From Alphaproteobacteria bacterium (lineage in GTDB: Bacteria; Pseudomonadota; Alphaproteobacteria; SMXP01), in contig JANQPV010000022.1 of the NCBI GenBank assembly GCA_028285305.1, forward strand, positions 62,001 through 126,000: DNA of 64,000 nt. The letters run 5' to 3'. Every line of letters starts with the position of its first letter. Position 1 is the stretch's first letter. Made by a program: the position numbers and the translations under genes. This document shows positions 1 through 64,000 of the stretch, one piece after another. Under the pieces are notes generated by a model that worked only from the letters and a program-made list of their open reading frames with translations, searched no databases and was not told the DNA's origin.

Positions 1-336
1 CAGCCGGAAAAGGAATGGCTGCAAAGCCGGGAAGACCGGGACGAGCTTGATGGGCTTTACGAGTGCATCCTATGCGCCTGTTGCTCGACCTCTTGCCCCA
101 GCTATTGGTGGAACGGCGACCGCTATCTGGGGCCCGCGGTTCTTTTGCAAGCCTACCGTTGGCTCATCGACAGCCGCGACGAAGCGACCGGCGACAGGTT
201 GGACGACCTCCAAGATCCCTTCCGGCTTTATCGGTGTCATACGATCATGAATTGCGCGAACACTTGCCCCAAAGGGCTTAACCCTGCCAAGGCCATTGCC
301 GAAATCAAAAAGATGATGGTCGAACGTCATGTCTAG
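1..336 (+). CDS. sdhB: Succinate dehydrogenase iron-sulfur subunit, C-terminal part (cut by window edge)
   Basis: The first 111 codons open in frame at base 1, so the gene begins upstream of the window. The protein is the iron-sulfur subunit of respiratory complex II, which passes electrons from the flavoprotein subunit to quinone at the inner membrane. Two cysteine groups are visible: [12 protein letters not shown] followed by SYWW, and [14 protein letters not shown]. These are the ligands of the 4Fe-4S and 3Fe-4S centres in the SdhB/FrdB family. The ending [15 protein letters not shown] is typical of alphaproteobacterial SdhB. The gene lies about 10 kb upstream of the other TCA-cycle genes and on the same strand. 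Identification is firm; only the N-terminal 2Fe-2S domain is missing from view. Confidence 0.95.
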
Positions 337-347
337 CGAGTGACGAG

Positions 348-782
348 ATGCCGGACGCACTCATCATCACCCTGGCTCAGGACGGCCAAGACGCTCAGTT
401 TGCGTTTCCGGTGATGGAGCAGTTGCGGCCTGACATCGACGAGGAACACTTTCCTCAGCGTATTGATGAGTTGATGGAGGACGGCTATCAGTTGGCCATG
501 CTCTTCCAAGAACTCAAAGTGGTGGCCTGTGCAGGCTATTCATACGGTGATAGCTTGGCGTGGGGTAAATACCTCTATGTACATGATCTGGTGACGGATG
601 AAGAGTCGCGCGGCCAAGGATTTGGGTCGGCACTCTTATCTTGGCTCAAAGAGCAGGCGCGCCAACATGGTTGTGATCAGTTGCACCTCGATTCCGGTGT
701 GCGACGGGAAGGCGCGCATAGATTCTATGTGCGTGAGGGTATGGAGGATGCGAGCAAGCATTTTCGCTGGACGCTCAAATAG
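348..782 (+). CDS. GNAT-family acetyltransferase
   Basis: The 144-residue protein fits a single GNAT N-acetyltransferase domain. The acetyl-CoA binding loop is visible as RGQGFGSALLSWLKEQA (about residues 88-104), after the strand YLYVHDLVTDEE. The stretch GAHRFYVREGM near the C-terminus matches the usual GNAT strand 6 and 7 region. The substrate cannot be read from the sequence. The start ATG lies 11 bases after the sdhB stop, so it may be co-transcribed with sdhB. The small lipoprotein gene follows 24 bases later. Confidence 0.85.
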   Translation: MPDALIITLAQDGQDAQFAFPVMEQLRPDIDEEHFPQRIDELMEDGYQLAMLFQELKVVACAGYSYGDSLAWGKYLYVHDLVTDEESRGQGFGSALLSWLKEQARQHGCDQLHLDSGVRREGAHRFYVREGMEDASKHFRWTLK

Positions 783-806
783 TTGTTCAGCTCAAAGGAG
801 ACACTC

Positions 807-983
807 ATGATCGGGCTCATTCGATTTCTTGCACTTTTCTTTGTGTTTTCATCCGTTTCGGCTTGTGTACCCCTCGCGGTTGGCGCTGGCGGTGGCTACG
901 TCATCCATGATGAGAGCACAGAAGGGGACGGCAACTTCGACCCTCTTGAAAACCTTCGTGGCAAGGGTGACGGCAAGAATTAA
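807..983 (+). CDS. Small predicted lipoprotein (58 aa)
   Basis: A strong ribosome-binding site (AAAGGAG, 794-800) precedes the ATG at 807, so this start is preferred over an in-frame TTG at 783. The protein opens with a hydrophobic segment ending VSSVSAC, a plausible lipobox with Cys20 as the lipidated residue. A glycine-rich stretch (AVGAGGGYVIHDE) and an acidic, glycine-rich tail follow. I do not recognise a family. Predicted location is the outer or inner membrane as a lipid-anchored protein. The macro-domain gene starts 9 bases after its stop, suggesting co-transcription. Confidence 0.7.
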   Translation: MIGLIRFLALFFVFSSVSACVPLAVGAGGGYVIHDESTEGDGNFDPLENLRGKGDGKN

Positions 984-992
984 GGTCCGGTT

Positions 993-1520
993 GTGCTTGA
1001 TCGTCTCAGCGTTCAGCAAGCGGATATTACAACGCTCAAGGTTGACGTCATCGTGAATGCAGCAAAGGAATCGCTCCTTGGTGGCGGCGGTGTCGACGGG
1101 GCCATTCACCGGGCGGCTGGGCCGGACTTGCTGGAAGAATGCCGGACATTGGGAGGGTGCTCCACGGGAGATGCCAAGCTTACCAGAGGCTATCTTCTGC
1201 CGGCAAAGCATGTCATCCATACGGTTGGACCCGTCTGGCAAGGGGGTGCAGCCAACGAGGACGACTTGCTAGCGTCCTGCTACCGGCGCTCGCTTGAAGT
1301 CTGCCAAGATGCTGGCGCAGTCTCAATCGCATTCCCCTCTATCTCAACAGGTGTTTATGGGTTTCCGGCGGAGCGGGCGGCCGCCATCGCTGTGCAAACG
1401 GTCGTCGACTATGCGTCGAAGCACGAGGACCCCAGGACCATCATCTTTTGTTGCTTCTCGCCTGAACAGGCCGAAATGCATCAACGAGAAGTCGACCGTC
1501 TGATCACAGATTTTCTCTGA
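993..1520 (+). CDS. Macro-domain protein (ADP-ribose / O-acetyl-ADP-ribose hydrolase family)
   Basis: The 175-residue protein is a single macro domain of the YmdB/MacroD type. The family hydrolyses O-acetyl-ADP-ribose or removes mono-ADP-ribose from proteins. Visible motifs are [41 protein letters not shown] and the phosphate loop [10 protein letters not shown]. The start is GTG at 993. The usual signature is NAAN followed by an alcohol or alanine; here the second Asn is Lys (NAAK). In MacroD2 and YmdB that Asn sits in the active pocket, so activity could differ. The Asp of GGGVDG is kept. The gene sits close behind the lipoprotein and is convergent with the MarR gene. Confidence 0.9.
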
Positions 1521-1923
1521 CTTGTCTGAGCGTCTGAGCGGCCTCTTTGACTTTGGCGGGGCTAAAGGGCCAAGGGCGTTCGGCAATCAAGGCGTTTTCT
1601 TTCTCCCACATGCGGGTCATGGCCCTTGTACCTTCGTCCGTGAGCGTAATATTCATAGAGCGCTTGTGTGCGGGATTTTCTTGTGCCTCGACCAAGCCAG
1701 CTTCCAATAACTCATTGACCAGAATCTGAATCCTCTGCCGCGTCACGCCGCGTGCGTTTGCGATCTGTGGCACCGTATGGGGACCGTTGCGCCTCACAAA
1801 CTCCATGACCGCCCGCATGCCGGCCGTGATGCCTTCATCGGTATGGAGATCGTCGATGAACGAGGTCATGGCGTTAAAGGTGAGCCGGATTTCATTGAAC
1901 AGGTTGGTCAAGTCTTCTTCCAC
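1504..1923 (-). CDS. MarR-family transcriptional regulator
   Basis: The protein shows a MarR-type winged helix: [18 protein letters not shown], then the recognition helix region [20 protein letters not shown], then a wing ending [16 protein letters not shown]. The reading frame is open up to an ATG at 1980, but that start would place two operator-like palindromes (1941-1980) inside the gene. I prefer the GTG at 1923 ([16 protein letters not shown]), which has AGAAAG about 9 bases upstream and leaves the palindromes in the divergent promoter region. The gene is divergent from the sterol-desaturase-family gene and probably represses itself and that gene. Its 3' end overlaps the macro-domain gene by 17 bases, tail to tail. 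Confidence 0.85.
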
Positions 1924-1940
1924 CGAGATGCGCTTTCTAT

Positions 1941-1980
1941 TTGACAATAGTGTTGTCAATATGACAATATATGTTGTCAT
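1941..1980. promoter_or_regulatory. Twin palindromic operators in the MarR / sterol-desaturase divergent region
   Basis: Two inverted repeats lie side by side: TTGACAA-TAGTG-TTGTCAA (1941-1959) and ATGACAA-TATATG-TTGTCAT (1961-1980). They share the half-site TGACAA / TTGTCA, and their centres are about 20.5 bases apart, two turns of the helix. The second ends 6 bases before the GGAGG ribosome-binding site of the downstream gene. MarR dimers bind palindromes of this size, so these are most likely sites for the adjacent regulator. The binding is inferred. Confidence 0.7.
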
Positions 1981-1998
1981 ATTATTGGAGGCGTTTCA

Positions 1999-2832
1999 AT
2001 GTCCTTTTCAGAGTGGATTCTTGCTCATGGCGGTGATGCTCAAGCGGTACTGTTTTTCGGCCTGTTGGGCTTTCTCATTCTCTTGGAGCGCGCGATTCCT
2101 CGGCGCCCATGGGCGGAAGGCGGGGCGAAGCGGTACGTAACCAACTATGTGCTGATGGCCGTCTCGATCGTCATGTTTACGGCCATTCCGCTGTCGTTTC
2201 TCAGCGCGGCGGTGTGGGCAGAACAGCGCGGCGTCGGATTGTTGAATTCCGTTGCTTTGGACGGGATGGCAGTTATTGCAATCACTCTCCTGGCGCGCGC
2301 CTTCGTGTCGTTCTTCACCCATTTCCTCAACCACAAAGTCCCAGTTTTGTGGCGATTGCACCGGGTGCATCATCTTGATACGGATCTCGATGTATCGACG
2401 ACGACGCGGTTTCACCCGATGGAGATCGTTGTGAATTTGATCATTGGGGTGCCGATGATTGTGGCTGTTGGCATGTCCCCTTGGGTTCTCATGGTGTACG
2501 AACTTTTGGACGCGGCGGTCACGTTGTTCTCACACTCCAATATCCGTTTGCCGAGGTCTGCTAATTTCGTCTTGCGCTATATCATTGTGACGCCGGATCT
2601 GCACCGGGTGCACCACTCGACATGGCAGCCGGAAACCGACAGCAATTACGGGGCCGTGTTTCCGATCTGGGATATTGTCTTTGGGACCTTCCGCACAAAA
2701 ACGCGGGAGCCGCAGGAAACGATGACGCTCGGGCTCGATGAAATGCGTGAGCCCAAAACAAGCCGCTTGCTTCTTCTCCTCGTGTCGCCGTTTCTCAGGC
2801 TGCAGGAGCGAGATGCGTCTTCTACGGATTAA
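1999..2832 (+). CDS. Sterol desaturase / fatty acid hydroxylase family membrane protein
   Basis: The 277-residue protein belongs to the integral-membrane di-iron hydroxylase family (sterol desaturase, fatty acid hydroxylase, ERG3-like). The histidine clusters that bind the two irons are present in order: HFLNH, HRVHH (within WRLHRVHHLD), and a second HRVHH (DLHRVHHSTW). Several hydrophobic segments flank them. The start is supported by GGAGG at 1987-1991. The substrate cannot be deduced. Control by the divergent MarR-family regulator is likely. The last 11 bases overlap the end of cysK on the other strand. Confidence 0.88.
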   Translation: MSFSEWILAHGGDAQAVLFFGLLGFLILLERAIPRRPWAEGGAKRYVTNYVLMAVSIVMFTAIPLSFLSAAVWAEQRGVGLLNSVALDGMAVIAITLLARAFVSFFTHFLNHKVPVLWRLHRVHHLDTDLDVSTTTRFHPMEIVVNLIIGVPMIVAVGMSPWVLMVYELLDAAVTLFSHSNIRLPRSANFVLRYIIVTPDLHRVHHSTWQPETDSNYGAVFPIWDIVFGTFRTKTREPQETMTLGLDEMREPKTSRLLLLLVSPFLRLQERDASSTD

Positions 2833-3862
2833 AACTCACTTCAGAGCCGAAGAAGTTCACGCCCTCCAGCCATTTGGGATAGGGCAGGCCCTTGGATTGT
2901 AAGAAGGCCGTGTTCCAAATCTTGCTGATATAGCGGTGGCCCCAATCGCACAGGATCGTCACGATCGTATGGCCAGGCCCGAGTTCCTTTGCTAGCCGAA
3001 CGGCGCCGGCCACGTTGATGCCTGTGGAAAGGCCCATGCAAAGGCCTTCATACTCGAGAAGGTCAAAGACGTACGGCAAGCCTTCTTCGTCCGTAATCTG
3101 ATAGGCGAAATCTATGGGTGCCCCTTCCAAGTTCTTGGTGATGCGCCCTTGGCCGATGCCTTCGCTTAAGGATTCGCCTTCGGCCTTCAGCTCACCCGTC
3201 GTGTAGTAACTGTACAGGGCGGCGCCCAGAGGATCGGCAATGCCGATTTTGATGTCGGCATTTTGTTCTTTGAGAAACATGCCGACACCGGTCAGTGTGC
3301 CGCCTGTACCGGCGGCGCAAATGAAGCCGTCGACTTTACCGTCAGTCTGTTCCCAAATCTCGGGGCCGGTGGTGGTGATATGGGCGTAGCGATTGGCCGT
3401 ATTATCAAACTGGTTCGCCCAAATCGCGCCGTGCTGTTCGTTCTTGCGTAGCTCTTCGGCCAATCGTTCTGAAACATGGACATAGTTGTTGGGGTCGCGG
3501 TAGGGAACGGCTGGAACCTCCCTCACATCCGCGCCGCACAGGCGGAGCATGTCCTTTTTTTCCTGAGACTGGGTTTCCGGAATAACGATCACCGTCTTAT
3601 AGCCGCGCGCATTTCCGACCAGCGCCAGGCCAATCCCCGTGTTGCCTGCTGTTCCCTCTACAATTGTGCCGCCGGGTTCAAGCAGGTTGTTCTGTTCCGC
3701 ATCGGCAATGATCGATAGGGCGGCTCTGTCCTTGACCGATCCGCCGGGATTGAGAAACTCTGCTTTTGCGTAGATTTCGCAGCCTGTTTCCTCGGAAACC
3801 CGTTTTAGGCGAATTAACGGTGTGTTGCCGATCGTTCCGACAAAGCCTTCGGTTACTTTCAT
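2822..3862 (-). CDS. cysK: Cysteine synthase A (O-acetylserine sulfhydrylase)
   Basis: This PLP enzyme makes cysteine from O-acetylserine and sulfide. The PLP lysine is Lys44 in NPGGSVKDRA. The phosphate-binding loop AAGTGGTLTG and the substrate loop EGTAGNTGIG are clear. At 346 residues it is longer than the roughly 310-320 of typical CysK, with extra residues at the C-terminus (about 315-346: NTAFLQSKGLPYPKWLEG onward). This longer form also occurs in alphaproteobacterial CysK-like enzymes. It is divergent from cysE, which makes its substrate. A cystathionine-beta-synthase-like specificity is possible but less likely given the neighbour. Confidence 0.92.
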   Translation of the reverse strand: MKVTEGFVGTIGNTPLIRLKRVSEETGCEIYAKAEFLNPGGSVKDRAALSIIADAEQNNLLEPGGTIVEGTAGNTGIGLALVGNARGYKTVIVIPETQSQEKKDMLRLCGADVREVPAVPYRDPNNYVHVSERLAEELRKNEQHGAIWANQFDNTANRYAHITTTGPEIWEQTDGKVDGFICAAGTGGTLTGVGMFLKEQNADIKIGIADPLGAALYSYYTTGELKAEGESLSEGIGQGRITKNLEGAPIDFAYQITDEEGLPYVFDLLEYEGLCMGLSTGINVAGAVRLAKELGPGHTIVTILCDWGHRYISKIWNTAFLQSKGLPYPKWLEGVNFFGSEVSFNP

Positions 3863-3954
3863 GGTCTTCTCCGTGCCTTTCGCCCGATCTAGCCCTTATT
3901 TTACAGGATGCCAAGGTCAACATGTCAGCCATGCGCATTTGCGCGTAACAATTC

Positions 3955-3988
3955 ATTGAGTTGACCTCCCGAATTCTCAATTTATATG
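3955..3988 (+). promoter_or_regulatory. Candidate cysE promoter with inverted repeat
   Basis: A possible -35 box TTGACC (3961-3966) is followed after 16 bases by TATATG (3983-3988). An inverted repeat, ATTGAG (3955-3960) and CTCAAT (3976-3981), brackets the -35 box and could bind a sulfur-responsive regulator. This is read from the sequence alone and is only a candidate. Confidence 0.4.
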
Positions 3989-4025
3989 CATACTCACGCC
4001 GGGAAGAAACGGGAAACGCCGTCTG

Positions 4026-4703
4026 ATGCTCAAATACATTTCTTCGGAAATTGAATCCTATATCGACCGGGATCCAGCCGCGAGATCGCGCGCTGAAATT
4101 CTGTTTACTTACTCCGGCTTGCATGCGGTCCTTTGGCATCGACTGGCACACAGCCTCTACAATCGGCGCTGGTATTTCATGGCGCGGTTCGTTTCCAGCT
4201 TGAGCCGTTGGTTCACCGGTATTGAGATCCATCCCGGGGCGAAAATCGGTAGGCGGCTGTTCATCGATCACGGGCTTGGCGTTGTCATTGGAGAGACAGC
4301 GGAGCTCGGAGATGATGTCACGCTCTATCAAGGCGTCACTCTCGGGGGGACCACCTTAGAAGTCGGGAAGCGCCATCCTACTTTGGAAGATGGTGTGATC
4401 GTGGGTGCTGGAGCAAAAGTCCTCGGGCCCTTTACCGTCGGCAAGAATGCGCGTATCGGATCGAACTCCGTTGTTCTCAATGAGGTACCCGCCGGCGCAA
4501 CGGTGATCGGCATCCCTGGCCGGGTGGTTAAGGTGGATCCCGAATTCGATGACTCGTTTGATGCGTATGGCACGCCGACACAAGAAGCATCCCGCGCCGC
4601 CCCGGTCACGGAAGCCGATCTAAAAAAACAAATCGAACTGCTCGAAAAACGCATTGCACAGCTTGAATCCAAGCTTACGTCGCGAGACCGGGAAGACGTC
4701 TGA
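4026..4703 (+). CDS. cysE: Serine O-acetyltransferase
   Basis: The enzyme acetylates serine with acetyl-CoA to give O-acetylserine for CysK. The left-handed beta-helix hexapeptide repeats are evident (IHPGAKIGRRLFIDHGLG, VVIGETAELGDDVTLY, GVTLGGT, VIVGAGAKVLGPFTVG). The catalytic His lies in FIDHGLGVVIGE. At 225 residues it is the short form (E. coli 273). After the helix comes a charged, coiled-coil-like tail (ADLKKQIELLEKRIAQLESK) ending in Val rather than the terminal Ile that inserts into CysK in the classical cysteine synthase complex. A stable complex is therefore uncertain. The gene is divergent from cysK. Confidence 0.93.
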   Translation: MLKYISSEIESYIDRDPAARSRAEILFTYSGLHAVLWHRLAHSLYNRRWYFMARFVSSLSRWFTGIEIHPGAKIGRRLFIDHGLGVVIGETAELGDDVTLYQGVTLGGTTLEVGKRHPTLEDGVIVGAGAKVLGPFTVGKNARIGSNSVVLNEVPAGATVIGIPGRVVKVDPEFDDSFDAYGTPTQEASRAAPVTEADLKKQIELLEKRIAQLESKLTSRDREDV

Positions 4704-4812
4704 ACCAGGCGTTTATTTAAACTGCGCTCCCTTATCTTCTCATCTTCACAACCGGTTGGCTTATCGAAGCCGTTGACATAGGTTCGCCGCGGCGTTTTTA
4801 GCGGGAGTTCCC

Positions 4813-5616
4813 ATGGTTGGTTGTTTTCGCAGGCTGGCGTTACGTCAGTGGCTCAGGGTGTTGGGTGGCGCCGCGTTGCTCTTCGTTTCACCGTTTCAAG
4901 CGTTTGCTGAGCCGACAAATGTCAGTGTCCGTGTTCTCGGCAAAGGCTCGACCTTCGTGGGAAGTGGAACGGGGGGGATGCAGATCACGCTCACCGATGC
5001 GGACAGCGGCGAGGTGTTGGCTGAAGGACCAACAGTGGGCACCTCTGGCGATGGAAACCGTATCATGGGTTCCGCCCGGCACCGGGACGACGTTCTTCAT
5101 ACGGATGGATCAGCGGTCTTTACCGCCGTTCTCGATATTGAGGAACCGACGCTCGTGCGGTTGCGGGCCTTTGGGCCGATTGAGCGGGAAGGGAACCAAA
5201 TTGAGGTGACCTCCAGCCACTGGGTATTGCCCGGCAAGCACCTAACCGCCGGTAATGGCTGGCTTGTGGAGGTGCCGGGGTTTCTCATTGAGCCGATTTG
5301 GCCGACTGACGAAAAGGAAATCGACGAGAACTTGCCGCTCAAAGATACGTTCCGTACACATATTACTCCTATGTGTGGGTGCGCGATTAAGCCGGGCGGA
5401 CACTGGCCGCCTGAGCGGTATGAGGTGACCGTCAATTTGCTGCGGAACGGAAAGACTTCCTCTTCGTTTGAGCTCGCCTATGGCGGCCAGCCGAGCCTTT
5501 ACAGTGCGCCCCTCACGCTGAACAAGACCGGAGAGTATGAGGCGATCATCTCCATTTACGATCCAAAGAACGGTAATGCGGGTGTCAAAAAGGTTCGCTT
5601 TAGTGTCGTTGAGTAG
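4813..5616 (+). CDS. Secreted protein of unknown function (267 aa)
   Basis: The protein begins with an arginine-rich n-region and a hydrophobic core (LGGAALLFVSPFQAFA), with likely signal cleavage after QAFA, so it is exported. The mature part is beta-rich with Ig-like character: NVSVRVLGKGSTFVGSG near the N-terminus and LNKTGEYEAIISIYDP near the C-terminus. A short cysteine motif (MCGCAIKPGGHWPPERYEV) may bind a metal or form a disulfide. I do not recognise a family. It stands alone, 23 bases upstream of the aquaporin gene on the same strand. Confidence 0.7.
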   Translation: MVGCFRRLALRQWLRVLGGAALLFVSPFQAFAEPTNVSVRVLGKGSTFVGSGTGGMQITLTDADSGEVLAEGPTVGTSGDGNRIMGSARHRDDVLHTDGSAVFTAVLDIEEPTLVRLRAFGPIEREGNQIEVTSSHWVLPGKHLTAGNGWLVEVPGFLIEPIWPTDEKEIDENLPLKDTFRTHITPMCGCAIKPGGHWPPERYEVTVNLLRNGKTSSSFELAYGGQPSLYSAPLTLNKTGEYEAIISIYDPKNGNAGVKKVRFSVVE

Positions 5617-5639
5617 GTCAAGAAAACGAGGAGGAGAAG

Positions 5640-6395
5640 ATGCTCAAAACGAACACGGAAAGCGACGACCTCAATTCGCCTGGTCAGCGACAGGGCGCAC
5701 GCGAGGGCTCATCAATGAAGGCATTCTCTGATACGCAAAAGCTCGCGGCCGAGGGTCTAGGGACGTTTTTCCTGCTTGCCACCGTCGTGGGTTCGGGAAT
5801 CATGGGGGAAAGTTTGGCTGGCGGCAATATCGCGATTGCCCTCCTTGCCAATACGATTCCTACTGGCGCGATCCTTGTGGTTTTGATCACCATTTTCGGG
5901 CCTGTCTCGGGTGCTCATTTCAATCCCGCCGTTACGCTGTACTTCTTTGTTCAGAAAGAAATCTCCGCGCGGATGGGCGCTCTCTTTGTCGCCGTTCAGA
6001 TCATTGGCGGGCTTCTCGGTGTGCTCGCCGCTCATGCCATGTTCGGTGAGGAGATCCTCCAATTGTCGACCAAGGTGCGCACGGGACCCGATCAATGGTT
6101 CTCCGAGTTCATCGCCACTTTCGGTCTTGTCGCGACCATCATCGGTTGCGTTCGATTCAAGCCAGAGGCGGTTGCCATGGGGGTTGGGCTTTACATTACC
6201 GCCGCCTATTGGTTTACCGCTTCGACGTCCTTTGCAAATCCGGCGGTGACGATCGCGCGGTCGTTCACGGATACGTTCGCCGGAATTTCGATCGCTCATA
6301 TGCCGGCCTTTGTTGCCGCACAGTTGGTGGGTGCGTTATGTGCGGGGGCGGTGCTGGGGTGGATTGTGGGACGAGATCCGGGCGGCCGTGAATGA
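5640..6395 (+). CDS. Aquaporin / MIP-family channel
   Basis: The 251-residue membrane protein has the two Asn-Pro-Ala boxes that line the pore of major intrinsic proteins: SGAHFNPAVTLY (about residue 97) and TSFANPAVTIARSF (about residue 199). About six membrane segments are visible. The family conducts water, glycerol or small neutral solutes, and which one cannot be said. GAGGAGGAG just before the ATG at 5640 supports that start. An internal ATG at 5715 (MKAFSDTQKL) is closer to the usual MIP N-terminus. No arsenic-resistance gene is seen nearby. Confidence 0.9.
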   Translation: MLKTNTESDDLNSPGQRQGAREGSSMKAFSDTQKLAAEGLGTFFLLATVVGSGIMGESLAGGNIAIALLANTIPTGAILVVLITIFGPVSGAHFNPAVTLYFFVQKEISARMGALFVAVQIIGGLLGVLAAHAMFGEEILQLSTKVRTGPDQWFSEFIATFGLVATIIGCVRFKPEAVAMGVGLYITAAYWFTASTSFANPAVTIARSFTDTFAGISIAHMPAFVAAQLVGALCAGAVLGWIVGRDPGGRE

Positions 6396-6521
6396 TCGAG
6401 GAAAGCCCAGTAGAGCTTGGCGCATAATTGATCGCCGTTTGCTCGCCGGACTTGACAAGGGCGCGCATGCGGGCTTTTTACCCCCCACAGTCACTGATGC
6501 CGGTTTTCTAAGGAGGTTTCC

Positions 6522-8021
6522 ATGGCCCAAGAACTTCACCATTTCATCAATGGTCAACAGGTAGCGGGCAAGAGCGGCCGCTTCTGGGATGTCTTTAACC
6601 CGAATACGGGTGAGGTTTCCTCCAAGACCCCTCTTGGTTCTACAGAAGAAGTGGGTGCTGCGGTGGCGGCTGCCGAAAAGGCGTTTCCGGAGTGGTCCGG
6701 AACGAATCCCCAGCGTCGGGCCCGCGTCTTGTTCAAATTCAAGGAGTTGCTTGAGGCTAATATGGACGAGCTGGCACACATGCTCTCGTCTGAGCACGGA
6801 AAGGTCATTGCCGACTCCAAGGGCGATATTCAGCGAGGCCTTGAAGTGATTGAATTTGCCTGTGGCATTCCTCACTTGCAGAAGGGGGAATACACGGAGA
6901 ATGCCGGAACCGGCATTGATGTGTATTCGATGCGCCAGCCCCTCGGTGTTGTTGCTGGCATCACGCCATTCAACTTCCCGGCCATGATCCCCATGTGGAT
7001 GTTCGGCGTTGCTATTGCCTGTGGCAATACATTTGTATGCAAACCTTCGGAAAAGGATCCGTCGGTGCCGCTCAAGCTTGCCGAACTGATGATGGAAGCC
7101 GGTGCGCCGGAAGGCGTGTTGAATGTGGTGAATGGTGACAAGGAAGCCGTTGATGCGATCTTGACCCATCCGGTGATTAAGGCCGTCAGTTTTGTCGGAT
7201 CGTCCGCCATCGCGGAGTACATTTACTCCACCGCGACGGCGCACGGAAAGCGCTGTCAGGCGATGGGCGGAGCGAAGAACCACGGCATTATCTTGCCCGA
7301 CGCGGATATGGATCAAGTGGTCGATGACTTCGTCGGATCCGCCTATGGATCGGCAGGCGAGCGCTGTATGGCCCTCCCGGTTGCGGTCCCGGTCGGAGAA
7401 GACACCGCCAATCGCTTTATCGAGGCCATTAAGCCGCGGGTTGAGACTCTCAAAGTCGGCATCTCTACAGATCCCGAGGCCCATTATGGTCCGGTTGTGA
7501 CCAGAGATCATCGGGACAAGGTGGTGGGCTATATCAACAAGGGTGTTGAAGAAGGGGCGGATCTGCTCATCGACGGCCGGGACTTTTCGCTGCAGGGTTA
7601 TGAGAACGGCTTCTTCTTGGGCGCCAGTCTCTTCGATAAGGTCACCACCGATATGGAAACCTATCGCGAGGAAATCTTCGGCCCCGTTTTGCAAGTGGTG
7701 CGCAGCGAATCGTTCGAAGAAGCCATGCAATTGCCGTCAAAACATCAGTATGGAAATGGTGTCGCGATCTTCACACGGGACGGCGACGCGGCGCGCGAGT
7801 TTGCAAGTCAGGTAAATGTCGGCATGGTGGGTATCAATGTTCCCATTCCGGTACCGCTGGCCTACCATACGTTCGGTGGTTGGAAACGCTCCGCCTTCGG
7901 AGATGTCAATCAGCACGGCCCGGAAGGCGTTCGTTTCTATACAAAGATTAAGACGGTGACTGCGCGGTGGCCGAAAGGATTGAAAGAAGGCGCTTCGTTC
8001 GTCATTCCGACAATGAATTAG
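6522..8021 (+). CDS. mmsA: Methylmalonate-semialdehyde dehydrogenase (CoA-acylating)
   Basis: The 499-residue aldehyde dehydrogenase converts methylmalonate semialdehyde to propionyl-CoA and malonate semialdehyde to acetyl-CoA, in valine, beta-alanine and inositol breakdown. The catalytic Cys282 lies in GSAGERCMALPVAV, a sequence diagnostic of MmsA. The usual general-base glutamate motif is replaced by QAMGGAKNHG, as in this CoA-dependent subfamily. The cofactor region AGITPFNFPAMIPMWM and the C-terminal KTVTARWP also fit. A strong AAGGAGG ribosome-binding site precedes the ATG. The neighbouring thioesterase gene follows after 10 bases and could handle CoA esters from the same pathway (inference). 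Confidence 0.95.
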   Translation: MAQELHHFINGQQVAGKSGRFWDVFNPNTGEVSSKTPLGSTEEVGAAVAAAEKAFPEWSGTNPQRRARVLFKFKELLEANMDELAHMLSSEHGKVIADSKGDIQRGLEVIEFACGIPHLQKGEYTENAGTGIDVYSMRQPLGVVAGITPFNFPAMIPMWMFGVAIACGNTFVCKPSEKDPSVPLKLAELMMEAGAPEGVLNVVNGDKEAVDAILTHPVIKAVSFVGSSAIAEYIYSTATAHGKRCQAMGGAKNHGIILPDADMDQVVDDFVGSAYGSAGERCMALPVAVPVGEDTANRFIEAIKPRVETLKVGISTDPEAHYGPVVTRDHRDKVVGYINKGVEEGADLLIDGRDFSLQGYENGFFLGASLFDKVTTDMETYREEIFGPVLQVVRSESFEEAMQLPSKHQYGNGVAIFTRDGDAAREFASQVNVGMVGINVPIPVPLAYHTFGGWKRSAFGDVNQHGPEGVRFYTKIKTVTARWPKGLKEGASFVIPTMN

Positions 8022-8031
8022 CCGGCAATTC

Positions 8032-8460
8032 GTGACTCACAATCGAGACGCATACTCGTTTACGTTTCCTTTCCGCGTGCGCTACGCGGAAGTGGATGCC
8101 CAAGGCATTGTCTTCAACGCTCACTATCTGACCTACTTTGATACTGCGATTACGGAGTATTTACGGGCGGATGGATTTGACTATGGGGCGGAAGCGGAGA
8201 AAACTGGCATCGACTTTCATGTGGTCAAGACGCTTGTTGAATATGCTGCCCCTGTTCGTTTTGACGAAAATGTCGATGTGGGCGTGCGCATCGATCGTGT
8301 AGGGAATTCCAGCTTGACGTTCGAACTCGGCGTGTTCGGAGAAGGGCAGAGCGAGCCGCGTGTCACGGGTGAGGTGGTCTGGGTCTATACCGATCAAGCG
8401 AGCCACGAAACGGTGCGGGTGCCGGACCGGTTTCGCAGACTGGCCGACGCTCAAAATTAG
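8032..8460 (+). CDS. Acyl-CoA thioesterase, hotdog fold (4HBT/YbgC-like)
   Basis: The 142-residue protein has the 4-hydroxybenzoyl-CoA thioesterase signature near its start: RVRYAEVDAQGIVFNAHYL, with the active Asp in EVDAQG and the helix after it. The C-terminal half (VDVGVRIDRVGNSSLTFEL) is the expected hotdog sheet. The start is GTG at 8032 with a poor ribosome-binding site. The gene is 10 bases from mmsA, so it is probably translated from the same message. Substrate chain length is unknown. It is not next to tol-pal genes, so a YbgC role in that system is not supported by context. Confidence 0.85.
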   Translation: MTHNRDAYSFTFPFRVRYAEVDAQGIVFNAHYLTYFDTAITEYLRADGFDYGAEAEKTGIDFHVVKTLVEYAAPVRFDENVDVGVRIDRVGNSSLTFELGVFGEGQSEPRVTGEVVWVYTDQASHETVRVPDRFRRLADAQN

Positions 8461-8521
8461 TTTGCGGTCCCTTTACTTTCGCGCTTTATGAGGGGTCGTT
8501 TGGGGAGCGCAATGAGCGGTC

Positions 8522-9664
8522 ATGAAGAAGGGACCCTATCAGAGCTATCGGTCGCTGGTGGATAGCGGTGAGCTGAGCGAGGATCCCTGTCAGGAGCAGG
8601 CCGCTCTTCACTTACAAGATCTCCACGAGGCGCTCGGCAACTTTAAGCCAGGCCGAAGAGGTGGATTGTTCGGTCTTGGCAAGCCACAGACAACACCCAC
8701 CGGGCTTTATCTCTACGGCGGTGTTGGCCGCGGCAAATCCATGTTGATGGATCTCTTTTACGACCTTGCGCCTGTTTCAAATAAGCGGCGCGTCCACTTT
8801 CATGCGTTTATGCTCGAGATCCATGATGCGATTGCGGAATGGCGAGGCCTAACTGAAAATCAGCGCAAACGCCGCGCGAATTATGTGCGCGGCGCTGGCG
8901 ATGATCCCATCGCACCCGTGGCGCGAGGCGTTGCGCAGGCCGCGCAGCTCTTGTGTTTTGACGAGTTTCAAGTCACCGACATTGCCGATGCCATGATTCT
9001 GGGACGGCTCTTTGAGCAGTTCTTTGAAGACAATGTGGTGGTGGTTGCAACGTCCAACCGCAGTCCCGATGAACTTTATGAGGGCGGCCTTAACCGACAG
9101 CTCTTCCTGCCGTTTGTCGAAATGGTGAAACAACAGATGGATGTTTTGCATTTGAATGGACCGCGGGACTACCGGCTTGAACGTATATCCGGAGCGCCTG
9201 TCTATTATTATCCGCTCAATGAAGAAACAAAAGCGCAGATGGATGCCGCATGGATGCGCCTGACCGATTGCGAGTTTGGTCATCCCGAAACCCTGAAAGT
9301 TAAGTCGCGCAGTCTTCATGTCCCCCAGGCCGCGAAAGGGGCGGCGCGATTCGCCTTTCTGGACCTGGCCGGACAACCGCTTGGCGCGGCTGACTATCTC
9401 TGTTTGGCACAGGAATTTCACACACTTTTTGTCGACGGGATTCCTCAAATGTCCCGCGAGCAACTCAATGAGGCCAAGCGATTTGTGACGCTGATCGACA
9501 CGCTGTACGAAAACAACGTAAAGCTGATTTGTTCCGCGGCCGCTCTTCCTCAAGAGTTGTATCCGGATGGAGACGGGTCGTTCGAGTTTCAGCGCACGGT
9601 TTCCCGGCTCGTGGAGATGCAGTCCGAGGATTATCTCGCAACTGGCCACGGACTTCACGATTAG
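8522..9664 (+). CDS. zapE: AFG1-family ATPase (ZapE-like)
   Basis: The 380-residue ATPase has a Walker A loop GGVGRGKSMLMD (about residue 69) and a Walker B LLCFDEFQVTDIADAM, followed by the arginine-bearing VVATSNRSPDELYEGG. These are hallmarks of the AFG1/LACE1/ZapE family. In E. coli ZapE affects Z-ring behaviour at division; mitochondrial AFG1 aids turnover of respiratory proteins. In many alphaproteobacteria the gene lies just upstream of mdh, as it does here with one small membrane gene between. The family call is secure; the role in this organism is inferred. Confidence 0.9.
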   Translation: MKKGPYQSYRSLVDSGELSEDPCQEQAALHLQDLHEALGNFKPGRRGGLFGLGKPQTTPTGLYLYGGVGRGKSMLMDLFYDLAPVSNKRRVHFHAFMLEIHDAIAEWRGLTENQRKRRANYVRGAGDDPIAPVARGVAQAAQLLCFDEFQVTDIADAMILGRLFEQFFEDNVVVVATSNRSPDELYEGGLNRQLFLPFVEMVKQQMDVLHLNGPRDYRLERISGAPVYYYPLNEETKAQMDAAWMRLTDCEFGHPETLKVKSRSLHVPQAAKGAARFAFLDLAGQPLGAADYLCLAQEFHTLFVDGIPQMSREQLNEAKRFVTLIDTLYENNVKLICSAAALPQELYPDGDGSFEFQRTVSRLVEMQSEDYLATGHGLHD

Positions 9665-9816
9665 GGCCGGAATTCACACTTTTCACGTTCAAGTGAGGGC
9701 AGTTAACAGGAAACCTGATTGACACCTATTTCTTTTGACTTAACTCCTGTCATGTAAGAGTCTGTCGGCAGAGGCCAGTCGGCTCGAGCCTGGCAAAGTG
9801 AGTTAGTGGAGTAGAA

Positions 9817-10308
9817 ATGTCGTTAGGCCGATCCATCGCGGCAATCATCTATCTGGCGTGTGCGCTGGGCAGCATTGCTGTTGGTTTTGTCTATCTCCTA
9901 AGCGATTCCTTTATCCCCTATCATCAGCAAGCTCTTGAACGAGACTGGGCGGAATTCGATCCCGCCGCGCAGATGATATACCTTGCGCTCCTTGATGTTG
10001 CTGGAGCGGGTTGGGTGGCGCTCGGCGCGGCGATCATCGTTCTGGTCGCCTTTCCGTTTCGAAACGGCGATCTTTGGGCGCGCTATTTGATCCCTGCTCT
10101 GATCTGGATCTTCTACGTTCCGACTCTCGCAACCACGATGAAAGTCGTGACCAGTTCGACCGCCAGCAATCCGTGGGAATTGTTGGTCCTTTGCCTCGTT
10201 GGTGCCAGTTTTGCGTTGTTTTTGGATTGGCCTTGGGGCAATCGTGAACCGGAATCCGAGGCTGATTCTTTACAACAACTGCGCTTGTTTTTGTCGCGCC
10301 GGCGGTAA
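9817..10308 (+). CDS. Membrane protein of unknown function (163 aa)
   Basis: Four hydrophobic segments can be seen, beginning IAAIIYLACALGSIAVGFV and ending WELLVLCLVGASFALFLD, followed by an acidic then arginine-rich tail. GGAG lies 7-10 bases before the ATG. No catalytic motif is visible and I do not recognise a family. It stands between the ZapE-like gene and mdh on the same strand, separated from mdh by 88 bases. Confidence 0.7.
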   Translation: MSLGRSIAAIIYLACALGSIAVGFVYLLSDSFIPYHQQALERDWAEFDPAAQMIYLALLDVAGAGWVALGAAIIVLVAFPFRNGDLWARYLIPALIWIFYVPTLATTMKVVTSSTASNPWELLVLCLVGASFALFLDWPWGNREPESEADSLQQLRLFLSRRR

Positions 10309-10378
10309 CACCCCATTCCATTTGCGAGATTGCGTCCCCTCTCCAAAGGCGATACGACTGCGCGCGTATTTGACCTGA

Positions 10379-11359
<981 letters not shown>

Positions 11360-11369
11360 CGCACTGTTC

Positions 11370-12728
11370 ATGGCAGAAGTGCGCTCTTTCTTTTCGCGTC
11401 TGCGCACATTATTTGCCTCCAAACGTCCTGCAATGCGTGTTCACTCTTATTTTCCAGGTCAAGACGGCCGCGTTCTCTTTGCGTTGGCGGGCGACGATGT
11501 GTCTTTGCATTTCGACCTTGAGAATCTGACGCCGAAGCAACAAGAGGATCATCAGTCCAACATCGTTCTAACCGGTATGTTGGAGGTGGCTCTCCTGTGT
11601 ATTGGCAAGCCTGGAGATCAAGTTGCCCTCTACGAGGAGTTTCAGGCTGAGCCGTGGCGCGAGATGCTGGACTTCTATCATCACGCCTTTCAACAGATGG
11701 GAGCATCGGTCGTTCGGCTCGATGACTGTCACTTTCATCCGTCGCAGTCTTATTATGCCTCTGTCGCGGACTCTAATCCACAAGCGGATCTCATCACGCT
11801 TTACATGGTCAGTGGTTCAAACAGTGTGCTGCACAAAAGCCAAGAGGCCTTGAATATGAGCCGCAATGTGAACTCCAAAGTGCATTTTGCAGCCCATGCG
11901 CCTGAAGCGGGGATTCCCGTTCCCGATACACTTGTTTGTACAAAGAAGGATTTGGACTCAACGGGTGTCGCAGATTTTTTTGTCAAGTATGATGCAAAAA
12001 TCATCCTTAAAACCCTTGGTTTGGCGGGCGCTCGGAATGTTACACCTGTCTCCAGCGTCCAAGAGGCGAAGGACTATGTGGCGGAATACGGCGACGATAT
12101 GCCCGTCATTTTGCAGGAAAAACTTGACACGGAGCGCTATACTGAAATGACCGTCGATCTGTTCGTCTCGCATGATGAAGTCCGCGTCGCGAATGTGCGG
12201 CGCATTTTGTTTGGAGACGGACTTTGGGTGGGCAATCTTATTGGTGAAAGCGTGAAATTGCGCGCAGAAGATGAAGCCACGCTTCTAAGAGTGGGGGAGT
12301 ATGCCCGTACACACGGCTATTCGGCGCCCGAAGGCCTTAACCTCGGCATTGATTACTTTGTTTCTGACGATGACATTATAATTACTGAAATCAATGCGCG
12401 TTGGACCGGAGGTCTCTTTCCGGCACAAGTGATCAAAGAGATCGGTCTGGAAGGCAAAGACTGTGTGGCTTTTATCGACCAAGTGCCGGTCGAGCGATTG
12501 AACGACTATCAAGACTTTACGAAGGCGTATTTGAAGGGCACAAGCACCGCCTCGTTCCAGTCGGTTCCGTTCGGGTTCGGACCATTTGCCGTTCCGGGAG
12601 AAAGCGGAGACTTCGTATTTGTTTGGCAGATCGTAGAGGGGGACTTCGAAGCCTTCAAACGCACGAAGAACGAACGTCTGGGTCCAGAGGTGTTGCCGAC
12701 GGCGGATCGGATCAGCCTGGTGATTTAG
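11370..12728 (+). CDS. ATP-grasp domain protein of unknown substrate (452 aa)
   Basis: The C-terminal two thirds look like an ATP-grasp ligase. The pattern FFVKYDAKIILKTLGLAGAR (about 205-224) supplies the nucleotide-binding lysines, VILQEKLD (about 247-254) the hinge, and IIITEINARWTGGLFP (about 333-348) the Glu and Asn that hold magnesium. The N-terminal 170 residues look like a pre-ATP-grasp domain ending in MVSGSNSVLHKSQEALNMSRN. ATP-grasp enzymes join a carboxylate to an amine or thiol through an acyl phosphate. I cannot name a substrate. It starts 10 bases after mdh and lies 250 bases before sucC, whose product is also ATP-grasp, but the two proteins are clearly different in sequence. 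Confidence 0.75.
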   Translation: MAEVRSFFSRLRTLFASKRPAMRVHSYFPGQDGRVLFALAGDDVSLHFDLENLTPKQQEDHQSNIVLTGMLEVALLCIGKPGDQVALYEEFQAEPWREMLDFYHHAFQQMGASVVRLDDCHFHPSQSYYASVADSNPQADLITLYMVSGSNSVLHKSQEALNMSRNVNSKVHFAAHAPEAGIPVPDTLVCTKKDLDSTGVADFFVKYDAKIILKTLGLAGARNVTPVSSVQEAKDYVAEYGDDMPVILQEKLDTERYTEMTVDLFVSHDEVRVANVRRILFGDGLWVGNLIGESVKLRAEDEATLLRVGEYARTHGYSAPEGLNLGIDYFVSDDDIIITEINARWTGGLFPAQVIKEIGLEGKDCVAFIDQVPVERLNDYQDFTKAYLKGTSTASFQSVPFGFGPFAVPGESGDFVFVWQIVEGDFEAFKRTKNERLGPEVLPTADRISLVI

Positions 12729-12875
12729 TCGGCGGGGCGAAGAGAAGTCCACCCGACCCGGGCAAGCTGGATTGTGAACGTGTCGCTTGATTGGCTCAGC
12801 ATTGCAGGAAATCCTTTCCTTGCGGTCTACCTTTCGATTCAAAATCAATTATGGAATGGGTAACCTTCACCGGTT

Positions 12876-12900
12876 AAGCCCGATTTCATACGGCGGGCTT
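12876..12900 (+). promoter_or_regulatory. Hairpin in the sucC leader
   Basis: The 250 bases between the ATP-grasp gene and sucC hold no gene I can support. A 7-base stem, AAGCCCG (12876-12882) with CGGGCTT (12894-12900), forms a hairpin with an 11-base loop about 80 bases before the sucC start. It has no run of T after it, so it is not an obvious terminator. It may be part of a leader; no known riboswitch consensus was recognised. Confidence 0.3.
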
Positions 12901-12978
12901 GCGCCGACATGCCTCGGTGTTATAACCGGCCCCGTTTGGCGCGGCGCGCCATCTATCAGTCATCGATCAGGGTTCACC

Positions 12979-14148
12979 ATGAACATCCATGAATATCAAG
13001 CAAAGTTGCTATTGAAAGAGTTTGGCGTGCCGGTGCCAGACGGCCATCCGGCCTTTTCTGCTGAAGAGGCCGTTGAAGCCGCAAACAAATTGGGCGGGCC
13101 TGTTTGGGTTGTGAAAGCTCAGATTCACGCGGGCGGACGCGGTAAGGCCGGCGGCGTGAAAGTCGTGAAGTCTGTCGACGAGGTCAAGTCAGAAGCCGAG
13201 CGGATGTTGGGCTCTACACTTGTCACGCACCAGACCGGACCCGAAGGGAAAGAAGTTCACCGGGTTTACGTCGAAGATGGTTCCGGCATTGAGAAAGAGT
13301 TTTATCTTTCGTGTCTTGTCGACCGCGCAACCTCGAGGGTCGCGTTTATCGCCTCGACCGAGGGCGGCATGGATATTGAGGAAGTGGCGGCCAAGACTCC
13401 GGAAAAGATTTTGACACTGACGATCGATCCTGCGACCGGTGTCATGGGACATCACGGCCGTTCGATCGCCTTCGCGCTAGGTCTCAAAGGTGATCAGGTT
13501 AAACAATGTGTGGCTTTGATTGGTAAGCTCTACAAAGCCGTCACAGAGAAAGACATGAGCCTGCTCGAAATCAATCCGCTGATTGTCAATGACAAAGGTG
13601 ATCTGGTTTGTCTCGATGCCAAGGTGAATTTCGACAGCAACGCGCTTTACCGCCACAAAGACATTGAGGAGCTGCGCGACGAAACGGAAGAAGATCCTCT
13701 TGAGCTTAAAGCCTCCGAAGCCGGGCTCAACTACATCAAGCTTGACGGTGAGATCGGTTGTATGGTGAACGGCGCTGGTCTCGCCATGGCGACCATGGAT
13801 ATCATCAAACTGTTCGGTTCTGAGCCGGCAAACTTTCTCGATGTTGGGGGCGGCGCTCAAAAGGACCAAATTGTTGAGGCCTTTAAAATCATTACGTCCG
13901 ATCCGAATGTGAAGGGCATACTGATCAATATTTTCGGCGGTATCATGCGCTGCGACATCATCGCTGAAGGTGTTGTGGATGCGGTCAAGGAAGTCAGCCT
14001 CGCCGTTCCGCTCGTGGTTCGGCTAGAGGGCACGAATGTGGACAAAGGTAAGAAGATCCTGGCGGAGTCCGGTCTCACCATCATTCCCGCAGACGATTTG
14101 GCGGATGCGGCGCAGAAAATTGTGTCGGCTGTGAAGGAGGCCGCGTAG
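12979..14148 (+). CDS. sucC: Succinyl-CoA synthetase (succinate-CoA ligase), beta subunit
   Basis: The beta subunit binds the nucleotide and works with SucD to make ATP or GTP from succinyl-CoA. The ATG at 12979 ([20 protein letters not shown]) gives 389 residues, matching the family (388 in E. coli). The open frame upstream to 12787 is rejected as it adds unrelated sequence. ATP-grasp features are clear: [17 protein letters not shown] near the N-terminus and [21 protein letters not shown]. The C-terminal CoA-ligase domain contains [11 protein letters not shown] and IFGGIMRCD. sucD starts at the base after its stop codon. Confidence 0.97.
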
Positions 14149-15024
14149 ATGTCCATTCTTGTCGACAAAAACACCAAAGTGATCACCCAGGGTTTTACGG
14201 GTAATCAGGGTACATTCCATTCTGAACAAGCTATTGCTTACGGTACGAAGCTCGTAGGAGGCGTGAGCCCAGGCAAGGGTGGTTCCAAGCACCTTGATTT
14301 GCCGGTCTTCGATACGGTGTCTCAGGCCGTGCAGGCTACCGGAGCGACGGCAAGCGCAATCTATGTGCCGCCTCCTTTTGCGGCGGATGCGATCCTAGAA
14401 GCCATCGATGCTGGAGTTGAGCTGGCGGTGTGTATCACGGAAGGTATTCCGGTTCTCGACATGGTCAAAGTGAGGCGCGCTCTCGATGGCTCCGGCACTC
14501 GATTGGTGGGACCCAATTGTCCGGGTGTTATTACGCCGGATGCCTGCAAAATCGGGATTATGCCCGGCCATATTCATAAGCGCGGATCTGTTGGTATTGT
14601 TTCTCGTTCGGGCACGCTGACCTACGAAGCGGTCGGACAGACCACAGCGGTTGGTCTTGGGCAGTCGACCTGCGTCGGGATTGGCGGCGATCCGGTTAAA
14701 GGAACCGAATTCATCGACGTCCTGGACATGTTCCTTGCAGATGATGAAACCGAATCCATCATCATGATTGGTGAGATTGGTGGCAGCGCCGAGGAAGACG
14801 CGGCAGATTTCATCAAGTCCAATTCCGTCAAAAAGCCGATGGTCGGTTTCATCGCCGGCGTGACGGCACCTCCCGGTCGCCGGATGGGTCACGCAGGGGC
14901 CATCATTTCCGGCGGCAAAGGCGGCGCGGAAGACAAGATGGAGGCCATGCGCTCCGCTGGGATTACCGTTGCGGATCAGCCGGCGGCGCTCGGTACGACG
15001 CTCGTGGACGTTCTTAAGGGCTAA
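14149..15024 (+). CDS. sucD: Succinyl-CoA synthetase, alpha subunit
   Basis: The alpha subunit binds CoA and carries the phosphohistidine intermediate. The CoA-binding Rossmann part contains [19 protein letters not shown] and GVSPGKGG. The phosphorylated His248 lies in [27 protein letters not shown] and [12 protein letters not shown] are further family signatures. The length of 291 matches the family. The ATG abuts the sucC stop codon directly, so the two subunits are translationally coupled. Confidence 0.97.
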
Positions 15025-15060
15025 GCAAAATAAATTTTTCAGTACCCGAAGTGTTGAAGG

Positions 15061-16302
15061 TTATGGTTTGGCCACGATCGTGTCTTTGACCGCGGCCAAT
15101 GATGCATCGGCGGCATCCAAGGTTTGAGAGATATCGTCCTTGGTCATGGCGGCGTTCATGAACATGTTGTGCCAAGGGTGGAAATAGACGCCGCGCCGGA
15201 TCATCTCGGATGAGAAGGCGTAGCCTTTTTCCAGATCGGCTTTGCCCTCAGCATCGGGAATCGTGATCAGCGGCATTTGCGCGGGTCCGGTCTGATTCAA
15301 AGGGACGTTATGACGTTGAGAGATCTCCGTCAGTCCGCTTCGCATCTCTTCGGCAAGTTCAATCGTTCGTTCAAGATAGTCGGTCTCTTCGATCAATTTA
15401 AGAGTGGCAATGGAGGCGGCCATGGGTGCAGCGGAAAACCAGAATGAGCCCGTTGCATAGATCTGCCCGGCCGCCTCTTTTGCTTTTTCCGATCCCAGAA
15501 GCGCCGAAATCGGATGACCGTTTGCAATGGACTTGCCCCAACAGGACAGATCGGGGGCGATGCTAAGAGACGACCAGCTGGAGTCGCGCGTCAGACGGAA
15601 CCCCGCACGCACATCGTCGATGATCAGCAAGGCATCGTTTTTGTCGCAAAGGTCGCGAGCTCGGCGCGCATAGTCGGGGCTTGGCATCTCCTGATCGACA
15701 ATCACATCATGTTTGAACGGAGAGGCGAAGACGCCTGCTAGATCGTCGCCCGCTTCGTCGATTGCCAATTCGAGGCTGTTTACGTCATTGTACGAATAAT
15801 AAATGAAGTGATTGCGGTCGTCCGGAACCGTGCCGGCGGGCATGGGCGTGCACCAGGGCGCAGAGCCGTGATAAGCACCTTTTGCGAGGAGAATCTTTTT
15901 GCGGCCCCGGTACGCCCTTGCGATCATCAGCGCCATCGATGTGGCATCGGTACCGTTTTTACAAAACATTGCCCAATCGGCGTGCATGATCTGCCTGGTA
16001 AACTTTTCGGCAAGTTCCACCATCACTTCGGACGGCCCTGTTGCGGTGTCGATCCGTTTGGCCTGCTGGGTGAACGCGGCGTCTATCTCCGGGCGGCCAT
16101 AGCCGAAAAGGTTCGGGCCGTAGCCGCACATGAAATCTAGATACTTGTTGCCGTCGGAATCCCAGAGATAGGTTCCCTCTGCTTTTGCGAAAAACTGCGG
16201 AAATCCGGCCGGTAGCTTGGTAACGGACTGATGGCCGTACATGCCCCCTGGAATGACACGCGCGGCTCGAGCCCTCAGCCGGGCATCGGTCTCATTCTTC
16301 AT
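15061..16302 (-). CDS. Class III PLP aminotransferase, glutamate-1-semialdehyde-aminomutase-like
   Basis: The start is placed at 16302 (MKNETDARLRARAARVIPGG) because GAGGAA lies just upstream; the frame continues to 16365 without it. The result is a 413-residue fold-type I PLP enzyme. The PLP lysine is in CWGKSIANGHPISALLG, the cofactor Asp in LLIIDDVRAGFRLT, and the N-terminal VIPGGMYGHQSV and LDFMCGYGPNLFGY recall HemL. It lacks other heme genes nearby, and the active-site neighbourhood differs from true HemL, so it is more likely an amino-acid or amine transaminase. It points against the TCA genes and sits between sucD and sucA. Confidence 0.8.
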   Translation of the reverse strand: MKNETDARLRARAARVIPGGMYGHQSVTKLPAGFPQFFAKAEGTYLWDSDGNKYLDFMCGYGPNLFGYGRPEIDAAFTQQAKRIDTATGPSEVMVELAEKFTRQIMHADWAMFCKNGTDATSMALMIARAYRGRKKILLAKGAYHGSAPWCTPMPAGTVPDDRNHFIYYSYNDVNSLELAIDEAGDDLAGVFASPFKHDVIVDQEMPSPDYARRARDLCDKNDALLIIDDVRAGFRLTRDSSWSSLSIAPDLSCWGKSIANGHPISALLGSEKAKEAAGQIYATGSFWFSAAPMAASIATLKLIEETDYLERTIELAEEMRSGLTEISQRHNVPLNQTGPAQMPLITIPDAEGKADLEKGYAFSSEMIRRGVYFHPWHNMFMNAAMTKDDISQTLDAADASLAAVKDTIVAKP

Positions 16303-16516
16303 CGGTGGTTCCTCGCTCTCCCTCAGCGCCCGTCTGGGCTTGTTATCCAACGCGACCTGGATCATATACGCATTCTAGGCAGACGCCTACCGAGCTCCAG
16401 GAATTGTCTTGAGAGAGCCGTCAGGACTCGTAAGGGTTTGGTTAATTAGAATTGTGTCAAAATGCTCCCATACATTAAGATGTGGTTAATCCCGAAAGAG
16501 TCAGGGCCTTCCCAAA

Positions 16517-19462
16517 ATGAGCCAAAGTAAAAGTACCAAAGTCGTCCCCAACGATGAGTTCGAACAGACAAGCTTCCTATACGGATCAAATGCTACTTTC
16601 ATCGAAACGCTGTACAAGAAATATGTGGATGACCCCAACTCCGTAGATCCGGAGTGGCAAGTCTTCTTTGCCGGGTTGGGCGACAAGCAAGCCCACGTCA
16701 AGAAGGAAGTGGAGGGACCGACCTGGGAGCGGTCCGACTGGCCGCTTGTCGACAATGGAGACCTGACGAGCGCCCTTGACACCAATTATCAATCGGCTCT
16801 GACGAAGCTTAGAGAGATTTCCGATCGGCGCTCGGGCGGAGCCGAATCGCGCGATGCAACGCTCGATTCCATTCGTGCCATCATGCTCATCCGCGCTTAC
16901 CGTATTCGCGGCCACTTGATGGCGAATCTGGACCCTCTCCAACTTGATCCGCCTGAAGATCACCCCGAGCTTGATTATCGGACATATGGTTTTACCGAGG
17001 CGGACTTAGACCGGCCGATATTTATCGACAACTATTTGGGCCTTGAGACGGCTTCGTTAAGAGAAATTCTTTCAATCCTGAAGCGGACCTATTGCGGGAC
17101 GTTGGGTGTTGAGTTCATGCATATGACTGACCCTGACGAAAAAGCTTGGATCCAGCACCGGATCGAAGGTGTGGGTAAGGAGATTCAATTTACTCCTGAA
17201 GGCAAAATGGCGATCTTAAACAAGATCGTGGAAGCTGAAGGCTTTGAGAAGTTTCTCCATGTGAAATATACGGGCACGAAGCGATTTGGTCTTGACGGAG
17301 CAGAGGCACTACTGCCTGCGCTTGAGCAAATCATTAAGCGGGGCGGGGCCTTGGGTGTTCGCGAAATCGTTCTTGGGATGCCTCATCGTGGCCGATTGAA
17401 TGTTCTCTCTGCCGTGATGGGAAAGCCCTACCGGGCGATCTTTCACGAGTTCAAAGGCGGATCGTCTAATCCCGACACGATCGATGGATCCGGCGACGTG
17501 AAATATCATCTGGGGGCGTCCTCTGACCGGGAGTTTGACGGCAATCGGGTTCACCTTTCGCTGACGGCTAACCCTTCTCACCTTGAAGCGGTCAATCCGG
17601 TCGTTATGGGCAAAGCGCGCGCGAAGCAACATCAGCGGGGGGACAAAGATCGCAAGTCTGTTCTTCCAGTGCTGATGCACGGCGATGCGGCGTTCGCAGG
17701 GCAAGGCATCGTTGCGGAATGTTTGGGGCTGTCCGGCTTGCGGGGACACCGGGTCGGCGGCACCATTCATGTGATCGTCAACAATCAAATCGGCTTCACG
17801 ACGAGCCCGCACAATTCACGAACGTCACCCTATCCATCCGACGTTGCTCTGATGGTGCAAGCGCCAATTTTTCATGTGAACGGGGATGATCCCGAAGCGG
17901 TCGTTTATGCGGCAAAGGTCGCAACTGAATTCCGCCAGGAATTTGGCAAGGATGTCGTCATTGATATGTTCTGTTATCGCCGCCACGGGCACAATGAGGG
18001 CGATGAACCTATGTTCACACAGCCGCTCATGTACAAGACCATCAAAGAGCATCCAACTACCCGCGATATCTATAGCAAACGGCTGGTAGAAGAAGGGCTC
18101 CTCACGGATGAGGACGCCAAGAGTGCTGTTACAGAGTTCCATGGCTATCTTGAAGAAGAGTTCGATACGGCGGACGGGTATCGCCCCAACAGGGCCGATT
18201 GGCTCGATGGCCGATGGGCGGGATTCGAGCGTGCCTCCGGTGATGATCGACGCGGTCAGACACCCGTTCCGATCGCGCATCTCAAAAAGATCGGTGATGC
18301 CCTCACGACGATTCCGGAAGATTTCACGCCGCACCGAACAATTCGGCGCCTGTTCGACCAGAAAAAGAAGATGTTTGAAAGCGGGGATGGCATCGACTGG
18401 GCCACAGCCGAAGCCCTCGCGTTCGGATCGCTTCTGACTGAAGGACACCATGTTCGCTTGGCAGGTCAAGACTCGATGCGCGGTACGTTTTCACAGCGCC
18501 ATTCCGGGATTATCGATCAGGAAACCGCCGATCGATATCTTCCGCTCAACCATATCCAGTATGGGCAATCAGAGTTTGACGTGATCGACTCCATGTTGTC
18601 CGAGGAGGCGGTGCTTGGCTTTGAATATGGCTACAGCCTGGCGGAGCCCAATTCGCTTGTCCTGTGGGAGGCGCAGTTCGGGGATTTTGCGAACGGGGCG
18701 CAAACGATCATCGATCAATTCATCTGTAGCGGCGAACGCAAGTGGCTGCGGATGAGTGGGCTCGTTCTGTTGTTGCCGCATGGTTATGAAGGTCAGGGGC
18801 CTGAGCACTCTTCGGCGAGACTCGAACGTTATTTGCAGCTTTGTGCAGAGGATAACTGGCAGGTCGCTAATTGCACCACGCCGGCCAACTATTTCCACAT
18901 CTTGCGTCGGCAGATGCACCGCAAATTCCGCAAACCGCTTGTGCTGATGACGCCGAAGTCGCTCTTGCGCCATAAGAAGTGTGTGTCGCGGCTCGATGAG
19001 ATGGGCCCCGGTTCATCTTTTCACCGGGTGCTTTTCGACGATGCCCAGTCGAACCCGAATTCCAAGGTTACGCTGCAAGACGATGCCAACATTAAGCGCG
19101 TCGTGATCTGCTCCGGCAAAGTCTATTACGATTTGTATGAAGAACGTGAGAAGCGCGGCATTGACGATATCTATCTGTTGCGGATTGAACAGTACTATCC
19201 GTTTCCGGCAAAGTCGTTGATTTCGGAACTCGGCCGCTTTGTTCAAGCTGACATGGTTTGGTGCCAAGAAGAGCCTAAGAATATGGGGGCTTGGAACTTC
19301 ATCGAGCCCAACATTGAGTGGGTTCTTGGCAAGATCGATGCGGAGTGCCGCAGGGCGCGCTACGTGGGTCGCAATGCCTCGGCGTCCACAGCCACGGGCT
19401 TGGTGAGTACCCACAATGCGGAGCGTGATGCGTTTTTGGATGAGGCTCTGACGCTGACATAG
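16517..19462 (+). CDS. sucA: 2-oxoglutarate dehydrogenase E1 component
   Basis: The 981-residue thiamin-diphosphate enzyme decarboxylates 2-oxoglutarate and passes the succinyl group to the lipoyl arm of SucB. The N-terminal segment FLYGSNATFIETLYKKYV is the E2-binding helix of the family. Characteristic motifs follow: EGFEKFLHVKYTGTKRFGL, VLGMPHRGRLNVL, the thiamin fold GDAAFAGQGIVAE and NNQIGFTT, and RRHGHNEGDEPMFTQP. The C-terminal domain has YSLAEPNSLVLWEAQFGDF and MSGLVLLLPHGYEGQGPEHS. It heads a tight operon with sucB and lpd; sucB starts 27 bases after its stop. Confidence 0.97.
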   Translation: MSQSKSTKVVPNDEFEQTSFLYGSNATFIETLYKKYVDDPNSVDPEWQVFFAGLGDKQAHVKKEVEGPTWERSDWPLVDNGDLTSALDTNYQSALTKLREISDRRSGGAESRDATLDSIRAIMLIRAYRIRGHLMANLDPLQLDPPEDHPELDYRTYGFTEADLDRPIFIDNYLGLETASLREILSILKRTYCGTLGVEFMHMTDPDEKAWIQHRIEGVGKEIQFTPEGKMAILNKIVEAEGFEKFLHVKYTGTKRFGLDGAEALLPALEQIIKRGGALGVREIVLGMPHRGRLNVLSAVMGKPYRAIFHEFKGGSSNPDTIDGSGDVKYHLGASSDREFDGNRVHLSLTANPSHLEAVNPVVMGKARAKQHQRGDKDRKSVLPVLMHGDAAFAGQGIVAECLGLSGLRGHRVGGTIHVIVNNQIGFTTSPHNSRTSPYPSDVALMVQAPIFHVNGDDPEAVVYAAKVATEFRQEFGKDVVIDMFCYRRHGHNEGDEPMFTQPLMYKTIKEHPTTRDIYSKRLVEEGLLTDEDAKSAVTEFHGYLEEEFDTADGYRPNRADWLDGRWAGFERASGDDRRGQTPVPIAHLKKIGDALTTIPEDFTPHRTIRRLFDQKKKMFESGDGIDWATAEALAFGSLLTEGHHVRLAGQDSMRGTFSQRHSGIIDQETADRYLPLNHIQYGQSEFDVIDSMLSEEAVLGFEYGYSLAEPNSLVLWEAQFGDFANGAQTIIDQFICSGERKWLRMSGLVLLLPHGYEGQGPEHSSARLERYLQLCAEDNWQVANCTTPANYFHILRRQMHRKFRKPLVLMTPKSLLRHKKCVSRLDEMGPGSSFHRVLFDDAQSNPNSKVTLQDDANIKRVVICSGKVYYDLYEEREKRGIDDIYLLRIEQYYPFPAKSLISELGRFVQADMVWCQEEPKNMGAWNFIEPNIEWVLGKIDAECRRARYVGRNASASTATGLVSTHNAERDAFLDEALTLT

Positions 19463-19489
19463 GAGCGGCGGCTGAGAAGGAGAAAAGTT

Positions 19490-20758
19490 ATGAGTGTAGA
19501 AATTCGTGTGCCGACTTTGGGCGAGTCCGTAACGGAAGCAACGATTGCCCAGTGGTATAAGTCCGAAGGCGACCAAGTCGATGTCGATGAGCCGTTGGTG
19601 GAATTGGAGACGGATAAGGTCACCGTTGAAGTGCCTGCTCCGTCCTCGGGTGTCCTGTCGTCCATTTCTGTTCAGCCAGGTGACACTGTTGAAGTGGGCG
19701 CATTGCTCGGTGCCATTGGCGGCGAAGTGGGTGTTAAAGTCGAAGCAAAGTCAGCGCCTGCACCGGAGCCTGAGCCTATGGGAAGTCCAACAGCCCCAGA
19801 GGCTGGAAGCGGAAACGTGGTGACACTGGCGCCCTCAGCGCGGAAAGTCGTTGAAGAAAATGATCTCGACCCGCGTGAAATCGAGGGAACGGGACGGGAC
19901 GGACGCATCACGAAGGGGGATGCGCTTGCGGCCGTTCAAGCGGTCGCAAAGGAGGCGCCGACGATTGAAAAGCAGCCCGCGCCTCAGCCTGTTGCCTCGC
20001 AGCCGGCGGCCCCCAAGCCCGCCGCGCCCGCCCAAACGGAGGTGGGCCGCAAAGTTGGTGAGCGTGAAGAACGGGTGCCGATGACCCGGTTGCGGCAGAC
20101 CATCGCCCGCCGGTTGAAAGACGCACAAAACACGGCGGCGATGCTGACGACCTTTAACGAGGTCGATATGAGCAACGTCATGAAGCTACGCTCGCAGTAC
20201 AAAGAGGTTTTTGAACAAAAGCACGGCGTGCGGCTTGGCTTCATGAGTTTCTTCGTGAAAGCTTGTGTGACGGCCTTGGAAGACGTTCCGGCGGTCAATG
20301 CGGAAGTGGACGGCAGCGACATCATCTACAAGAACCACTATGACATCGGCGTTGCCGTGGGAACCGATCGTGGTCTCGTTGTGCCTGTTGTGAGAGACAC
20401 GGATCAACTGAGTCTTGCCGGGATCGAAAAAGCGATCAATGCCTATGCAGATAAGGCCCGGGACGGCAGTCTCGCTTTGGAAGATCTGCAGGGCGGTACG
20501 TTCACGATTTCTAATGGCGGTGTCTACGGATCGTTGATGTCGACTCCAATTCTCAATGCACCCCAATCGGGTGTTTTGGGTATGCACAAGATCGAGAAGC
20601 GACCCGTTGTGATCGGCGATGAGGTTGTGGTGCGTCCCATGATGTATTTGGCGCTGTCGTATGATCACCGGATCGTTGACGGTAAAGAGGCCGTCACGTT
20701 TTTGGTGCGGGTTAAAGAATGTATCGAAGCACCCCAGCGGATGCTTCTTGATTTGTAA
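19490..20758 (+). CDS. sucB: 2-oxoglutarate dehydrogenase E2 (dihydrolipoyl succinyltransferase)
   Basis: The 422-residue core protein carries one lipoyl domain (residues 1-80; lipoyl Lys43 in [14 protein letters not shown]). A Pro/Ala linker follows, then a peripheral-subunit-binding domain ([20 protein letters not shown]), a second Ala/Pro linker, and the catalytic domain. The active site is [17 protein letters not shown], and [15 protein letters not shown] is the CoA-side loop. GGAG lies 8 bases before the ATG. The protein forms the 24-subunit core that binds SucA and Lpd. Confidence 0.97.
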
Positions 20759-20782
20759 GCCGAGAGTTTGAGGAGACGGACC

Positions 20783-22186
20783 ATGGCTGACGCCTATGAT
20801 CTGGTTGTGATTGGCGGTGGTCCCGGCGGCTACAATTGTGCCATCAGAGGTGCCCAGTTGGGTATGCGTGTCGCGTGTGTCGAAAAGCGCGATACTTACG
20901 GCGGCACATGCCTCAATGTTGGTTGTATTCCATCGAAGGCGTTGCTTCACGCCTCGGAAGTCTATCACGAGACATGCAATGGGATTTCCAGGCTGGGCGT
21001 CAAAGTGCACGGCGTTGATCTCGACTTACCGTTGATGATGCAACACAAGGACAAGTCCGTGCGCGCCCTCACAAAGGGCGTGGAGTATCTCCTTAACAAG
21101 AACAAGATCGACGCGATTTCCGGTGCAGGGCGTATCGTGTCGCCATCCCGGGTCGATGTGACGGGTCCCGATGGCGCCGTGAATACGCTGGAAACGCGCA
21201 ACATCGTGATTGCGACCGGGTCGGAAGTTATGCCTTTGCCCGGCATCGACGTGGACGAGGATCGGATCGTGTCCTCCACAGGTGCACTTTCCCTTCGATA
21301 TGTGCCACAGCATCTCGTCGTTGTTGGCGGCGGCTATATCGGATTGGAGATGGGGTCCGTTTGGCGGCGTCTTGGAGCAAAAGTCACCGTTGTTGAATTC
21401 TTGGACCGGATCACGCCGGGCTTGGATGCCGAAATCGCGGATCAGTTCCAAAAGGTCCTCCGCAAGCAGGGGTTTGAGTTCAAGTTGGGGACGAAAGTGA
21501 CGGGCGTTGATAAGCTTTCTGACGGCGTGCGTATTTCAACGGAAGACGCGGCTGGCGGCAATGACGGACAAATTGAAGCCGATGTCGTTCTAATCTCCAT
21601 CGGCCGGCGACCGTATACGGATAACTTGGGTCTGGAAGATGTTGGTGTGCAGATGGACAATCGAGGCTTCATCTTGACGGACCACTTCAAAACCAACGTG
21701 GACGGTATCTATGCGATTGGCGATGTGACTCACGGGCCGATGCTTGCCCACAAGGCGGAAGACGAGGCCAGCGCCGTGGCCGAAGTCATCGCGGGACAAG
21801 CAGGTCACGTCAATTACGACGTTATTCCAAGCGTCGTCTACACATCTCCGGAGGTTGCCGCTGTCGGTAAGACAGAAGAGGAGCTCAAGGATCAGGGTGT
21901 TTCCTACAAAGTTGGGCGCTTTCCCTTTACCGCGAACGCGCGGGCCAAAGTCGCTGGGCATACGGAAGGTATGGTCAAGGTCATTGCGGATGCGGCAACT
22001 GATCAAGTGCTCGGTGTGCATATGATCGGGCCGAACGTGGGTGAGATCATCGCCGAGGCTGCAATTGCGATGGAGTTTTGCGCGTCAGCCGAAGACATCG
22101 CAATGACGTGTCATGCGCATCCCACGCTTACGGAAGCCGTGCGTCAAGCGGCCATGGATGTGCACGGGCGAACGATGCAGATGTAG
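20783..22186 (+). CDS. lpd: Dihydrolipoamide dehydrogenase (E3)
   Basis: The ATG at 20783 (MADAYDLVVIGGGPGGYNCA) is preferred to one 15 bases upstream because GAGGAGACGG lies at the right distance. The product has 467 residues. It reoxidises lipoamide with FAD and NAD. The redox-active disulfide is in GGTCLNVGCIPSKALLH, the NAD loop is VVGGGYIGLEMGS, FAD is also bound by YAIGDVTHGPMLAHKAEDE, and the C-terminal base is in CHAHPTLTEA. It ends the sucAB-lpd operon and converges on xerC. Confidence 0.96.
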   Translation: MADAYDLVVIGGGPGGYNCAIRGAQLGMRVACVEKRDTYGGTCLNVGCIPSKALLHASEVYHETCNGISRLGVKVHGVDLDLPLMMQHKDKSVRALTKGVEYLLNKNKIDAISGAGRIVSPSRVDVTGPDGAVNTLETRNIVIATGSEVMPLPGIDVDEDRIVSSTGALSLRYVPQHLVVVGGGYIGLEMGSVWRRLGAKVTVVEFLDRITPGLDAEIADQFQKVLRKQGFEFKLGTKVTGVDKLSDGVRISTEDAAGGNDGQIEADVVLISIGRRPYTDNLGLEDVGVQMDNRGFILTDHFKTNVDGIYAIGDVTHGPMLAHKAEDEASAVAEVIAGQAGHVNYDVIPSVVYTSPEVAAVGKTEEELKDQGVSYKVGRFPFTANARAKVAGHTEGMVKVIADAATDQVLGVHMIGPNVGEIIAEAAIAMEFCASAEDIAMTCHAHPTLTEAVRQAAMDVHGRTMQM

Positions 22187-22246
22187 GGGCTTGTCAGCCG
22201 ACGCTCCCGACTTTCCAAACCTACCTCCCCTTTGACTTTTCGGAGA

Positions 22247-23215
22247 TCAAGCCCGAGGGTGTGCTCGTTTGTAAACGCGGCGGAGATGTTCCGCGTCGAC
22301 CTTTGTGTACATTTGGGTTGTCGAGAGGCTTGCGTGGCCGAGGAGTTCTTGGATGGTGCGCAGGTCCCCGCCCGCGCCCAGCAAGTGGGTCGCAAAGGAA
22401 TGGCGCAGTGCATGGGGCGTGGCGGTGGCTGGTAATCCCAGTCTGTGGCGTATGGTTTCCATTTGCCGCTGGATATGGCGCGGCGACAGTCTGCCGCCCC
22501 GAGCACCGAAGAAGAGCGGCCCCTCTTTCTCAATGGGATAGGGGCATGCGGACGTATAGTCTTTGATTGCCTGCCGCACGATGGGCAGTACCGGAACGAT
22601 GCGCGTCTTGTTGCCTTTGCCTTTGACGCGCATTGTGTCCTGGGCCGGAGTATCTTCGCCATTCAATTGAAGCGCTTCCGAAATGCGCAGACCACAGCCG
22701 TACATCAAACAAGTGACCGCCAAATCTCTCAAATTCTGCCAATCGTCGCGGGTGGGCTCGTCGGTTTGGGACAAAACAGATTCCGCTTGATCCACTTCGA
22801 GGGCCTTTGGGATTGGGGCGGATAATCTGGGTGCTGAGAGTACTTCAATCGCCGATGAAGAGATTTCACCGTGCTTTTCCAGGTACTTGAAGAAGCTCTT
22901 AAGTGCCGAAAGCGACCGGGCCATGGATCGATTGGAAAGTGGCTTTTGGCTGGTGTCTTTTGTCGGGGGAGTCCGTCGAAAACTCAGATAGGCGCGAAAA
23001 TCCCTCGGAGCCAGTTCGGCCAGATCTTTTGTGGTAGGGGATGTTCCCAAATGGTCAGCCAGAAAGTCGATGAAGAACACCGCTTCGCGAGTATAGGCGT
23101 CAAACGTGTGAGGGCTGACTTTTTTCTCGTGCTCTAAGTGCTCGGCCCAGCGTGCGATGAGCTGCGTAAGTTTTGCCGAAGCCCTGGACGGCGTGCGTTG
23201 CTGGAAGGCGGTCAT
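22247..23215 (-). CDS. xerC: Site-specific tyrosine recombinase XerC
   Basis: XerC with XerD resolves chromosome dimers at dif. The catalytic residues are visible: Arg in [12 protein letters not shown], Lys in [15 protein letters not shown], His and Arg in [16 protein letters not shown], His in [10 protein letters not shown] and Tyr in MYTKVD. The N-terminal SAM-like domain is [23 protein letters not shown]. The start at 23215 overlaps the transaldolase stop (ATGA), so it is translated by coupling; it gives 322 residues. A longer start at 23248 exists but would overlap the previous gene more. This is the conserved housekeeping position near priA in alphaproteobacteria. Confidence 0.93.
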
Positions 23216-23874
23216 CGGTCCAGAATTGATTGTCCCGTCTTTTCCCAATCTTTCAAAAACGCTTCTAGGCCTTTGTCCGTAAGGGGATGGCTGATTAAAC
23301 TTCGAAGGACCGCTGGGGGCAGTGTAGCCACATCAGCTCCCATCTTGGCGGACTCTCGGACATGGATCGGATTTCGAACAGAGGCCACAAGAATCTCCGT
23401 GTCAAAATCTTCGTATTGATCATAAATTAAGCGAATGTCCGATATGAGATCCATGCCATCATTGGAAATGTCATCAAGACGCCCGACGAAGGGCGAAATA
23501 AACGTCGCTCCTGCTTTAGCAGCCAACAACGCTTGATTTGCTGAAAAACAAAGGGTCACATTGACCATGATGCTGTCGTCGGTGAGTGCCTTGCAGGCCT
23601 TGAGGCCATCCCATGTCAGCGGTACTTTGACCGCGATATTGTCCGCCCGCGCCCTCAGTTTGCGTCCTTCGGCGATCATCGTTTCGGCATCGGTTGCCGT
23701 CACTTCGGCGCTGACCGGTCCCGCCACCGTCTCACAAATCTCGTCCAAGACTTCGAAAAAGTCGCGACCGGACTTTGCGACCAGTGAGGGGTTCGTGGTC
23801 ACGCCATCCACCATGCCGGTTGCGGACAGGTCTCGAATCTCATCAATGTCTGCGGTATCTACAAAGAACTTCAT
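23212..23874 (-). CDS. tal: Transaldolase (small, FSA/MipB type)
   Basis: The 220-residue enzyme is of the short transaldolase / fructose-6-phosphate aldolase type. The Schiff-base lysine is Lys83 in [13 protein letters not shown]. Further motifs are [12 protein letters not shown] at the start, [33 protein letters not shown] and [11 protein letters not shown]. The last part [15 protein letters not shown] is also typical. By family it moves a dihydroxyacetone unit between sugar phosphates in the pentose pathway; whether it acts as transaldolase or aldolase cannot be told here. Its stop overlaps the xerC start. Confidence 0.9.
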
Positions 23875-24004
23875 ATTTGCCTCTGATGTGTGCCTCGGGG
23901 CAGGTTGAAACGTTTACTGCTCCAATGGGAAGCCCTGCCGGGCTATATCGTGCGACACCATATATCGAATAGCTAAGCGAGTCTCACGGCTTTTTCTTAA
24001 TGAG

Positions 24005-26182
24005 ATGTTGACTTCTGAACGGCGTCTTTCGGTCTTAATTCCTCTTCCACTGCCCGGTCCTTACGACTACCTGGCTGCGGAAAACGAGGTCTATGAAGTT
24101 GGCGAATTGGTTCGTGTACCGCTTGCCAATAGAGAAGTGACGGGTGTTGTTTGGAAACTGTCTGGAGCCGGTGAGGCGGTGCCAAGTGAAAAGCTCAAAA
24201 CGGTGGGCGAAAAACTTCCCGTTCCGCGACTTCCCGAAAAGCTGATTCAGTTTATCGACTGGGTGGCTTCCTACACGCTCAGCCCTCCTGGATCCGTGCT
24301 GCGCTTGGCGCTGAGGTCCCGGGAAGCCTTGCTCCCCCCCAAGATGCTCAAGACGTATGTCTTAAGCGGCGAGCTGCCCGCGCGCATGACCAAAGCTCGC
24401 GAAAGGGTGGTTGGTTTGTTCGCGGACAAGCTCCCGCGTACGCGGCGGGAGATTGCCGAGGAAGCGGCTGTCAGCGCCGCCGTCGTTGCCGGCCTGATCA
24501 AGGGCGGTGCGTTTTTAGAAGTCGATCGTCCTGTCGATCTGCCGTTCCCTCTTCCCAGGCCCGATCACCTTCAGGTGGATCTTTCTGAGGATCAGAAGAT
24601 TGCCGCGGGCCAGCTTGTCGAAGCGGTCAAAGCCCGCCGGTTTGCACCTATCTTGCTGGATGGCGTTGCCGGGTCAGGTAAGACAGAGACCTATTTTGAG
24701 GCGGTTGCGGAAGCTTTGAAACAAGATCGGCAGGTGCTGATTTTGCTTCCCGAAATTGCACTTACGGCGCAATTCCTTGGCCGTTTCGAAAAGCGCTTTG
24801 GTGTTTCTCCGGCGCTTTGGCATTCGGACGTGCCAAGCAAAGAGCGGCGGCGATCGTGGCGGAAGATTATTGAAGGGCAGGCGCGCATCGTCGTCGGTGC
24901 GCGCTCAGCGTTGTTTCTTCCCTACTTGGATCTTGGTTTGATCATCATTGATGAAGAACATGAAAGTGCGTTCAAGCAGGAAGAGGGGGTGATCTACCAC
25001 GGGCGGGATATGGCTGTTGCCCGGGCCTCGCTCGAAGAGATCCCCATCATATTAGCTTCAGCCACGCCGTCGCTTGAAACTGTGGTGAACGTTACGCAAG
25101 GCCGTTATCAGCGCCTCGTTCTGCCCGGCCGGTATGGCGCGTCGCAGCTGCCGGCCATTGAACTCCTTGATCTCCGTCAGCACGGTCCTGAAAAAGGAAA
25201 GTGGCTGTCACCAGTTCTTGTGGATGCCCTTCGTGAGACGTTGGCGCGCGGTGAGCAGAGCCTCTTGTTCCTCAATCGGCGGGGTTATGCGCCGCTCACC
25301 GTGTGCCGCAAGTGCGGACATCGGATGACGGCTCCGGACACGTCGTCCTGGCTGGTTGAACATCGGTTCCAAAACCGGTTGGTGTGCCACTTGACCGGGT
25401 TCTCGATGCCAAAACCTGAGGCGTGTCCTTCTTGCGGGGCGCCCGACTCTCTTGTGGGCTGCGGGCCCGGTGTTGAGCGGGTTACAGAGGAAGTGCGGGC
25501 GCTCTTTCCTGACGCCAGGTTGGCTGTGATGTCGAGCGACACGGTCCACGGCCCACGGGCAACAGAAGACCTTGTGAGCCGGATGCAAGCGGGCGACATT
25601 GACTTGCTTGTCGGGACTCAACTGGTGGCGAAAGGCTATCACTTTCCGAAACTCACAACCGTTGGGGTCGTTGATGCCGACCTTGGCTTGTCCGGTGGAG
25701 ATTTGCGCGCGGCGGAGCGGACCTTTCAGCTTCTTACTCAGGTGGCGGGCCGGGCAGGCCGCGAGGACCTTCCCGGTACAGCGTTTTTGCAAACCCATCG
25801 TCCCGATCATCCTGTCCTGGCAGCCATTGCGAAACAGGATCGCGACGCCTTCCTAGCGGCCGAGATCGCTGATCGCAGGGCATTTCATCTGCCGCCCTTC
25901 GGGCGGATGGTTGCGCTTATCTTGTCGAGCGAGGACGGTGGCCTGGTGAAGGACCTGGCAGAGGAGCTGGCGAAAAAAGCGCCGGCGGTACCGGCCATAC
26001 AGGTCTTTGGGCCTGCCCCGGCTCCAATCTCCCTTTTGAGAGGGCGCCATAGATGGCGCTTGCTGGTGAAAGCGGAACCATCGGCCAATGTCCACAGTTT
26101 TATGCGGAAATGGCTTTCGGCTCAGCGTTTTCCAGGCCGGGTGCGTGTCTCAATCGACGTGGATCCATATAGTTTTTTGTGA
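24005..26182 (+). CDS. priA: Primosomal replication protein N' (PriA helicase)
   Basis: PriA restarts stalled replication forks by unwinding and loading the replicative helicase. The 725-residue protein has the N-terminal DNA-binding part (SVLIPLPLPGPYDYL), Walker A DGVAGSGKTETYFEA (about 219-233), the DEEH box LIIIDEEHESAFKQE, SATPSLET, and the C-terminal helicase motif QVAGRAGREDLPG. In the zinc region the outer pair CRKCGH and the CPSCGA pair are kept. The inner site normally reads CPxC and CHxCG; here it reads APDTSS and CHLTGF. Three of four ligands of the second zinc are therefore absent, which may be a lineage trait. It is divergent from transaldolase and upstream of the atp operon. 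Confidence 0.95.
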   Translation: MLTSERRLSVLIPLPLPGPYDYLAAENEVYEVGELVRVPLANREVTGVVWKLSGAGEAVPSEKLKTVGEKLPVPRLPEKLIQFIDWVASYTLSPPGSVLRLALRSREALLPPKMLKTYVLSGELPARMTKARERVVGLFADKLPRTRREIAEEAAVSAAVVAGLIKGGAFLEVDRPVDLPFPLPRPDHLQVDLSEDQKIAAGQLVEAVKARRFAPILLDGVAGSGKTETYFEAVAEALKQDRQVLILLPEIALTAQFLGRFEKRFGVSPALWHSDVPSKERRRSWRKIIEGQARIVVGARSALFLPYLDLGLIIIDEEHESAFKQEEGVIYHGRDMAVARASLEEIPIILASATPSLETVVNVTQGRYQRLVLPGRYGASQLPAIELLDLRQHGPEKGKWLSPVLVDALRETLARGEQSLLFLNRRGYAPLTVCRKCGHRMTAPDTSSWLVEHRFQNRLVCHLTGFSMPKPEACPSCGAPDSLVGCGPGVERVTEEVRALFPDARLAVMSSDTVHGPRATEDLVSRMQAGDIDLLVGTQLVAKGYHFPKLTTVGVVDADLGLSGGDLRAAERTFQLLTQVAGRAGREDLPGTAFLQTHRPDHPVLAAIAKQDRDAFLAAEIADRRAFHLPPFGRMVALILSSEDGGLVKDLAEELAKKAPAVPAIQVFGPAPAPISLLRGRHRWRLLVKAEPSANVHSFMRKWLSAQRFPGRVRVSIDVDPYSFL

Positions 26183-26293
26183 GCGAAAAGCACAACATCG
26201 CCGCTCCCTATGATGTTTGGAAATTATGTGACAATGTGGCGCGCACCCTTTGTTGCAACGCCCATTTGGTTGTGATACCTAACGCGCGGCCTG

Positions 26294-26332
26294 GTGAGGG
26301 GGCGTGTTGTAACGCACGCTCACTTTTTTTTC
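26294..26332 (+). terminator. Intrinsic terminator between priA and atpH
   Basis: An imperfect stem pairs GTGAG and GCGTG with CACGC and TCAC around the loop TTGTAACG, and is followed by nine T residues (26324-26332). It should end the priA transcript before the ATP synthase operon. Confidence 0.7.
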
Positions 26333-26404
26333 GGGCCTCGTCTCTGAACAGTTTTGGTCCTGCTTTTGGCGCAGGTCGCGGGAATTCAGTCGAAAGATAT
26401 TTAG

Positions 26405-26962
26405 GTGGCAGGTGAAGAATCCATCGTTTCCGGGATGTCTGACCGGTACGCCTTGGCGCTTTTTGAACTCGCGCGCGACGACAAGCGACTGGACGAAGTC
26501 GCAGGTGATCTGAAGAAGATCGGCGAACTCCTTGATGGAAGCGATGACCTTGCACGACTGGTGCGCAGTCCGGTTTTTGGGAAAGACCTTCAAGCCAAAT
26601 CCATGGATGCGATCCTGAGCCGCGTTGGGGTCGCGGATCTCACAAAGAACTTCGTCGGTGTATTGATCGAGAATCGCCGGCTGTTTGCGCTTCCGGAAAT
26701 CATAAGAGGATTCAATGGTTTACTGGCGCACCATCGGGGTGAAATCTCCGTTCAGGTGACCACCGCCATTGCGCTTAATTCGGATCAGTCATCTAAGCTC
26801 GAATCTGCGCTGAAAAATGCGTACGGCCGGAGCGTCCAACTCAACGAAACCGTGGATCCTTCGATCCTTGGCGGGCTTATCGTCAAGGTGGGGAGCCGGA
26901 TGATCGACTCCTCCATTTCTACACAACTAAATTCTCTGCAAATTGCGATGAGAGAGGCTTGA
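26405..26962 (+). CDS. atpH: ATP synthase F1, delta subunit
   Basis: Delta links F1 to the peripheral stalk of the ATP synthase. The GTG start at 26405 gives an N-terminus ([22 protein letters not shown]) like that of other alphaproteobacterial delta subunits, so it is preferred to the internal ATG at 26435. The 185-residue length fits. The C-terminal signature is [19 protein letters not shown]-like: [18 protein letters not shown]. First gene of the F1 operon atpHAGDC; atpA begins 4 bases after its stop. The Fo genes are not here, as is usual for alphaproteobacteria. Confidence 0.95.
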
Positions 26963-26966
26963 CCCT

Positions 26967-28496
26967 ATGGATATTCGTGCTGCGGAAATCTCTTCGATTC
27001 TCAAAGAGCAAATAAAGGGCTTTGGAACGGAGGCGCAGGTCTCTGAAGTCGGCCAGGTGCTGTCCGTGGGTGACGGTATCGCGCGCATCTACGGTCTCGA
27101 CAATGTTCAGGCCGGGGAGATGGTCGAATTCCCGAACGGTATCAAGGGAATGGCGCTCAATCTGGAGACCGACAATGTCGGTGTCGTGATTTTCGGTTCC
27201 GACCGGGACATCAAAGAGGGCGATACGGTAAAAAGAACGCAAGCGATCGTGGACGTGCCTGTCGGAAAGGGCATGCTGGGGCGCGTTGTGGACCCGCTTG
27301 GCAATCCCATCGACGGCAAAGGCCCCATTGAAGAGAGTGAGCGGCGCCGGGTGGATGTGAAAGCGCCGGGCATTATTCCTCGAAAGTCGGTGCACGAACC
27401 AGTTCAGACGGGGCTGAAGGCTATTGACGCCCTGATCCCGATTGGTCGTGGACAGCGCGAACTTATCATCGGCGACCGGCAAACCGGCAAGACTGCCGTG
27501 GCGCTCGATACGTTTCTGAACCAGCGGGAAATCCACGCGTCGGGTAACGAAGACGACAAGTTGTACTGCATCTACGTCGCCGTCGGTCAGAAACGCTCAA
27601 GCGTTGCCCAGATCGTTAAGACCCTCGAGGAAAATGGTGCGCTTGACTACACTTGTATTGTTGCTGCAACGGCTTCCGAGTCGGCACCGCTTCAATATCT
27701 TGCGCCGTTTGCCGGATGTACCATCGGGGAATACTTCCGAGACAACGGCATGCACGCGCTTATCGTGTATGATGACTTGTCCAAGCAAGCTGTCGCCTAT
27801 CGTCAGATGTCGCTGCTTCTGCGGCGCCCTCCCGGGCGTGAGGCGTTTCCCGGAGACGTTTTCTATTTGCATAGCCGCCTGTTGGAACGGGCGGCCAAGC
27901 TCAACGAAGCAAATGGTTCTGGCTCCCTGACAGCGTTGCCTGTTGTTGAAACGCAAGCGAACGACGTGTCCGCTTACATTCCAACGAACGTCATCTCGAT
28001 TACGGATGGGCAAATCTTTCTTGAGACGGATTTATTCTATCAAGGTATTCGGCCGGCTCTCAACGTCGGTATTTCGGTCTCGCGCGTGGGCTCATCGGCT
28101 CAAATCAAAGCGATGAAACAGGTGGCCGGCAAGATTAAGGGTGAACTGGCTCAGTACCGTGAGATGGCCGCGTTTGCGCAGTTCGGTTCGGAGTTGGATG
28201 CGTCAACACAGCGTCTATTGAGCCGGGGTGCGCGGTTGACGGAACTGCTGAAGCAGAACCAGTTCTCGCCGCTTTCCGTGGAAGAACAAGTGGTGTCCAT
28301 CTACGCGGGTGTGAATGGCTATCTTGATGACATCGAAGTCGACCAGGTTGGCCGTTTCGAAGAAGAGCTGCTGCGCACGTTTCGGGACGCCCACGCAGGA
28401 ATCCTCGAAACGATCCGGGTCGAGAAGGAGCTGTCGGACGCTACTGAATCGTCGCTTAAAGATGCGGTTGCTTCTTTCGCTAAGTCGTTCACCTAA
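26967..28496 (+). CDS. atpA: ATP synthase F1, alpha subunit
   Basis: The 509-residue non-catalytic nucleotide-binding subunit. It contains the Walker A loop [13 protein letters not shown] (about 170-182), the Walker B region [16 protein letters not shown], the [21 protein letters not shown] block and the DELSEED-less C-terminal helical domain ending [14 protein letters not shown]. The N-terminal barrel has [19 protein letters not shown]. Length and motifs match the family without anomalies. Confidence 0.97.
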
Positions 28497-28519
28497 ACGA
28501 GAATTAGATCGGTCGCGTT

Positions 28520-29401
28520 ATGCCCAGCCTTAAAGAGCTACGAAACCGGATCGCGAGCGTTCAGGCCACGCAAAAGATTACGCGCGCGATGCAGATGGTG
28601 GCGGCTGCAAAGCTTCGGCGGGCGCAAGAACGGGTGGAGCAATCCCGTCCTTATACGGAGCGGATGGCGTCTGTGATCGCCAATTTGTCGGCCTCCATGA
28701 GCGCGCAAGAAGGCGGTCTTCCCATGCTGGTTGGGACGGGAAGCGATCAACGTCACCTCTTTGTCGTCGCTACGGCGGACCGTGGATTGGCGGGTGCCTT
28801 CAGTTCCTCCATCGCGCGGGCTGCGCGGGACAAGGCGCAGATCCTCCAGAGAGACGGAAAAGAAGTCAAATTTCTCTTCCTGGGCAAGAAGGGCTTTGAT
28901 GTTCTTAAGCGGCTTTACGAGTCGCAGACGGTTGAGGTGTTCGAAGTTGGCACGTCCGGCCCTACGTTTGCGGATGCCGAGCTTATGTCTGCTAAGATTG
29001 CGGAGCTTTTCGATGCCGGCGAGTTCGACGTGGCGACACTCTTTTTCGGAAAGTTTGTCTCTGTGATTACACAGGACCCAACACAAATTCAGATGATCCC
29101 GGCGGCAGTTGAAGGAGGCGACGGGGAAACGCTCGATCTCGGCGGCGCTGCCTACGATTACGAGCCCGATGAATCAGAGATTTTGAAGGAATTGCTGCCC
29201 CGGTATGTGACCACCCAGGTTTTCGGGGCGCTGCTCGAGAACGCTGCGAGCGAACAAGGTGCCCGGATGACGGCGATGGACAATGCGACGCGAAATGCCG
29301 GTGAGATGATCGACTCTCTCACGCTGACCTACAACCGAAGCCGTCAAGCACAGATTACAAAAGAACTGATTGAGATTATTTCCGGTGCGGAAGCAATCTA
29401 A
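28520..29401 (+). CDS. atpG: ATP synthase F1, gamma subunit
   Basis: Gamma is the rotating shaft of F1. The N-terminal helix (MPSLKELRNRIASVQATQK, then ITRAMQMVAAAKLRRAQ) and the C-terminal helix (ASEQGARMTAMDNATRNA, then GEMIDSLTLTYNRSRQAQIT) form its coiled coil and are nearly invariant in the family. The 293-residue length is normal. It is followed by an unusually long gap of 379 bases before the accepted atpD start. Confidence 0.97.
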   Translation: MPSLKELRNRIASVQATQKITRAMQMVAAAKLRRAQERVEQSRPYTERMASVIANLSASMSAQEGGLPMLVGTGSDQRHLFVVATADRGLAGAFSSSIARAARDKAQILQRDGKEVKFLFLGKKGFDVLKRLYESQTVEVFEVGTSGPTFADAELMSAKIAELFDAGEFDVATLFFGKFVSVITQDPTQIQMIPAAVEGGDGETLDLGGAAYDYEPDESEILKELLPRYVTTQVFGALLENAASEQGARMTAMDNATRNAGEMIDSLTLTYNRSRQAQITKELIEIISGAEAI

Positions 29402-31205
<1,804 letters not shown>

Positions 31206-31211
31206 AACGCT

Positions 31212-31616
31212 ATGGCGGATAAGCTCAAATTCAATCTGGTCTCACCGGAGCAATTATTGGTTTCCGCCGATGTGGATATGGTGACGTTGCCCGGAAGCGA
31301 AGGCGAAATGGGTGTCCTTGCCAATCACGCGCCGCTCATGTCGACGCTAAAGTCGGGATTTTTGTCCGTCAGCAATGATAGTGCCGAGACCAAATACTAT
31401 GTCCTTGGCGGTTTTGCGGAAGTGAACCCGGAAGGTTTGACCGTGCTGGCTGAACATGCTGGAGAAGTGGACGGGGCTCAGCGGTCTGATTTTGACAGGC
31501 ATATCAAGGCGGCTGAGCGCAAAGTCGAGACCGCGCCCGATGACGATTCCCGGCAAGATGCGGAACAAGCGCAAGAACACCTGAACGCCCTCGTAAGTGA
31601 GCTGTTCGGCGGCTAG
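31212..31616 (+). CDS. atpC: ATP synthase F1, epsilon subunit
   Basis: Epsilon couples rotation to Fo and can inhibit ATP hydrolysis. The 134-residue protein shows the N-terminal beta sandwich (FNLVSPEQLLVSADVDMVTL, PGSEGEMGVLANHAPLMSTL) and a C-terminal helical region rich in Ala, Glu and Gln. It begins 6 bases after atpD and ends the F1 operon. Confidence 0.95.
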   Translation: MADKLKFNLVSPEQLLVSADVDMVTLPGSEGEMGVLANHAPLMSTLKSGFLSVSNDSAETKYYVLGGFAEVNPEGLTVLAEHAGEVDGAQRSDFDRHIKAAERKVETAPDDDSRQDAEQAQEHLNALVSELFGG

Positions 31617-31651
31617 TTTCTGCCTCGACTAGTAGGCGGCGGTGCTTTCCT

Positions 31652-31681
31652 AGAGAAGTCGGGCGGATTGGGTACTTCTCT
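31652..31681 (+). terminator. Hairpin downstream of atpC
   Basis: An 8-base perfect stem, AGAGAAGT (31652-31659) with ACTTCTCT (31674-31681), lies 35 bases after the atpC stop. No strong T run follows, so termination is plausible but not certain. The rest of the 273-base gap to the next gene shows nothing else I can name. Confidence 0.45.
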
Positions 31682-31889
31682 CGGCTTTGATCCCGATTGA
31701 ATTCTTAGCCAGATATTGATGCAGTCTTCTCGGTCATTTGGTTCTGGGGAGTGCCGTGTCGTGTCGTCCGGTGGCGCTCCGGAACGGGTGTTGATTCAGA
31801 TCATAGCATTGCCGGCGGGTTGGGCATAATCGAAACTGTCTCGCAAACCTAGACGTTCCTCTTCGGATTGGCCGATTTGGTGCTACCTG

Positions 31890-32312
31890 ATGACACACAT
31901 GAACCTTTCGCGCATTCTCATCGGTGGACTTGTCGCCGGTCTGATCCTTGTCATCGGCGAGTACGTTTTGAACGGCGTCGTTCTGGGTGCTCAATTCAAT
32001 TCGCAAAGGGAGCAATTTGGGCTTGGAGAACCGACGGCCCTTCAGCTTGCTGTTGGTGCGGTTCTCACGCTCGCCTATGGTCTTATCCTCATCTGGATTT
32101 ACGCGGCGATCAGGCCTCGTTTTGGACCGGGACCGTGGACTGCGATTGTTGCTGGACTAACCTTTTGGTCCGTTGCTCACTTCCTGTTCTTGCTTTCCTT
32201 ATGGGCGAACGGCTTCGTCCAACTGAACTTCGCCTTGATTTCTATTGCTTGGGGCCTCGTTGAAGACCCTATCGCAGCTCTCGCCGGCGCTTGGTTTTAT
32301 CGAGAACGTTAG
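31890..32312 (+). CDS. Small membrane protein of unknown function (140 aa)
   Basis: Four hydrophobic segments: ILIGGLVAGLILVIGEYVLN, LQLAVGAVLTLAYGLILIWI, TAIVAGLTFWSVAHFLFLL and LISIAWGLVEDPIAALAGAW. No charged catalytic motif is visible. The pattern resembles small conserved proteins of unknown function found in many proteobacteria, but I cannot assign a named family. Two possible starts (31890 and 31899) differ by three residues. Confidence 0.7.
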   Translation: MTHMNLSRILIGGLVAGLILVIGEYVLNGVVLGAQFNSQREQFGLGEPTALQLAVGAVLTLAYGLILIWIYAAIRPRFGPGPWTAIVAGLTFWSVAHFLFLLSLWANGFVQLNFALISIAWGLVEDPIAALAGAWFYRER

Positions 32313-32329
32313 CCACTGCTGTAGAGTTC

Positions 32330-32367
32330 GGAAACGGATTTCGTTTCCCAATCCCCCCGTTTGGGAA
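32330..32367. promoter_or_regulatory. Two overlapping, mutually exclusive inverted repeats
   Basis: GGAAACG-GATTT-CGTTTCC (32330-32348) overlaps TTCCCAA-TCCCCCCGT-TTGGGAA (32345-32367) by four bases, so only one hairpin can form in RNA at a time. They lie about 100 bases upstream of the flavoprotein gene. They could be operators or an attenuator-like leader; no T tract follows. Confidence 0.4.
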
Positions 32368-32466
32368 CGCATTTCGATAAGAGTCTGACAATTGATTCAA
32401 ATCAGCGCCATGCATCGGCGCCGCACTATCGTGCTCGGTACATAATCAGTAGAAAGGTAAGTGACC

Positions 32467-34023
32467 ATGGCTGACCAGTTTGACGCAATTGTAATTGGTT
32501 CAGGGTTGGGCGGGCTCACCGCTGGGGCGCTTTATGCGCGCGCGAGAAAACGCGTTTTGCTCCTGGAACGGAACGCCGGTTTCGGCGGTGCGGCGTCGAC
32601 CTATCGGCACGGTGCCATGACAGTGGAAGCCTCACTGCATGAAACCGCTAATCCGGAGTTGACCTTGGACCAGAAAGGCGCCGTTTTCGAAGCGCTGGAT
32701 CTTTATGACGAAATTGAACTCGCACCGGTTCCCGAGTTTTATGAAGTGAGATGTCCAATTTTGGGGGACCCGTTTATCTTGCCGCACGGATTCGACGCAA
32801 TTGAGATTGCGCTGAAAAGCCGTTTTCCGCATCAGGAGAAAAATATCGAGCGTTTCTTGCGCCAAGTGCGCCGTACTCTGAAAGCTCTTGACTATTTGGG
32901 CGGCGGGCACAGCGCGCTTTGGCGTCTTGCCCATTCGGTGGAATTGCCTCTCGAAATGTGGGCTGTGATGCGTGACATACGGTCGTCTTTGTCTGACGTA
33001 TTGGAACGCTATTTCGGCGACGACGAAGCGATTAAGATCGCGCTCGCCGCCAACTTGGCGTACTTCACTGATGATCCCGACGAATTTTGGTGGCTCGCCT
33101 ATGCTGTTGCGCAGGGCGGCTATCTGCAAGGTGGGGGCGTTTACATCAAAGGGGGGTCTGATCAACTGAGCGGACGGTTGGTGGAGATCATCAAAGAAGA
33201 GGGTGGCGAAGCGAAATCTCAATGTGAGGCATACGAAATAGAGCTGGATGCCGACGGTGGCTCGAAGGGTGTGCGCTATCACTCAGAAATCGACGAAGAA
33301 AAGTTGGCTGCTGAAGCGCCGGTCATCTTTGCGAATGCGGCCCCGCCTGTTGTTGCCGCCATGTTGCCCGAGCGTGCGCGCGAGAGCTTCATCGAGCCTC
33401 ATCGCGGCAGACCGCTTTCAATATCGTTGTTGGCGGCTACTTTTGGACTCAATCGTCCGCCTTCGGAACTGGGCATACGGTGTTATTCCACTATGCTTGT
33501 TCCCGAATGGGTTCATACGCTCTCTGACTATAAGAAGAGTGCGGAGCTTCTAGCAGAGGCGCCGGGCGACCGGCTGCCGGTTCTCGCCGTCGTGGACTAT
33601 GACCAGATTGACAGCGGGCTTCGCGGCGAAGGTCTGTATCCGGTCAGTGTGGTCTGTGTGGACCGCGTGTCAAACTGGGAGAATTTGGATGCTGAGACAT
33701 ACGATGTGCGAAAGGATGCTTGGATGACCGCCTTTGTTCAGCGGCTAGAAGAGGAGTGGCCGGGTTTTGCCGCGGCGGTCGATGAGTCGACTGTTTCGAC
33801 GGCACGGTCAATGCGGGACTATCTGAACACTCCGGGCGGCGCGATTTATGGGTTCGCCATGCGGCCTCCGCGGAGCGGCCCCGTCGGTATGCCTCGGCAA
33901 GTGGAAACCGCTATAGAAGGCCTTTGGCTTGCCTCCGCCTTTGGCGGCGGTGGGGGCTTTACCGGTTCGATTGGGTGCGGTGCGGCCGCCGCGCGCGCCG
34001 CATTGAAAGTCGAAGCGGGGTAG
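32467..34023 (+). CDS. FAD-dependent oxidoreductase of the phytoene desaturase / retinol saturase type
   Basis: The N-terminal dinucleotide fold is AIVIGSGLGGLTAGALYARA, followed by LLLERNAGFGGAASTY. The C-terminal FAD motif is IEGLWLASAFGGGGGFTGSI. Both are typical of the CrtI / CrtISO / retinol saturase superfamily. The ATG at 32467 is chosen since AAAGG lies 9 bases before it; a GTG two codons earlier is too close. The family acts on polyenes by desaturation, saturation or isomerisation. No carotenoid synthesis genes are in the window, so the substrate is open. The product has 518 residues. Confidence 0.82.
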   Translation: MADQFDAIVIGSGLGGLTAGALYARARKRVLLLERNAGFGGAASTYRHGAMTVEASLHETANPELTLDQKGAVFEALDLYDEIELAPVPEFYEVRCPILGDPFILPHGFDAIEIALKSRFPHQEKNIERFLRQVRRTLKALDYLGGGHSALWRLAHSVELPLEMWAVMRDIRSSLSDVLERYFGDDEAIKIALAANLAYFTDDPDEFWWLAYAVAQGGYLQGGGVYIKGGSDQLSGRLVEIIKEEGGEAKSQCEAYEIELDADGGSKGVRYHSEIDEEKLAAEAPVIFANAAPPVVAAMLPERARESFIEPHRGRPLSISLLAATFGLNRPPSELGIRCYSTMLVPEWVHTLSDYKKSAELLAEAPGDRLPVLAVVDYDQIDSGLRGEGLYPVSVVCVDRVSNWENLDAETYDVRKDAWMTAFVQRLEEEWPGFAAAVDESTVSTARSMRDYLNTPGGAIYGFAMRPPRSGPVGMPRQVETAIEGLWLASAFGGGGGFTGSIGCGAAAARAALKVEAG

Positions 34024-34126
34024 GAATGGACATGAGCGCATGGCTGGTCGTCGTCCTGCAAACATCATTAGGACACGCTCGGCGGTGCCCCTATGGCTAT
34101 CCGTGCCGAAGAGGTCGTGTTAGTCC

Positions 34127-35017
34127 ATGTCTTGCCGCACCTTGAAGGATAGGTCTGTGCGCCTCAGCGACGGTCGTCGATTGGCCTATGCGGAATATGG
34201 TGCCGAGGATGGTATCCCGGTTTTTCTGTTCCATGGTTTGCCGGGTTCGCGTCTGTGTTGGGGCAGACTTCCAGACGATCCGTTTCCAGAAGGTGTTCGT
34301 GTACTTGCGCCGGACCGTCCGGGCTACGGCTTGTCAGATCCTAAACTAGGGCGAACGCTTCTTGATTGGGCAGATGATGTGGCGTGTCTTGCCGACAAGC
34401 TCAAACTCAATGCGTTCTCGGTAATCGGGGTTTCCGGTGGCGGCCCGGGTGCGTTGGCCTGCTCTTGGAAGATGCCCGAACGAGTTGCGTCTGCCGGCGT
34501 TGTTGCCGGGGCGGCACCAACGAATGCCCCCGGCGTTTTCGAGGGCATAAGCGCAAACAACCGGTTCTTCCTGCGACTCGCCTGGCGATGGCCTTGGGCA
34601 TCGCGTACCAACGCCAGGGTCCTTGCCTGTCTCATTCGCCGGAGTCCGGACTGGTACATCAGGACAATGCAGGGAAAAGTGCATGAGACCGACAGAGAGA
34701 TCCTCGCACGACCTGAAATTCGTGCCTTGCTTGCCCAAGATTTCGCCGAGGCGTTGCGCTCAGGAGGACAGGGCATGGTTGATGACCTGTCAGCGAATCA
34801 TGGCGCGCCTTGGGGATTTGCGTTGGGCGAAATTAGCGCAAGGGTTCAGTTCTGGTATGGCGAGCTTGACCGAAGCGCGCCGCCTGCCATGGGGTATTAT
34901 CTGAGCGATCAGGTTCGCGGCAGTACCTTCACTCTCGTACCGAACACCGGCCATCTGTGGATTTTTCTCCATCTTCGCGAGGTGATCAATGCGGTGGTTA
35001 GTGCCGTACAAAGATAA
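34127..35017 (+). CDS. Alpha/beta hydrolase
   Basis: The 296-residue protein has the oxyanion-hole motif LFHGLPGSRLCW (about residues 37-48), the nucleophile elbow IGVSGGGPGAL (about 100-110, Ser in GVSGG) and a C-terminal catalytic His in VPNTGHLWIF. The Asp between them is probably in YGELDRSAPP. These make a complete catalytic triad. The natural ester or amide substrate is unknown. It lies 103 bases downstream of the flavoprotein gene on the same strand. Confidence 0.85.
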   Translation: MSCRTLKDRSVRLSDGRRLAYAEYGAEDGIPVFLFHGLPGSRLCWGRLPDDPFPEGVRVLAPDRPGYGLSDPKLGRTLLDWADDVACLADKLKLNAFSVIGVSGGGPGALACSWKMPERVASAGVVAGAAPTNAPGVFEGISANNRFFLRLAWRWPWASRTNARVLACLIRRSPDWYIRTMQGKVHETDREILARPEIRALLAQDFAEALRSGGQGMVDDLSANHGAPWGFALGEISARVQFWYGELDRSAPPAMGYYLSDQVRGSTFTLVPNTGHLWIFLHLREVINAVVSAVQR

Positions 35018-35257
35018 AAGATCTAGCCCCCCTTTCTTAGGCTCGCGTTGTTGCGAGGTGTTGCGGCAGGTGTCGAAGCCGAGTGGCCGAGGACATCATA
35101 GATATTGTGCTTCATTAGTATTTTTATCAGTATACGAAATTATAGTGGACGCTCGACTGACCGCGTAAGTGTGCTGTTCTAGAGCTAGAATATCTCCATC
35201 CTGGTGTTGCCCACTATGTCTAGTGCGTCAGAGTTGATTTGTTCTTGGGAGGACGCT

Positions 35258-36046
35258 TTATTCCTCTTGGTTAAAGACAGGGTCGCGCTTGTCAAGGAAA
35301 GCCATCATGCCCTCGCGGGCGTCGGGTGTTCCCATGTTCATCCGAACGGCTCGGCGTTCGTCCGCGAGGGACTCATGCAGGCTTTTGGATTCATGCCCAA
35401 CGATGCAATCCAAGACCCCCTTTACGGCCAGCCGTGGCTGGGCCGCCAGTTCTTCAGCCAGGGCGATCGCCCTGTCTTTTAGCTCTTCAAGGGGCCAGAC
35501 TTCAGTGACAAGACCAATACGCAGAGCTTCCGGTCCTGAGATCTTCTTTCCTCTGAGGATCATATCAAGGGCGTGATCGCGGCCGACACATCTGGCGAGC
35601 CGCGCGGTCCCGCCCCAGGCCGGTACAGACCCTAAGTCCATCTCCGGGAGCCCGATTTGTGCCCCTTCTTCTGCGGCGAGTCTAAAGTGACAACCGAGCG
35701 GCAGTTCCAATCCGCCCCCGAGGCAGTAGCCAAACAAAGTCGCAATCGAGGGCTTGCCCATGGTTTCGATCTGTTCGATGACGCGCCACCGCTGATCGAA
35801 GACACCATCCACACTGCCTTTGGTTTTCATACCCTCGGGCAACTGCTTCAAATTCATCCCGACAGAGAAGTTCTCCGTTCCCTCTCCGGTGAAGACAAGC
35901 GCTCGCACTCCGTTATCTTTGGCAAGCTCTGCCATCAAAAGCTCAAGACTATCCATGAACTCCAAAGTCATCCGGTTATAGGGGGCATCGTTGATGGAGA
36001 CGATAGCAACGGGCCCACGGCGTTCTACGAGTAATGGTTCGGACAC
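35258..36046 (-). CDS. Enoyl-CoA hydratase / isomerase family protein
   Basis: The 262-residue crotonase-fold protein starts with GTG at 36046 behind GGAGGA. The oxyanion-hole elements are EGTENFSVGMNLKQL and GYCLGGGLELPLGCHFRLAA. The Glu in IGLPEMDLGSVPAWGG sits at the position of one hydratase catalytic Glu. The first catalytic Glu of true hydratases is not clearly present, so another crotonase reaction is possible. The final segment DAREGMMAFLDKRDPVF is typical of the family. It is isolated: the 172 bases to glnE and 240 bases to the hydrolase contain no further gene. Confidence 0.85.
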   Translation of the reverse strand: MSEPLLVERRGPVAIVSINDAPYNRMTLEFMDSLELLMAELAKDNGVRALVFTGEGTENFSVGMNLKQLPEGMKTKGSVDGVFDQRWRVIEQIETMGKPSIATLFGYCLGGGLELPLGCHFRLAAEEGAQIGLPEMDLGSVPAWGGTARLARCVGRDHALDMILRGKKISGPEALRIGLVTEVWPLEELKDRAIALAEELAAQPRLAVKGVLDCIVGHESKSLHESLADERRAVRMNMGTPDAREGMMAFLDKRDPVFNQEE

Positions 36047-36218
36047 AGTTCTTATTCCTCCATTGTGTGTGCATAAGAATTATTGGTGTGCACGCCAATT
36101 ATCCATCAAATGGGCGAAATGTAGGTATATATTTCAAACCCAGTGTTCGATGGATGCGTGAGCAAACCGTCCCCACAAATCTCGTAAGGGTAATGCGATG
36201 GGTCAATCTATAGTCAAC

Positions 36219-39200
36219 CTATGAGCCAATTGCCTTCAATAGGCCTTTGGGGCGGCCCTTTCTTGCGGCGCCGACAAAGACTTGCTCGAATATTTCCAAG
36301 ACGGTCTTCTGGCTTTCGACTAGCCTTTTTTCCAGATCGTCGAAATCCTTCGTGCCAATGCGGGTAAAGAGCAACTTGCGCAGGCTTTCACCGGCTGTCT
36401 CGGGGTGAAATTCGCCTTCACAACAAAGTTTTACATATTGATTGAGCGCAGTGAAGAGATCGGCGGCGCCGAGCAGTGAGTTCACGGTCTTTCTGTTCAG
36501 CAATCTTTTGATTTTGATTTGTTCTAAGCTCTTGCGGGTATTTGCTTTTCGTATTGCGTCATGTCTTTTTGCGTTCGTCAGCTGTATGAACTGGCAAATG
36601 AACTCCAAATCGATAAGACCGCCTCTGACTTGCTTAAGCTCCCAGGGATTGTTTGAACCTCTTTCCGTTTGCATTTTGATGCGCATCTCCAGCACATTTT
36701 GAGCCAATTGTGCAGGGTCATGAGTGCGGAAGATCGCCTTTTTGATGGTTTGCCTGGTGCGCTCAGCCAGCGCCGGTGAGCCGCCAATGACCCGCGCTCG
36801 GGTCAACGCCATGGCCTCCCAGTCCCAGGCATCTGACAAATAGTAGCGATGGAATGCTGCAAAGTTAGCAGCAGTGGGCCCCGCTTTCCCGGATGGACGC
36901 AGTTGCATATCCACCTCGTACATTGTTCCTTCGGCCGTTGGGGCGGACAGGGCAGCAATGAGGCGCTGGGAGAAGCGGTTGTAGTATTGAGCGGCATGCA
37001 ATGGTTTGGGACCATCCGAATCTGCAAACTCGCCGTCATGGTCGTAGACCACCATAATATCGAGATCCGACGTGGCGCTTAGCTCTCGTCCGCCCAGTTT
37101 GCCCAATCCGAGGATGACATATTCTCCTCCCCGAATATGTCCGTGCTGATTTACAATCTCTCGCTCAACAAGGTTCCCCATTTCTTCGACGGCGATGTCG
37201 GCAAGATCCGTATACGCATTGGCTGCCTCGCCTGCTGTGGCTCGACCGTCCAGCAGCTGTAATCCGATTCGGAACATTTCATCCTTACACCAACGCCTCG
37301 CCTGATTGAGTTTTTCTTCATAGTTGTTTGCTTCAGCGAGAGCCTCTTTCAAGTCAGCAGCCAGTTCCGATTTTTCCGGACGTTTTCCCAAAAAATCCGA
37401 GTCCAGTAGAGCATCGAAGATACTGGCATTCTGAGCCAGATAGGGGCCTAGGCGTGGTGCCAATCCCAAAGTCTCCGTTAACAAATCTAGAAGCTTTGGA
37501 TTCGAGTAAAAGAGCGAGAAGAGTTGAACACCGCTGGGCAGGCCCTCGAGAAAGTCTGCGAACCGAATGAAAGTCGTATCTGGTTCCGGTGTTTTGGAGA
37601 TCGCCTGAAGAATTATGGGGATCAATTTTGTCAGCAGTTCCCGAGCCCGCTCGCTGCGAGTCGCACGGATTCTTCCGAAATGCCAACTCCTGATCATGCT
37701 TGAGACGTCTTCCGGGCGCATGAATCCAAGGGTTCGAAGAGTTTCGATTGTTTCAGGATCATCCTCAACGCCAGTAAACACCAGATTTCCGGTTGGTGTT
37801 GAGAGCGGATCCTCCTGTTCGAACAGAGCTGCGTAGTGTTCGTTCACACGAGACAGATGAGCTTGAACGTGTTTTTCGAATTTCCTCAGTGTGGGGAAGT
37901 TGGAGAAATAGGCAATGTTGGCTAAGCCATTTCTGTCGTCCGGCAGAGTATGGGTTTGTTGGTCTTCAATCATCTGCAGGCGGTGTTCAACCAGACGAAA
38001 GAACTCGTACGACTCAACAAGCTCCTTTGCTGTGATCTGGGAGATCAAGGTGTTGTCGGCCAAGGTGCGCAACGCGCCGCAGGTTTTCCGGTCACGCAAT
38101 TCGGGTCTGCGGCCTCCCAAGATCAATTGCTGCGTCTGCGCGAAAAACTCGATCTCCCGGATACCCCCAATGCCGAGCTTTATGTTGTGGCCCGCGACCG
38201 CGAATTTATGGTGGCCACGGAAGCTATGGATCTGGCGTTTGATGGCGTGAATGTCCTCGATGGCGGCGAAGTCAAGATACTTCCTCCAGATGAACGGACT
38301 CAGCGTATCAAGAAGTTTCGTTCCAACGCTGGTATCGCCTGCGGCAGCTCGGGCTTTGATCATCGCCGCGCGTTCCCAGTTTTGCCCCATGCTTTCGTAG
38401 TAGGTTTCCGCCGCCGATGTGGACAGGGCGATGGCTGTGGCGCCGGCATCGGGCCTTAACCTCAGATCCGTGCGGAAAACATAACCATCCTGTGTCATCT
38501 CCTGTATGATCTTCACCAGGTCCTTGGCGAGAGAGATACATATCTGACTGGGTTCGCCTGATAGGATCTGTGTGGAGACTTTGTCGGTATCGAAGAAGAG
38601 GGTGAAGTCGATATCTGAGGAATAATTTAGCTCGTGTGCGCCGTATTTGCCCATTGCGATGAGGGCCAGTCCGAAGTGAGCCTCAGGTTTTGCTTCGTTC
38701 GCAAGGGCGACGTGCCCATTTCGCTCGGCTTCCTGCAAACAGAACTTGAGCGCGAGGTTCAGCGCCAAGTCGGCAAACTGCGATAAGCGCTCGGTTACGT
38801 CACTCAGAGACCATGCACCCAATATGTCCGCTGCAGCGATTGTTAGTGCTGCTTTTGTTTTTGCGCGGCGGAGAACCGCCATGATCTCGGCTATGGTAAG
38901 CGTGTTCTGGGCTTGGCTCTCGCAACTCTGCAATAGGTCACTGAAGAATGTTTCGGGGTTCTTGCGAAGGACATCTTGAAACGTGGCGGGATCCTTTAAA
39001 ATTACGCGTGAGAGATGGGGAGAGTTGCCTGCGATCGAAGCTAGACACTTGCCGGCCCGCCTGTTCTTCTTGAGAAACTTGACCGCATCAGCGTATCTGG
39101 GATCTGAGCTTTTTGAGCGCTCGCCCAAGTCACTCAAAAGGTGGTCGACGCGTTGCGGATCAAAGGGTTTTGGAAATCTGGAGGCACGCTTCAACAATGA

Positions 39201-39227
39201 CAGAGCGCGGAACTTTTGGTTGGTCAT
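36219..39227 (-). CDS. glnE: Bifunctional glutamine synthetase adenylyltransferase / deadenylase
   Basis: GlnE adds AMP to glutamine synthetase when nitrogen is plentiful and removes it when scarce, under control of PII. The 1002-residue protein has two nucleotidyltransferase domains. The N-terminal one (removal) shows GKYGAHELNYSSDIDFTLFF; the C-terminal one (addition) shows GLGKLGGRELSATSDLDIMV. Both keep the paired Asp residues. QVRGGLIDLEFICQFIQL is another family block. Length is normal. It is separated from rppH by about 107 bases. Confidence 0.96.
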   Translation of the reverse strand: MTNQKFRALSLLKRASRFPKPFDPQRVDHLLSDLGERSKSSDPRYADAVKFLKKNRRAGKCLASIAGNSPHLSRVILKDPATFQDVLRKNPETFFSDLLQSCESQAQNTLTIAEIMAVLRRAKTKAALTIAAADILGAWSLSDVTERLSQFADLALNLALKFCLQEAERNGHVALANEAKPEAHFGLALIAMGKYGAHELNYSSDIDFTLFFDTDKVSTQILSGEPSQICISLAKDLVKIIQEMTQDGYVFRTDLRLRPDAGATAIALSTSAAETYYESMGQNWERAAMIKARAAAGDTSVGTKLLDTLSPFIWRKYLDFAAIEDIHAIKRQIHSFRGHHKFAVAGHNIKLGIGGIREIEFFAQTQQLILGGRRPELRDRKTCGALRTLADNTLISQITAKELVESYEFFRLVEHRLQMIEDQQTHTLPDDRNGLANIAYFSNFPTLRKFEKHVQAHLSRVNEHYAALFEQEDPLSTPTGNLVFTGVEDDPETIETLRTLGFMRPEDVSSMIRSWHFGRIRATRSERARELLTKLIPIILQAISKTPEPDTTFIRFADFLEGLPSGVQLFSLFYSNPKLLDLLTETLGLAPRLGPYLAQNASIFDALLDSDFLGKRPEKSELAADLKEALAEANNYEEKLNQARRWCKDEMFRIGLQLLDGRATAGEAANAYTDLADIAVEEMGNLVEREIVNQHGHIRGGEYVILGLGKLGGRELSATSDLDIMVVYDHDGEFADSDGPKPLHAAQYYNRFSQRLIAALSAPTAEGTMYEVDMQLRPSGKAGPTAANFAAFHRYYLSDAWDWEAMALTRARVIGGSPALAERTRQTIKKAIFRTHDPAQLAQNVLEMRIKMQTERGSNNPWELKQVRGGLIDLEFICQFIQLTNAKRHDAIRKANTRKSLEQIKIKRLLNRKTVNSLLGAADLFTALNQYVKLCCEGEFHPETAGESLRKLLFTRIGTKDFDDLEKRLVESQKTVLEIFEQVFVGAARKGRPKGLLKAIGS

Positions 39228-39334
39228 CGCGGTCCGTTCGTCCTCTACGCAGATCCGAAACCCTCATGTTCTCTTTTTACGTTTTTCTGCGCCTGACGTG
39301 AAGAAAAAACGGAGACGAGTGGGCAGGGTCGTTC

Positions 39335-39823
39335 CTAGTGTGCAAAACGAGCGAACTCTTCGATCACCTGCCGGTAGACATGTCTTTTGAATTCTACGAC
39401 ACGGTTCTCGATTTCCTTCAGCGCTGTCCATTCCCAAGCGTCGAATTCAGGATCATCCGTATCAATATTGATTTCCTCGTCTCCACCTAAAAAACGCATA
39501 GCGAACCAAAGCTGTTTTTGGCCACGCCAGTTGCGGGCTTGCCGGGCTAAGACCTCCGGGGGGAAGTCATAGGTGATCCAGTCAGGTGTCCGCCCCAAGA
39601 TTTCCGCTTCTCTGATCCCTGTTTCTTCTTCCAATTCTCGGCGGGCGGCTTCCTCTGGATCTTCTCCTGGGTCTATCCCTCCTTGCGGCATCTGCCAGAG
39701 AAAGTTTCCCAAAGCAGGCTTCACGTCCCCGCAGCGGCGGCCAAGCCAGACCTGGCCGCTCTTGTTAAAGAGTGCGATACCCACATTGGGCCGGTATAGG
39801 GAAAGATTTGCACGGGTACTCAT
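39335..39823 (-). CDS. rppH: RNA pyrophosphohydrolase (Nudix)
   Basis: RppH removes pyrophosphate from the 5' end of mRNA and so triggers decay. The Nudix box is complete: GGIDPGEDPEEAARRE then LEEETGI. LYRPNVGIALFNKSGQVWLG at the N-terminus and WQMPQGGI are typical of RppH rather than other Nudix enzymes. The start at 39823 (MSTRANLSLY, 162 residues) is preferred to the much longer frame, which would overlap the upstream gene. Confidence 0.92.
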   Translation of the reverse strand: MSTRANLSLYRPNVGIALFNKSGQVWLGRRCGDVKPALGNFLWQMPQGGIDPGEDPEEAARRELEEETGIREAEILGRTPDWITYDFPPEVLARQARNWRGQKQLWFAMRFLGGDEEINIDTDDPEFDAWEWTALKEIENRVVEFKRHVYRQVIEEFARFAH

Positions 39824-39845
39824 AGTCGGGCGTTGGGGTGCTAAG

Positions 39846-40982
39846 TTACTGCTCCATTGTAGCAGAAACAGGTGCCAAAGCGAGGCCCTTGGACGGAAGT
39901 GTGTCCGCCCACTCGGCGATCGCCCGAATGGTGACAGGAAACGAAAAGCCGGTGCCAACAGCAAAACCATCCCTTCGCGCGATGGCTTCTAAAGCGGCCA
40001 GATCGGAATCAATCGAAACAGATGACGAGCGATCGAACGTGCGATGAGAGCGGCCCCAAACAAGATTTATGCTATCAGCGATGGTTCGGACTGGCGCCCC
40101 TGTGTGGCCGCTATCGTCCAAATAGAGCAGGCCCCTGCTCTCAAGTGCGCGCATGACGGGAGCTAAAGAGATTTTTGAGCTGACGAATTTTTCACCTAAG
40201 TAGTTCGTGACCCCGACATAGCCTGTGAACCGGCTGAGCAACCACTCAAGGCGCCGAGTGTTCTCGCTTTCTCCTGCTTCGGTCAAAAGCGTATAGGGTC
40301 CGGGATCGTTTTTCGGGTACCCAAAAGGTTCCATCGGGATTTCCAAAAGGACTTCGTGACCGCGTGCACGAGCCTGGTCGACCCAGACCTGCAAATTCTT
40401 TGGATAGGGCACGAATGCGAGCGTGATGTCCGGTGGCAAAGAGTCTATGGCTATTTCCGTCGCCTTTTGCGACAGACCCAAGCCACGGATCACAATCGCT
40501 ATGCGTGGACTGTCCAACGCCTCAAACGGGCGCGCGTAGACGTTGAGCGCTTTGCGGCCGTCGGCGGAGATTACGGGCAGGAGCCCGTTCGGTCCTCGCT
40601 CTGTCAATGCTTCATCGGGTGCCGGTGGCAAACTGTCCGGTCTTGCCAACGTCCTCTCGTCGCTTGCGGCTTCCCACGGCCTCTCCGCGCGGACGGAGTT
40701 CGTTTCGGTCTCAATCGTTATCGACGGTGTTTGTGTTCCAGTCCCGCCGTCCTCCTCGGTCAGCGCCTGATTTGTGCTCACCGACGAAAGAGCGATGACG
40801 ACTTTGGGGCCGGTGCTTAGGTTCGAGTCAGCCAGTATAATCCAGAGGAGAACGCCGATAATGGTTGCCGCGATGCCAAAGGTTGCGATCGTTAATGCGC
40901 TTACAGATTGTTGGCTTTGCGAGAGGGAATAGCCGCTGTCGATCGGCGCTAAAACGTTGGTATCGAGTTCTTTCCCCGTCAT
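39846..40982 (-). CDS. Divergent polysaccharide deacetylase family protein (YibQ type)
   Basis: After a short cytoplasmic segment there is one membrane anchor (ALTIATFGIAATIIGVLLWIIL, split here as residues about 30-51), a low-complexity linker of about 80 residues, and then a deacetylase-like domain. That domain has IAIVIRGLGLSQKATEIAID, ITLAFVPYPKNLQVWVD, RGHEVLLEIPMEP and LLYLDDSGHTG. The family usually has VIDDxG at the first strand; here it reads VIRGLG, so the metal-binding acid is replaced by Arg-Gly. It is probably periplasmic. In many alphaproteobacteria it follows envC and ctpA, as here. Confidence 0.85.
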   Translation of the reverse strand: MTGKELDTNVLAPIDSGYSLSQSQQSVSALTIATFGIAATIIGVLLWIILADSNLSTGPKVVIALSSVSTNQALTEEDGGTGTQTPSITIETETNSVRAERPWEAASDERTLARPDSLPPAPDEALTERGPNGLLPVISADGRKALNVYARPFEALDSPRIAIVIRGLGLSQKATEIAIDSLPPDITLAFVPYPKNLQVWVDQARARGHEVLLEIPMEPFGYPKNDPGPYTLLTEAGESENTRRLEWLLSRFTGYVGVTNYLGEKFVSSKISLAPVMRALESRGLLYLDDSGHTGAPVRTIADSINLVWGRSHRTFDRSSSVSIDSDLAALEAIARRDGFAVGTGFSFPVTIRAIAEWADTLPSKGLALAPVSATMEQ

Positions 40983-41080
40983 TTCCGAACTTCCGTATGT
41001 CGCAATCTCTTACCGTTGTGGAGCACGGTGCTCCACAATGGTTAACAAGATCGAAATACGTAAGTAGGCGGGGCCTTGCG

Positions 41081-42427
41081 TTAACGGGTCGCGTTGGCGG
41101 CCGTTTGTTGATAGTTCGCAATTCCCTCAAGGATGCTTAGCGCGCGCTTAAGCTGGTAGTCCTCATCTTCGGGAAGCTCCTTCGGGGGTTCCTGCAGCTG
41201 AAGAATGTCCTGAGGAATATTGATCTTCTTGTTGTTGGTGGACAAGTATGCCGGCAATTCGCGCTGTATCTTCGATTCTTCGTCGTCCGCATCAAGATGG
41301 TTTCTCAGATCGCGTTCCGAAGGAATGCCGATAACCTCTTCTTCTTCCTCACCGGCCAATTTAACCAAAATGTCGGGGTCAATGCCTTTAGCCTGAATCG
41401 AACGGCCAGAAGGTGTGTAGTACCGGGCGGTGGTTAGGCGCAACGCTCCATCGTTGCCGCCGGACAAGGGAATTATTGTTTGCACAGACCCTTTACCAAA
41501 TGACGGTGTGCCTAGGATAATGGCCCGCCTTTGATCCTGGAGAGAGCCGGCCACGATTTCCGATGCCGACGCCGATCCTCCGTTGATAAGGACAATCACC
41601 GGCGTGCCGGAGGCCAGATCGCCGGGGCGGGCATAGCGTCTCTGACTGTCTTTGCTCTTGCGGCCCCTGGTGGAAACGATTTCACCTGAGTCCAGAAATG
41701 CGTCGGAAACGGCAATCGCTTGATCAAGCAAGCCGCCTGGATTGTTTCTGAGGTCCAGCACGACGCCGGTCAAGTTCGGACCGATTTCCTTTTTGAGATT
41801 CTTGAGTTCCCTCTTTAGGCCGGAGAATGTTTGTTCGTTGAACGCGGTAATTCGAACGTAAGCCACGTCTCCCTCCCGCCGTGCACGAACTGATTTTACT
41901 TTGATGATCGCTCGTGTGATTTGAACTTTGAACGGCTTTTCTACGCCTTGCCTCACGACGGTTAGTTCAATCGTGCTCTTGACCGGACCACGCATCTTTT
42001 CAACGGCTTCGCCTAAGGTCAGGCCCAATATGGCCTCGCCGTCAAGGTGGGTTATGAGATCGCCGGACTTCAAGCCGGCGCGGGCGGCGGGCGTTTCATC
42101 GATTGGCGCAACGACCTTCACAACGCCTGCTTCCATCGTGACTTCAATGCCCAAGCCACCAAATTCACCGCGGGTCTCGATCTGCATGTCTCGAAACCTG
42201 TCCGGTGCCAAATAGCTGGAGTGCGGGTCGAGAGACGCCAACATGCCGTTGATCGCAGCCTCCACCAACTCCGCATCATCTACTTCGCGGACGTAGTCGA
42301 TATGAATCCGCTCGAAAACATCGCCGAATAGGTCGAGTTGACGATAGGTCTCCGAATTGGCGGTCAGTCCGGCTAAAGGAAACGCCAAGACCGCTCCGGC
42401 GACCATTCCAATCAACACATTGCGCAT
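41081..42427 (-). CDS. ctpA: Carboxyl-terminal processing protease (S41 family)
   Basis: A periplasmic serine protease that trims C-termini and acts on cell-wall enzymes. A signal segment opens the protein (VLIGMVAGAVLAFPLAGLTA). A PDZ domain follows (ETRGEFGGLGIEVTMEAG to LKSGDLITHLDGE). The catalytic Ser lies in INGGSASASEIVAGSL (about residue 289) and the catalytic Lys is Lys312 in PSFGKGSVQTIIPL. Its start codon overlaps the stop of the envC-like gene (TAATG), which suggests coupled translation and a shared role in cell-wall remodelling. In other bacteria S41 proteases and LytM factors act together. Confidence 0.94.
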   Translation of the reverse strand: MRNVLIGMVAGAVLAFPLAGLTANSETYRQLDLFGDVFERIHIDYVREVDDAELVEAAINGMLASLDPHSSYLAPDRFRDMQIETRGEFGGLGIEVTMEAGVVKVVAPIDETPAARAGLKSGDLITHLDGEAILGLTLGEAVEKMRGPVKSTIELTVVRQGVEKPFKVQITRAIIKVKSVRARREGDVAYVRITAFNEQTFSGLKRELKNLKKEIGPNLTGVVLDLRNNPGGLLDQAIAVSDAFLDSGEIVSTRGRKSKDSQRRYARPGDLASGTPVIVLINGGSASASEIVAGSLQDQRRAIILGTPSFGKGSVQTIIPLSGGNDGALRLTTARYYTPSGRSIQAKGIDPDILVKLAGEEEEEVIGIPSERDLRNHLDADDEESKIQRELPAYLSTNNKKINIPQDILQLQEPPKELPEDEDYQLKRALSILEGIANYQQTAANATR

Positions 42428-43695
42428 TATCCGCTTACCTTTCTTTTTTCGACTACGATCCAGGGCCGAGGGTTTATCGGATCCCCATTCTTTCTGAACT
42501 CGAGATACAATTCAGGGCCCTCGGTCCCGGAATCCAGGGATCCGCGGGCCGTCGAAGCTCCCATGGCACCGACCGGCTCACCCGCTAACAAACTGTCGCC
42601 CTCGGCGCCAAAAATCTCAGCCATGCCGGTCAGGATGATATGATAACCTTCGCCGGCTTCGATGAGCAAGAGTTGCTCAAAGTCCAAAAACGGTCCTGCA
42701 TAGACTATTCGTCCGGTGAACGGCGCTACAACTTGCGCAAATTTGCGTGTTTCGATCGTGATTCCACTCGATTTTTCGCCGAATTCGTTCTCTTTTCCGA
42801 ATTCGAGCTTGATCGCCCCCGCAACCGGCAAGGGGATCTTTCCAAGTGCATCGCTAAAGCGAGATGGTAAATTTTTACTCTGCCGTGCAACGTGCCGGGA
42901 CACGGATGACAGTTCGACGATTGAGTTGGTGTCTTCCAATGGAGAGGAGTCTCTTTCCTGAGTTTGTTGGGCCAATTCCCTGAACTTCAGTTTTTCAATG
43001 AGGGTCTTTAGAGATGAGGCCTCAGTGGCTAATTCGCGGATCTTGGCTTGATCTTCAATCGCTTCTTCGGTCAGCTCCTCCCGCCGCGTTTCTTTTTCGG
43101 TGAGGAAGGCTTGGATTTGTTCTTTTTCGCCTTCCAAAGCTCCTTCGGATTGAATCTTCCGCGCCTGTTCCGCCATAATCTGCCGGCGAAGTTCCTGTAG
43201 CTCTCTGACCTGCTCCATGACTTCGTCGACGCGTGCTTTCATTTGCGGCATGATTTCATTTAACAGAATGGCACTACGAACGGCATTTGTGGCGTCATTG
43301 GGGCTCGTAACGAGAGCCGGCGGTCTTTGCCGCTCCAACGCCTGCATAGCGCCTAGAAGCTGGTAGAGCTGGTCACGATGACGTGACATTTCCATCTTGG
43401 CGGCATGCTCCTCCTCCAGAAGGCTGGTCAAAGATTGGTCGATCTCGAGCAGAGATTGTTCCAGATCTTGGATGCGGCCCGCTGTTTCGATCAGAGATCT
43501 CTTCAACTCAATCATTTCTTCCGTGATTGCCAGGCGTTCGCGTTCCCGCTCGGCTTGATCGAGTTGAAGCGCTTCGATTTCGGCTTCAAGGCGTTTCAGC
43601 CGCTCGGCCTCGCTTTCTTCCGCTTTTGCACCAAGTGGCAGAAAGCAGAGGCAAAGCAACACTAGAGAGCAGATCTGAAAGTTAACGATGCACAT
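42427..43695 (-). CDS. Murein hydrolase activator, EnvC-like (degenerate LytM domain)
   Basis: A signal peptide (residues about 1-25) is followed by a long coiled coil rich in Glu, Gln and Arg (about 26-250) and a C-terminal LytM / M23 fold (about 285-415: VVAPFTGRIVYAGPFLDFEQ, YHIILTGMAEIFGAEGDSLL). The zinc-binding histidines of active M23 peptidases are missing; HxH is replaced by LTG. That is the EnvC pattern, where the domain activates amidases rather than cutting peptidoglycan. The gene lies directly upstream of ctpA and downstream of rlmH. Confidence 0.9.
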   Translation of the reverse strand: MCIVNFQICSLVLLCLCFLPLGAKAEESEAERLKRLEAEIEALQLDQAERERERLAITEEMIELKRSLIETAGRIQDLEQSLLEIDQSLTSLLEEEHAAKMEMSRHRDQLYQLLGAMQALERQRPPALVTSPNDATNAVRSAILLNEIMPQMKARVDEVMEQVRELQELRRQIMAEQARKIQSEGALEGEKEQIQAFLTEKETRREELTEEAIEDQAKIRELATEASSLKTLIEKLKFRELAQQTQERDSSPLEDTNSIVELSSVSRHVARQSKNLPSRFSDALGKIPLPVAGAIKLEFGKENEFGEKSSGITIETRKFAQVVAPFTGRIVYAGPFLDFEQLLLIEAGEGYHIILTGMAEIFGAEGDSLLAGEPVGAMGASTARGSLDSGTEGPELYLEFRKNGDPINPRPWIVVEKRKVSG

Positions 43696-43796
43696 TAACC
43701 ATTCGCGATTGTAGGAGGTCTCATACTGAATCAGACGACATAATGCTTAATCTCGCCATAACTTAGCAAGTTCTTAGCCACTCGAGGGCTTGGGGT

Positions 43797-44273
43797 CTAT
43801 TCCCGGTGGTAGGGATGGTTGTTTAAAATGCTGATCCCTCGATAAATCTGTTCGGCGAGCATAACTCTGGCCAGCAAGTGCGGCCATGTAGCCGAGCCGA
43901 AGGAAAAGATGTCGTTTGCGCGCGTCTTGATGAGTTCGCCGTGGCCTTCCGCCGGACCCAGAGCGCAGATTATGCGTGGCGTGCCCTGGTCCCGCCACTT
44001 TTGCAGGTAGGCAGCGAACTCTTTGCTCTTTTGGGATGTCCCATTCTCATCGAAGACGAGCAGCCGGTCGCTGTGCGAAACTTGCTCAAGGAAGCGCTTG
44101 TCCGTCCAGCCTTTTTGGGCTGGGTGACTCTTGCGGTCGTCGATTTCAACTGTGGTGCACGGACCAATGGATACTGAAGCGCCCATCCGGTCAATTCGCT
44201 CAATATAGTCTTTGTAGAGAGTGTGAGTGGGGTCGTTCTTCATGCGACCTACCGCAATTATTCTGAGCAGCAT
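43797..44273 (-). CDS. rlmH: 23S rRNA (pseudouridine1915-N3)-methyltransferase
   Basis: RlmH methylates pseudouridine 1915 of 23S rRNA in helix 69. The 158-residue SPOUT protein shows LLRIIAVGRMKNDPTHTLYK at the start, the knot region ICALGPAEGHGELIKTRAND, and the conserved end LARVMLAEQIYRGISILNN then HPYHRE. The ending HPYHRE is diagnostic. It lies in the usual order next to rsfS, though a 278-base repeat-filled gap separates them here. Confidence 0.96.
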   Translation of the reverse strand: MLLRIIAVGRMKNDPTHTLYKDYIERIDRMGASVSIGPCTTVEIDDRKSHPAQKGWTDKRFLEQVSHSDRLLVFDENGTSQKSKEFAAYLQKWRDQGTPRIICALGPAEGHGELIKTRANDIFSFGSATWPHLLARVMLAEQIYRGISILNNHPYHRE

Positions 44274-44287
44274 TTCTCAGTGTCGTA

Positions 44288-44517
44288 CTAGAGCCGTTTT
44301 GGTTTTGACGGAAACACAAAACGGCTCCAGCTTCCTTGTTTTGCGCGTTTCCTGACGGTGAACCGGCTTCCACTTCACCTGGAAACGCTCTAAAGCTGTC
44401 TTTGTTTTGATGGACGCGCTAAACGGCCCCAGATTCTTTGCTTGGCACATTTCCTCACGACGGGCCGGGTTTCGTCCAGGAATAGGCCCAAACACGCTCA
44501 TACCCCGAAACGCCCTA
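44288..44517. repeat. Tandem pair of degenerate palindromic repeats between rlmH and rsfS
   Basis: Two related units follow each other: unit 1 (44288-44389) and unit 2 (44390-44517). Each begins CTAGAGCCG or CTAAAGCTG, continues with TTTTGGTTTTGACGG or TTTTGATGGACGC, then an AAACGGCTCCAG or AAACGGCCCCAG block, a TTCCTGACGG or TTCCTCACGA block, and ends CTGGAAACGCTCT or CCCGAAACGCCCT. Inside unit 1, AGAGCCGTTTTG pairs with CAAAACGGCT as a hairpin. This resembles the intergenic palindromic elements of alphaproteobacteria. An open frame across it is an artefact. Confidence 0.65.
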
Positions 44518-44551
44518 GGTTTCTTGAGGCACGCGCCCGGCACACCGACGA

Positions 44552-44911
44552 TTACACAGCGACGCGCTGATCTTCAAATGCTGGTTCCGCCCACAGCTTG
44601 TCGAGCCGATAGAACTCGCGGACTTCCGGCTTAAACAAGTGCACGATCACGTCCCCAGTATCGATTAGAACCCAATCACAATGGGGCAGGCCTTCCGCCT
44701 TGCATTGCCCATAGCCATTTTCTTTGAGTTTTCGGAGGAGATGATCGGTTAAGGCAGAGATGTGTCGTTGTGATCTGCCTGAGGCGATGACCATTGCGTC
44801 GGCGATTACCGATTTACCCGCAAGATCAATGACAGAGATGTCGTTCGCTTTGTCGTCTTCCAATGAGTTTCGGATAAGATCGACAAGAGAGGATTTGGCT
44901 TTCAAATCCAT
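44552..44911 (-). CDS. rsfS: Ribosome silencing factor RsfS
   Basis: RsfS binds ribosomal protein L14 and keeps the subunits apart in stationary phase. The 119-residue protein has the family pattern: KANDISVIDLAGKSVIADAM, VIASGRSQRHISALTDHLL, GLPHCDWVLIDTGDVIVHLF and the ending VREFYRLDKLWAEP. It precedes rlmH in the same direction as in most proteobacteria. Here the gene upstream is egtD instead of the usual nadD. Confidence 0.95.
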   Translation of the reverse strand: MDLKAKSSLVDLIRNSLEDDKANDISVIDLAGKSVIADAMVIASGRSQRHISALTDHLLRKLKENGYGQCKAEGLPHCDWVLIDTGDVIVHLFKPEVREFYRLDKLWAEPAFEDQRVAV

Positions 44912-45106
44912 GTGCTTGGTCGTCAGTGGTTTGGCTCCTTTTTAATGTTGCTCCTTGGGTGAACTTCCCCGCTTAAGTAATACTCAGCATATCACATTTA
45001 AAGGAATGTATTCAAATCTATAGGTACCACTTATGGAGTAATTATGACCGGCTCGTTTTAAGGTTAAAGCTGGACTTTTGACCCATAATATCGCGCTTGA
45101 GCATAC

Positions 45107-46120
45107 TCAGGCGGCCTTTAGGTAGTGTAAACTGAACAATTCGTCCGAATCAGTCCAAACGCGATTGCTTTCGAAACCCGCCTTTTCCGCCAAGTCAACG
45201 AATTCTTCGACGGCGTATTTTTTTGAGTTTTCGGTATGTATGGTTTCACCCTCGGCAACTTCAAACAGGTGCGAGGCGATTGAGATCTGTTGATCTTGTT
45301 TGCTGCGAAGGTGCATTTCGATCCGACCGTGTTCTTTGTTGTAGCGGGCAACGTGTTCGAATCCGCTTTCGTCGATCTCGGCTCCAAGCTCTCTATTGAT
45401 ACGTGTGAGGATGTTCAAGTTGAACTGAGCGGTAACCCCGTCGGCGTCGTTATATGCTGATTCCAGCACAGCGGTATCCTTCTTGAGATCCACACCAATC
45501 AGCAACGATCCTTGTTCGCTCAAGAGGGAATGGGCCGAAGTCAAAAAGCCTAAAGCTTCTGCGCTCGAAAAATTCCCGATCGTTGAGCCGGGAAAGAAAC
45601 CGAGAAAGGCGCCATCTCCTTGGCCGACATATTCTGGTAGCTCGATCGGTTGGAGAAAGTCGGCACAAATCGCGCCTACGGATATTGCTGGGTAGTCCTT
45701 TGCCAAACTATTCGCAGACCGAAGAAGATGCTCCTTTGAAATGTCGATGGCGGCGTACTCTGATGGTTCCGACAGCTGATCCAAGAGGAGCCTAATTTTG
45801 TTGCTGGACCCGCTGCCGTATTCGATGATGTTACATTCGGCTCCCGACAGGCGGCCAACGTCGTCGCCCACGTCTTCGAGAAGACTCAGCTCGGTTCTGG
45901 TTACATAGTATTCATCCGTTTCGCAGATTTGGTCAAAGAGAGCGGACCCTTTTGCGTCATAGAAATACTTGGGAGGTAGCGATTTCTGATCTTTGGACAA
46001 TCCTTCCAGAACGTCATTCAAGAAATCCTCTTTGGGCGGATTAAAGTCAAGAAAGTAGGCCAGATTGTCTTCTTCTTCTTTGGACGTCGTCTCGTCCACA
46101 TTCTCCTCGGGGTGGTTCAT
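45107..46120 (-). CDS. egtD: L-histidine N-alpha-methyltransferase (ergothioneine biosynthesis)
   Basis: EgtD trimethylates histidine to hercynine with S-adenosylmethionine. The 337-residue protein matches the family: KSLPPKYFYDAKGSALFDQI and CETDEYYVTRTELSLL at the start, the SAM-binding block IIEYGSGSSNKIRLLLDQL, YAAIDISKEHLL, FFPGSTIGNFSSAEA and LLIGVDLKKDTAVLESAYND. The histidine-binding C-terminal part includes IHTENSKKYAVEEFVDLAE. It lies 36 bases downstream of egtB on the same strand, so the two form an operon. Confidence 0.95.
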   Translation of the reverse strand: MNHPEENVDETTSKEEEDNLAYFLDFNPPKEDFLNDVLEGLSKDQKSLPPKYFYDAKGSALFDQICETDEYYVTRTELSLLEDVGDDVGRLSGAECNIIEYGSGSSNKIRLLLDQLSEPSEYAAIDISKEHLLRSANSLAKDYPAISVGAICADFLQPIELPEYVGQGDGAFLGFFPGSTIGNFSSAEALGFLTSAHSLLSEQGSLLIGVDLKKDTAVLESAYNDADGVTAQFNLNILTRINRELGAEIDESGFEHVARYNKEHGRIEMHLRSKQDQQISIASHLFEVAEGETIHTENSKKYAVEEFVDLAEKAGFESNRVWTDSDELFSLHYLKAA

Positions 46121-46156
46121 GAGTGGGTCTCTGCGTGAATTGAAGTATGTATGTGG

Positions 46157-47497
<1,341 letters not shown>

Positions 47498-47525
47498 TTC
47501 AATTGTTTTTCAGTGAGAGTGTCGG

Positions 47526-48149
47526 CTAGGGGATGTCGATTGAGCCTATGTCGCTCATCAGATCGGACCGAATCGCCGTCGACGAAATTGGAAAAAGCTC
47601 CGTGAAGAAGATCGTCCAGGCGGGGCTTCGTTGGGCAGGCAATCTGGGGCCATCGGTCGGGTCCAATCGGTCTTTCTTAAAGCGAATTGCTGCTTTGCCG
47701 AAACAAGCGCGAAGATGATAACGAGGGCGCGCCACAACTGCAACCGGTATTGTCCGCATGAGTTCGGTCCAGGCGCGCCACTCCGGCAACTGAACTAGAT
47801 TGTCGGCGCCCATAATCCATACGAAGCGCGTCTTGGGAAATCGAGTTTGCAAAGCTCTGACAGTATCGATCGAGTAGCGTGTTCCCAACTGCCGTTCGAT
47901 GTCTTTTATGTGAATATTCCTTGTATTTACTAACTTGCTGCAAAGCCTTAAGCGCTCATCAATATCAAACACCGGTGCTTCTTCTTTTAACGGATTGTGC
48001 GGAGATACGAGCCACCAGACTTCGTCGAGATGCAGCCTGCGCAATGCTACCTTGCTGATGTGAATGTGGCCATCATGAGGTGGATTAAACGATCCTCCCA
48101 AGAGGCCGATGCGCTTGTTCCCGTCGGGTCCCGTAATTTTTGACAGCAT
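47526..48149 (-). CDS. nadD: Nicotinate-nucleotide adenylyltransferase
   Basis: NadD makes nicotinate adenine dinucleotide in NAD synthesis. The nucleotidyl-transferase loop is GLLGGSFNPPHDGHIHISKV, with the HxGH-type motif as HDGH. VWWLVSPHNPLKEE, FVWIMGADNLVQLPEW and the C-terminal ISSTAIRSD are all family blocks. Two adjacent ATGs exist (48152, 48149); either may be used. The gene follows proA after 18 bases and would normally be followed by rsfS. Confidence 0.93.
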   Translation of the reverse strand: MLSKITGPDGNKRIGLLGGSFNPPHDGHIHISKVALRRLHLDEVWWLVSPHNPLKEEAPVFDIDERLRLCSKLVNTRNIHIKDIERQLGTRYSIDTVRALQTRFPKTRFVWIMGADNLVQLPEWRAWTELMRTIPVAVVARPRYHLRACFGKAAIRFKKDRLDPTDGPRLPAQRSPAWTIFFTELFPISSTAIRSDLMSDIGSIDIP

Positions 48150-48167
48150 CACCGCGGACGATAGATT

Positions 48168-49469
48168 TTAGGGCCGGGTTTGACCAGTGCCGCGGACAAC
48201 ATACTTAAATGTCGTAAGCTGTTCCGCGCCCACCGGGCCGGGGCTATGCAACTTGCCGGTCGAAATCCCGATCTCGGCGCCCATGCCGAATTCGCCGCCG
48301 TCGGCAAATTGTGTTGAGGCATTGTGGAGAACAATCGCGCTGTCCACGGATTGGAGGAAGTGTTCCGCGGTTTCCGGGTTGTCCGTCACGATTGTGTCGG
48401 TGTGATGAGATCCGTAAGTGCTAATATGGGCAATCGCAGCGTCAACACTCTCGACAATTCGGATAGAGATAATCGCATCAAGGTATTCTGTCGTCCAGTC
48501 GCCGTCATTCGCCGGCGCAATGCGTGCATCAATCGAGACGGAGCCGGTATCGCCTCTGAGTTCGCAGCCCGCCTCAAGTAGGCCAGAGGCAATCTTGGGC
48601 AGATAGTCGGCTGCAACGGCTTCGTTCACGAGGAGAGTTTCGGCTGCACCGCAAATTCCCGTGCGACGCATTTTTGAGTTTACAGTGATGGCCTCGGCCA
48701 TGTCCAGATCTGCGTCCTTATCAATGTAGACATGACACAAGCCCTCCAGGTGAGCCAACACGGGGACACGCGCTTCGGTTTGTACACGTTCAATCAAGCT
48801 CTTGCCGCCGCGCGGGATGATGACATCAACAAAATCGACCATGTCGCGCAGCAGAATGCCAACGGCTTCACGGTCTGTTGTCGGAACTATTTGGATGCAG
48901 TCGGGAGGCAAGCCCGCGTCCTTTAGCCCTTCCACTAAGCACGTATGGATGGCTTGCGACGAATTGTAGCTTTCAGATCCGCCGCGCAAAATGACAGCGT
49001 TTCCAGATTTCAGGCACAGAGCCCCGGCGTCGGCGGTTACGTTCGGCCGGCTCTCATAGATGATTCCGATGACGCCGAGCGGAACCCGGACACGGCTAAT
49101 GCGAAGTCCGTTAGGGCGTTCCCACTCTGTGATCGTTTGACCGACCGGATCGTTCAACGCGATGATCGCTTCAATGCCGCTCGCCATGCTTTCGATGCGT
49201 TCTTCGTTGAGAACCAGACGATCGAGAAACGCTGCTGAGATTCCCTTCTTTTGGGCTTCGGTCACGTCGATGGCGTTTGCTTCGAGGATGGTGTGTCTCG
49301 CAGCGCGAAGCTCCTTGGCCATGGCTTCGAGAGCACGGTTTTTTTGCTCGGGGGCGGCCACGGAAAGCGCCTGAGCTGCGGTCCGCGCCGATTGGCCAAG
49401 CGCCGTCATTTGCGACAAAAGATCCGCGCCTGCGTTTGTTCTGAGTGCTGAGGTTTTGCTCACTGTCAA
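48168..49469 (-). CDS. proA: Gamma-glutamyl phosphate reductase
   Basis: ProA reduces gamma-glutamyl phosphate to glutamate semialdehyde in proline synthesis. The 433-residue enzyme belongs to the aldehyde dehydrogenase superfamily. The catalytic Cys lies in [16 protein letters not shown], and [20 protein letters not shown] is the cofactor-side block. [18 protein letters not shown] and [15 protein letters not shown] are specific to ProA. It lies 12 bases after proB. Confidence 0.96.
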
Positions 49470-49481
49470 CGTCCTTCCAAC

Positions 49482-50663
49482 CTAGTGATCGGTCTCGCGC
49501 GTGAGCGCCAAATCATCTGCGTGGATCATAGCCATGCGTCCCGAGAATCCCGTCAAGTTCTCAATCTCTTTCGTGTTGCGGCCGGCAATATTCCTTGCGT
49601 CGCTCGAGGCGTAAGCGATGAGCCCCCGCCCGACTTCGCGGCCGTCCTGCATTCGAATAACGACCGTGTCTCCTCTGCCGAAGTCGCCGTTTACGCCTAT
49701 GACGCCTGCCGGCAACAAACTCTTGCCGCCATACAAAGCAGATGCCGCGCCTTGGTCAATAACTATTTCCCCTTTTGGTTCGAGAGATGCCGCGATCCAT
49801 TGTTTTCTTGCAGAACGCGGAGACTTTTCGGGAAGAAACCACGTAGCGCGGGCGCCTTCGCGGACCGCTTTCACGGCATGGGCAGGCTTTCCATCGGCGA
49901 TGACCATGGCACAGCCGGCTGCCATGCAGATGCGGGCGGCGAGGAGTTTGGTGATCATGCCGCCGGACCCCACTTGGGCGGCCGTGCGTTCCGGCGCTGG
50001 GCCGGCCATTGCTTCAATTTCTGCGCTTATCTGCTTCACAACCGGTATATGGGAGGCACTTTTGTCGAGAGTTGGGTCGTTTGTGTACAAACCGTCTACG
50101 TCTGAGAGAAGAACAAGACAGTCCGCGCTGATCATTTGTGCAACGCGTGCGGCAAGCCTGTCATTGTCCCCGAAACGGATTTCCGTCGTGGCGACTGTGT
50201 CGTTTTCGTTGATAATGGGGATTGCTCTAAACTTGAGGAGCGTTTCGAGCGTGGATCTCGCATTCAAATACCTGCGCCGTTCTTCGGTGTCCGTCAGTGT
50301 GAGAAGGATTTGCGCGACCTTGATCCTGTATGGCCCCAGAGCGGTTTCGTAGGCGTGCGCTAAGCTGATTTGACCGGCGGCCGCCGCGGCTTGGCTCTCT
50401 TCCAGTTTCAGCCGCGTTGTCTTTAGCTTCAGCGCGCGCCGGCCGAGGGCGATTGCGCCAGACGAGACCAACACGATGTTTTTGCCGGATCCGTGGAGCT
50501 CGGAAATATCTGCAGCCAAGGCGTTCAGCCAATCGGCGTTTACTCTCCCGTCCGGGCCAAGGAGCAGAGACGATCCGATCTTGACGACAATGCGGCGCGC
50601 CTCGTTAAGGCGGCGTTCTGCCTTTTGGCTTGCATCATCAGTGCCCACGTTGCGTTCCGTCAT
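49482..50663 (-). CDS. proB: Glutamate 5-kinase with PUA domain
   Basis: ProB phosphorylates glutamate in the first step of proline synthesis and is the usual point of proline feedback. The kinase part has IVVKIGSSLLLGPDGRVNAD, LVSSGAIALGRRAL, IPIINENDTVATTEIRFGDN and DRLAARVAQM. The C-terminal PUA domain (about 290-385) contains LLPAGVIGVNGDFGRGDTV. The 393-residue length is slightly above the usual 370 because of an N-terminal extension (VGTDDASQKAERRLNEAR). It is 4 bases from obgE. Confidence 0.96.
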   Translation of the reverse strand: MTERNVGTDDASQKAERRLNEARRIVVKIGSSLLLGPDGRVNADWLNALAADISELHGSGKNIVLVSSGAIALGRRALKLKTTRLKLEESQAAAAAGQISLAHAYETALGPYRIKVAQILLTLTDTEERRRYLNARSTLETLLKFRAIPIINENDTVATTEIRFGDNDRLAARVAQMISADCLVLLSDVDGLYTNDPTLDKSASHIPVVKQISAEIEAMAGPAPERTAAQVGSGGMITKLLAARICMAAGCAMVIADGKPAHAVKAVREGARATWFLPEKSPRSARKQWIAASLEPKGEIVIDQGAASALYGGKSLLPAGVIGVNGDFGRGDTVVIRMQDGREVGRGLIAYASSDARNIAGRNTKEIENLTGFSGRMAMIHADDLALTRETDH

Positions 50664-50667
50664 GGTC

Positions 50668-52286
<1,619 letters not shown>

Positions 52287-52338
52287 CCCCGTGTCTCCTT
52301 TATCGACCGGGACTTTCTCCTATTCCCATTAACAAAAA

Positions 52339-52364
52339 CGGGAAGATGGCGATCCATCCTCCCG
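52339..52364 (-). terminator. Intrinsic terminator of the rplU-rpmA transcript
   Basis: On the minus strand the sequence reads CGGGAGGATGG, loop ATCG, CCATCTTCCCG, then TTTTTGTT. This is a clear stem of about ten pairs with a T run and lies about 55 bases after the rpmA stop. Confidence 0.8.
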
Positions 52365-52417
52365 GTCTCATTCCGATGCGATCGCCACTTGAGTGACGCC
52401 GCTAAATCGTCACCCTG

Positions 52418-52690
52418 TTATTCGGCCGGAGCCGCGGCCACTGGAAGCACGTTCACGTACGTCCGGTTGCCGCGTTTTTTCACAAACTCCACCTTGCCCT
52501 CCGCGGTCGCAAAGAGGGTGTGGTCTTTGCCAATGCCAACATTGTCCCCCGGATAAATCTTGGTTCCGCGTTGGCGAATGATGATGTTTCCCGGGATCAC
52601 GGCTTGTCCGCCATATTTCTTGACGCCCAAACGGCGGCCGATGGAATCGCGGCCGTTTCGTGATGATCCGCCTGCTTTCTTATGTGCCAT
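52418..52690 (-). CDS. rpmA: Ribosomal protein L27
   Basis: The 90-residue protein has the conserved N-terminus [20 protein letters not shown], and the middle [21 protein letters not shown]27 reaches into the peptidyl-transferase centre of the 50S subunit. It follows rplU by 14 bases and is closed by the terminator at 52339-52364. Confidence 0.97.
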
Positions 52691-52704
52691 GACTTGCGAT
52701 CCGT

Positions 52705-53376
52705 TTAGTCTTCGTTGTTTGCGTCGGCCATGAATTGCTTGGCCTGTTCAATCCAATCGTCGCGCTCGATCCGGCCCTTGAACTGCAGGTTCTCGTCGAT
52801 CCAAGCGACATTCTCGGGCGTCCATTCCGCGATCTGCGAAAAATGAAAAATGCCAAAACCGTTTAACTTTTCAACTAATTTCGGGCCTACGCCGCTGATT
52901 TTCGACAAATCATCCGGCTCGCCGTTCGGGGCTTCGAGGGATTGAGGCGCAACGCCTTCAACCGCCGCATCGCTTGCCGCAGGCTGATCGTCCGCGGGCT
53001 TGGCCGTCTTCTTGGGCTTCTTCTCCTCAGTCTGGGCTTCCGCCTTTTTGGACGGCTCGGCGCCCTTCGGCAGAATCTCGAGGATTTTCAGCGTCGTCAA
53101 ATCCTGACGGTGGCCTTTTTTGCGGCGATAATTGTGGCGGCGCTTCTTCTTGAACACGATGATCTTGTCGCCGCGGCCTTGCTCCACGATTTGGGCCGAA
53201 ACCCGCGCTCCATCGACGAGGGGCGCCCCGATTTCCATGTCGGCGCCCTCTCCCATCATCAAGACTTCGTCCAGCATGATGCCTTGGTCCACGTCGCCCG
53301 ACAGGCGCTCGACAGTGATCACATCATCAGCGGCGACCTTGTATTGCTTGCCCCCAGTTTTGACCACTGCAAACAT
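52705..53376 (-). CDS. rplU: Ribosomal protein L21 with C-terminal helix-hairpin-helix extension
   Basis: Residues 1-104 are L21 ([38 protein letters not shown]). The following 120 residues are an addition: a Lys/Pro/Ala/Glu linker (about 106-155) and a folded piece ([40 protein letters not shown]). The latter resembles the helix-hairpin-helix motif [17 protein letters not shown] found in nucleic-acid-binding proteins. The fusion is present in some alphaproteobacterial L21 proteins. Its role on the ribosome is unknown. At 223 residues it is twice the normal length. Confidence 0.95.
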
Positions 53377-53451
53377 CGTGATTTCCGTTCGTTTCTTCGG
53401 TTTCTCAAGGAGATTTCGCCGCTTGGCGGGTGCCCTCGCAGCAAGGCCGGG

Positions 53452-53479
53452 ACTATAGCCGCAAGGCCGTTTCTGTCAA
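53452..53479 (-). promoter_or_regulatory. Candidate sigma-70-type promoter of rplU-rpmA
   Basis: On the minus strand TTGACA (53479-53474) is followed after 16 bases by TATAGT (53457-53452). It lies about 75 bases upstream of the rplU start and agrees well with the vegetative consensus. Confidence 0.6.
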
Positions 53480-53583
53480 CAAGAAGGTTTGCCGGATTGG
53501 GGTTTTTTGGGTGCCGCGACGGAAGCCGGGTGTTTGGCCGTTTAACAGCTCGGATGCAGGGCGTTTTGCCAAGGAGGCTTCAA

Positions 53584-53757
53584 ATGCTCAGGAATTTCGT
53601 CATCGGTGCTGCCCTTATTGCGGGTGCGATCGCTTTGTCGGGATGCAACACTCATGTGCACGCACCCGCAGGTCATGCCCATGCGCACGGCCACGCCCAT
53701 AAACACTGTCACGGCCGGGTGTGCCATAGCCACGCTCACGGCGTGAAACACCATTAA
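53584..53757 (+). CDS. Histidine-rich micro-lipoprotein (57 aa)
   Basis: A perfect ribosome-binding site (AAGGAGG) stands before ATG 53584. The protein has a short signal (NFVIGAALIAGAIALSGC) with lipobox LSGC, so Cys21 is the lipidated residue. The remaining 36 residues contain 14 His: NTHVHAPAGHAHAHGHAHKH, CHGRVCHSHAHGVKHH. Two further Cys occur. Such a tail should bind zinc, nickel or copper at the cell surface. It could act as a metal buffer, but no metal transporter gene is near. The larger frame running through here from 52942 is a shadow of rplU. Confidence 0.75.
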   Translation: MLRNFVIGAALIAGAIALSGCNTHVHAPAGHAHAHGHAHKHCHGRVCHSHAHGVKHH

Positions 53758-53763
53758 GGGATT

Positions 53764-53846
53764 TGTCATCCTCGGGAGAGGATCCTCACCGTAGTTCGAC
53801 GTGTGCGTCCATTTCATGGATCCTCGCAACAAGTGCGAGGATGACA
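53764..53846. repeat. REP/BIME-like palindromic element
   Basis: Perfect 11-base inverted ends, TGTCATCCTCG (53764-53774) and CGAGGATGACA (53836-53846), enclose inner GAGGATCCTC and TGGATCCTCG blocks. It looks like two REP units head to head. It lies between the His-rich gene and the membrane-protein gene, which converge on it, so it may also act as a transcription stop. Confidence 0.7.
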
Positions 53847-53882
53847 CCCGATAGCGACTAGGGGATGCCTTGGATGCGGCGC

Positions 53883-54290
53883 TCAGCTCCAGGCGGCGAA
53901 GAGGCCGCCAATCAGGGCCCCGATCATTCCGAGGACGAAATAGATCAGCATGGCCAGGGTCTGAACGGCGATCCAGACATAGGCAAGGCCGTTGCGGACC
54001 AAGGGGCCGTGCAGCGCGCTTCGTGTGCCCACAAAGAGGCCGGTTGCGATGCCGAACGAGAGAAGAAACCCGAAGAGCCCGCCGTTAAACCCAATGACGC
54101 CGAGGGCCACACTGACAAGATAAGGGATCCCCGGCAAAAGGGCGCCGGTGACAATGGCGGCCATCATGATCTCTCTAGAGGTCAAGGTTTCGCCTTTGAT
54201 GGCGCGGATGCGCTCTATCCGCTCCTGGCGTTTCTGGGACGCGGTTTTGCGGGCAGGTTCCGCCGATGCGTTCTCATGGGCCGAGGACAT
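53883..54290 (-). CDS. Small membrane protein of unknown function (135 aa)
   Basis: The start ATG 54290 is set by GGAGG just upstream; a longer frame reaching 54488 is not used. A polar N-terminal part (MSSAHENASAEPARKTASQK and following ERIERIRAIKG) is followed by three or four membrane segments: IMMAAIVTGALLPGIPYLVS, NGGLFGFLLSFGIATGLFVG and LAYVWIAVQTLAMLIYFVLG, ending MIGALIGGLFAAW. No family is recognised. Confidence 0.7.
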   Translation of the reverse strand: MSSAHENASAEPARKTASQKRQERIERIRAIKGETLTSREIMMAAIVTGALLPGIPYLVSVALGVIGFNGGLFGFLLSFGIATGLFVGTRSALHGPLVRNGLAYVWIAVQTLAMLIYFVLGMIGALIGGLFAAWS

Positions 54291-54461
54291 GGTTCCTCCG
54301 TTCAGGCGTTTGAGTGTACCGCTCTTTCCACTTAGGCAGAGCGCGCGCGTTCGCAAGGCCTCTGTTTGGTTGGGAATCGATTTGCGCCTCTGGAAGTGGT
54401 CGCCGGCGCGGCTTCTTCTAGCGTGGCCTTGCCCAAAAACAGTTTTCCCTTTCTCGGGCCA

Positions 54462-54697
54462 CGCAGGATTCTTGAACTGTTCGACCACTCTTTCTAAGTT
54501 CCGCTGGTTCAGATCGATCAGGCCTGCGCATTACATAGAGTCATTAGTTAGGAGAGGTGCCGGAGTGGTCGCCCCGCGAGCGGAGCTCGCAGGATTCTTG
54601 AACTGTTCGACCACTTTTTCTAAGTTCCGCTGATTCAGATCGATCAGGCCTGCGCATTACATAGAGTCGTTTATCAGGAGAGGTGCCGGAGTGGTCG
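54462..54697 (+). repeat. Tandem duplication of the tRNA-Ser upstream region and its 5' end
   Basis: Copy 1 (54462-54571) and copy 2 (54588-54697) are about 110 bases each, offset by 126 bases, nearly identical apart from a few substitutions and a short diverged patch. The shared part runs from GCAGGATTCTTGAACTGTTC through CAGATCGATCAGGCCTGCGC to the tRNA start GGAGAGGTGCCGGAGTGGTC. In copy 1 the tRNA breaks off after 21 bases (54551-54571) and is followed by the hairpin GCGAGC-GGA-GCTCGC (54576-54590). Another inverted repeat, GCGTGGCC with GGCCACGC (54421-54428, 54457-54464), stands at the left edge. The rest of 54291-54461 contains nothing I can name. Confidence 0.8.
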
Positions 54698-54764
54698 AAC
54701 GGGGCGGTCTCGAAAACCGTTGTGCCTTAGGGTACCGAGGGTTCGAATCCCTCTCTCTCCGCCA
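54677..54764 (+). tRNA. tRNA-Ser (anticodon CGA)
   Basis: The acceptor strands are GGAGAGG (54677-54683) and TCTCTCC, with encoded CCA at the end. The anticodon loop CTCGAAA sits in the stem GCGGT / ACCGT (anticodon CGA). A long variable arm (TTGTGCCTTAGGGTACC) and the T arm GAGGG-TTCGAAT-CCCTC follow. Both long variable arm and anticodon indicate serine. A broken second copy of its 5' end lies upstream. Confidence 0.93.
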
Positions 54765-54769
54765 CTCTT

Positions 54770-55193
54770 AGTTTTCACGGCAGTTCGCTTCGCTCACGCC
54801 TCCAAGAGGGCGCGCTGGCCGCGCGGCGCCCGGTCGGGCGCTTGATCTGGTTGTGTGGCTGTCTTCAGTTTCTTTATCAGTTTTCTCCACACGGAGAAAA
54901 TTGGGCTGTTAGGAAGGCTCGCCTAATTTCAAAGACTTAGTCTGTGACGAGAGCGCTAAAGGGGACCGAATGTGGGGTTCTACGCGCCACTAACGTCGCA
55001 TTGTCTCCGTTCGCTTCTGTTCCGGTTCGCTTGGGTGATGAACGGGTTGTGGTTTTCTTGCGAGTGAATCATGGGTTGATTTCGATCCCGAATCAATCGT
55101 ATTTTTGGTGTGTTGCGTTTAGCGAGGTCAGCGCCGTGTACTTATTAAAACGGCTGCGATTCCATCGTTCTGTACGCGCTTTTCCAAGGTTAA
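54770..55193. other. Gap between tRNA-Ser and the nuclease gene
   Basis: These 424 bases hold no gene I can support. A 90-codon frame (54944-55216) has no recognisable features and overlaps the next gene. No copy of the tRNA 3' end was seen, so no attachment-site repeat is proposed. Confidence 0.5.
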
Positions 55194-55769
55194 ATGAGTA
55201 TGGAAGGTCTCGATAGGTGGGCCGATCAAAAGGTCCTCAAATCTCGTGATGTGCCCAAAGCACTAATTGACGAATTCGAGCGTGTGCTCGGCGATGCTAC
55301 TGACGAGCGGCCTTTGCAGGCATTCCTCGCTGAACATCCAGAACTACTTGGACCGCTAGCGGAGCCCGGTGGAGACCTTTGGTGCTTTGATCGACCTCGA
55401 CTTGGCTCCGAACTGATACCCGACTTCCTTCTAGCGAGCGATAGCTCCAGTGGTCTTCGCTGGACGTTGATCGAGCTGGAGGGGCCAAACGAACCAACTC
55501 TGACCAAGAGTGGAGTACCGGCTCGGAAGCTCGCTGGAGCGATGAAGCAAATTCGCGATTGGCGGGGGTGGCTTCGTGACAACATCTCTTACGCGCGGGA
55601 TCAGCTCGGCCTTACAGGAATTCACTCGGAATGTCGGTCTTTAATCGTAATCGGGCGACGCCACAAATTGGATGCGAAAAGAGCATCAGAGTACGGAGCA
55701 TTGTCCAATAATTCGGATGCAGTCATGACGTATGACCGACTGTTGGATATTGCTCGGTCGGGTTCATAA
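55194..55769 (+). CDS. Shedu-like (DUF4263-type) PD-(D/E)xK nuclease family protein
   Basis: The 191-residue protein has a nuclease-like core resembling the SduA / DUF4263 domain: LQAFLAEHPELLGP at the start, LGSELIPDFLLASD with Asp77, WTLIELEGPNEPTLTKSGVP with Glu94/Glu96 and Lys105, and then LAGAMKQIRDWRGWLRDN with Gln119. In Shedu proteins similar residues (Asp, ExK or ExE, KSG, QxxDW) form the active site and the domain defends against phage. N-terminal Shedu extensions are missing here. It is the first gene of a tight three-gene operon; the helicase begins 12 bases after its stop. The family call is by motif reading only. Confidence 0.7.
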   Translation: MSMEGLDRWADQKVLKSRDVPKALIDEFERVLGDATDERPLQAFLAEHPELLGPLAEPGGDLWCFDRPRLGSELIPDFLLASDSSSGLRWTLIELEGPNEPTLTKSGVPARKLAGAMKQIRDWRGWLRDNISYARDQLGLTGIHSECRSLIVIGRRHKLDAKRASEYGALSNNSDAVMTYDRLLDIARSGS

Positions 55770-55781
55770 GTAACGAGGCTT

Positions 55782-57623
55782 ATGATGGAGAATAATGATA
55801 TTGCGAAGTTTTTCTCGGAGACCCACTGTCAGATTTGGGGCAATCCCTCGCTTCGGGAGCCCCAAGTCGAGGGTTACTTTGCAATACGCGATCACTTCAA
55901 GAATTCCAGTTCTCCCTGCTATGCGCAGTTACCGGTCGGATGTGGCAAGACCGGCCTGATGGGTTTAGTGCCATTTGGGATCGCACAAGGTCGTGTGCTA
56001 ATTATCGCCCCAAATCTAACCATACGCGGGACAATCAAGCGTGAATTGAACATTGGAACGCCGGATTGCTTCTATGTAAAGCGCGGCGTCTTCACCCCTA
56101 AGGATGGCCCTTTCATCTCGGAACTCAAGAGCGGTGCGAACATTCACGATTGCGACGCTGCGCATATCGTGATCGCCAATATTCAACAGTTCAAGGGCAC
56201 CAACAACAGGTGGTATGAGGCTTTTCCGCGTGACTACTTTGATATGATTCTCGTGGATGAAGGTCACCACAACGTTGCCGACACGTGGATGAGGCTTTTC
56301 GATTATTTTGGAGAGGCCAAAGTCGCTTCATTTACTGCGACGCCGATGCGTTCGGACGGGCAAGTCGTCTCGGGTGAGTGCGTTTATCGCTTCGGCTACA
56401 CGCGGTCGATGGTGATGGGCTTCATTTCGCAGATAGAAGCCGTCTTTGTCACGCCCAAGGAATTAACATTCACCGCTAAGGGGGAGACCAAGCAATTCAC
56501 GCTCGGTGAAGTGATCAAAATGAGGGACAAAGATTGGTTTAGCAAAGGGATCGCTCTCTCAGACGAATGCAACAAGAGCGTGGTAGCTGCATCCCTCCAA
56601 CAGCTGCACAAAGTGCGAGAACTCGGAACACCTCGTCAATTGATTGCGGTTGCTTGTTCCATTCGGCATGCGAACCAAGTGGCAGCTCTTTACCGAGCGC
56701 ATGGTCTTAACGTGGAGGTGATTCACAGTGAACTGCTCGCTGATGAACGGGCTCGCGTCGAGGCGTCTTTGCGTTCCGGGTTCACCGATGTGATCGTTCA
56801 AGTGAACATGTTGGGCGAAGGATATGACCTCGCTTCTCTTTCGGTGGCGGCCGTGTTTCGGCCATATAGAAGTCTTTCGCCCTATATCCAATTTGTTGGG
56901 CGCATTCTTCGCCTCGCTCAACCAGAGGTGCCATTCTCTCCCGCAAACCAGGTATTTTTAGTTTCGCATATCGGTTTGAACGATGAGAGGTGGTGGAAGG
57001 ATTTCACGAACTTCGACAAAGAGGACCAAGAGTTCTTCCGCGATTTCCTAGAAGGCGAAGAGACGATAGAGCGAAGAGACGGTGGTCCACGCCTCAGCTT
57101 GCGACCTTTTATGCGGGTCTTGAGCGAAGTGGTCGAGAGCTACCAAAAGCGCGGGTACTTGAAGCGTATCGATAACGTGATGATTCAAGACTTGTTCGAG
57201 ACAATTCGGCAAAAGGGCTTTGAACCGAGTGAATTTGGTTTAACCGAAGAATTGATGCGTCTGCGGATTGAAGTTTCGCAATCGGAGACGCAAATACCCG
57301 CGTTCAACCCAATCGTTCAGCCTCAAGATGAACGAGAAGCCCTGCGTGGGCGATTGATGCCTGAAGCTCGGGCAATAGCCGATGCAGTCATAAACCGTCT
57401 CGAAATCAATCATCAGGGACGCGACTTGCTTAAGTATTTTGGAGGTAGTGGTGCGCACAATTCTGAGATTCTGATCCGTTTGGCGAACGCTGAGCAGAAC
57501 AAGGCTATGGGAATCAAAGATGGGGAAAGAGACAAAGCGTCCAACGATCAAATTCAGCGAGGTGTCGAAGCATCTGCTGACATTGTAGACAAACTGACGG
57601 CGTTGGTGCGCGGAAAGATGTGA
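55782..57623 (+). CDS. Superfamily 2 DEAD/DEAH-type helicase
   Basis: The 613-residue protein has all main SF2 motifs: Q-region PSLREPQVEGYFAIRDHF, Walker A LPVGCGKTGLM (Gly53-Thr57), motif Ia LIIAPNLTIRGT, motif II LVDEGHHN (159-164), motif III SFTATPMRS (183-191), motif IV/V VIVQVNMLGEGYDLASLSVA (338-356, with GEGxD) and motif VI QFVGRILRLAQ (Arg374, Arg377). This is the ResIII/UvrB-like layout used by restriction and anti-phage helicases. The C-terminal 180 residues are unknown. No nuclease domain is fused; the nuclease is the previous gene. The third gene begins one base after its stop. Confidence 0.85.
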   Translation: MMENNDIAKFFSETHCQIWGNPSLREPQVEGYFAIRDHFKNSSSPCYAQLPVGCGKTGLMGLVPFGIAQGRVLIIAPNLTIRGTIKRELNIGTPDCFYVKRGVFTPKDGPFISELKSGANIHDCDAAHIVIANIQQFKGTNNRWYEAFPRDYFDMILVDEGHHNVADTWMRLFDYFGEAKVASFTATPMRSDGQVVSGECVYRFGYTRSMVMGFISQIEAVFVTPKELTFTAKGETKQFTLGEVIKMRDKDWFSKGIALSDECNKSVVAASLQQLHKVRELGTPRQLIAVACSIRHANQVAALYRAHGLNVEVIHSELLADERARVEASLRSGFTDVIVQVNMLGEGYDLASLSVAAVFRPYRSLSPYIQFVGRILRLAQPEVPFSPANQVFLVSHIGLNDERWWKDFTNFDKEDQEFFRDFLEGEETIERRDGGPRLSLRPFMRVLSEVVESYQKRGYLKRIDNVMIQDLFETIRQKGFEPSEFGLTEELMRLRIEVSQSETQIPAFNPIVQPQDEREALRGRLMPEARAIADAVINRLEINHQGRDLLKYFGGSGAHNSEILIRLANAEQNKAMGIKDGERDKASNDQIQRGVEASADIVDKLTALVRGKM

Positions 57624-57624
57624 G

Positions 57625-57861
57625 ATGCCAAGACCAAAGCTCATGATCAAGAGGACCTCGGTTGAGATCGCTAAAGGTACGCGTACATGCGCTTTTTCTC
57701 GTGAAAAGATCAAGAAAGGTGAAGTATGCATCGTGCTTTACGAGGATTCGAGAGACCGCTATGTGTACAGTGGAGCCGTGGCTCTCAAGATGATCACCAT
57801 GGCACGTGATCGTCTTAGCGAAATCGAAGCTGCGCTGAAAGGCGGCACGGCTTTGGACTAA
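57625..57861 (+). CDS. Small protein of the nuclease-helicase operon (78 aa)
   Basis: The ATG is one base after the helicase stop, a sign of coupled translation. The N-terminal half is basic with a C-x12-C pair (Cys22, Cys35) around GTRTCAFSREKIKKGEVCIV; the KKGE turn resembles the knuckle of zinc-ribbon or PARP-finger-like proteins but only two Cys are present. The C-terminal half is a helix (ALKMITMARDRLSEIEAALK). I do not recognise a family. It may be an accessory, inhibitor or sensor of the module; this is inference. Confidence 0.6.
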   Translation: MPRPKLMIKRTSVEIAKGTRTCAFSREKIKKGEVCIVLYEDSRDRYVYSGAVALKMITMARDRLSEIEAALKGGTALD

Positions 57862-57988
57862 CAAGCTCGAACCGCCCACTAAGGGGTGTCAGCCACCCAC
57901 AGAACATCTTCCACTTCTTCCGGCGTTCACGGTAGATGCGCTTACAGCCTTACTGTTTTTGTCCGCTGTCGTGTCATCTTGGCGACGA

Positions 57989-58188
57989 GGAGGAATGGGT
58001 GTATTGCGGTCGACCGACTGCTCATCCCATCGATAGGAAACCTCAAGACGGCGTGTCAGATCTTCCGCGAATAAGAGCGAAGAGTGGTCGCCACGCAGAA
58101 GCCTTTCAACGATACGGGGACTGAGGAAACCGAGAGGCAACAGCCGGGCCACATAATTCGGTGCAATGTCGTTCTGCGTCTTTCGTCT
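57989..58188 (-). pseudogene. Serine-recombinase C-terminal fragment (relic A)
   Basis: On the minus strand the frame reads RRKTQNDIAPNYVARLLPLG, then FLSPRIVERLLRGDHSSLLF, then AEDLTRRLEVSYRWDEQSVD. This matches the tail of large serine recombinases, where a helix-turn-helix (IxxxYVxRLLxLxxLxPxIVExIL) is followed by LtxxxLlxxxLPLxWxEQR. The catalytic domain is gone. A closely similar decayed piece lies at 60062-60187. Its 3' part abuts the dioxygenase gene. The rest of 57862-57988 shows nothing further. Confidence 0.65.
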
Positions 58189-59028
58189 TCAGGCCGCTTC
58201 GAGGGGGGCGCCGGCCAATGTAATCCGGTGCAGCAACCGAAACTCCCCTTGATAGTCATTCTTGGCGTTGTGCCAGGTTGAACGGTTGTCCCACATGGCC
58301 ACCGCGCCCGGTTGCCATTTGAAGTCGCAATAGACATCCGCCTGGTCCACGTGGGCGTACAGAGTATTTAGAAGCTCTTGGCTCTCTCGTTGAGACATGC
58401 CGAGAATGCGCGCCGTGATGCCGGGATTGACATAGAGCGCCTTCTTGCCGCTGTCCGGATGGCGAATGACCACCGGATGAATGGCCTCACCGACTTCACT
58501 TTCCAGATTCAACGACGGCCCCAAGTCCGTCGACGCGTAATAACCGTCTTTACCGTACACGTGGGTGCTCGAATGCTCCGCCTGCAGCCCTTCGAGGCGA
58601 GCCTTCATCTCTTCCGGCAACGACTCCCAGGCTTTGTACATATTGGCAAATCTGGTGTCGCCACCGCGCGCGGGCAGGTCTCTCGCAACGAGGATGGACC
58701 CCATGGCCGGTTCCGGGTCATAGGAATGATCGGTATGCCACGCGCCCCCGACATTCATGGTCTGGCCCTTTTCCTTGCGCACCTGGGCAATCTCAGGGAA
58801 GTCTTCGACGGGCTGAAAGAAGCGGTTGACCACCAGCGTTCCAAAACGCTTCGCAAACCTGAGATGTTCCGCAGGCGGCAGGTCTTGGTTGTAAAAGAAC
58901 AGGACCCCATGTTCGGCGAAGGCGCGGCGCAACTCTACGATCTCTTCGTCCGACAGCTGGGCGAGCTGAATGTCCTCGACGATCATGCCGCAGTTCTTGG
59001 TGTAGGGCGTAAGTTTCATGATGTTCAC
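58189..59028 (-). CDS. TauD/TfdA-family 2-oxoglutarate-dependent dioxygenase
   Basis: The 279-residue enzyme has the iron facial triad: His98 and Asp100 in GGAWHTDHSYDPEP and His253 in WDNRSTWHNAKND, with the 2-oxoglutarate Arg in GEFRLLHRITL (Arg264 or Arg268). AFAEHGVLFFYNQDLPPAEH is the usual N-terminal block. Family members act on taurine, 2,4-D and other sulfonated or aromatic carboxylates; the substrate is unknown. It is divergent from a LysR gene that may control it. Two recombinase relics border the pair. Confidence 0.9.
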   Translation of the reverse strand: MNIMKLTPYTKNCGMIVEDIQLAQLSDEEIVELRRAFAEHGVLFFYNQDLPPAEHLRFAKRFGTLVVNRFFQPVEDFPEIAQVRKEKGQTMNVGGAWHTDHSYDPEPAMGSILVARDLPARGGDTRFANMYKAWESLPEEMKARLEGLQAEHSSTHVYGKDGYYASTDLGPSLNLESEVGEAIHPVVIRHPDSGKKALYVNPGITARILGMSQRESQELLNTLYAHVDQADVYCDFKWQPGAVAMWDNRSTWHNAKNDYQGEFRLLHRITLAGAPLEAA

Positions 59029-59140
59029 CGCCGGATTTGATTGGATGCGCTAGAGATTACCCCAAACCTGATGTATTGTTCAAATTGATGTTTTGTATAT
59101 TCTTTATATAATATTTCTATATCTGAACGGGTGAGAGAAC

Positions 59141-60049
59141 GTGAATCTGCGCAATGTCGATTTGAATCTGCTGACGATCTTCGACGCCATCATGCAGACC
59201 GGCAAGCTTTCCGGCGCCGCAGAAAAACTCGGCATGACCCAGCCTGCGGTGAGCAACGCCCTCTCGCGCCTGCGTCTGACCTTCGATGATGAGCTGTTCT
59301 TGCGGTCACGCTACGGCATGACGCCCACCCCCACAGCCAACGCGCTGGTGGGGCCGATCCGTCAGGCGCTCTCCCTGATAGAGACCACGCTGGAAGACGG
59401 TGCGGACTTCGACCCCGATGACTCATCGCGAACCTTTAACCTGGCCATCGGTGACTTTGGCGAGATCGTTTTGCTTCCCGCGCTGCTTGCCCGGCTCAGT
59501 GAGTATGGGGGCGATCTGCGGATCCGATCCTTTCCGGAGACCGACCAGTCCAGCTTTGAGCTTGTGAAACAGGGACAGCTGGATTTCTTTTTTGACTACC
59601 GGCGGCCTCACCATGAACATCTCGCTTCCTGCACGTTTGCGGTCGACGACCTGGTCGTTATCGCGCGCAAAAACCACCCCAAATTTCGGGAGTCTCTGAC
59701 CAAGAAAGACTTTCTGGATGCTGAACATATTGTACTCAATCAGAGGCATAGCGGACCGTCGCTGCTTGAGGCCATTCTTCGCCAGGATAGCCCCATACCC
59801 AGAAAGTCCGTGGTGGAGATCAACCAATACGTGGCTGTGCCCAGCCTGGTTGGCTCTTCTGACTGTATCGCCACATTGCCGCGGCGCATGGCGGACCATT
59901 TTGTTCACCGGGAACCGATCCAGATTTTTCCTTTGCCGTTCAAGGTCAAGCAGACGACGACCTACATGATCTGGCATCGGAGTATGGAAAGAGACCGGGG
60001 TCATCAGTGGCTAAAGAAGGTGATGCTAGAATTGGCGGGAAAAGGCTAG
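59141..60049 (+). CDS. LysR-family transcriptional regulator (NodD-like)
   Basis: The 302-residue protein starts with GTG at 59141. The winged helix is visible: VDLNLLTIFDAIMQTGKLSG, AAEKLGMTQPAVSNALSRLR and DELFLRSRYGMTPTPTA. This N-terminal pattern is that of the NodD/NocR branch. The ligand domain follows (RTFNLAIGDFGEIVLLPALL and HEHLASCTFAVDDLVVIARK). It probably controls the divergent dioxygenase gene from their shared 112-base region. Confidence 0.9.
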   Translation: MNLRNVDLNLLTIFDAIMQTGKLSGAAEKLGMTQPAVSNALSRLRLTFDDELFLRSRYGMTPTPTANALVGPIRQALSLIETTLEDGADFDPDDSSRTFNLAIGDFGEIVLLPALLARLSEYGGDLRIRSFPETDQSSFELVKQGQLDFFFDYRRPHHEHLASCTFAVDDLVVIARKNHPKFRESLTKKDFLDAEHIVLNQRHSGPSLLEAILRQDSPIPRKSVVEINQYVAVPSLVGSSDCIATLPRRMADHFVHREPIQIFPLPFKVKQTTTYMIWHRSMERDRGHQWLKKVMLELAGKG

Positions 60050-60061
60050 GGCCATAGGGTT

Positions 60062-60187
60062 CGCGACATCAAGAGGACGTGTCAGCTCCTGTGCGGGTAG
60101 GAGTGATCAGTGTTTTCTCTCGAAGAGTTGCTGGGTGATACGGGGACTGAAGAAGTCGTGGGGTAAACGCTGGGTTACATATCTCGG
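60062..60187 (-). pseudogene. Serine-recombinase C-terminal fragment (relic B)
   Basis: On the minus strand the frame reads GLSPRYVTQRLPHDFFSPRI then TQQLFERKH, a stop codon (TGA at 60109-60107), and continues SLLPAQELTRPLDVAN. Aligned with relic A (IAPNYVARLLPLGFLSPRIV then ERLLRGDHSSLLFAEDLTRR) it is clearly the same family, broken by a stop. It supports past integration or transposition around the dioxygenase and LysR genes. Confidence 0.65.
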
Positions 60188-60224
60188 TGAGAGGCCGTTC
60201 GGCCTCGCCGTGGGCCGCCTCTCC

Positions 60225-60497
60225 TCACACCTTTTCTTTTTCTCTTGGTGCGGAGACGCGGCGGGGTTTGGCTCTGAATTTTGGTTTGGGAAGGAGCCGA
60301 AAGCGTGTTTGGCACCACGCGAACTCGACGCCGACATCCAGCAAGGCGTCAGACCGTCCACAGGGGCACGCAAAATCCCAGACCTCCCGAACCCGGTAGG
60401 TCTCTCCCTCAACTAGAGGCACAGGCTCCCCCGTTACGTGATTGGGGGCCGCATTCACGCATAGAACTAGATCGCCAGGACCGACAGCATCACTCAT
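60225..60497 (-). CDS. Small conserved-looking cysteine-containing protein (90 aa)
   Basis: The protein reads as a compact domain: GDLVLCVNAAPNHVTGEPVP, LVEGETYRVREVWDFACPCG, then LLDVGVEFAWCQTRFRLLPK and a basic tail. Cys residues occur as CPCG plus two others, so a metal site is possible. The layout (start with a GDLVLCV strand, GxxYxVR strand, Cys pair, then CxxRFRLLP) resembles short proteins common in alphaproteobacterial genomes and prophages, but I cannot name the family. The opposite-strand frame here is a shadow. Confidence 0.6.
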   Translation of the reverse strand: MSDAVGPGDLVLCVNAAPNHVTGEPVPLVEGETYRVREVWDFACPCGRSDALLDVGVEFAWCQTRFRLLPKPKFRAKPRRVSAPREKEKV

Positions 60498-60628
60498 ATG
60501 TTTATTTCTTTACCACACGGGGCGCGTTCCGCCTATACGTTCGCTGCGATGCCTCTCGTCCTCCGAGTAGCGCAGATTGCGCCCTTGTGGGGTCTGATCT
60601 CGGGGCCGAATCCGTTTTAGGCATTTGG

Positions 60629-61264
60629 TTAGGGCTCGCTTTGGTTCTGACATGCTTCCAGTACTTGACTGGTGGCGGGGGGGCTCAGCCATCGCAACAG
60701 GCAACCAACGATCAGATCACGCGCATGATCGGCGAGCTCCTCGTCTTTGAGCCCGCCGCCTGCCCACTGGAGCAGGGCCACGACAAAAGAAAAGTGCAGC
60801 CGCCGGGCGAGCATCTCCAGGTCGGGTCCCTCGACGAACATGTCTGCGCGATACATTCGCCGCAGGGCAAACTCCCAGAGTTCCAAGACGTTCGCCGCGT
60901 GGTCAGCAGTCACATTCAACCCAGCCGACCAGACCGATCTCAGGATCGGGCGGTAGAGATCTGCATCCTCCAAATACGCGCTCGCGCTATGGTCCACAAG
61001 ATGAAAGAGAGTTTCGAGGGGCGTCTGCTCATCGGACCGGTCTTGCAGGTGCGCGAGTTCACGGTCAATTCGTGCGCTGAGCAGCGCTTGCAAAATGCCC
61101 TCTTTGTTTCCGAAGTGGTTGAACGGAGTGGCGAAGCTGACCCCGGCCGCTTCCGCAAGCGCGCGCATACTGAATTCAACTTCCCCGCGGTCCCGGATCA
61201 GGGCTTCCGCTGCTTGAAGTATCTTTTCGCGTCTTGCTTCGACGCTGCTTTTCGTTTTGGCCAT
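60629..61264 (-). CDS. TetR-family transcriptional regulator
   Basis: The 211-residue protein has a typical N-terminal TetR helix-turn-helix: ARREKILQAAEALIRDRGEV, then EFSMRALAEAAGVSFATPFN and HFGNKEGILQALLSAR. The rest is an all-helical ligand domain (LETLFHLVDHSASAYLEDAD onward). It is divergent from the flavin monooxygenase gene and probably represses it and itself through the two palindromes between them. The ligand is likely an aromatic compound related to the monooxygenase substrate (inference). Confidence 0.9.
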   Translation of the reverse strand: MAKTKSSVEARREKILQAAEALIRDRGEVEFSMRALAEAAGVSFATPFNHFGNKEGILQALLSARIDRELAHLQDRSDEQTPLETLFHLVDHSASAYLEDADLYRPILRSVWSAGLNVTADHAANVLELWEFALRRMYRADMFVEGPDLEMLARRLHFSFVVALLQWAGGGLKDEELADHARDLIVGCLLRWLSPPATSQVLEACQNQSEP

Positions 61265-61282
61265 CTGCTCGTTTTCGATCCA

Positions 61283-61332
61283 TTGACAAAATTATTATAT
61301 CGCGATATAAGATATTTTATATCATAATATAA
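61283..61332 (+). promoter_or_regulatory. Monooxygenase promoter covered by twin palindromic operators
   Basis: A near-consensus promoter reads TTGACA (61283-61288), 17 bases, TATAAG (61306-61311). Two 16-base palindromes overlap or follow it: TTATATCGCGATATAA (61295-61310, perfect) and TTATATCATAATATAA (61317-61332, three differences), exactly 22 bases apart. AGAGGA at 61334-61339 is the ribosome-binding site for the ATG at 61346. This is the expected layout for repression by the divergent TetR protein. Confidence 0.75.
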
Positions 61333-61345
61333 TAGAGGATTCGTC

Positions 61346-62917
61346 ATGCTTGAAAAGCCCGTTTGCATTATCGGGTGCGGCCCCATCGGCCTTGCCGGCG
61401 CGCTCCTGCTGTCTAGGCTTGATGTGCCTGTCCTCATTGTTGAGAAACGCAGCGAGCTGAACACCCATCCGCGGTCGAGATTCGTTGACACAAATACAAT
61501 GGAACTGATGCGGTTGCTCGGTATCGAAAAAGAAGTGGAGCAGACCGGGCTTGGGCCCGATTGGACAGCCTACAATCGATGGCTTGAGTCTTTGACCGGG
61601 CAAGAATATGCGGCAATCCCCAGTCCGACTTTCCACACGGTGCCAAGGCCAACCAGTCCCTGTCTGCCGGTCATGACGTGTCAAGACTATGTCGAAGTTG
61701 AGCTTTTAAATCTGGTCAAACAAAAAGCCAATATTGATTGCCGTTTCAGTACAGAAGCGCTGAACGTAGAACAGAACGCGGACTTTGTTTCCCTGACCCT
61801 TAGAGACACTCAGTCAGGTGAGGAACACCAAGTGCAAGCGGACTATTTGATTGGGGCAGATGGTCCCCACAGCCGCACCAGATCCGTCATCGATACCGAA
61901 TTGGCGTCAGACCCGATCGCCATGTATTCGCAGGATGTCCTCTTTGATGCGGACTTGAGTGCGCAGGTCGGCGATAGAAAGGCGGGGCTTTTGCATTGCG
62001 TCACCTCCGGCGGGGTGTCGACCTTGCAGCCCCTCAATGGCGTTCGGCGCTGGCGCATTCAGATTTTCAAACCTCAGCCAGATGATCTGTCCATGGATGA
62101 AATTATTCATCGTATTCATCTGGCCGTTGGTTCCAGCGAAGTGGAGCTGGATTTCAAGAGCATCGGAACCTGGCAGGGCACCCCCGGATGTGTCTCCAAG
62201 TTCTCCGATGGCCGTATTTTCCTTGCTGGTGACGCGGCGCATATCTCCGTGCCGACGGGCGGCATGGGCAATAATATCGGCTTCGCGGGTATTCGAAATC
62301 TCACTTGGAAACTCGCTTACGTCATTCAAGGGAATGCGAATCCGGACATTCTCGATACGTATGAGGAAGAAATGAAGCCTGTTGCCATGAAACGCATTGC
62401 GCATGGTCTGAATACCACGCAAGGCGTTGGCACAATGATCCGCGCCATCTATGGCGGTGAAGATCATTCAGATGGCATTTATGCGTCCCGCATGTATGCG
62501 GACTACGATGGCATCATTCTCGGTCACGAAATGGAGTCCCCGCTTATCGCTAAAGATCCGGACCAACCGCCGACTGTTGAAAACCCGGTTACGGATTTTG
62601 TTGCCTGCGTTCGAAGTGGGAGGAGAGCGCCGCACATCTGGGTGGATGAGGACCAACAAACATCCATCCTCGACTGGTTCGGGACCAGCTACGCTCTGAT
62701 TGCCGGCAAGGACGTTGAAACAATTCGTTGGCAGGACATTGTCGATGAGATTTCACAGCCAATTCGTTTAAACACAATTCTCGGTGGCGATCCCAATGGC
62801 ACCTACAAAGATGATGAATTGGTGCTTGTCAGACCCGATGGTGTCATCGCCGACCACTGGCGGGATTTGGAAGACGCGGCGACTGAGAGGTTGATTAGGG
62901 TACTGCCTGGTTGTTGA
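61346..62917 (+). CDS. FAD-dependent monooxygenase (aromatic hydroxylase type)
   Basis: The 523-residue flavoprotein shows the FAD fold PVCIIGCGPIGLAGALLLSR, VLIVEKRSELNTHPRSRF with the NADPH-side Arg, the DG motif YLIGADGPHSRTRSVI and the GD motif GRIFLAGDAAHISVPTGGMG, then NNIGFAGIRNLTWKLAYVIQ. These place it with PheA/TfdB, MhpA and UbiH-like hydroxylases. The C-terminal part (thioredoxin-like) suggests the phenol / 2,4-dichlorophenol hydroxylase branch. Substrate is unknown. It is controlled by the divergent TetR gene. Confidence 0.9.
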   Translation: MLEKPVCIIGCGPIGLAGALLLSRLDVPVLIVEKRSELNTHPRSRFVDTNTMELMRLLGIEKEVEQTGLGPDWTAYNRWLESLTGQEYAAIPSPTFHTVPRPTSPCLPVMTCQDYVEVELLNLVKQKANIDCRFSTEALNVEQNADFVSLTLRDTQSGEEHQVQADYLIGADGPHSRTRSVIDTELASDPIAMYSQDVLFDADLSAQVGDRKAGLLHCVTSGGVSTLQPLNGVRRWRIQIFKPQPDDLSMDEIIHRIHLAVGSSEVELDFKSIGTWQGTPGCVSKFSDGRIFLAGDAAHISVPTGGMGNNIGFAGIRNLTWKLAYVIQGNANPDILDTYEEEMKPVAMKRIAHGLNTTQGVGTMIRAIYGGEDHSDGIYASRMYADYDGIILGHEMESPLIAKDPDQPPTVENPVTDFVACVRSGRRAPHIWVDEDQQTSILDWFGTSYALIAGKDVETIRWQDIVDEISQPIRLNTILGGDPNGTYKDDELVLVRPDGVIADHWRDLEDAATERLIRVLPGC

Positions 62918-63098
62918 ATGGAGGTCTTGGGTCTGACGGAGACGGGAAGCCCGCACACTTGTCATAGCAAGCGGCGAGCGTATCGCTCCCTCCAATGATT
63001 TGCTTGGTGTGACCGTACCATGAGCCTGGGTGAAGAGTCTGTTTGGAAGCAACTCACTTTTCTTCGGCAATTTAGGTAGCTTGCCCTATACTCGTACC

Positions 63099-63977
63099 AT
63101 GCCGACCTATCAGGACATCTATCCTTCCGAACCGGAGATCCGCAGTGACGATCAGGTGCGGCCGCGGGCGGCGGACCTTTTGACGCTGGAATATTTCGAG
63201 GCGGAGCCGGCCACCATGCCGGCCCAAGTGTATGACCAGCACCACATCCTCATCAATTTGCGCGAGGAACCGACACAGGTAGATAATTGGCGTGGCGGGG
63301 AACACCGACATTTCACGTTTCGCAAAAACGAGATTGTGGTGACGCCGGCGGGGTTGGAGAGCGGCTGGCGCTGGCACGAAAAATCGAAGGTGATTGTCAT
63401 CACCCTTGATCCGCAGCGGCTGGAAGCGTTCACCACCAGCGAACTGGGTGTGTTGCTCTCGGATCAACAGCTCAGGGACATGCCTCAGTTTGAGGATGCG
63501 GACTTGACGTCGGCGGCGGTTCTGGTGTTGGAGGCACTGCGGCTTGGGGGCGCGGGGTCCGATGTTATGTTTGAGTCGCTGGCGCGGGTGTTCCTGGTCA
63601 AGCTGGTGCAGGCATATGGCGACGAACGCAGCGAAGAGATCGCGTTTTCAAAGAGCTTCACGGCCCGACACTACAAGCGGGTGCTCGATTACATTGCCGC
63701 GTCGTTCGGACAGCCCATTACTATTGAAGATATTGCGAAAGAGGCGGGGATCAGCGCTTCGCATTTCTCGCGTCTTTTCAAACAGGTGATCGGGGACACG
63801 CCGTACCAGTTTCTCATGCGGTACCGGGTGGAGCGGGCGAGCGAGATGCTCAGCGATGCCACACGGCCGCTGATTGACATTGCGCTCGCTTGCGGCTTTT
63901 CAGATCAGCCTCACTTTACACGCACGTTTAAACAGGTGCGGGGGGAAACGCCCAATGCCTGGCGCAAGCGGCAATAG
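63099..63977 (+). CDS. AraC-family transcriptional regulator
   Basis: The ATG at 63099 (MPTYQDIYPSEPEIRSDD) is preferred over a GTG at 63030 because the extra residues look unrelated and neither start has a clear ribosome-binding site. The 292-residue protein ends in two helix-turn-helix motifs: ITIEDIAKEAGISASHFSRL then FKQVIGDTPYQFLMRYRVER, and LIDIALACGFSDQPHFTRTF then KQVRGETPNAWRKRQ. The N-terminal part is a cupin-like sensor. It may respond to an aromatic compound given its neighbour; this is inference. Confidence 0.9.
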   Translation: MPTYQDIYPSEPEIRSDDQVRPRAADLLTLEYFEAEPATMPAQVYDQHHILINLREEPTQVDNWRGGEHRHFTFRKNEIVVTPAGLESGWRWHEKSKVIVITLDPQRLEAFTTSELGVLLSDQQLRDMPQFEDADLTSAAVLVLEALRLGGAGSDVMFESLARVFLVKLVQAYGDERSEEIAFSKSFTARHYKRVLDYIAASFGQPITIEDIAKEAGISASHFSRLFKQVIGDTPYQFLMRYRVERASEMLSDATRPLIDIALACGFSDQPHFTRTFKQVRGETPNAWRKRQ

Positions 63978-64000
63978 CAGGAATCTTCAAAAAGCGCGCA

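Follow-up and report, generated by a model that had tools for sequence, protein, structure and literature searches.

A group of three genes in the window, the 64,000-nucleotide stretch of alphaproteobacterial DNA analysed here, encodes a Shedu-type nuclease, an SF2 helicase and a 78-residue protein. From genomic context and by analogy with known systems, we lean towards the view that this trio is a mobile DNA-conflict cassette, most likely antiphage or antiplasmid, in which the helicase and the small protein would survey DNA and the Shedu protein would act as the effector, probably by cutting invading phage or plasmid DNA. A first-pass annotation of the sequence had proposed a nuclease-helicase defence system with the Shedu nuclease as a separate subunit. 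The Shedu identity and the joint movement of the three genes stand, but the broadly conserved unit is the helicase with a small downstream protein, and Shedu is an added effector in two known loci only.

Gene organization and insertion site

The three open reading frames are intact and lie on the same strand, in the following setting:

54677-54764, plus strand: tRNA-Ser(cga), the insertion hotspot beside the module
55194-55769, plus strand: Shedu-type nuclease (SduA_C, PD-(D/E)xK), 191 aa, without an N-terminal sensor domain (Pfam, PADLOC, 8ti8 profile match)
55422-55424, 55473-55475 and 55479-55481, plus strand: predicted catalytic residues D77, E94 and E96 of the nuclease (alignments to relatives and to 8ti8)
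55506-55508 and 55548-55550, plus strand: K105 and Q119 of the nuclease (conservation in Shedu relatives)
55782-57623, plus strand: SF2 helicase with a RadD/XPB-like core, 613 aa (Pfam, AlphaFold2 model, fold search, family tree)
57625-57861, plus strand: 78-aa helicase-partner protein, predicted treble-clef fold closest to PARP-type zinc fingers (26-member alignment, model, fold search)
57889-58152, minus strand: C-terminal relic of a large serine recombinase (52% over 48 aa, E=3e-14, against the L107 (G001) recombinase)

The first-pass annotation had described three same-strand genes separated by 12 and 1 bases, next to a tRNA-Ser gene and near recombinase relics. The coordinates agree with gaps of 12 nt between the nuclease and helicase genes and 1 nt between the helicase and small genes, the tRNA-Ser was found upstream of the trio, and the relic downstream aligns to the C-terminus of an intact recombinase (556 aa, Resolvase PF00239 E=3.2e-40) that lies beside the same tRNA-Ser in a family relative, G001. 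A possible second recombinase relic occupies 60107-60412 on the minus strand, where the DNA from 60137 to 60206 is 73% identical to 58111-58180. A partial second copy of the tRNA-Ser upstream region and 5' part (93% over 72 nt) was also seen at 54500-54571, 126 nt ahead of the real gene.

The GC content of the module region is approximately 51%, versus 55-58% in both flanks, and the trio is surrounded by housekeeping genes, without other defence genes, a setting that speaks against the defence reading. In the relative G004 the gene order obgE-rpmA-rplU leads to the same tRNA-Ser and the module is absent after it. The tRNA-Ser is followed in G001 (L107:1305-4775) by genes for a GmrSD_N-domain protein, the large serine recombinase and a DUF2924 protein, and in G003 by a gene for a DUF4238 protein. 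Since the same tRNA-Ser is followed by differing genes in these three relatives, and since the window helicase is absent from all four family relatives searched, the module lies at a tRNA insertion hotspot; the gene set of G001 suggests that this is a hotspot for defence cargo in the host's family. The tail of the tRNA, searched for as an att-site repeat, occurs in a single copy within the window, and no sigma-70 promoter or terminator was found in the trio region by simple consensus.

A Shedu-type nuclease without a sensor domain

The first protein matches the Pfam family SduA_C (PF14082) with E=2.8e-15 and 57.2 bits (cut-off 27) over residues 36-184, reaching the end of the profile, as well as 14 PADLOC SduA models (best E=8.6e-18). 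A profile made of this protein and five relatives matches the solved SduA of B. cereus, 8ti8 (E=3.5e-7). The profile searches thus bear out the assignment to the Shedu (DUF4263) nucleases, which had been read from the motifs PDF (76-78), IELEGP (93-98), TKSG (104-107) and QIRDW (119-123), all of them present. Residues D77, E94, E96 and Q119 are invariant in six aligned Shedu sequences (the window and five relatives), and K105 is found in five of the six. The predicted active site has ExE (ELE) where canonical Shedu proteins have ExK (EIK in 8ti8): D77 and E94 are retained, E96 takes the position of the ExK lysine and K105 is close by.

As had been pointed out, the protein is short, its 191 residues forming almost entirely the nuclease domain. 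In type I Shedu proteins, regulation comes from attached sensor domains (PMC12409362, PMC12904381). Here the SduA_C match begins after just 35 residues, so that the attached N-terminal sensor domain is missing. Short stand-alone Shedu genes exist elsewhere (171 aa in L013, and likewise short in L012, both without a window-type helicase), so shortness by itself is no proof. The window's is the single SduA_C protein of the host genome, no further match to the nuclease profile was obtained in 399 sampled genomes of the phylum, and the nearest plasmid-borne Shedu genes, of Rhodococcus and Leptospira, have no window-type helicase adjoining them.

The helicase and its small partner

The second protein contains the helicase motifs noted earlier, GCGKT (53-57; Walker A K56), DEGHH (159-163), TATP (185-188) and GRILR (373-377), and matches the Pfam families ResIII (E=1.6e-21) and Helicase_C (E=3e-11). 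Its AlphaFold2 model (mean pLDDT 76.9) is of very low confidence at residues 413-463 and confidently helical over the C-terminal ~100 residues (~511-613), a region with no family assignment. RadD provided the top eight matches of this model in the PDB (E down to 3.8e-16); the modelled fold is nearest to this repair helicase, but the identity is ~18-20% and the C-terminal region is different. The identification as RadD proper was rejected, the NCBIfam RadD equivalog giving 43.7 bits against a cut-off of 720.

The third protein has 78 residues with two cysteines, C22 and C35, as described at first pass. It belongs to the family that most often partners this helicase, and is more than a mere accessory. 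In an alignment of 26 proteins encoded downstream of such helicases, which includes those of the window and of the gammaproteobacterial locus L003, C22 is invariant. The model of the protein is confident (pLDDT 89.8), and the best 24 matches found by Foldseek in the PDB are all zinc fingers of PARP1 or DNA ligase III, with PARP1 first (probability ~1.0, best E=0.03, TM ~0.55), which makes a PARP-finger-like fold likely as far as the model goes. The nearest solved fold is thus the PARP-type zinc finger (PARP1 Zn1/Zn2, DNA ligase III), but the zinc ligands are mostly lost in the window copy, which keeps C22 alone, without three of the four putative ligands. Several relatives have also lost part of them, and several show CxxC..CxxC or C..H..CxxC. 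The best Pfam zf-PARP match in the family (E=0.0079) is out of register, and the window copy has no match at the sequence level; an assignment to zf-PARP by sequence was discarded, the matches being weak in two members and out of register in the one inspected. PARP1 zinc fingers bind DNA breaks, and the modelled fold offers break binding by the small protein as a lead. A tblastn search of plasmids with the small protein matched none, though positional relatives exist there, since the sequence is too short and diverged for such a search.

The same trio in an unrelated genome

The linkage of the three genes was looked for in other genomes, and the same order was found in L003, a metagenome-assembled genome (MAG) of unrelated Gammaproteobacteria, with identities of 53, 70 and 57% for nuclease, helicase and small protein. 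This is the sole trio match in a collection of 84,980 species genomes, scanned with short exact peptide patterns that detect only fairly close relatives. The open reading frames of L003 overlap by 8 nt (nuclease/helicase) and 14 nt (helicase/small gene), and the trio stands between an AbiEii toxin gene (E=1.9e-61) and a gene for a type IIG restriction enzyme (E=2.1e-269), flanks unrelated to those of the window. The order kept amid unrelated flanks argues that the three genes travel as a unit. The window and L003 are the only two loci known with both Shedu and this helicase; alignments of the nuclease, of the helicase (two rows) and of the small protein yielded no additional Shedu-bearing locus in viral contigs.

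In a tree of 35 helicases the window and L003 sequences group together on a long branch (support 100/100); their neighbours in the tree, placed there with moderate support (81/94), are helicases with an HTH domain at the N-terminus. Neither of the two has the fused HTH, and the Shedu gene stands in front instead. These data bear on an alternative that we consider unlikely, in which a minimal, self-sufficient Shedu nuclease and an independent helicase/small-protein module simply happen to be carried side by side. It would account for helicase pairs being usually without Shedu and for the short Shedu genes of L012 and L013, but order and near-overlapping spacing are kept in two loci that belong to different classes and have unrelated flanks, the three genes have diverged in step, and the two helicases form their own branch devoid of the HTH of their nearest relatives.

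A widespread helicase/small-protein pair

Helicases 27-47% identical to that of the window are found on plasmids of Paracoccus, Rhizobium, Mesorhizobium, Rhodococcus, Xanthomonas, Acinetobacter, Salmonella, Klebsiella, Pasteurella, Bacillota and Leptospira, both conjugative and small mobilisable plasmids being among the carriers, as well as in proviral contigs of IMG/VR and in a few chromosomes. Their distribution is patchy (4/385, 3/399 and 2/369 genomes, the query genomes counted in). Searching a phage collection with the helicase returned distant phage helicases only, none with more than 80% coverage. Wherever a fetched locus has an intact helicase and readable DNA beyond it, a small open reading frame begins in the interval from about -50 to +30 nt relative to the helicase stop codon. 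These are approximately 30 pair loci, spread over Proteobacteria, Actinomycetota, Bacillota and Leptospira; the only exceptions lie at the end of a contig or record, apart from L009, where the helicase is truncated. At most loci the partner is the family of 26 aligned members, of ~70-100 aa with the invariant cysteine and in many cases a C..H/C..CxxC pattern. A deep clade that comprises Bacillota, Leptospira, Pseudomonas and Pasteurella has a different protein of 110-150 aa in its place.

Shedu is absent from most pairs, and no nuclease is recognisable with most homologues; the pair may thus have another role. One such role, which we regard as quite improbable, is that of a plasmid or phage accessory for replication, recombination or repair, with Shedu as cargo. 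The RadD-like fold would fit it, as would a Pasteurella helicase that lies beside a prophage-type repressor region and the mobilisable Enterobacterales plasmids of 5.9-6.2 kb (L023:1-2918, L008:3263-6176), in which rep, the helicase gene and a zinc-finger-like gene overlap in one operon, the helicase overlapping rep in the 5.9-kb plasmids. Most homologues, however, are away from replication genes, chromosomal copies are patchy, and many copies have restriction, toxin or recombinase genes as neighbours. As a descriptive listing, the neighbours include a DpnII restriction-modification system (L007), a BsuBI/PstI restriction-modification system (L024), a PtuA/PDC-M01 Septu-like pair (L085) and serine recombinase genes (L004, L005, L025, L086, L094).

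Carriage on plasmids, very small ones included, and in prophages is frequent enough to raise a further alternative, to which we give little credence, namely that the function is chiefly antiplasmid or inter-element competition, mobile elements using the pair to destroy rivals that enter the same cell. Both full trios, however, are on chromosomal or MAG contigs, and carriage by mobile elements does not reveal the target.

Comparison with known defence systems

The window nuclease has the same SduA_C domain as Shedu, with the D, E and Q positions conserved in both, but Shedu is a single-gene system, whereas the window nuclease has no sensor domain, belongs to a multi-gene operon and carries ExE instead of ExK. 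Hachiman (HamAB) likewise places a gene for a small PD-(D/E)xK nuclease before a separate SF2 helicase gene. It differs in its nuclease (HamA is DUF1837, that of the window Shedu), in its helicase (HamB is Ski2-like, that of the window RadD/ResIII-like) and in having no small partner of the window type, and neither the HamA models of Pfam and PADLOC nor a HamB model matched the window proteins. Gabija (GajAB) and AbpAB have the logic of a nuclease and helicase operon in common with the window, but both protein families differ. No match to the models of GajA (ATPase-TOPRIM) or GajB (UvrD helicase) was obtained in the window, in a search that recognises true Gabija in L015. Hachiman, Gabija, AbpAB and type I, III and IV restriction were discarded as identities, none giving a full-length model match.

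The window proteins give no match to any named multi-gene system of PADLOC 2023, Pfam or NCBIfam, and the searches of open-access full texts, to which the literature search was confined, gave no description of a system of Shedu, SF2 helicase and small protein, or of the helicase pair. The first-pass statement that no described system has this gene set holds for these sources.

Proposed function

We infer the defence role from genomic context, and likewise infer the formation of a complex, the sensing of ends or breaks and the licensing of the nuclease. In the cassette that we favour, the helicase and the PARP-zinc-finger-like protein would bind invader DNA at ends, nicks or intermediates of replication or recombination. 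The sensor-less Shedu nuclease would be bound by the helicase complex, or brought to it, and would cut DNA after the helicase has engaged its substrate. The model for this is Hachiman, where HamB, a helicase acting as sensor, first holds the nuclease HamA in check and then switches it on (PMC12278908).

Effectors appear to be added in comparable ways elsewhere. A plasmid of Priestia megaterium (L015:1043-5840) carries a complete Gabija (GajA E=5e-287, GajB E=5e-231) followed 6 nt on by a gene for a 291-aa Shedu-type protein, which may represent a combination of Gabija and Shedu. In Leptospira plasmids (L011:4149-7223, L030:4149-7223) a caspase gene (PF00656 E=6.6e-14) lies 90 nt upstream of the homologous helicase, whose partner has 110 aa; the caspase is absent from the Bacillota relatives L085 and L086. 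Together with the nuclease-protease pairs and effector swapping between defence systems reported previously (PMC12799240), we count these parallels in favour of the cassette.

A broader proposal, which we hold more tentatively, is that the pair represents an unrecorded defence family of several phyla, a RadD-like helicase with a PARP-zinc-finger-like break reader on plasmids and prophages, served by interchangeable effectors (Shedu here, a caspase in Leptospira). If correct, it would separate break sensing from killing, and the use in bacterial immunity of a PARP-like finger that binds breaks would be relevant to how eukaryotic DNA-damage sensors arose. If the trio works as proposed, the Shedu nuclease core, described so far with attached sensors, would be run in trans by a helicase. 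The pair was missed by PADLOC 2023 despite its presence on plasmids of Salmonella, Klebsiella, Acinetobacter, Xanthomonas, Rhodococcus and others, and the trio, at 2.7 kb, is small enough for direct testing.

Other arrangements were also seen around homologous helicases. On a Rhizobium plasmid (L006:7761-11166) a gene for an ATP-binding protein is followed after 10 nt by that of a 476-aa Shedu protein, approximately 0.9 kb downstream of the helicase. In a Gammaproteobacterium (L094:77-1402) a 441-aa protein without a Pfam match, a candidate added effector, is encoded 83 nt ahead of the helicase of the pair.
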